From Nitrospiraceae bacterium (GTDB lineage Bacteria; Nitrospirota; Thermodesulfovibrionia; Thermodesulfovibrionales; UBA6898), in contig PLXX01000114.1 of the NCBI GenBank assembly GCA_003153275.1, positions 32,798 through 68,366 of the forward strand: a DNA stretch of 35,569 nt, read 5' to 3'. This document shows, in pieces, positions 1 through 35,569 of the stretch. Within the stretch, counting starts at the first letter, position 1; every line of letters starts with the position of its first letter. The notes beneath the pieces are model-generated. The model searched no databases and was not told the origin of the DNA. It worked only from the letters and a program-made list of their open reading frames with translations. The position numbers and the translations under genes were made by a program.

Positions 1-26
1 GCTGAAAAAAAATTGCAAAGCCCTGC

Positions 27-54
27 TTGACAAAGCCTTTTTTGTTGGTATAGA
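27..54 (+). promoter_or_regulatory. Sigma70-like promoter upstream of rho (TTGACA-16 bp-TATAGA)
   Basis: TTGACA at 27-32 and TATAGA at 49-54, upstream of the rho start at 173. Confidence 0.5.
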
Positions 55-172
55 TTATCGTCATACGTTAATTGAACAGAACAGTTCTTCATATGTAAGA
101 ATCCCGCATGGCTAGGCAAAAACCTTCGGGGCAAAAAATCCAAACGAAAACCCAAATGAGGAGTATGTTTTT

Positions 173-1432
173 ATGGGAGCTATCTCGATTTCCGAACTCA
201 AAGAAAAAACCATTGATGAGCTGACTGATATGGCAAAAGAACTGAAGGTAGAGGGCGCAAGCGGCTTGCGGAAACAGGATCTGATCTTCGCAATCCTGCA
301 GGCCCAGGCAGAAAAAACCGGCAATGTCTTTTCTGCGGGCGTACTTGAAATCCTGCCTGACGGATTCGGGTTTCTGAGATCGCCGGACTACAGCTATCTT
401 CCCGGGCCTGATGATATCTATGTCTCCCCTTCCCAGATCCGGCGGTTTAATCTCAGGACCGGGGACCTTGTGTCTGGTCAGGTACGGCCCCCGAAGGAGT
501 CCGAGCGGTATTTTGCCCTGCTCAAGGTTGAGGCCATCAACCACGAATCACCTGATGAGAATGTTAAGAGACCTCTCTTTGATAATTTGATCCCCTATTA
601 TCCTACTGAGCGGATCAAGCTCGAATATGATCCGACCGATTATTCGACGCGGGTCATGGAATTCATCGCGCCGATCGGCATGGGCCAGAGAGGCATGATC
701 GTTGCAGCCCCGCGGACCGGAAAAACCGTGCTGCTTCAGTCTATTGCCAAGGCTATCAAAAAGAACCATCGGGACATTCATCTGATCATCCTCCTTATCG
801 ACGAGCGTCCGGAAGAGGTGACCGATTGGAAGCGCCAGGTGTCTTCGGCAGAGATCATCGCGTCGACCTTTGACGAGCCGCCGCAGCGTCACTGCCAGGT
901 TGCAGAGATGGTCATTGACCGGGCCAAGCGGTTGGTGGAGAGCAGGAAAAACGTCGTAATACTGCTCGACAGCATCACCCGGCTTGCACGCGCCTATAAT
1001 GCGATTATGCCGGCCAGCGGCAAGGTGCTTTCGGGAGGTCTGGACTCAAATGCTCTGCAGAGGCCCAAGAGGTTCTTCGGTGCTGCACGTAATATTGAAA
1101 CTGGCGGAAGCCTCACGATCCTTGCAACGGCGCTGGTGGATACCGGCAGCAGGATGGACGATGTTATATTCGAAGAATTCAAAGGCACCGGCAATATGGA
1201 ACTTCATCTTGACCGGAAGCTGGTCGACAAGAGGATATTCCCAACCATCGACATCAACAGTTCGGGTACACGAAAAGAAGAACTCTTGGTCGACAAGGAA
1301 GTACTCTCCAGGATGTGGATACTCAGAAAAGTCCTTAATCCTCTCAGCACTGTCGAGAGCATGGAGTTTCTCCTCGGCAAACTGACCGGGACAAAGACAA
1401 ACCGTGAGTTCCTGGATTTAATGAACAAATAG
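173..1432 (+). CDS. rho: Transcription termination factor Rho
   Basis: 419 aa ORF with Rho N-terminal, RNA-binding and RecA-like ATPase motifs ([42 protein letters not shown]). Confidence 0.98.
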
Positions 1433-1438
1433 GCAGCA

Positions 1439-1741
1439 ATGGAAAACAGGCGCAGGGCAAAACGGTTTCTTTATATCGGCGCCGTTGTCGGAGGCCTCCT
1501 CAGCCTTGCAGTCGCCCTGCTTATGGATTCCATGTATGCCGACTCCCTCCAGGGAACATGGCGCGATGCCATAGCAAAAGACCTGAATGCGTATTTAAAG
1601 CTGGGTATCTCCTCAGGAAGCGTTGTCGTTTATTTTTTATTCATGGTTATTCTGAGCATTCTTTCCGCATTCGGCGCATGTATGGGGCTCATATTTTCCT
1701 TCTTTTTGTATAAATTTTTCAGCCTCCTGGGATCAAAGTAA
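1439..1741 (+). CDS. Small membrane protein, about two TM segments
   Basis: 100 aa ORF with two hydrophobic stretches, directly between rho and the cytochrome gene. Confidence 0.7.
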   Translation: MENRRRAKRFLYIGAVVGGLLSLAVALLMDSMYADSLQGTWRDAIAKDLNAYLKLGISSGSVVVYFLFMVILSILSAFGACMGLIFSFFLYKFFSLLGSK

Positions 1742-1747
1742 CAGGAT

Positions 1748-2626
1748 ATGAGAGATTCGTCCTTCTTTTCAAAGTTTATCGAGGAAAACCATCAGCCCAT
1801 TGTTTTGTTGCTCCTCCTTGTGTCGGTCATCGGAGGCATTGTCGGGTTCAGATACTACAAACATACAAAAGAGGACCCGGAGTTCTGCATGTCCTGTCAT
1901 GTAATGCAGGATGCATTTAAGACCTGGCAAAAAAGCAAACATCGCGATTTTACCTGTCAGAAATGCCATGTTATGAGCCTGCTCGAACAGAACAAAATGC
2001 TCATCTCGTATGTGGTAAAGGGCCACGACGGCAGTACCAGCCAGACTCATGGCCGCATATCGCCATGGGATACCTGCAGGTCATGCCACTTATCTGAAGT
2101 ATCGCAGGGGTCGTTGACCCTGAACAATTCTTACGGCCATGCAAAGCATGTATTTATGCAGAAGATAAACTGCAGCAAATGCCATAACGGGACATCCCAC
2201 AGGTTCGCCCCGAATGAACAGGCATGCTCAGAATGCCATAAGGACAAGGTGATCCACGGGATGGCAATGGAAGGCATGACCTGCCTGAAATGCCACAGCT
2301 ACAGCGAAAAAGAACCGAAGATGATCAACCCCGAAAAGTGCATGTCCTGCCATAAGAATATCCCTGCAAAAGGGGTAATGGCAGCGCTGAAATGCTTTGA
2401 CTGCCACCACCCTCACGGAAAGATCAAACCGTCAAGTCAGGACTGCCTGAAGACCTGCCACGGTAATGAAGCGCAGGTTGGTCAGCATAATCTCCACATG
2501 ATGAAGACAAAAATGAATTGCCTCGACTGTCATAAGGCCCACAAGTGGACCGTAGGCAAGAAAGAGGCCGCTAACCTCTGTAACCGTTGCCACAAATTAA
2601 AAGACCCGGCAACGTTTATCTATTAA
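1748..2626 (+). CDS. Membrane-anchored multiheme c-type cytochrome (NapC/NirT-like)
   Basis: N-terminal TM anchor followed by ten CXXCH motifs and one CXXXCH (CLKTCH). Confidence 0.95.
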   Translation: MRDSSFFSKFIEENHQPIVLLLLLVSVIGGIVGFRYYKHTKEDPEFCMSCHVMQDAFKTWQKSKHRDFTCQKCHVMSLLEQNKMLISYVVKGHDGSTSQTHGRISPWDTCRSCHLSEVSQGSLTLNNSYGHAKHVFMQKINCSKCHNGTSHRFAPNEQACSECHKDKVIHGMAMEGMTCLKCHSYSEKEPKMINPEKCMSCHKNIPAKGVMAALKCFDCHHPHGKIKPSSQDCLKTCHGNEAQVGQHNLHMMKTKMNCLDCHKAHKWTVGKKEAANLCNRCHKLKDPATFIY

Positions 2627-2647
2627 AAGAAAAGGACCGGTGGTTCC

Positions 2648-2815
2648 CCTAGGCGGTCAACAAAGGTGTTGAAAGAAATGGTGATTCCGTTGTAAAAACA
2701 GCTGGTTACAATCAGTATTTCTTCGGGAAATATCTTTTCTTTTAAAAAATGACGTAACCCCTTGTAAACACGTGCGATATAAAAATATCACCAGCACCTT
2801 TGTTGACCACCTAGG
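2648..2815. repeat. MITE-like inverted-repeat element or long cruciform/hairpin
   Basis: Arms 2648-2668 CCTAGGCGGTCAACAAAGGTG and 2795-2815 CACCTTTGTTGACCACCTAGG are reverse complements with one mismatch; nested GGTGAT/ATCACC and GGTTAC/GTAACC; GTTCC on both flanks. Confidence 0.65.
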
Positions 2816-2860
2816 TAGTTCCCGCCCTTTTCCTGAGTTTTGGTGTTTATACAGACCGGA

Positions 2861-5500
2861 TCAGGAATCAGCCCCAGCGTCCGCTATCCTGTTAAAGACA
2901 ATCCTGTCATTCTCATAATCGACCTCGACCACATTGCCATCCGTAAAGGTGCCTTCGAGAATCTTTCTGGCCAGCTCATTCAGAACCTCCTTTTGAAGGA
3001 CCCTTTTTAACGGACGTGCCCCATAGACAGGGTCGAAGCCGATTGAACCGAAATATTCCTTTGCCCGGTCGGTCAGGACCAGGTCAATATTTTTCTCTTT
3101 GATATAGCGCTTCATCCTGCTCACCTGGATATCGACAATTTTTTTGAGGATATCCCTAGTAAGAGGGTTAAAAGTAATGATCTCGTCAACACGGTTCAGG
3201 AACTCCGGCCTGAAAAACTTCTTGAGGTCTTCCATCACCTTTTCCCTGTAGCCGGAAGACGAATTGTCCACCCAGTATGCAGAGGGGTTCTTCTCCTGCT
3301 CTGCCAGCATCTCCTGGATATGCACACTGCCGATATTAGAGGTCATGATGACAACCGTATTTCTGAAGTCAACGGTCTTGCCGTGGCTGTCGGTAAGCCT
3401 CCCGTCGTCCAATAGCTGCAGCAGAAGATTGAAGACTTCAGGATGCGCCTTCTCGACCTCATCGAAGAGTATAACGGAATAAGGCTTTCTTCTTACAGCC
3501 TCTGTCAACTGACCGCCTTCTTCATAGCCGACATATCCCGGAGGGGCCCCTATCAGCCTTGAGACCGTATGCCGCTCCTGATACTCTGACATGTCGATCC
3601 TGATCATCGCGCTCTCATCGTCGAACAGGAATTCTGCCAGCGCCCGCGCAAGCTCTGTCTTCCCTACGCCTGTCGGTCCAAGGAAAATAAAGGATCCGAT
3701 CGGTCTGTTCGGGTCCTGTATGCCTGCCCGTGCCCGCCGCACGGCATTCGCCACCGCTTCGATCGCCTCATCCTGACCGACGACGCGGAGCCTCAGCCGA
3801 TCGTCCATCTGAAGCAGCTTCTGGATTTCACCTTCGAGCATGCGGGATACAGGGATGTTGGTCCATTTCGAAACTACATCTGCAATATCCTCTTCATCCA
3901 CCTCTTCCTTCAGCATCTTTCGCGTGTGCTGAACATCGAGAAGCCGCGTATTTTCTGCCTCAAGTGCCTTCTGAAGTTCGAGCATATTGCCGTAGCGCAG
4001 CTCAGCTGCTTTTGCAAGATCGCCTTCACGCTCGGCCTTTTCTGAGTCGGTTTTTGTCTGCTCCATCCGGCCTTTTAAATCGCGGATCTTCGCGATCACC
4101 TCTTTTTCTCTCAGCCACTGGGCCCTTAGCTGATCACGCCCGGACTGGAGTTCAGCCATCTCTTTGCCAAGCTTCCCGAGCTTGTCCTTTGATTCTTTGG
4201 AATTTTCGCGCATCACTCCCTGTTTTTCTATCTCAAGCTGCCGGATCCTCCTCTCGACCTCATCAAGTTCAACCGGCATGCTGTCTATTTCCATCCTCAG
4301 CTTCGAAGCGGCTTCGTCGATCAGATCGATCGCCTTGTCCGGCAGAAAACGGTCGGTTATGTAGCGATGCGAAAGCACCGCCGCGGATATCAGGGCAGCG
4401 TCCTTGATCTTGACGCCGTGATGCACCTCATATTTCTCTTTCAGACCGCGCAGGATCGAGATCGTGTCCTCTACGCTCGGCTCCTTGATCAACACCGGCT
4501 GGAACCGTCGTTCAAGCGCCGGATCCTTCTCTATATATTTTCTGAACTCACCTATAGTAGTCGCGCCGACACAGCGGAGCTCTCCTCGTGCAAGGGCTGG
4601 CTTCAGCATGTTTGACGCATCAACCGCACCTTCGGCCGCACCGGCACCGACCAGCGTATGCAGCTCATCGATAAAAAGGATAACCTTGCCTTCAGACTCC
4701 TCGACTTCTTTTATGACGGCCTTCAGTCTGTCCTCAAATTCTCCCCTGAACTTCGCTCCGGCAATCAGGGACCCCATGTCCAGGGCAACCACTTTTTTAT
4801 CTTTCAGTGTCTCAGGGACATCGCCGGCAACGATCCTCTGGGCAAGTCCCTCGGCAATGGCCGTCTTGCCGACGCCAGGATCGCCGATCAGAACCGGGTT
4901 GTTTTTTGTCCTTCTGGAGAGGACCTGAATGATCCTCCTGATCTCTTCGTCGCGACCGATGACCGGATCAAGCTTACCTTTTGAAGCCAGTTCCGTCAGG
5001 TCCTTGCTGAACTTCTTCAATGCCTGATATTTTTCCTCGGGATTCTGATCAGTCACCCGCTGCGTTCCCCTGATCTCGCGCATCGCCGTGAGGATCCGAT
5101 CCTGGTCCGCCCCGTTTTTCTTCAGGAGATCGGATGCATAGCCGGAGCTACCGACAATGGCCATCAGCAGATGCTCGACGCTGACATACTCGTCCTTAAG
5201 ATGTTCAGCCTGCTCCCGTGCCTTTTCAAGCACCTCTTTTAGCCGGGGTGTTACATAGATCTGGCCAACTGCCGTCGAGCCAAGTACCTTCGGCAACCGG
5301 TCCAGATGCTCCTCAAGATCTTTCCTGAGTATAGCGGTATTGACACCGATACGCTTTATGATCTGGGCCACAACGCCCTCTTCATCTTCCAGCAGCGACC
5401 AGAGGAGGTGTTCAACATCAATCTGCTGATGGCCCCTCTTCTCTGCGAGCCTCTGCGAGTTTTGTATCGCCTCCTGGCTTTTTACGGTGAATTTATCCAT
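2861..5500 (-). CDS. clpB: ATP-dependent chaperone ClpB
   Basis: 879 aa, two AAA+ modules ([30 protein letters not shown]), Clp N domain and coiled-coil middle domain. Confidence 0.98.
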
Positions 5501-5512
5501 TGTTATTCCTCC

Positions 5513-5866
5513 TTAATCTTCTTTTAATGCCCTGCTTAGCCGCTCCCGAAAGTCTGCCCGGGTATCATCCTCAAGGAACTGCATCATCTCTTCCAGTTCA
5601 TTCTGCATCGCTGCCATACGACGGCGCAGCCGAAGGATAATATCCACCCCCGCCCTGTTTACGCCGAGCTCACGCGTCAACTGCAGAATAAAATTCAACC
5701 GCTCAACATCGCTTTCTGAGTAGAGCCGTTGTGTTCTCCTCCGGAGCGGATGGATCAGTCCTTCTCTTTCATACAGTCGTAGCGTCTGCGGATGAACATC
5801 AAGCATTTCGCAGACAACGCTGATAAGGTAGATTGGTTTTGTCCTGTCCTTTTCTTTTTTATTCAT
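5513..5866 (-). CDS. hspR: MerR-family heat-shock regulator HspR-like
   Basis: MerR HTH ([45 protein letters not shown]) encoded between dnaJ and clpB. Confidence 0.9.
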
Positions 5867-6962
5867 GGTCTTTCACCATCCCTTTTCTTGGTGACTCTTT
5901 ATAAAGCGCCTCTATTTCCTGAATGACCGCTCGGGACTTTTCCGGGATCCCACGGGGGACAACAATTTTGATCGTCACAAACTGATCGCCCCTGTGGCCT
6001 GTTTTGGTCGCCGGGAGCCCCTTGCCAGAAAGTTTGAACTTTTGACCGCTCTGTGTCCCGGAAGGAAGCGTCATGGCAGCGACACCATCAATGGTCGGGA
6101 CCTCGATCCGCGCCCCCAACGCCGCCTCGCCAAACGTGACCGGCAGCTCAATTAACAAATTATCATCCTTTCGCGTAAAGAGATGGTGGGGTCGGACCGC
6201 AATCTCAATGTAGAGGTCACCGCGTTGTCCCCCAGACTGGCTGCCCTCACCCATTCCTTTCAGTTTTATCTTTGATCCGGTATCAGCACCTGCAGGTATC
6301 TTCACTTTGAGCGATTCTGTATGCTTGATGCTGCCCATGCTATTGCAGGCTTTACAGGCTTTAGTAATCTTGCGGCCGGTGCCGTTGCAGGCTTGGCAGT
6401 GTTGTGACGTCTTGAAAAATCCCTTTGAACTCGATATGTTACCAGTCCCCTTGCAGGTTTCGCACTGCTGATACGTCTCCGCCCCGGTCCCCTTGCAGGT
6501 CTTACATTCAACCTCGCGGTTAAAGGTAATCGGCCTAGTGACACCTGAAAAAGCCTCTTCGAGCGAAAGGTCCAGCCCCATAACCAAGTCATGCCCCTTC
6601 AGGTCTGCCTGTTGCGGCCTGCCGCTTGCACCCAAGATATCTGAAAAAATATCGCCAAAGCCTCCGAAGTCAAAATGGTCGCCTGAGGTGTAGGCCCTGT
6701 AATCAAAACCCGGTCCACCGGCGCCACCGGTACCGAAAGGGGTCTTTCCGAACTGATCATATTCAGCCCGCTTCTTTTCGTCGTTCAGTACTTCATAGGC
6801 CTCAGTCAACTCCTTGAACTTATTTTCTGATGCCTTGTCACCGGGATTCAGATCCGGATGATATTTTCGTGCAAGCTTTCTGTAGGCCTTCTTCAGCTCA
6901 TCCTGAGACGCCTTCTTATCAACCCCGAGTATCTCATAATAATCTTTTGCCGATGGAGCCAT
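5859..6962 (-). CDS. dnaJ: Chaperone protein DnaJ
   Basis: J domain with HPD motif, G/F region, four CxxCxGxG-type zinc repeats, C-terminal substrate domain. Confidence 0.97.
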
Positions 6963-6986
6963 GTCTCCTCCTTGTGTGTATTGCCT

Positions 6987-7015
6987 ATCATATTACTTTA
7001 GTATTGTCTTGTCAA
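6987..7015 (-). promoter_or_regulatory. dnaJ-hspR-clpB promoter (TTGACA-17 bp-TATGAT)
   Basis: Minus strand TTGACA (7015-7010), 17-bp spacer, TATGAT (6992-6987). Confidence 0.75.
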
Positions 7016-7016
7016 G
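6996..7016 (-). promoter_or_regulatory. HAIR-like HspR operator
   Basis: CTTGACA-AGACAAT-ACTAAAG resembles HAIR (CTTGAGT-N7-ACTCAAG) and overlaps the promoter. Confidence 0.6.
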
Positions 7017-7264
7017 TTAGTTGCGGCAGATGAAACAGGAGTAATGAGAAACATATCAGCAGGAAAAGGGATGGGGAGAATCCTAATTCGATATCAAATC
7101 GACCACGAAATCGAAAGAACAGCGTGAGAGCAGCGTGTAAACGGATTCAGCGGCGTATTGCGACAGTGCTTCGCATATTCGGCTTTAGCGGCAGCATCGG
7201 AAAGTGAGCGTACCATGCTGTCTCGCTGTTCACAATTAAGTTGATGGCGGTTGCAAAAGAGGGA

Positions 7265-7939
7265 TCAGTAAACCTGGAAGAGCTTCAGAAAGAATTTGAT
7301 AAAGGGCATGATGAAGAGGTTTGCTGCTCCCGAGTAGATCAGCACCAGGACGATAATAAAGCCGAACGGCTCGATCCTGCTGAATAACATCGCCTGTTTT
7401 TGGGGAAGCAGCCCGGTCAGTACCCGCCCCCCGTCGAGCGGCGGAATCGGGATCATGTTAAAAACCGCAAGCACTACGTTGATAACAATGCTGGCGGTCG
7501 CTATCAGGAACATGGGCCTGAGAACTGTTTCCGTCACTGTTGCCGGCATGACTGTCGAAAGCGGAACAATGGCGAGTTTCAATATGAGCGTGCTGATAAA
7601 TGCGAGCAGAATGTTCGTAACAGGGCCTGCAGCAGCGGAAAGCGCCATCCCCTTGCGCGGATTCTGAAAGTTTCTCGGGTCGATCGGGACCGGCTTTGCG
7701 TAGCCGAAAACAAACTGGCCGTTGGTCAGGAAGTACATCATCAGAGGAAGAATTATTGTGCCGAAGGGGTCTATGTGCACAAGCGGGTTGAGCGTCAATC
7801 GTCCCGCAAACTTGGCAGTCTGATCACCAAGCTTATATGCAATAAACCCATGTGAGACCTCATGAAAGGTTATCGCGACAAGGATCGCAGGAGCAGAAAT
7901 AAGAAGGCGCATCAGGACATCTGTATTTAATCCTTCCAT
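7265..7939 (-). CDS. Site-2 protease family membrane metalloprotease (M50)
   Basis: HEVSH zinc motif (FHEVSHGFIAYKLGD), NMIPIPPLDGGRVL, several TM segments. Confidence 0.93.
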   Translation of the reverse strand: MEGLNTDVLMRLLISAPAILVAITFHEVSHGFIAYKLGDQTAKFAGRLTLNPLVHIDPFGTIILPLMMYFLTNGQFVFGYAKPVPIDPRNFQNPRKGMALSAAAGPVTNILLAFISTLILKLAIVPLSTVMPATVTETVLRPMFLIATASIVINVVLAVFNMIPIPPLDGGRVLTGLLPQKQAMLFSRIEPFGFIIVLVLIYSGAANLFIMPFIKFFLKLFQVY

Positions 7940-7978
7940 TACCGGTACCTTTCTGTGAGCAGCACTCTATGGTCAGCC

Positions 7979-9640
7979 CTAAATCGGATTAAGGATCTCG
8001 TCGATCACCTTTCTGGCAAGAACCAGAGGATCGATAAACGTGTTCTCCATATCGCTGTCAAGATCTCTTTTGTTCGAGAGGAATGTAATCCTATCCTGCA
8101 TCCTTTCGCGAAGGAAGTTCAGATAATCAGGCGTGCGTGTCGGCTTATACTTCTTTTCATAGTCAGGGCCGAATAATTCATTGCCGTTCTTCGGCAACGA
8201 CAATCCTGCAAAGGCCTTCCAGTCCCGCCACTCGATAGTTCCCCGATTGAGTTCAGTAACAATCTTCAGCGAAATCTCCTTAGGGATATCAATAAGGCCA
8301 GAAGGAAGACCAAAGGCATGTGTATTCATAATATAACACTCGGTCCCCAGCTTGAAGAGCTTCAGGAACTGCAGGCAGTCTACAGTCAGCGGATGGACCC
8401 GGAACGGATTGGCAAAAGGTTCAATGACCAGTTTTTCAAGCTCCCTGGCGTCGACATTCTCAACGCCCCTTGCCCTCAGAGTACTCAGCGACGCGCCCAT
8501 GGCAACAGCAAGGGCAACGTCATTCACCCGGCAGATCGGCGGGATGCTGGTGTCCTTCTGAAGCCAGACGACCTTGCCCGGGCGCTCACAGTGGTCCTTA
8601 TGATTAAACATGTCCCTCGACTTCAGACAGCGACCGTTGTCGTTTCGTATATCCTCACATACCATCTTCACCTTGCCGTCCGGAAGCATGGTCGTACCGA
8701 CATTTTGTGCTGAAAAGAAATATTTTATGACGGGATCGTCAAACCCTACCGCATCTGTCTTGTCAAAAAGGCTTGGTTCAAGGGCAATAGTATAGTTATG
8801 CTCAAGATCGATCAGGAACGCATCGTCATGGATGACTGTCACCTTCTCGCTCTTCTTCAGTGTACCGCCGTGGTCGTGGCTGTTCGTCAGGGATGATTTG
8901 CCTGACCCGGAAAGACCGAAAAAAGCCAGTGGCTGTTTGTTCCCGATCTTCTTGATGCCGCCGTGGCAGGCTACCATATTTTGCCTGACTCCCATTGTCC
9001 ATGCAAGAGTGAGAGTCCCCTTCTTCCTCTCACCAAAATACCTGAGGCCGAGGATGGCGATACAGTTCTGAGCCTCGTCGATAATAACAAGGCCATTCGG
9101 GAAATCAGAATTTGACCATTCGGGATCTGCAAACACTAATATGTCCGGCTCGTCAAGCTGACGGGATTTCCTATAAAGATCGGTCCAGGGCTTCATCCAA
9201 GGTGAAAAATTGATCCCCCAGTCGAGCATGTTCTTGGCGTCGGTCTCGGGGCTGAGCAGATGGGCCTTGACCATAAAATCAGGATGAAGTCCCACGATGC
9301 CTTCGAGCCAGAGACCGGGCCGCCGGTTGAAATTATAAAGCGCCTCACCAAGAAGTCCAAGATACTTGTCCCTGTCCTTGCCCATCTCCCGGACAAGACG
9401 CCGTGCGCGCGCGGTGCGACCGACGATTCCGCCATCATTCGAGATCAGAACCATCGCACCCTTCGGAAGCTTGAACTGTTCAGGCTTATGCATGGGATGA
9501 GAGGTAACAACCACTTCCGGCTGCTTTGTCGCAAGCTTGTATAGCTCTGCCATAGTCGTCTTCCTGACCGAGTTGGCATGGAAGCCGCCTTCGATAAAAG
9601 CTCTCCATGGGGATGCAGCTATCTCGTGTTTCGTTGACAT
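7979..9640 (-). CDS. pckA: Phosphoenolpyruvate carboxykinase (ATP-type), divergent
   Basis: FFGLSGSGKSSLT kinase loop, IHDDAFLIDLE metal/ATP region, GERKKGTLTLAWTMG segment corresponding to PckA GGEMKKGMFS. Confidence 0.85.
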   Translation of the reverse strand: MSTKHEIAASPWRAFIEGGFHANSVRKTTMAELYKLATKQPEVVVTSHPMHKPEQFKLPKGAMVLISNDGGIVGRTARARRLVREMGKDRDKYLGLLGEALYNFNRRPGLWLEGIVGLHPDFMVKAHLLSPETDAKNMLDWGINFSPWMKPWTDLYRKSRQLDEPDILVFADPEWSNSDFPNGLVIIDEAQNCIAILGLRYFGERKKGTLTLAWTMGVRQNMVACHGGIKKIGNKQPLAFFGLSGSGKSSLTNSHDHGGTLKKSEKVTVIHDDAFLIDLEHNYTIALEPSLFDKTDAVGFDDPVIKYFFSAQNVGTTMLPDGKVKMVCEDIRNDNGRCLKSRDMFNHKDHCERPGKVVWLQKDTSIPPICRVNDVALAVAMGASLSTLRARGVENVDARELEKLVIEPFANPFRVHPLTVDCLQFLKLFKLGTECYIMNTHAFGLPSGLIDIPKEISLKIVTELNRGTIEWRDWKAFAGLSLPKNGNELFGPDYEKKYKPTRTPDYLNFLRERMQDRITFLSNKRDLDSDMENTFIDPLVLARKVIDEILNPI

Positions 9641-9678
9641 ATCTTCCCTCGATACATAGAGTATTTAATTTAACGTCA

Positions 9679-9764
9679 GTTGCAGTTGTATAGTATCGTA
9701 AATTCAGCCCCGGGAAGTCAAATACCCCGGGACTGCAGTTCGCGTCGGCTGAATAAACTGCAAC
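9679..9764 (-). promoter_or_regulatory. Structured leader candidate upstream of pckA (nested stems)
   Basis: GTTGCAGTT/AACTGCAAC, TTCAGC(C)/(G)GCTGAA and CCCGGG/CCCGGG pairs, ending 39 nt before the pckA start. Confidence 0.45.
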
Positions 9765-9898
9765 AACACAGAGCAACATCGCGACGCACCTTTTCAAACA
9801 GCGTTGGAGCGCGAGATGACCCACATCTTATCAGGTAGATACTTAATAATAAACAAGTAGAGCGATTTTGTCGCATTATAGTATATAATTACTTCTTA

Positions 9899-13136
<3,238 letters not shown>

Positions 13137-13144
<8 letters not shown>

Positions 13145-13715
13145 CTGCAGAAATGTCGATCAACGAAAATATATACAGAGAACCTGTTTATTTTTACTTT
13201 TGAATAGCCTGATATCCATTGCTCTCCTATACGCGGCAGCTGGTCCAGCCAGGGCCGAAACGCAGCAGGATGCATCGCCGTCTTTTACGAATAAGGATCT
13301 GGAACCATACAGGCCACCGGCAGCGGCCGAAACGGACTCACGGAGCGCTGTTGGCGCATCAGCTAAGATATCAAAAGATCATACTGCGGAAAAGCGGCAG
13401 AAGGCAGAGGAAATTGCCGGTAAAAAAGATCAGGAGTACTGGTGCAAGAAAGGCCGGCAGGTTAATAAAAGCCTGACCCTAGCAAAAGATGAGGTAGATG
13501 AACTTACAGCTCGACTTCATGAGCTTGAGACAACTGAAGCGCAGGTCATCGGAAAAAGGAAATCAAGCCTGGAAAAACAGCGTAACAAAGCCGGCAGGAA
13601 CCTGAAAGCAGCCACCAAGCGTCTCAGGGAGCGTCAGGAGACTCTGGCGGAACTTGAGCATGATGCATACCGGAACAACATCCCTCCCGGATGGCTGCAC
13701 TGCCAGCATGAATAG
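13137..13715 (+). CDS. Secreted/anchored coiled-coil protein ending in IPPGWLHCQHE
   Basis: 192 aa, N-terminal hydrophobic signal, charged coiled coil; lies between kdsA and kdsD. Confidence 0.75.
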
Positions 13716-13737
13716 CGGGAAAATGCGATCTGTGAGT

Positions 13738-14697
13738 ATGATTGATATTGCAAAAAAAGTCCTGAAGACTGAGGCTGATGCTGTCCTCGGCCTCATTGAA
13801 AAGCTTGACGAGAGTTTCGAAAGAGCAGTCGGGCTCATCTTCAGCAGTCCGGGCAAGGTCATTGTTACCGGGATGGGCAAATCCGGACTGATTGGCAAAA
13901 AAATCGCTGCAACACTCGCCTCAACCGGAACGTCTGCTTTTTTCATGCATCCGGCTGAAGCGAGCCACGGGGACCTGGGGATGGTTACAGCTGAAGACGT
14001 TGTCGTCGCGATCTCAAACAGCGGAGAGACGGATGAGCTGACCGGGCTTATCCCTTTTCTGAAAAGGTTTGACGTAAAGCTCATAGTGATGACCGGCAAC
14101 GGTTCCTCAACCCTGGCAAAGGCATCTGACGTCAGCCTCGATGTCTCGGTTGCCGAAGAGGCCTGTCCTCTCGGCATTGTCCCAACAGCATCTACAACAG
14201 CGTGCCTTGCAATGGGCGATGCCCTGGCAGTTGCCCTTTTGATCAAGCGGGGCTTTGACGAAACAGACTTTGCCTCCTTCCATCCAAGCGGAAGCCTCGG
14301 CAAGAAATTGTTCATCAAGGTGAAGGATCTGATGCATTCGGGGGACTCGCTCCCGCTTCTTTCCCCGGAAACGGCCATGACCACCGCGGTCATTACTGTT
14401 TCGTCGGGTCGCCTTGGTGTTGCGCTTGTCGCTGATACGAACATGAGACTACTGGGCGTGATTACTGACGGCGATATCCGCAGGGGTATCGAAAAATGGG
14501 GCAAGGGTTTTTTTGATCTGACTGCTGCTGATGTCATGAGCAACAATCCACGAACCATTCCAGCAGACGAACTCGCGGCAAAGGCGCTTTCGATCATGGA
14601 ACACTATTCAATCACCATCCTTATCGTTTCTGGCGAAGAGCGCTGCATTGAGGGAATCATCCACTTGCATGATATTCTGAAAAAAGGAATTGTATAG
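13738..14697 (+). CDS. kdsD: Arabinose-5-phosphate isomerase (KpsF/GutQ/KdsD)
   Basis: SIS domain (VTGMGKSGLIGKKIAATLASTG, SHGDLGMV, NSGETDE) plus two CBS domains; the ORF opens at 13654 and this start is inferred. Confidence 0.96.
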   Translation: MIDIAKKVLKTEADAVLGLIEKLDESFERAVGLIFSSPGKVIVTGMGKSGLIGKKIAATLASTGTSAFFMHPAEASHGDLGMVTAEDVVVAISNSGETDELTGLIPFLKRFDVKLIVMTGNGSSTLAKASDVSLDVSVAEEACPLGIVPTASTTACLAMGDALAVALLIKRGFDETDFASFHPSGSLGKKLFIKVKDLMHSGDSLPLLSPETAMTTAVITVSSGRLGVALVADTNMRLLGVITDGDIRRGIEKWGKGFFDLTAADVMSNNPRTIPADELAAKALSIMEHYSITILIVSGEERCIEGIIHLHDILKKGIV

Positions 14698-15235
14698 CAG
14701 CATGAAGAGCGCTGAAATCATACGGAGAGCAAAAAAAATAAAGCTTCTTGCCCTTGATGTCGACGGCGTAATGACTGATGGCAGTATCATTCTTGACAAT
14801 GACGGCAATGAATACAAGGCCTTTTATGTTCGGGATGGTCATGGCATCAGAATGCTTCTTGAGGCCGGGATCACGGTTGCCATAATAACCGGCCGCTCCT
14901 CAAAGCTGGTCGTACGTCGCGCTGCAGAACTTGGTATCACCGAGGTATTCCAAAAGTGCTTTGACAAAAGATTGGCTTTTAAAAAACTCCTAGAAAAGTA
15001 CGCGCTTGAGGACACCGAGGTTGCCTATGTCGGTGATGATGTCGTCGACCTGCCAATCATGAAGCAGGTGGGTCTGCCTGTTGCAGTTGCTGATGCAGCC
15101 GAAGAAGTAAAGAGGATAGCCTGCATGACCACGAATAACCGGGGGGGGAGAGGAGCAATCCGCGAGGTCACTGACCTCATCCTCAAGGCAAAGGGTCTCT
15201 GGAAAGATCGGCTGAGTGAGTACCTTACGGCTTAA
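14690..15235 (+). CDS. kdsC: 3-deoxy-manno-octulosonate-8-phosphatase (HAD)
   Basis: LLALDVDGVMTDG, FYVRDGHGIRMLLEAGI, VAYVGDDVVDLPIM; start likely 14702. Confidence 0.95.
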   Translation: MYSSMKSAEIIRRAKKIKLLALDVDGVMTDGSIILDNDGNEYKAFYVRDGHGIRMLLEAGITVAIITGRSSKLVVRRAAELGITEVFQKCFDKRLAFKKLLEKYALEDTEVAYVGDDVVDLPIMKQVGLPVAVADAAEEVKRIACMTTNNRGGRGAIREVTDLILKAKGLWKDRLSEYLTA

Positions 15236-15758
15236 TCTTCCGACGGCGCTTACATTGAGCAGGATCGTTCTGATCCCGGTCTTTGTCCTCATGGTCTATC
15301 ACCATCCTATCCTCGGTGCCCTGGTTTTCGGGATAGCCTCTGTGACCGACTTTCTGGATGGATATCTTGCGCGTCGCTCCGGCCAGATAACAACATTTGG
15401 TATCATTATGGACCCGATTGCAGACAAGTTTCTGGTTATCTCAGCCCTGATTGTTCTGGTGGATATGGAGCGGCTGTCCGCTTGGATAGCGATCATTCTC
15501 ATCGTCCGTGACTTTCTGATAACCGCGCTCAGGGTAGTTGCCCTTTCAAAGGATATCGTGATTCCTGCCGAACTTGGCGGAAAACTTAAAACCGGCGCAC
15601 AGATTACCGGCATACTCTGCATAATTCTCATGGGAACCATATTCGACCACTTTCCTTTTGACCTCTATGACATTGGCCTGGTCTTTATCTGGCTCGCACT
15701 CTTCCTGTCCGTGTTCTCAGGAGTTCAGTATACAGTCGCCTTTTGGAGAAGAATCTGA
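15216..15758 (+). CDS. pgsA: CDP-diacylglycerol-glycerol-3-phosphate 3-phosphatidyltransferase
   Basis: CDP-alcohol phosphatidyltransferase motif (TDFLDGYLARRSGQITTFGIIMDPIADK). Confidence 0.95.
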   Translation: MSTLRLNLPTALTLSRIVLIPVFVLMVYHHPILGALVFGIASVTDFLDGYLARRSGQITTFGIIMDPIADKFLVISALIVLVDMERLSAWIAIILIVRDFLITALRVVALSKDIVIPAELGGKLKTGAQITGILCIILMGTIFDHFPFDLYDIGLVFIWLALFLSVFSGVQYTVAFWRRI

Positions 15759-16339
15759 AGATAGTTATCCTCCCAATCATTGCTTTCTGCCTAGGGTCAA
15801 TCCCCTTCGGACTACTCATTGCAAAGGCAAGGGGAGTTGATCTTCAGAAGACAGGGAGCCGTAATATCGGCGCTACAAATGTTTTGAGAACCATGGGGAA
15901 ACTGCCGGCTCTCCTGACTCTAATTGGTGATATCGCAAAAGGGGCCTTCGTCGTGTGGATAGCGCAGTATTACGGGCTTGATGTCTTTTGGATTGGTATT
16001 GCGGGGTTTTTTGCAGTGGCAGGCCACGTCTTTTCGGTCTTTCTGCGTTTCAGGGGAGGAAAAGGTGTTGCTACGGCGCTCGGGGTTCTTTTGATTTATT
16101 CTCCACAAACATGCCTGTTTACTATTATAATATGGGCTATGACGGTTGCTGTCACCCGATATTCTTCTTTGGGGGCCCTGATCTCATTCGCCCTTCTTCC
16201 GCTCAGCATTGTTCTTCTGGATTCGCAGAAGAAACTGCCGTTTGCCCTGATCGTCTTCCTTCTGATAGCAGTAAAGCATAAAGATAATTTCCATCGATTG
16301 ATCTCCGGAACTGAGTTCAGGATCGGACAGAGACAATGA
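15743..16339 (+). CDS. plsY: Glycerol-3-phosphate acyltransferase PlsY
   Basis: GSIPFGLLIAKARGVDLQKTGSRNIGATNVLR, RGGKGVATALG. Confidence 0.97.
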   Translation: MEKNLKIVILPIIAFCLGSIPFGLLIAKARGVDLQKTGSRNIGATNVLRTMGKLPALLTLIGDIAKGAFVVWIAQYYGLDVFWIGIAGFFAVAGHVFSVFLRFRGGKGVATALGVLLIYSPQTCLFTIIIWAMTVAVTRYSSLGALISFALLPLSIVLLDSQKKLPFALIVFLLIAVKHKDNFHRLISGTEFRIGQRQ

Positions 16340-18063
16340 AGCGGCTCTTTCTCGTCATGGTCATCTTCGCCTTTCTTGTTCCTGCAGCAGGGGGAGATGA
16401 TTTCTATAACAGTCAGTTGAACAAAGGGATTCAGAATTCGGACTCCTATGCCTATCTCCTTATGGGAAAGGCGGACCAGAATACAAAAGATGCGCTGAAC
16501 ATACTGAACCAAGCGCGCATTTATTCTCCGGATCTCCCGTCGATACATTTTAATCTCGCCCGAAAAAGCTTTTCATTGTTCGGATTTGGGTTCGGTCTTG
16601 GGCCCGGCTCGAGGCCGGGTTCCGGACTGCTGGAGAGCGTAGATCACCTCGTCGACGGCTTTAACGCATACTCAAGAAACTTCTGGTGGTCGTTCACCCT
16701 GTCCGGCGCTTTCTATTTCAGCTTTCTTCTTTCCTGTATCCTGTCCTATGCCGTGCTCATAGCTGTAAGACTACCCCTCGATATTCCGTTGATCACCCAC
16801 GATCTTCAGGAAAGCCCTGAGCGGGCACTCGGCCTGATCATTCTCATGCTGCTCTCAATCATAAGCCCTCTTTGTCTCCTTGCGGTCATCCTGCTCCTAA
16901 TCGGACTCTATATGCGCAAAACAGATCGTAATGTGGTATATGTATTTTTGATATTTCTGCTGTTTCTGCCCCTGCTTGTTGCTACTGCGTCGATGTATAT
17001 CAGTGTCCCTGCTTCAGGAACCATAAAGGCTGTCGTGCAGACGAATGAACTGAAAGGCAACGACTATGCAGTGGCGAACCTGGGCAAAAGCACGGGGGAC
17101 ACTGAACGCTTCTCATATGCACTCGCGCTGAAAAGGGAAGGATTTTATCGGGAGGCAATCTCCATCTATGCCGAGCTGTCTGCAAAAGCACCTGATGCCC
17201 GGGTGCTAGTCAACCTTGGCAATTGTTATGTGGGACTCTATAACTTTGATGAAAAAAATAAAAGCAATCTTGACGATGCAGTGAAGTACTACAACCAAGC
17301 GATAAGTGCAAGGCCCCTGACATCGGCATATTATAATCTCTCGCAGGTCGAAAGAGAGCTGCTCGAATTTGCGAAGGGAGCCGAATATTTCAGGGCAGCC
17401 CTGAACAGTGACCGTGCGGCGGTTACCCGCTACCGATCCATATCAGACAGACAGGTTAACCGCTTCGTAATCGATGAGATGCTGTCGATAAGTGAGCAGT
17501 GGGAGTATGCAACAAGAAAAGCGAAAAGAGGGTACACCTTCGGACTGACCATTCTGCCGCCGCCAATAATCTCTCTCATTGCCGCAGCCCTTCTCGCGGT
17601 GTTTTTCATTCTCCCGGACCGTCTCGGGCACATTGCGTACCGGTGCAGAAAATGTGGCAATGTACTCTGCAATCATTGCGAACGTGAACTGGTCATCGGC
17701 CAGATATGCTCCCAGTGTTACGGATCGCTCTTAAAACTAGCAGAGCTTGATGTCAAAGAACGGGTAGCCAGAATTCTTTCTATCTATGACGCACAGAATA
17801 AAAGAAGGGATATCCTGAAGGTTCTGTCTTTTATTCTTCCGGGAACTTCCCATATCTATGCCGGGAAGATTTTGTTCGGACTTCTTATGCTCTGGCCATT
17901 TCTGTTCTGCCTGGTCTTTCCGTTTGTCAGTGCCTTCTTTTTTCCGGGCAGCATTCTTATAAAACATACTGTCGTCAGTCTTGCAATGGCCGTGCTTGCC
18001 TTTTTCATTTATGGCATATCAAATAGTATCACGAGACGAGGAATTGCAAAGGGATGGCTTTAG
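16336..18063 (+). CDS. TPR-containing multi-TM protein with zinc ribbon
   Basis: Signal/TM segments, TPR-like repeats (EAISIYAELSAKAPDARVLVNLGNCY), CRKCGNVLCNHC...CSQC, C-terminal TMs. Confidence 0.85.
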   Translation: MKRLFLVMVIFAFLVPAAGGDDFYNSQLNKGIQNSDSYAYLLMGKADQNTKDALNILNQARIYSPDLPSIHFNLARKSFSLFGFGFGLGPGSRPGSGLLESVDHLVDGFNAYSRNFWWSFTLSGAFYFSFLLSCILSYAVLIAVRLPLDIPLITHDLQESPERALGLIILMLLSIISPLCLLAVILLLIGLYMRKTDRNVVYVFLIFLLFLPLLVATASMYISVPASGTIKAVVQTNELKGNDYAVANLGKSTGDTERFSYALALKREGFYREAISIYAELSAKAPDARVLVNLGNCYVGLYNFDEKNKSNLDDAVKYYNQAISARPLTSAYYNLSQVERELLEFAKGAEYFRAALNSDRAAVTRYRSISDRQVNRFVIDEMLSISEQWEYATRKAKRGYTFGLTILPPPIISLIAAALLAVFFILPDRLGHIAYRCRKCGNVLCNHCERELVIGQICSQCYGSLLKLAELDVKERVARILSIYDAQNKRRDILKVLSFILPGTSHIYAGKILFGLLMLWPFLFCLVFPFVSAFFFPGSILIKHTVVSLAMAVLAFFIYGISNSITRRGIAKGWL

Positions 18064-19106
18064 AAGGATCATTAACAGATTTTGGTCTGGCTGATATACT
18101 TCAGCTGATTTACTTCCAGCGAAAGACCGGGGTGCTGACGCTTACGGGAAGAATGGACCGCATACGACTCCTTTTTGTGGAAGGCAAGATCACCGGAGCT
18201 GAATCAAAGCGGCGAACCGACGACAACCGTCTGGGAAAAATACTCCTGAAAAAAGGGTTTATTAAGGAGGATGACCTGCAGGCGATCCTGGAAGAGCAGA
18301 AGAAAACCGACGCTAAAATTGGCATTTTGCTTATCAGAAAAGGTCTTGTTGAGCAGGCAATTATCCACGAAATTCTCACAAGCCAGATAAGCGAAACCGT
18401 TATACAACTCTTCGGCTGGAAACAGGGCACATATGAATTTACTGCTCAGGGAATCCCCCTGGATAAGGAGCTTGATCTTTCTCTGGATACGCAACAACTT
18501 CTCATGGACGGTCTCCGTATCGTCGATGAATGGACTTTAATCAAAGGAAAAATAGCCTTCGATACTCTCTTCAACAGGACTAATGCCGAGGACATGCAAC
18601 TGAATGAAGACGAAAAAGAGATCCTCAGTTATGTCGACGGGGAAAATGATGTGAGCACGATCATCGACCTTGCCGGAAGGGATAATTTTCTGGTATCCAA
18701 AACCCTGCTGTCCCTGCTCGACAAGGGGATTATTGAAATAATTGAGCCGGTCATTGTGAGCGATGAGATAGACGCTCTGGATGTAGCAGACAGGTGGAAT
18801 CTTATTAAGTATCTAACACCAGGCGCAATGCTGATTTCGTTGCTGCTGTCTGTTGTCGCTATGTTGCTACAGCCGCAGGGTGCATATTACCGGGAGTATA
18901 GGGCCTCAGTTAAGATCGGAGAACTGCGAGCGGGGATCGAGACATACAAAATTGAGCATGGCACATACCCGGCAGTGCTGGATGCAATCAGCGTCTCAAG
19001 AGACCCATGGCAAAGGCCGTATATATACCGTGTAGCTGATCAGTCGTTTATCCTCTTAAGTCTGGGTGCGGACGGCAAGGAAGGAACTGCCGATGATGTC
19101 TACTGA
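18054..19106 (+). CDS. DUF4388 (PATAN-like) N-terminus, TM, GspG-like C-terminal domain
   Basis: [28 protein letters not shown]; MshEN-like [24 protein letters not shown]-terminal [11 protein letters not shown]...[13 protein letters not shown]. Confidence 0.85.
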
Positions 19107-19902
19107 AAGCTCTCGGCCCGGCAAAGCAGTTGTTCTGTTAAGCGGCGGACTCGATTCATCAACCGTACTCGCCATGGCGAGGGCAGAAGGATACAATACA
19201 TATGCGATAAGTTTTGATTACCATCAGCGGCATCGTATTGAGCTTGAGGCGGCTAAAATGGTTGCTGCCCGTCTTGGTGTACAAAAGCACCTCGTTGTAT
19301 CGTTCAATCTCAGCGCAATTGGCGGCTCCGCACTCACCACTGACATTGCGGTCCCCAAACACGGGGACGAAAGTGCGGAAACAGACCTTAGCAACGCAAC
19401 TGAGAAAACCGGAGACGGTCCGCACAGTGCTATTCCGGTGACATATGTTCCGGCTCGCAATACGATCTTTCTGTCCTTCGCTCTTGCCTGGGCAGAGGTA
19501 CTTCAGGCGGCTCATATATACATCGGTGCCAATGTTATGGATTATAGCGGTTATCCCGACTGCAGGCCGGAATATCTCACTGCATATGAACATATGGCGA
19601 ATCTCGCGACCAGGGCGGCAGTTGAGGGCAGCCTCAGATTTTCTATAAAATCGCCTCTCCTGTCCATGACAAAGTCCCAAATCATCACTGCAGGAGCGGC
19701 ACTCGGACTTGACTACGGGCTTACCTGGAGCTGTTATGACCCGCAACCTCCCGGTGCAGGCTCGCACTCTGGAGCCGGAGCGGCCTTTGGAGGCCACACA
19801 CCCTGCGGAGCCTGCGACAGCTGCAGGTACAGGCAAAAAGGTTTTACAGAGGCTGGCCTGAAAGACCCGCTAAAGCCATCATGCACTATAAAAGCAGAAT
19901 GA
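19096..19902 (+). CDS. queC: 7-cyano-7-deazaguanine synthase QueC
   Basis: [18 protein letters not shown]-loop; [17 protein letters not shown]; Cys zinc site CYDPQPP...CGACDSC; start 19066-19096 uncertain. Confidence 0.96.
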
Positions 19903-19943
19903 TTTTTGATAAAATACGTTAAATATGTCAGAAGAAGGAGGGA

Positions 19944-20228
19944 ATGATGGAAGAAAGACTTTCGCATGAGGCCTTCATCAGAAAAGCTATCGTCAGCCTC
20001 AGAAAAGATAGCTTTAAGGGAATCCATACTGTTTATTCCGGGTTTAACGAGGCCTTCAAAAAATACTTCCCTGGTGAAGATCCTGTCGAAACAACCAATG
20101 CTCTTGCTGCGAATGGCAAACTTACTATACGGCCGATCAAGGGCGGCGTGATGATCTACCTTCCGGAGGATCACCCTGGAGCAGACAGCGCTGCCGATAA
20201 GGCACTCAAGAAGATGGGACTCGGTTGA
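19944..20228 (+). CDS. Conserved-looking hypothetical protein (94 aa)
   Basis: ORF with upstream AGAAGGAGGGA RBS, overlapping the selA start. Confidence 0.8.
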   Translation: MMEERLSHEAFIRKAIVSLRKDSFKGIHTVYSGFNEAFKKYFPGEDPVETTNALAANGKLTIRPIKGGVMIYLPEDHPGADSAADKALKKMGLG

Positions 20229-21628
20229 CATTGGAGGACCGGAAGACTCAGCAACTCCTGTCAACGCTGCCTTCGGTTGACGAACTGCTAAAAAGTCCTG
20301 AAGGCGCTGAATGGCTTGCTGGCTATCACAGAAAGATCGTCGTTCAGTCAGTTCGGGACGTCCTGGCATTGGTTAGGAAAAACATATTGTCAGGGAGCAC
20401 TTTCGACTTTGACCGGGCTGCGGTCTCGGCTGATATTGACAGACAGATTCGCAGCAAGGCCTCATTCAGTCTCAGGCAGGTTATCAATGCAACCGGTATT
20501 GTCCTGCATACCAATCTGGGCAGGGCTGTACTTTCTGACAGGATACTGCAAAATGTTATTGCTGTCAGCAGCGGGTTTTCGAACTTGGAATATGACCTTG
20601 ATGCGGGCAGACGAGGCAAGAGGCACGTTCATACCCGAAGACTTATCAGAGAGGTGACCGGTGCAGAGGATGCCTTTATTGTCAATAACAATGCTGCCGC
20701 AGTTCTTCTTTGCCTGAATACCCTGGCAAAAGACAGGCAGGTGATCGTCTCCCGAGGAGAACTTGTCGAGATCGGAGGCTCCTTCCGGGTCCCGGATGTC
20801 ATGGCTGCCAGCAATGCCCTGCTACGCGAGGTGGGAACAACCAATAAAACCCATTTGAGGGATTACACAGATGCTGTCACCGACCAGACAGCCCTGCTGC
20901 TGAAAGTGCATCAGTCCAACTATTGCATAACAGGGTTTACCGAGGACGTCCCGGTCTCTGAACTGGTAGCTGTTGGCAAACGTCTTGACCTGCCGGTTAT
21001 GTATGACCTCGGCAGCGGTTGTCTTCTTGACCTCCGTGCATACGGCATTCATTCTGAACCCTCGGTAAGGGAAATTGTTGGCGCCGGCGTTGATCTCGTC
21101 ACCTTCAGCGGCGATAAACTGCTGGGCGGTCCACAGGGCGGAATTATTGTTGGGAAGAAGCGCTATATTGAGCAGCTCCAGAAAAATCCACTTGCACGGG
21201 CTCTCAGGGTTGACAAAATGACCATAGCTGCCTTTGAGGCTACCTTTCTGGCCTATCTTGACGAAAGACATGCCATCGCTGAAATCCCGGTGCTGCAGAT
21301 GCTTTTTCAACAGCCAGAGGAGATACGGAGTCGCGCCATCAAACTTGCCAACAGACTTAAACGACTGGTCAGCCCGCAGCACTGCAATGTAATAAAAGAT
21401 ATATCAAAAGCAGGTGGTGGCTCTCTTCCTGAGATCGAATTCACCACCTACGCCGTATCCATAAGGCCGGACCAGATCTCCGTCAATGAACTCGAACGAA
21501 GACTCCGGGCAGGAACTCCTCCGATCATAGCACGTATAAAGGACAATGCGCTTCTTCTCGACGCACGCACAATCAGCAGCAGAGAACTGCCTCTGATTGC
21601 TGCAGCAGTCGCCTCATCCCTCGGATAG
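20225..21628 (+). CDS. selA: L-seryl-tRNA(Sec) selenium transferase
   Basis: INATGIVLHTNLGRAVLS, NNNAAAVLLCLNTLA, VTFSGDKLLGGPQGGIIVG PLP-Lys region. Confidence 0.98.
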   Translation: MTLEDRKTQQLLSTLPSVDELLKSPEGAEWLAGYHRKIVVQSVRDVLALVRKNILSGSTFDFDRAAVSADIDRQIRSKASFSLRQVINATGIVLHTNLGRAVLSDRILQNVIAVSSGFSNLEYDLDAGRRGKRHVHTRRLIREVTGAEDAFIVNNNAAAVLLCLNTLAKDRQVIVSRGELVEIGGSFRVPDVMAASNALLREVGTTNKTHLRDYTDAVTDQTALLLKVHQSNYCITGFTEDVPVSELVAVGKRLDLPVMYDLGSGCLLDLRAYGIHSEPSVREIVGAGVDLVTFSGDKLLGGPQGGIIVGKKRYIEQLQKNPLARALRVDKMTIAAFEATFLAYLDERHAIAEIPVLQMLFQQPEEIRSRAIKLANRLKRLVSPQHCNVIKDISKAGGGSLPEIEFTTYAVSIRPDQISVNELERRLRAGTPPIIARIKDNALLLDARTISSRELPLIAAAVASSLG

Positions 21629-21658
21629 CTATAAGGCTAGAGAGTAACTGTCAGTCAT

Positions 21659-21727
21659 TTATTGGTTGCACCTCCCGGCTCCCGGCAGCATTTTTTTACC
21701 CCCTGTAGTTCTTTTTATTGGCGCCAT
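21659..21727 (-). CDS. Candidate small ORF MAPIKRTTGGKKMLPGAGRCNQ
   Basis: Minus strand AAGGAG-AAAAC-ATG, 22 codons, TATAAT further upstream. Confidence 0.4.
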   Translation of the reverse strand: MAPIKRTTGGKKMLPGAGRCNQ

Positions 21728-21865
21728 GTTTTCTCCTTTTCAGCCGTTGTCCGGTATTATACTATTTAATCTGTGCGGGTTCGTTGATAGAGCTAATGCA
21801 GATGAAGTGAACACATTTCGGTTGATAAAGATATTATAATGGGAGAAAAGGCGAGGTTTTTAATT

Positions 21866-23752
21866 ATGCGTCATATTATTCTTGGAACTGCAGGTCATAT
21901 TGATCACGGCAAAAGTACACTCGTCAAGGCGCTGACAGGAATTGACCCTGACAGGCTGAAAGAAGAGAAAGAACGAGGCATAACCATTGATATCGGTTTT
22001 GCTGACCTCTTGTTTCCTGACAGCGGACTGACTGTAGGAATTGTTGATGTCCCCGGCCATGAGCGACTCGTCAGAAACATGCTCGCCGGTGCCGGCGGCA
22101 TAGATATGGTGCTCCTGGTAATAGCAGCAGATGAAGGAATTATGCCACAGAGTCGGGAACATCTGGCCATCTGTAATCTTCTGAAAATTAAATCAGGTCT
22201 CGTTGCGATCACGAAAGCGGATATGGTTGATAAGGAGTGGCTTAATCTGGTCCAGGATGAGGTGAGTGACTTTGTCAGGGGAACATTTCTTGAGGGATCA
22301 CCGGTCATACCGGTTTCAGCTCGAACAGGAATTAATATCGACATACTGAAGCAGGAGATCAATACCCTTGCACTTGCAGTCACACCAAAGCCCTCGGGAG
22401 GGCTTTTTAGACTACCGATAGACCGGGTGTTTACCCTGAAGGGTTTTGGCACAGTCATTACCGGAACAGCGATTTCCGGCAGTATAGCGGTTGATGATCC
22501 TGTTGAAATTCTGCCGGCTTCCATAAAAACAAAAGTAAGAGGTCTCCACAGCCATGGGCAAGCCATTCAAAAGGCGTCTGCCGGCCAAAGGGTCGCTATC
22601 AATCTCCAGTCAGTAGAGAAAGAAGACCTGTGTCGCGGTGATGTTGCTGTGACACCATCACGTTTTTTTAAAACAAAGATCGTTAACACATACCTGGAAC
22701 TTCTTCATAATGCACCGGACATAAAAACAAAGAGTAATGTCCATTTCTATTCCGGAACATCGGAGGTGGTCGGTCGTCTTATTCTCTTTGAAAAGGATAC
22801 TATAAAGGCATCGGAACAATGCTATGCCCAACTGAGACTTCAGGATCCGGTTGTTGTGATGGCCGGCGACCGGTATATTATCAGAAGGCTCTCACCACTG
22901 GAAACACTTGGCGGAGGTCTGGTCCTTGATCCGTTACCAGCAAAAAGAAAGCGGAAAGATGGTATTGAAGATCTGATGAGACTTAATACAGAAAATCTTG
23001 GTGACAAGTTGACGGTTAAAATTGAGCAGGCTGGAATACGAGGAACAACTATCGGAAAAATCCAGGGCTGGATCAATGTCGAAATACCAGCGATCACCGT
23101 GGCAGTCAAGAATATAGTATCTTCCGGGATTATCCTGCAACATGAGGATCTGCTTATCCATAAGACAGCTTTTACTTTCATGCACAATAAAATTGCAACA
23201 ATGCTTCAGGAATTTCATAAAAAGAATCCTCTTAAGCCCGGCCTCCAAAAAGAAGAAATCAGAACGCTACTTTCGATTGAACCTAGATTGTTTGCTTTCA
23301 TCCTTGCGCAGTCTGACCGGATTGTCGTTGATAAAAATCTGATAAGGCTTAAAACCTTTAAGATCGCTCTTTCGGTCAATGAAGAAGAATACTCATTAAA
23401 AATTATTGACCTTCTTAACAAAACCCCGTTTCAACCTCCTACCAGAGAAGAACTGACGGGTATGTTTTCTCTTGATGCAAAGAAAATCGGCGATATTCTG
23501 AACCTTCTGATACGTGAAAACAAGGTAGTGCGCATTAGTGATTCTTTGTATCTTACCAGAGAAGCATTTGATACTCTTCTGGCCAGCGTCAGTTTATTTT
23601 ATTCTCACAAAAATGAGTTGACTGTCGCAGAGTTCCGTGATCTTCTCAATACGTCACGTAAATATGCATTACCACTGCTCGAGTACCTTGATACTCAGAA
23701 AATTACGCTGCGTGTTGGTGATGCCAGAAAGCTTATTTTAAGAAATAAATAA
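21866..23752 (+). CDS. selB: Selenocysteine-specific elongation factor
   Basis: [41 protein letters not shown]-terminal winged-helix repeats; ORF opens at 21839. Confidence 0.98.
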
Positions 23753-24070
23753 AAAATGAAAGTTATAAACGATATTATATTCCTTCTCTTACTATTATTT
23801 TAAGATATATATATCGTAGAAGTAATAGGTCCTGTCAGTAAGTAGAGAAGTAAGTTAACCGATTGAAAAATAAGAATTATTTTATTTAATAACATAGGCA
23901 AAAACAAGATGGTATAATCAACAAAGAAGGAGGGGTAGATTTATATATCTGATATCAACATTCTGAGAACAGAGTTATTGTCTGGAATATTGAATTACGT
24001 TATAATAACATCTCCCATCCTCTATAGTTATTAACAATTGTTTGTAATTTGTTAATAAAGGCAATAACAT
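23750..24070. other. Candidate oriC/dnaA upstream region
   Basis: Very AT-rich, immediately upstream of dnaA; inverted pair TTATTAACA (24028-24036) and TGTTAATAA (24050-24058), one mismatch from TTATNCACA. Confidence 0.4.
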
Positions 24071-25405
24071 ATGATTACTGAAGAAATATGGAATAAGTGT
24101 CTCCTGGTCATCAAGGAAAAGGTTGAAGAAAGCGCCTTTGAATTGTGGTTTAAGACAATAAAGCTCATCGGTATTAAAGAAAATACCGCTACTATTGAGA
24201 TCCCAAACAGGTTTTACAAAGAGTGGATTGAAGACTATCATCCAAACCTTATCAAGGAATCCATTGAGCAGGTCACTGGCACTCAGATTACCCTGCGGTA
24301 TAAAACAGAGGAAAACAGACAAAGTGTTCAGACAAAACAGATAGAGCAACTGGAAAACAAAAGGATAAAGCTTGAAAACAGAGGGATCTATGTAAATCCG
24401 AAATATACTTTTGATAACTTTATTACCGGAACCAGTAATCAGTTTGCTCATGCGGCAGCCGTTGCGGTTGCTGAATCACCCGGAAAAACCTATAATCCCC
24501 TCTTCATCTATGGAGGTGTTGGTCTGGGAAAGACCCATCTGATGCATGCTATCGGGAGCAGGCTATTGCAGAATCGTCATAATGCCAAGGTGCTCTATAT
24601 TTCGTCCGAGCAGTTTATGAATGAGGTTGTTCATGCAATACGGCATGAAAAGATGGCGGAGGTGAGAGACCGATTCAGGAATCTCGATCTTCTTTTGTTT
24701 GATGATGTCCAGTTTATCGCCAAGACCAGGGCTACACAGGAGGAGCTTTTTCATACCTTCAATGATCTTTACGAAAAGGCAAAGCAGATAGTCATCTCTG
24801 CAGACAGGCCGCCGAAAGAGATAAGCGAGATTACCGACCGGCTTCGTTCGCGGTTTGGCATGGGCTTGATTGCCGATATTCAGCCTCCTGATGTTGAAAC
24901 AAAGATTGCGATTATACAGAAAAAGGCAGAGATTATGGGCATCAGGAACCTCTCTGATGAGGTCATAAATTTTCTTGCTCAGAAGATTAAATCCAATATC
25001 CGCGAGCTCGAGGGAAGTCTTATACGGCTGGCGGCGCTTTCTTCGTTGACGGGGGAAAAGATTAACGTGGAGTCGACGAGAAGACTGCTGAAGGATATTA
25101 TCACCGATGATACAAGGCCAGTCACCATAGAATATATACAAAAAATTGTCTGTGAGTTTTACAATATAAGTCTTGCTGACATCAAGGCCCGGAAGAGGAC
25201 CCGGGAGGTTGCAATACCCAGACAGGTAGCCATGTACCTCTGCAAGCAACTGACGAACGCTTCCCTCCAGGATATCGGCAATAATTTTGGCGGCAAGGAC
25301 CATGCAACGGTCCTGTATGCATGCAGACAGATTGAGGAACGGCGGGGCAAGGACGAGACGCTCAACAGAATGCTGGAAAATCTTGTTCAAAAAATAAAGA
25401 CGTAA
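24071..25405 (+). CDS. dnaA: Chromosomal replication initiator protein DnaA
   Basis: YTFDNFITGTSNQFAHAAAVAVAE, GGVGLGKTHLMHAIG, C-terminal DHATVLYACRQIE. Confidence 0.99.
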   Translation: MITEEIWNKCLLVIKEKVEESAFELWFKTIKLIGIKENTATIEIPNRFYKEWIEDYHPNLIKESIEQVTGTQITLRYKTEENRQSVQTKQIEQLENKRIKLENRGIYVNPKYTFDNFITGTSNQFAHAAAVAVAESPGKTYNPLFIYGGVGLGKTHLMHAIGSRLLQNRHNAKVLYISSEQFMNEVVHAIRHEKMAEVRDRFRNLDLLLFDDVQFIAKTRATQEELFHTFNDLYEKAKQIVISADRPPKEISEITDRLRSRFGMGLIADIQPPDVETKIAIIQKKAEIMGIRNLSDEVINFLAQKIKSNIRELEGSLIRLAALSSLTGEKINVESTRRLLKDIITDDTRPVTIEYIQKIVCEFYNISLADIKARKRTREVAIPRQVAMYLCKQLTNASLQDIGNNFGGKDHATVLYACRQIEERRGKDETLNRMLENLVQKIKT

Positions 25406-25418
25406 ATCAGGAGGGGCT

Positions 25419-26519
25419 ATGAAGATTGTTGTAACCAAGGAAGAGATGCTTGCTAAGCTCTCGACGATCCAGAACATCGTTGAAAAGAAAAATACTATGC
25501 CCATATTGAGCCATTTTTTATTGGACGCGGGTAAACAGGGCTCATGGATAGTTGCAACTGATCTGGATACGGCCCTGCGAGAGCCCCTTAACCTGAAGGT
25601 CGAAAAAGAGGGAAAAATCTGTATACCCGCGCGAAAGATGTTTGAGATTGTCAGGGAGGTTGAAGGAGAGCTTCTTCTGGAGACAATCGATGACCAATGG
25701 CTAAGGTTAAAGGCTGGTGCAAGCTCTTTCCGGCTTGCCTGTCTTTCGGCGAAGGAATTTCCGTCCTGGCCGGGCATGGATGATCTGCAGGAAGTAACTG
25801 TAAAATCTTCCATCCTGGTAGAGGCGATCGAGAAGACAGTCTATGCATCGGGTGAGAACGATACCCGCTATACACTAAACGGACTCCTTTTCCATTTTAT
25901 GGGTGGAAACAAACTTACCATTGTCGGTACCGACGGTCATAGGCTTGCACTTCTTGTCCGGGAAATAATCGGGACGCTGAAAGAGGAACATAAACTTATT
26001 ATTCCCCGAAAGGCCTCGACCGAAATGAGGAAGCTTCTTGAGAAGCGAGGGGATGACGTGCGCATTTCGATCGGGCAGAACCATGTATTGTTCACCGTTG
26101 GTGAGATACAATTCCTGACGCGTTTGATCGAGGGGACGTATCCGAACTATGAACAGGTGATACCCACGAATAATGACAAGAATATCATTATCAACCGTGA
26201 CCTCCTGGCGCGGACGATACGCAGAGTGGCGATCATGTCGAAGGAGCAGACAAGAGGAGTCAAAGTCGACATATCCGAAAATCTGATGAAGATATCATCA
26301 TCAAATCCGGATATAGGAGAGGCGAACGATGAGATAGTTATCGAATACTCAGGGGAAAGTCTGACTTTGGGATTCAATGCGCGATACCTGCTTGATATCC
26401 TCGAAGTGATGGATTCGGACAAAGTCCACCTTGAGATGCAGGCCCAATTGAGCCCCGTGCTCGTCAGGGATGAGAAGGATGCTGAATACCGGTGTGTTAT
26501 CATGCCGATGAGGATATAG
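25419..26519 (+). CDS. dnaN: DNA polymerase III subunit beta
   Basis: 366 aa sliding clamp, TNTMPILSHFLL-type N-terminus, GTDGHRLAL, C-terminal VIMPMRI. Confidence 0.98.
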   Translation: MKIVVTKEEMLAKLSTIQNIVEKKNTMPILSHFLLDAGKQGSWIVATDLDTALREPLNLKVEKEGKICIPARKMFEIVREVEGELLLETIDDQWLRLKAGASSFRLACLSAKEFPSWPGMDDLQEVTVKSSILVEAIEKTVYASGENDTRYTLNGLLFHFMGGNKLTIVGTDGHRLALLVREIIGTLKEEHKLIIPRKASTEMRKLLEKRGDDVRISIGQNHVLFTVGEIQFLTRLIEGTYPNYEQVIPTNNDKNIIINRDLLARTIRRVAIMSKEQTRGVKVDISENLMKISSSNPDIGEANDEIVIEYSGESLTLGFNARYLLDILEVMDSDKVHLEMQAQLSPVLVRDEKDAEYRCVIMPMRI

Positions 26520-26562
26520 AAGACAGAATACGCTGAAAAGCCAAAAATTTAGTGAGGATTGA

Positions 26563-28968
<2,406 letters not shown>

Positions 28969-28986
28969 TTAAAATTAATTGTAGGT

Positions 28987-29100
28987 TAACACGTAATGTG
29001 AAATACTTAACGCATAAAGTGAAAGAATTTAACACGTAAGTTGATTTTTTAGATTGTTGGATTGCACATAATCTGCAATTTCTTTGCACATAAAGTGCAT
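28987..29100. repeat. Five-copy CAC-N5-GTG dyad array (probable operator array)
   Basis: CAC RTAAD GTG-like units at 28990, 29011, 29033, 29065, 29087; spacings 21/22/32/22 bp. Confidence 0.6.
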
Positions 29101-29112
29101 TTTTATGAGATT

Positions 29113-29140
29113 CCGGACTTCGATGAAGTCCGGTTTTCTT
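29113..29140 (+). terminator. Rho-independent terminator
   Basis: CCGGACTTC-GAT-GAAGTCCGG followed by TTTTCTT. Confidence 0.85.
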
Positions 29141-29211
29141 CTGAGTTTTGTTGAATTACTTGGGGTTAGGACTAAAGGAGAGGAGATTAGGGGGTCTTGG
29201 CGAGGTCGAAA

Positions 29212-29452
29212 ATGAATGACAAGTGCCCGAAGTGCGGCTTACCGCTCATTAATGAAGAAACTCGTGCTGACCCAAAGGGAGATGGCGGAAAAATTGGGTG
29301 TTGGGGAGAAGAATTTCGCTAGATATGAAAATCTCAGTATTCGCCAGAGCAAGGCGATGGATAATTTGTTGCGAATGTTAGATAGTTATCCTGATCTTAT
29401 TAAAGTTATTGAAGTAAAGAGGCAATCTGTAAATGTGAAAAAGAAGTGGTAA
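29212..29452 (+). pseudogene. YgiT/MqsA-like antitoxin remnant (zinc-finger start and HTH in different frames)
   Basis: Frame 1 MNDKCPKCGLPLINEETR..., frame 2 LTQREMAEKLGVGEKNFARYENLSIRQSKAMDNLLRMLDSYPDLIKVIE. Confidence 0.6.
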
Positions 29453-29499
29453 CGCAGTAGTCGCGAAATAGAGAGGAAACTCCATTTTACAACCGTATT

Positions 29500-30081
29500 C
29501 TAATGGGCGGGTTTGCGATCTCTATAGGCCGTCTTTATCTTTTTCACCGATTGTGTAGGAGTTAAAAAGTTCCTACGCATTTTTTTTAACCCGTTGTATG
29601 TAGAGGTGTTAATAGATGTGTTCCCTTTTTCGTCAATGCTTACTTCATAAACTTTAAAGTCATTACGATATAAATAGTCACTGTGGCTCGTGAAAAACAA
29701 TTGACTGATAGGATTCCCAGGATCAGAAATAAAAGATTGAAGGTTATTAATAATTAACTCCTGATATTCGGGAGATAAATTTAGTTCAAGTTCTTCAATT
29801 AGAATAATTCTAGAAGTAGAATTAAAGAGCTTGGTAAGGATGTAAAAAAGCTGTTGAATACCTGTCCCATAATTTTTCAGTGGAAACCTACCAATTGAAT
29901 TTTCTAACATCACTTCGATTTCTTCCTTGAATCTGGAAAAGGTCATTTTAGTATTTTTAAATGGATAATTTGAAAGATTCTTGTCCAATACATCTGCAAC
30001 TTTAGAGGTGAGATTAAATCTATTTAGAAAGTCTATAAGACCAGTAAAAATAGCGTCTCTGGTTCGTCTCTGGCTATAGTT
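29500..30081 (-). pseudogene. C-terminal fragment of AAA/OLD-like ATPase
   Basis: YGTGIQQLFYIL, IILIEELELNLSPEYQELII (Walker B-like), LFFTSHSDYL; Walker A part missing; open frame begins at a stop next to the transposon fragment. Confidence 0.7.
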
Positions 30082-30165
30082 TTAACCCCCTGATTTCAAC
30101 CCTTCTTTTTCAACGCTTTTCTGCACCACAAAAGACATGCTTCTCTGATAGCGTTACGCGATAAG

Positions 30166-31443
30166 GTGTCAGGCATGCTGCCGCGTGTGGACCTGCCAGG
30201 ACTGATTCTTGAGATTGCCGCTCGCACCAACTTCACCGACGCCTTCACTCATATCTCGGAGCGTACGGCTCGCGCCGCCGACTTGCACATTAGCCTGTGC
30301 GCAGTGCTGATGGCCGAAGCCTGCAATACTGGATTGGAACCGTTGATTCGCGTTGATGTGCTGGCACTCAAACGCGACCGGTTGTCATGGGTGGACCAGA
30401 ACTACATCCGCGATGATACGCTGACGGCTGCCAATGCGACACTGGTGGCTGCGCAAAGGCAACTTGGACTAGCCAACTTGTGGGGTGGCGGCGAGGTGGC
30501 CTCGGCGGATGGCATGCGTTTCGTTGTCCCGGTACGCACTGTGCATGCTGGCCCCAACCTTAAATATTTCGGCGTGGGGCGCGGTGTAACCTGGTACAAT
30601 CTGATATCGGATCAGTACTCTGGTTTGAACAACATTACTGTGCCAGGTACACTGCGCGACAGCCTCACTCTGCTGGCCGTGGTACTCGAACAGCAAACCG
30701 ATCTCCAGCCGACGCAGGTAATGACTGATACAGGCGCTTACAGTGATGTTGTGTTTGGACTGTTCCGTTTGCTTGGCTACCGTTTTAGTCCGCGCCTGGC
30801 CGACGTTGGTGGCTCGCGCTTCTGGAGGATCGATCCGCAGGCCGATTACGGCCAGCTAAATCCGATCTCAGCCAACCACCTTAGCTTGCATAAAATTGTG
30901 CCTCATTGGGATGATATGCTGCGACTGACCGGTTCGCTTAAACTTGGCCGCGTGCCAGCAGCTGGCATCATGCGCACTCTTCAGGCAGGAGACCGTCAGA
31001 CACGATTGGCTCAGGCCATTGCCGAGTTTGGTCGCATCGACAAGACATTACACACGTTGACCTGCATCGACGATGAGGCCAAACGCAGGGGTACGTTAAC
31101 TCAGCTCAACCGTGGTGAGGGGCGTCATAGCGTAGCCCGAGCAGTGTTCCACGGCAAGCGAGGCGAGCTGCGCCAACATTATCGTGAGGGCCAGGAAGAC
31201 CAATTGGGTGCACTCGGTCTAGTGCTCAACATGATTGTATTGTGGAACACTATTTACATAGAGGCCGTCTTGAACCAACTGCGTGCAGAAGGCTATCCAG
31301 TGAAGGAGGAAGATGTTGTGCGGCTGTCGCCACTGCTCCACGAACATATTAACATGCTGGGAATGTATTCATTTTCGGTGCCGGAAGCTGTGGCCAACGG
31401 TGAGTTGCGGCCCTTGCGTGATCCGGCAGACAGCAACTCATGA
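30166..31443 (+). pseudogene. tnpA: Tn3-family transposase TnpA, N-terminally truncated
   Basis: 425 aa matching the DDE half of Tn3 TnpA (LAAANATLV...WGGGEVASADGMRF, VMTDTGAYSDVVFGLFRLLGYRFSPRLAD, LVLNMIVLWNTIYIEAVL). Confidence 0.9.
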
Positions 31444-31449
31444 CAAATG

Positions 31450-31487
31450 CTTAACCCGGTTTTCCGTTCCATTGCGCCTCACACCCC
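31450..31487 (-). mobile_element. 38-bp Tn3-type terminal inverted repeat
   Basis: Minus strand GGGGTGTGAGGCGCAATGGAACGGAAAACCGGGTTAAG, 6 bp after the tnpA stop; starts GGGG and ends TTAAG, as Tn3 family IRs do. Confidence 0.8.
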
Positions 31488-31607
31488 ACAGTCAAGTGCA
31501 CGCTGGAGTTCCTTGTTCTTTGCCTTTACCGTGGTTTCCTTTCCCTCGACCTCTGAAACGAGGTCGTATCTCACAAAAATCTTTGAAAAATCTTTGAGTG
31601 CTTTCAT
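31479..31607 (-). pseudogene. 5' fragment of a gene truncated by the Tn3-type element
   Basis: AGGAGG-N7-ATG, MKALKDFSKIFVRYDLVSEVEGKETTVKAKNKELQRALD then CGV-stop encoded by the IR. Confidence 0.75.
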
Positions 31608-31629
31608 TCCATAGCCTCCTATTTCATTT

Positions 31630-32658
31630 TTATACAGACTCTTTTACCGCCCGTACCATGGCAAGCAGATTCTCCGTCGGCGTGGCAGGAGGAATCGAAC
31701 AGCATGGTGCGATAATGTCATATCCGTCATCCAGCGCATTCAGTGCCTCATTCTCAACATCTTCCGGCCTCTTCTGCAATAATGTCCTGATACAGTCTAT
31801 GCCTCCGATGAGGCGGACCTTTTTGCCTACCCTTGCCAGTGTCGCCTTTGCAGCCCTGATGTCCACTTTAATGTCGAGACTCAAAGCGCTAACACCGGTG
31901 TTCACGAGATCGACGATAACCGGGTCAACCTTTCCGCAGATGTGAAGGATCGTGGGGACTTCCTGCAACTGCTGGATCTGCTTCTTTTCCCACGGCCAGG
32001 CGATATTCCGGAATATCGTAGGGCTTATCAGGTCAAGAGAGGCCAGCATGTCCTCGATGCAGATGACATCGGCGCCCGCCGCGATAAGGGCCTTGCCGAG
32101 CATTGTCCCTGCCTGTTCGGCTACTTCGAGATAAGGGGTCATCGAGTCCGGCTCTTTCATGCAGGCCACAAGAAGCTCCGTCACATCGACGATGTTGCCA
32201 GCAATGCTGAATGGTCCAACGATCCCGCCGATCACAGCGGCGCCGTCTCCCAAGGTGTCCTTCAGTATCTTCACCGCCTCGAGCAACTCGGGTATTCTGC
32301 CCTTGCTGAGGAAATCTTCGGGGAAGGTCGGGGGTTCGCCTATTTTGTAGCGGTGACGGGAGATACTCGGCACATTTACGCGTCCTCCCTCTCTCAGGAC
32401 TGAGCCGAAGACCTCTGCCTCTATCGTCTGGCAGAAGGGTACTCTCACCGCATCAAAACCGAGTATGGTATGAGCGGTCGCAGCCAGTTTCGCCATTCCT
32501 CCAGAATTACGGATCGCTTCCGGCCAGTACGAGGACACTTTCTCCATCAAGTCATATGTGGCCGTCGGATTCGCCGAGCATACGGCGGGACGAGGGACCT
32601 TTCCGCCCTTGAGAGCGGTGAGTAAGATATCTCTCCCCGATATTGTCTGAATAGTCAT
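31630..32658 (-). CDS. MtaA/CmuA-like methyltransferase (uroporphyrinogen decarboxylase family)
   Basis: 342 aa, ILHICGK zinc ligand motif, GGIDCIRTLLQKRPEDVENEA, APCCSIPPATPTENLLAM; RBS AGGAGG. Confidence 0.92.
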   Translation of the reverse strand: MTIQTISGRDILLTALKGGKVPRPAVCSANPTATYDLMEKVSSYWPEAIRNSGGMAKLAATAHTILGFDAVRVPFCQTIEAEVFGSVLREGGRVNVPSISRHRYKIGEPPTFPEDFLSKGRIPELLEAVKILKDTLGDGAAVIGGIVGPFSIAGNIVDVTELLVACMKEPDSMTPYLEVAEQAGTMLGKALIAAGADVICIEDMLASLDLISPTIFRNIAWPWEKKQIQQLQEVPTILHICGKVDPVIVDLVNTGVSALSLDIKVDIRAAKATLARVGKKVRLIGGIDCIRTLLQKRPEDVENEALNALDDGYDIIAPCCSIPPATPTENLLAMVRAVKESV

Positions 32659-32673
32659 TAACTTAAACCTCCT

Positions 32674-32784
32674 CTATAGTCCATAATCCTTAGGATTGAG
32701 GCCGGGAATAACCTTTTTGTAATCAGTGATGCACTGATCGATGGAATCCTCTTCCTTTTTGGGTAGCGACTCCAGAATCTTCAT
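32674..32784 (-). CDS. Candidate small ORF (36 aa) upstream of mtaA-like gene
   Basis: MKILESLPKKEEDSIDQCITDYKKVIPGLNPKDYGL; stop is just before the mtaA-like RBS; weak own RBS. Confidence 0.35.
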   Translation of the reverse strand: MKILESLPKKEEDSIDQCITDYKKVIPGLNPKDYGL

Positions 32785-32928
32785 GGTTCATAGGGACAAT
32801 GTGTCTTCACGCAGATATTATAAAACCTCAATATTAATCAGATGAAGGAAATATTACTCAGATATGCTCCTAGACTTCGATGAATAAGTCGCAAACATCC
32901 TCTGATATTAAAGTGCAAATTGTTTAAG

Positions 32929-32961
32929 CGTTAAGGAATGGTCAGTTCTTATTCCTTAGCG
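32929..32961. terminator. Hairpin downstream of metF-like gene
   Basis: CGTTAAGGAAT ... ATTCCTTAGCG, 11-nt loop. Confidence 0.5.
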
Positions 32962-32964
32962 TTT

Positions 32965-33843
32965 TCACAATGTTGTTTTTATGCCCGCCTCGTCTATGAT
33001 GAGCGGTATATAGTGATGCCAAGGTACTGTCATCATAATGTGCACCCCTCGGCATAAATCTGATAGTTCTTTAACGAGTCTGACAGTTATCTCAATGCTC
33101 CTCCTTTCTGCTTCACCTTTCTCTATTTCTTGAATGACCCTCTGGGGGACATGGATTCCCGGTATATTCTTGTTCATGAAACGAGCCGAAGCCGCTGATC
33201 GCAAAATAAACACACCGGCGATAATAGGGACACCTATTACAGAAACTTTTTCCACGAATTCACCGAAGGCTTCCACATCGAAGACGGGTTGAGTCTGGAA
33301 AAATTCAGCACCTGCTTCGGCCTTTAAACGGGCCCTTTCAATTTCTGCCACTTGATTTTCGGCTCCGGGATCGAGCACAGCTCCGAGACAAAACTCAGGT
33401 ACACCGTCTAGACGGTTACCCCCAAGGTCGAAACCTCGTTCAAGACCCTTTCCTGCTTTCAGGAGGTCTACCGTGTCAAGATCAAAAAATGCTTTCGTAT
33501 TGGGATTGTCGGAGTCTGTCGACTTGTCGCCCCTTAAACATAGGATATTTCTTATTCCCAAGACATAGGCACTTAACATTTCTGACTGAAGGCCTATTCT
33601 GTTTCTGTCACGGCATGTCATCTGCAATATCGGTTCTAAGCCCATCTCTTTAATTTTGACGCACATAGCCAGGGAACCCATCCGCATATTAGCCCCAGGC
33701 ATGTCAGCAGCATTTACTGCAGTGACCCTTCCCTTGAGGAGTTCAATGTCTTTTAGACTCTTATCGTAAGCTATCCCTTTGGGCGGAATCACATCAGCTG
33801 TAACAACGAATCTTTGTGACTTAAGTTCTTCCTTTAGGCTCAT
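32965..33843 (-). CDS. metF: Methylenetetrahydrofolate reductase family protein
   Basis: 292 aa; ADVIPPKG, LEPILQMTCRDRNRIGLQSEMLSAYVLGIRNILCLRGD, EFFQTQPVFD. Confidence 0.92.
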   Translation of the reverse strand: MSLKEELKSQRFVVTADVIPPKGIAYDKSLKDIELLKGRVTAVNAADMPGANMRMGSLAMCVKIKEMGLEPILQMTCRDRNRIGLQSEMLSAYVLGIRNILCLRGDKSTDSDNPNTKAFFDLDTVDLLKAGKGLERGFDLGGNRLDGVPEFCLGAVLDPGAENQVAEIERARLKAEAGAEFFQTQPVFDVEAFGEFVEKVSVIGVPIIAGVFILRSAASARFMNKNIPGIHVPQRVIQEIEKGEAERRSIEITVRLVKELSDLCRGVHIMMTVPWHHYIPLIIDEAGIKTTL

Positions 33844-34701
33844 TACTTTTCCTTTTTCGTCTACGTATGTTCATAAGATCAATAAACTGTTCCTCGGATA
33901 TTATAAAACTGTGCTCTGGCTTCGGAAACTTGAGGGTCACAACCTCTTCCTTGAATTCCTTTACCGCCTTGGCAATTACTTCCGAAAGGTTCACATACTT
34001 CTTCACGAATTTAGGGACGAAATGTTCAAAAAGTCCAACGATGTCCTGAGTGACGAGAGCCTGACCATCACAGTTGATACCAGCCCCGATTCCTATTACA
34101 GGGATGCTCAGGGTTTCCGTAATAGTCTTAGCGACCCTGTCGGGCACTCACTCCAAAGAAACTGCAAATGCCCCTGCTTTTTCACATTCAATCGCCAGTT
34201 CGATAAGGTCTGCAGCTTCGTTGGCAGTTTTCCCTAAGATTCCAAATCTTCCGTACTTGGATACGAACTGGCGCGTGAGACCTATATGGACCATGGTCGG
34301 GATGCCTGCTTCCACTATTGCTCTGGCTGTTTTCACTACTTCCCAGCCTCCTTCTACTTCTACACCATCCGCACCTGCTTCCTTAACAAATCTACCGGCA
34401 TTTCTTCTGGCATCACACTCCGTATGGTATTCCATGAAAGGCATACAGGCCAGAAGGAAAGCTCTTTCCACCCCTTTTACACAGCCTTGGTATGATGTAG
34501 CATCTCTTCCATGGTCACGGGCAGGGTGTTTTTATAGCCTAATCCGGTCATGCCCAAGGCGTCACTGACAAAGATGATATCAATTCCTGCCTGATCAATA
34601 ATTCTTGCAAAGGGATAAGCATAAGCAGTCAGCATAGTTATTCGCTCCCCTTTCTTCTTTTTAGCCTGAAGCGAAGAAACGCTTACCTTTTCTTTATCCA
34701 T
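33821..34701 (-). CDS. panB: PanB-like ketopantoate hydroxymethyltransferase, interrupted by one frameshift and one in-frame TGA at the Cys position (selenoprotein candidate or pseudogene)
   Basis: Three ORF pieces (34477-34701, 34148-34471, 33821-34147) together cover Pan[57 protein letters not shown][TGA][23 protein letters not shown]. Confidence 0.85.
34109..34150 (-). promoter_or_regulatory. bSECIS-like hairpin immediately 3' of TGA
   Basis: TGAGTGCCCGACAGGGTCGCTAAGACTATTACGGAAACCCTG: CAGGGT/ACCCTG, CG/CG, bulged C, TAA/TTA, apical loop GACTA starting with G at nt 24. Confidence 0.45.
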
Positions 34702-34779
34702 ATCTCCTCCTCTTTCAAAATATTAACCTACCAGCCATGCGTGTTTAACCTAACACAAAGGTGGACCCCAAAATTAAAT

Positions 34780-35569
34780 TTATATCGATTTATTCCAAAG
34801 TTTAATTGATATGACAGGTGAAAAAAGGCAAGTAATGATAGCTATAATTACAAAGGTTGAATACCTGGAGTTTGAAATAATTCCGTTGTTTAATGCAATC
34901 ACTGCTAGTGCAATAATTAAGCTAAGTCTTGATGACAATAGAAATCCGGCCGATAGAGATTTTTTAATTCCCAAAATCCTTTTTAAAATCACTAAGCAGG
35001 GGATCACCTTCACGGCATAAGCGATTATTAGAAATACAGGAAGAATTAAGAGCGTATCGGTGGAAAAAAGTGATTTTACTTCAAATTGAACGCCAATCAT
35101 TATGAAGAATACAGGAATTAAAAAACCAAAGCCGATAGCATCAAGCTTTTCATTTAATACTTCAGTGACTCCGCATGCTTCATTATCTCCGGTTTTTCTA
35201 GTATCATCTGAGCCATTCTTTAGTACAAGTGAAAATAAAGCGCCCGCCATAAAAGCACCAACGATAACCTCAATTCCTAAAATACCTGCAAGAATTGCAA
35301 AAAGAAAAAGGACTGTCATAACCATTCTAACTTCGAGTTGGGTAATTTTGAGGATGTGCTTATTAAAATTAATCGTTTTTATACGCTGTAAGATAAAATA
35401 TAACGCAATAAAAAAGATAAAAAGAATGCCTGAATATAGAATTGAAAAATCTATCTCGCCTTTAACAAAAAACATAACCATCGGAAGTAGAAATAAGGTT
35501 GAAAAATCAGCAAACAGACCACTTATGAGCATCGTCTGACCAAAGGGATTATCAATGATTCCTCTTTCT
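34780..35569 (-). CDS. CPA2-family cation:proton antiporter, partial (N-terminus outside the window)
   Basis: Frame open to the window edge (GIIDNPFGQTMLISGLFADF...), multiple TM segments, VIVGAFMAGALFSLVL, IGVQFEVKSL. Confidence 0.85.
   Translation of the reverse strand, partial: ERGIIDNPFGQTMLISGLFADFSTLFLLPMVMFFVKGEIDFSILYSGILFIFFIALYFILQRIKTINFNKHILKITQLEVRMVMTVLFLFAILAGILGIEVIVGAFMAGALFSLVLKNGSDDTRKTGDNEACGVTEVLNEKLDAIGFGFLIPVFFIMIGVQFEVKSLFSTDTLLILPVFLIIAYAVKVIPCLVILKRILGIKKSLSAGFLLSSRLSLIIALAVIALNNGIISNSRYSTFVIIAIITCLFSPVISIKLWNKSI

Follow-up and report, generated by a model that had tools for sequence, protein, structure and literature searches.

A phased repeat array behind gyrB in a Nitrospirota genome most likely represents right ends of Tn7-like transposons

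Results

The window, by which we mean the whole 35,569-nucleotide stretch of Nitrospiraceae DNA that was analyzed (contig PLXX01000114.1), contains an intact gyrB gene within a dnaA-dnaN-gyrB cluster. An array of short repeats starts directly 3' of the gyrB stop codon (28966-28968), a placement absent from an earlier, sequence-only reading of this DNA. That reading had described five motifs starting at 28990, 29011, 29033, 29065 and 29087, at intervals of 21, 22, 32 and 22 bp, and all of the starts and intervals were confirmed. The consensus that it gave, CACRTAANGTG, is exact in two of the five motifs, while the remaining three each deviate by one mismatch. The core CRCRTAA is present in five copies on a single strand within 28969-29110, and more than two such cores per strand were seen in none of 5,000 dinucleotide shuffles of that interval; the five sites are real and well above chance expectation. 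The genome-wide search that had been suggested was run and returned the exact CACRTAANGTG motif four times in the 2.5-Mb genome, with two of the four at the array.

The true repeat units exceed the length of the described motif and form two sets separated by 32 bp (Table 1). The idea that all sites face one side of the helix holds within each set, where units are 21 and 22 bp apart, but fails across the 32-bp gap, where one transposon end probably finishes and the next one starts. Downstream, the degraded MqsA-family gene that the sequence-only reading had recognized was confirmed by Pfam (MqsA_antitoxin, PF15731; E 7.9e-11), and its match to NCBIfam TIGR03830 falls under the cut-off because the pseudogene is truncated. 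A hairpin similar to the one in the window also occurs 3' of the array on contig C24 of the window's own genome (G000) and in two relatives (G016 and G010). Farther along, the AAA ATPase fragment is truncated cargo and the Tn3-family transposase fragment is a later insertion within or beside the element. No plasmid match was found for the window cargo.

Table 1. Coordinates of features at and downstream of gyrB in the window
Feature	Position	Strand	Description
gyrB	26566..28968	+	Intact 800-aa ORF; putative attachment gene
TTAAT	28975..28979		Expected site of the outer element's 5-bp target duplication, by analogy with G003, G016 and G030
Outer right end (predicted)	28980..29053	+	R1 match, 49.1 bits, E 1.3e-13, from model position 1; terminus TGTAGGT; units 28987-29003, 29008-29024 and 29030-29046; spacing 21/22
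Unit set 1	28987, 29008, 29030		Three units of TTAACACGTAATGTGAAA/TTAACACGTAATGTGAA type, 21 and 22 bp apart
Inner right end (predicted)	29055..29103	+	Separate R1 match, 30.5 bits, E 8e-8, from model position 1; terminus TGTTGGA; units 29062-29078 and 29084-29100; spacing 22
Unit set 2	29062, 29084		Two units of TTGCACATAATCTGCAA/TTGCACATAAnnTGCAA type, 22 bp apart
Hairpin	29113..29138	+	CCGGACTTC-GAT-GAAGTCCGG, then a T-run; resembles an intrinsic terminator, just inside the inner right end (predicted from sequence)
MqsA-like pseudogene	29213..29452	+	Start of the Zn finger and HTH part in different frames
AAA ATPase fragment	29500..29988	-	Relative of AriA/OLD-type defense ATPases; Pfam AAA_15 E 1.3e-13; PADLOC AriA E 3e-15
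Tn3-family transposase, C-terminal part	30166..31443	+	PF01526 E 6e-145; NF033527 profile positions 554-953 of 954

Because a strict pattern scan of genome contigs yielded just four loci, we constructed a 93-column, sequence-only model (R1) from six arrays, including the outer end of the window and the G362 array (L060). R1 matched the window twice, each match beginning at model position 1, which identifies the 32-bp gap as the joint of two ends, where the third unit of one right end gives way to the terminus of a second end. The outer end shares its spacing with the right ends of other genomes, although its R1 score is not independent because it was one of the six training sequences. The inner end was outside the training set and its match is independent. 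A 157-bp stretch (29063-29219) that begins within the inner end matches, at 89% identity, the array and leader of a second locus in this genome, on contig C24. The C24 array keeps four units, and comparison of the two sequences suggests that the inner end was probably shortened from four units by the loss of two. The window is probably the decayed product of two insertions of Tn7-like elements. Neither R1 nor a position matrix detected a left (distal) end in the window. Neither a left end nor any of tnsA-D was found in the window or its genome (82.5% complete), where searches for TniQ and TnsB were negative, so that this copy is known only from its right ends. A partner copy of the TTAAT duplication was not found in the window, which lacks a distal end.

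Homologues of gyrB were present in 60 of the 61 genomes searched. Among the 60 relatives, G003, G016 and G030 carry an array behind gyrB with the unit TTGCRCATAAnnTGCAA, or a variant of it, at 21/22/22 spacing, and G001 and G021 carry arrays of the same geometry at this site composed of diverged units (TGCAATAAAG in G001). These arrays all open with a TG-type terminus, mostly TGTNGGA. The R1 search added G334, G178, G308, G414, G403 and G407. At least nine genomes have the terminus at a distance of 9-13 bp from the gyrB stop (G000, G003, G016, G030, G334, G414, G178, G362 and G308). Attachment site and orientation are fixed, with the array adjoining gyrB in these nine. Three right-end arrays are situated away from gyrB, namely on C24 of G000, on C52 of G334 and in G403. 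Array-free relatives have gyrA directly behind gyrB (G006, G020 and G015) or other sequences there (G002 and G004).

The opposite ends bear the array unit in inverted orientation, spaced 54/22/30-31 bp in G016, G003 and G178. These inverted units lie ~0.5 kb from the right end in G016 and on separate contigs in G003 (C38), G178 (C40) and G030 (C34). Relatives have sites at both ends that are inverted and unequally spaced (right, 21/22/22; left, 54/22/30-31), as is characteristic of Tn7-like elements. The window's own array was also considered as a single left end, and this was rejected since 21/22/32/22 is incompatible with 54/22/31 in either direction.

To look for target duplications, the terminus was fixed at 7 bp outside the first unit and the flanking 5 bp of both ends were compared. 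Exact 5-bp duplications were found in three of the six right/left pairs (G016, TGTCG; G003, GGAAT; G030, GTGTG), or in two of six when G030 is set aside, its left-end register having been set by eye through alignment of the CRCATAA core. Taking the fixed offset as given, the chance probability of three in six is ~2e-8. The two ends of G030, like those of G003, are on different metagenome-assembly contigs. No 5-bp duplication was found in the pairs of G334, G414 and G178, where the left terminus reads TGACGGA, and these pairs may have recombined or may constitute a sub-family.

TnsA, a TnsB-type DDE transposase, TnsC and TniQ are encoded in two relatives, G030 and G001, but were not found in the window's genome. 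In G030, the left-end array is located beyond tniQ of a tnsA-tnsB-tnsC-tniQ block (L113, C34) and the right end is behind gyrB on C45, with a duplication matching that of the C34 left end; tns genes thus lie within one right/left pair. The gyrB contig of G001 carries tnsA, tnsB, tnsC and a tniQ whose 1036-aa product has repeated HTH_17 motifs; CBASS and type I RM genes separate these genes from the gyrB-side array, and the far end is off the contig. Both TnsB proteins are homologous to PseTnsB/Tn6677 TnsB (E 1e-50 for G001 and 1e-92 for G030), and the closest solved structures for both are those of I-F3 TnsB. The two TniQ proteins share 22% identity over most of the G030 protein (E 1e-15). When the G001 TniQ was used as a query in the hunt for a mother element, matches were obtained in only four of 396 genomes.

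The neighboring MqsA-like gene was examined across 177 genomes of the order. The four closest homologues all lie at the gyrB site and all have the array, whereas the next seven, which lie away from gyrB, show neither an R1 match nor a 21/22-phased core pair within ~1.5 kb on either side; their HTH parts are 54-66% identical and their open frames are 153-188 aa long. The proposed check of regions upstream of homologues was therefore positive for G003, G030 and G362, all at gyrB, and negative for the next seven, so that an array independent of gyrB was seen at none of these seven. Conversely, no mqsA-like gene lies behind gyrB in G016, G001, G021, G334, G414 or G308, despite the presence of the array. 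Like members of the MqsA/YgiT family, the gene beside the array has an MqsA-type HTH; unlike them, its N-terminal Zn-finger part is missing, frameshifted or interrupted by a stop codon, and no mqsR toxin was noticed. The array is not linked to the MqsA/YgiT family as such.

Homologues occupy the same place in G003, G030 and G362. At locus L047 of G003 (C67, ~370-490), a TAA codon interrupts the reading frame between the two CxxC motifs of the gene, and this copy too looks inactive at its Zn-finger end. Identity to the G362 copy is 83-88% in the HTH part, versus 68.5% or less for the gyrB C-termini (G000 vs G362 and G000 vs G030, both cross-family comparisons), which suggests that the mqsA-like gene travels with the element. 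The pseudogene looks like transposon cargo beside the right end, since none of the seven homologues outside the gyrB site has an array and mqsA is missing from many arrays.

Discussion

We conclude, with a probability of roughly 0.9, that the array consists of right-end sequence from Tn7-like transposons whose attachment site is gyrB. The motifs behind gyrB are most likely docking sites for a TnsB-type transposase and not a switch for a dead antitoxin gene: arrays without mqsA, together with inverted opposite ends spaced 54/22/31, point to transposase-bound ends over operators. Binding of the units by TnsB and recognition of gyrB by TnsD are predicted. A TniQ/TnsD protein, with a TniQ domain and a C-terminal HTH region, would read the 3' portion of gyrB and bring in TnsC, which would pass the signal on to TnsA/TnsB. 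TnsB would occupy the 22-bp-spaced sites of the right end (21/22/22) along with the dispersed, inverted sites of the left end (54/22/31), and TnsA/TnsB would place the element, always in one orientation, 9-13 bp beyond the gyrB stop, with the right end against gyrB, creating the 5-bp target duplication. The window would be a decayed copy in which tandem right ends, the hairpin, the mqsA-like pseudogene, the defense-ATPase fragment and the Tn3 remnant persist and from which the left end and tns genes have been lost. Such elements most likely insert repeatedly behind gyrB in Nitrospirota, carrying phage-defense genes.

An addition to this explanation, which does not exclude Tn7-like ends, is that the end sites are also bound by the transposon-borne MqsA-like HTH protein, which would control what the ends do, as Xre and MerR regulators borne by some CRISPR-associated transposons control those elements. 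Such regulators are known (PMC11406308, PMC9938897), four genomes have the HTH gene immediately internal to the right end, and it appears to move with the element. Arrays are nevertheless retained in gene-free elements (G016, G334, G414 and G308) and binding of the HTH protein to the ends is putative, and we regard this dual role as improbable, though less so than the readings that follow.

The sequence-only reading correctly recognized phased protein-binding sites as the remains of a decayed system, next to a degraded MqsA-like gene; its further suggestion, a cooperative operator through which that HTH protein represses its own gene, is very unlikely and was rejected as the main reading on the strength of the seven array-free homologues, whose frames are long. 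HTH antitoxins of the MqsA family usually autoregulate, and at the gyrB site of G000, G003, G030 and G362 the mqsA-like gene does have the array upstream. Several genomes nonetheless have the array without mqsA, it appears also as inverted opposite ends, in relatives it starts from a terminus flanked by a 5-bp duplication, and a terminator-like hairpin separates it from the gene in the window.

Slightly less probable still is that the arrays are ends of another multi-repeat transposon, such as one of the IS21 family, whose members likewise have several terminal repeats. Neither istA nor istB was recognized next to the arrays or among the ORFs read within elements, and the tnsA-B-C-tniQ genes within the G030 element, the three 5-bp duplications, the asymmetry of left and right spacing and the recurrence of insertions behind one gene all speak against it. 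The least credible reading, a replication-origin element of DnaA boxes or iterons, draws on the AT-rich composition of the array and its position ~3.6 kb from the end of dnaA near dnaA-dnaN-gyrB, and was rejected because several relatives have no array behind gyrB, a similar array lies elsewhere in the genome (C24) and inverted units occur at the far ends.

With Tn7-like ends as the preferred reading, the nearest comparison is Tn7 itself, which inserts past glmS with its right end against the gene and whose ends are asymmetric, with site spacing that differs between left and right (PMC11406308, PMC8649781); four partly overlapping 22-bp TnsB sites make up its right end, next to glmS, and spaced sites its left. 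The gyrB elements share with Tn7 a right end that abuts the attachment gene, ~22-bp phased units on the right and dispersed inverted units on the left, a 5-bp duplication, tnsA-B-C with TniQ/TnsD, and insertion just past the stop of a conserved gene. They differ in attaching at gyrB, with insertion 9-13 bp past the stop, and in their unit (TTGCRCATAAnnTGCAA) and termini (TGTNGGA on the right, often TATNGG on the left).

A second point of comparison involves parE, a paralogue of gyrB. This gene is the target of TniQ/TnsD in one I-F3 branch, the Tn7017 type (PMC11406308). The gyrB elements resemble that branch in their paralogous target and in a TnsB nearest to I-F3 TnsB among solved structures; they differ in attachment gene, and the portions of the G001 and G030 elements that were read showed no type I-F cas genes. 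The gyrB elements offer a direct test of TnsD evolution between parE and gyrB.

TnsB-site arrays and site-specific Tn7-like elements with defense cargo have been described before, with Nitrospirae among the recorded hosts (PMC8649781). Benler et al. 2021 describe Tn7-like transposons with defense cargo and list eight Nitrospirae host species, and the gyrB elements resemble theirs in having ~20-bp transposase-site arrays at the ends and defense and toxin-antitoxin cargo; the main text of that paper makes no mention of gyrB, and type II CRISPR systems do not appear in the portion of its cargo table considered here (PMC8649781). In G334, by contrast, a complete Cas9-Cas1-Cas2-CRISPR locus is enclosed by such ends. 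A limited literature search turned up no paper in which gyrB serves Tn7-like elements as an attachment site. We hold, with moderate confidence, that these elements form a previously undescribed gyrB-homing Tn7-like family throughout this Nitrospirota order. Its TniQ/TnsD proteins would be long (735-1036 aa) and contain HTH_17 motifs, and the family would include many small derivatives, non-autonomous but retaining both ends, that carry single modules (mqsA-like, VapBC-like or a complete CRISPR-Cas9). An array that resembles a regulator's operator is now accounted for, and gyrB, an essential gene, emerges as a place where Tn7-like elements can safely attach in a phylum with few cultured members. 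With the array model, defense islands in that phylum can be found and bounded, including small elements whose transposase is elsewhere.

Other elements in relatives

Several elements of unusual composition were noticed in relatives. A ~590-bp element in G016 (L041, C45, 18938-19520) has four units per end, is flanked by a perfect TGTCG duplication and contains no recognizable gene; it is a miniature derivative behind gyrB. On C40 of G178 (L110, 2550-2760), a left end abuts a right end with 6 bp between them, as expected of tandem insertions at one attachment site.

In G334 (L108, C17:33001-46933), oppositely oriented Tn7-like ends at 4573-11021 bracket ~6.4 kb behind gyrB that contain a 24-repeat CRISPR array (66-bp period), Cas2, Cas1 and a 1026-aa Cas9. 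There are no tns genes between these ends and no matching 5-bp duplication, and the whole looks like a mini-element carrying an entire type II CRISPR locus. In family f4, a toxin-antitoxin pair predicted from its sequence to be VapBC-like comes directly after the right end on C10 of G414 (L125, 4946-5903) and on C52 of G334 (L109, 4634-5400). The pair in G414 is enclosed by both ends, and the right end in G334 is located ~300 bp past a tmRNA gene. A different Tn7-like block, with tnsA, tnsB, tnsC and a short tniQ, occurs in G013 (L065, C116, 5725-11337), where it adjoins a putative fragment of a ComM/Mg-chelatase-like gene and recalls comM-targeting elements.
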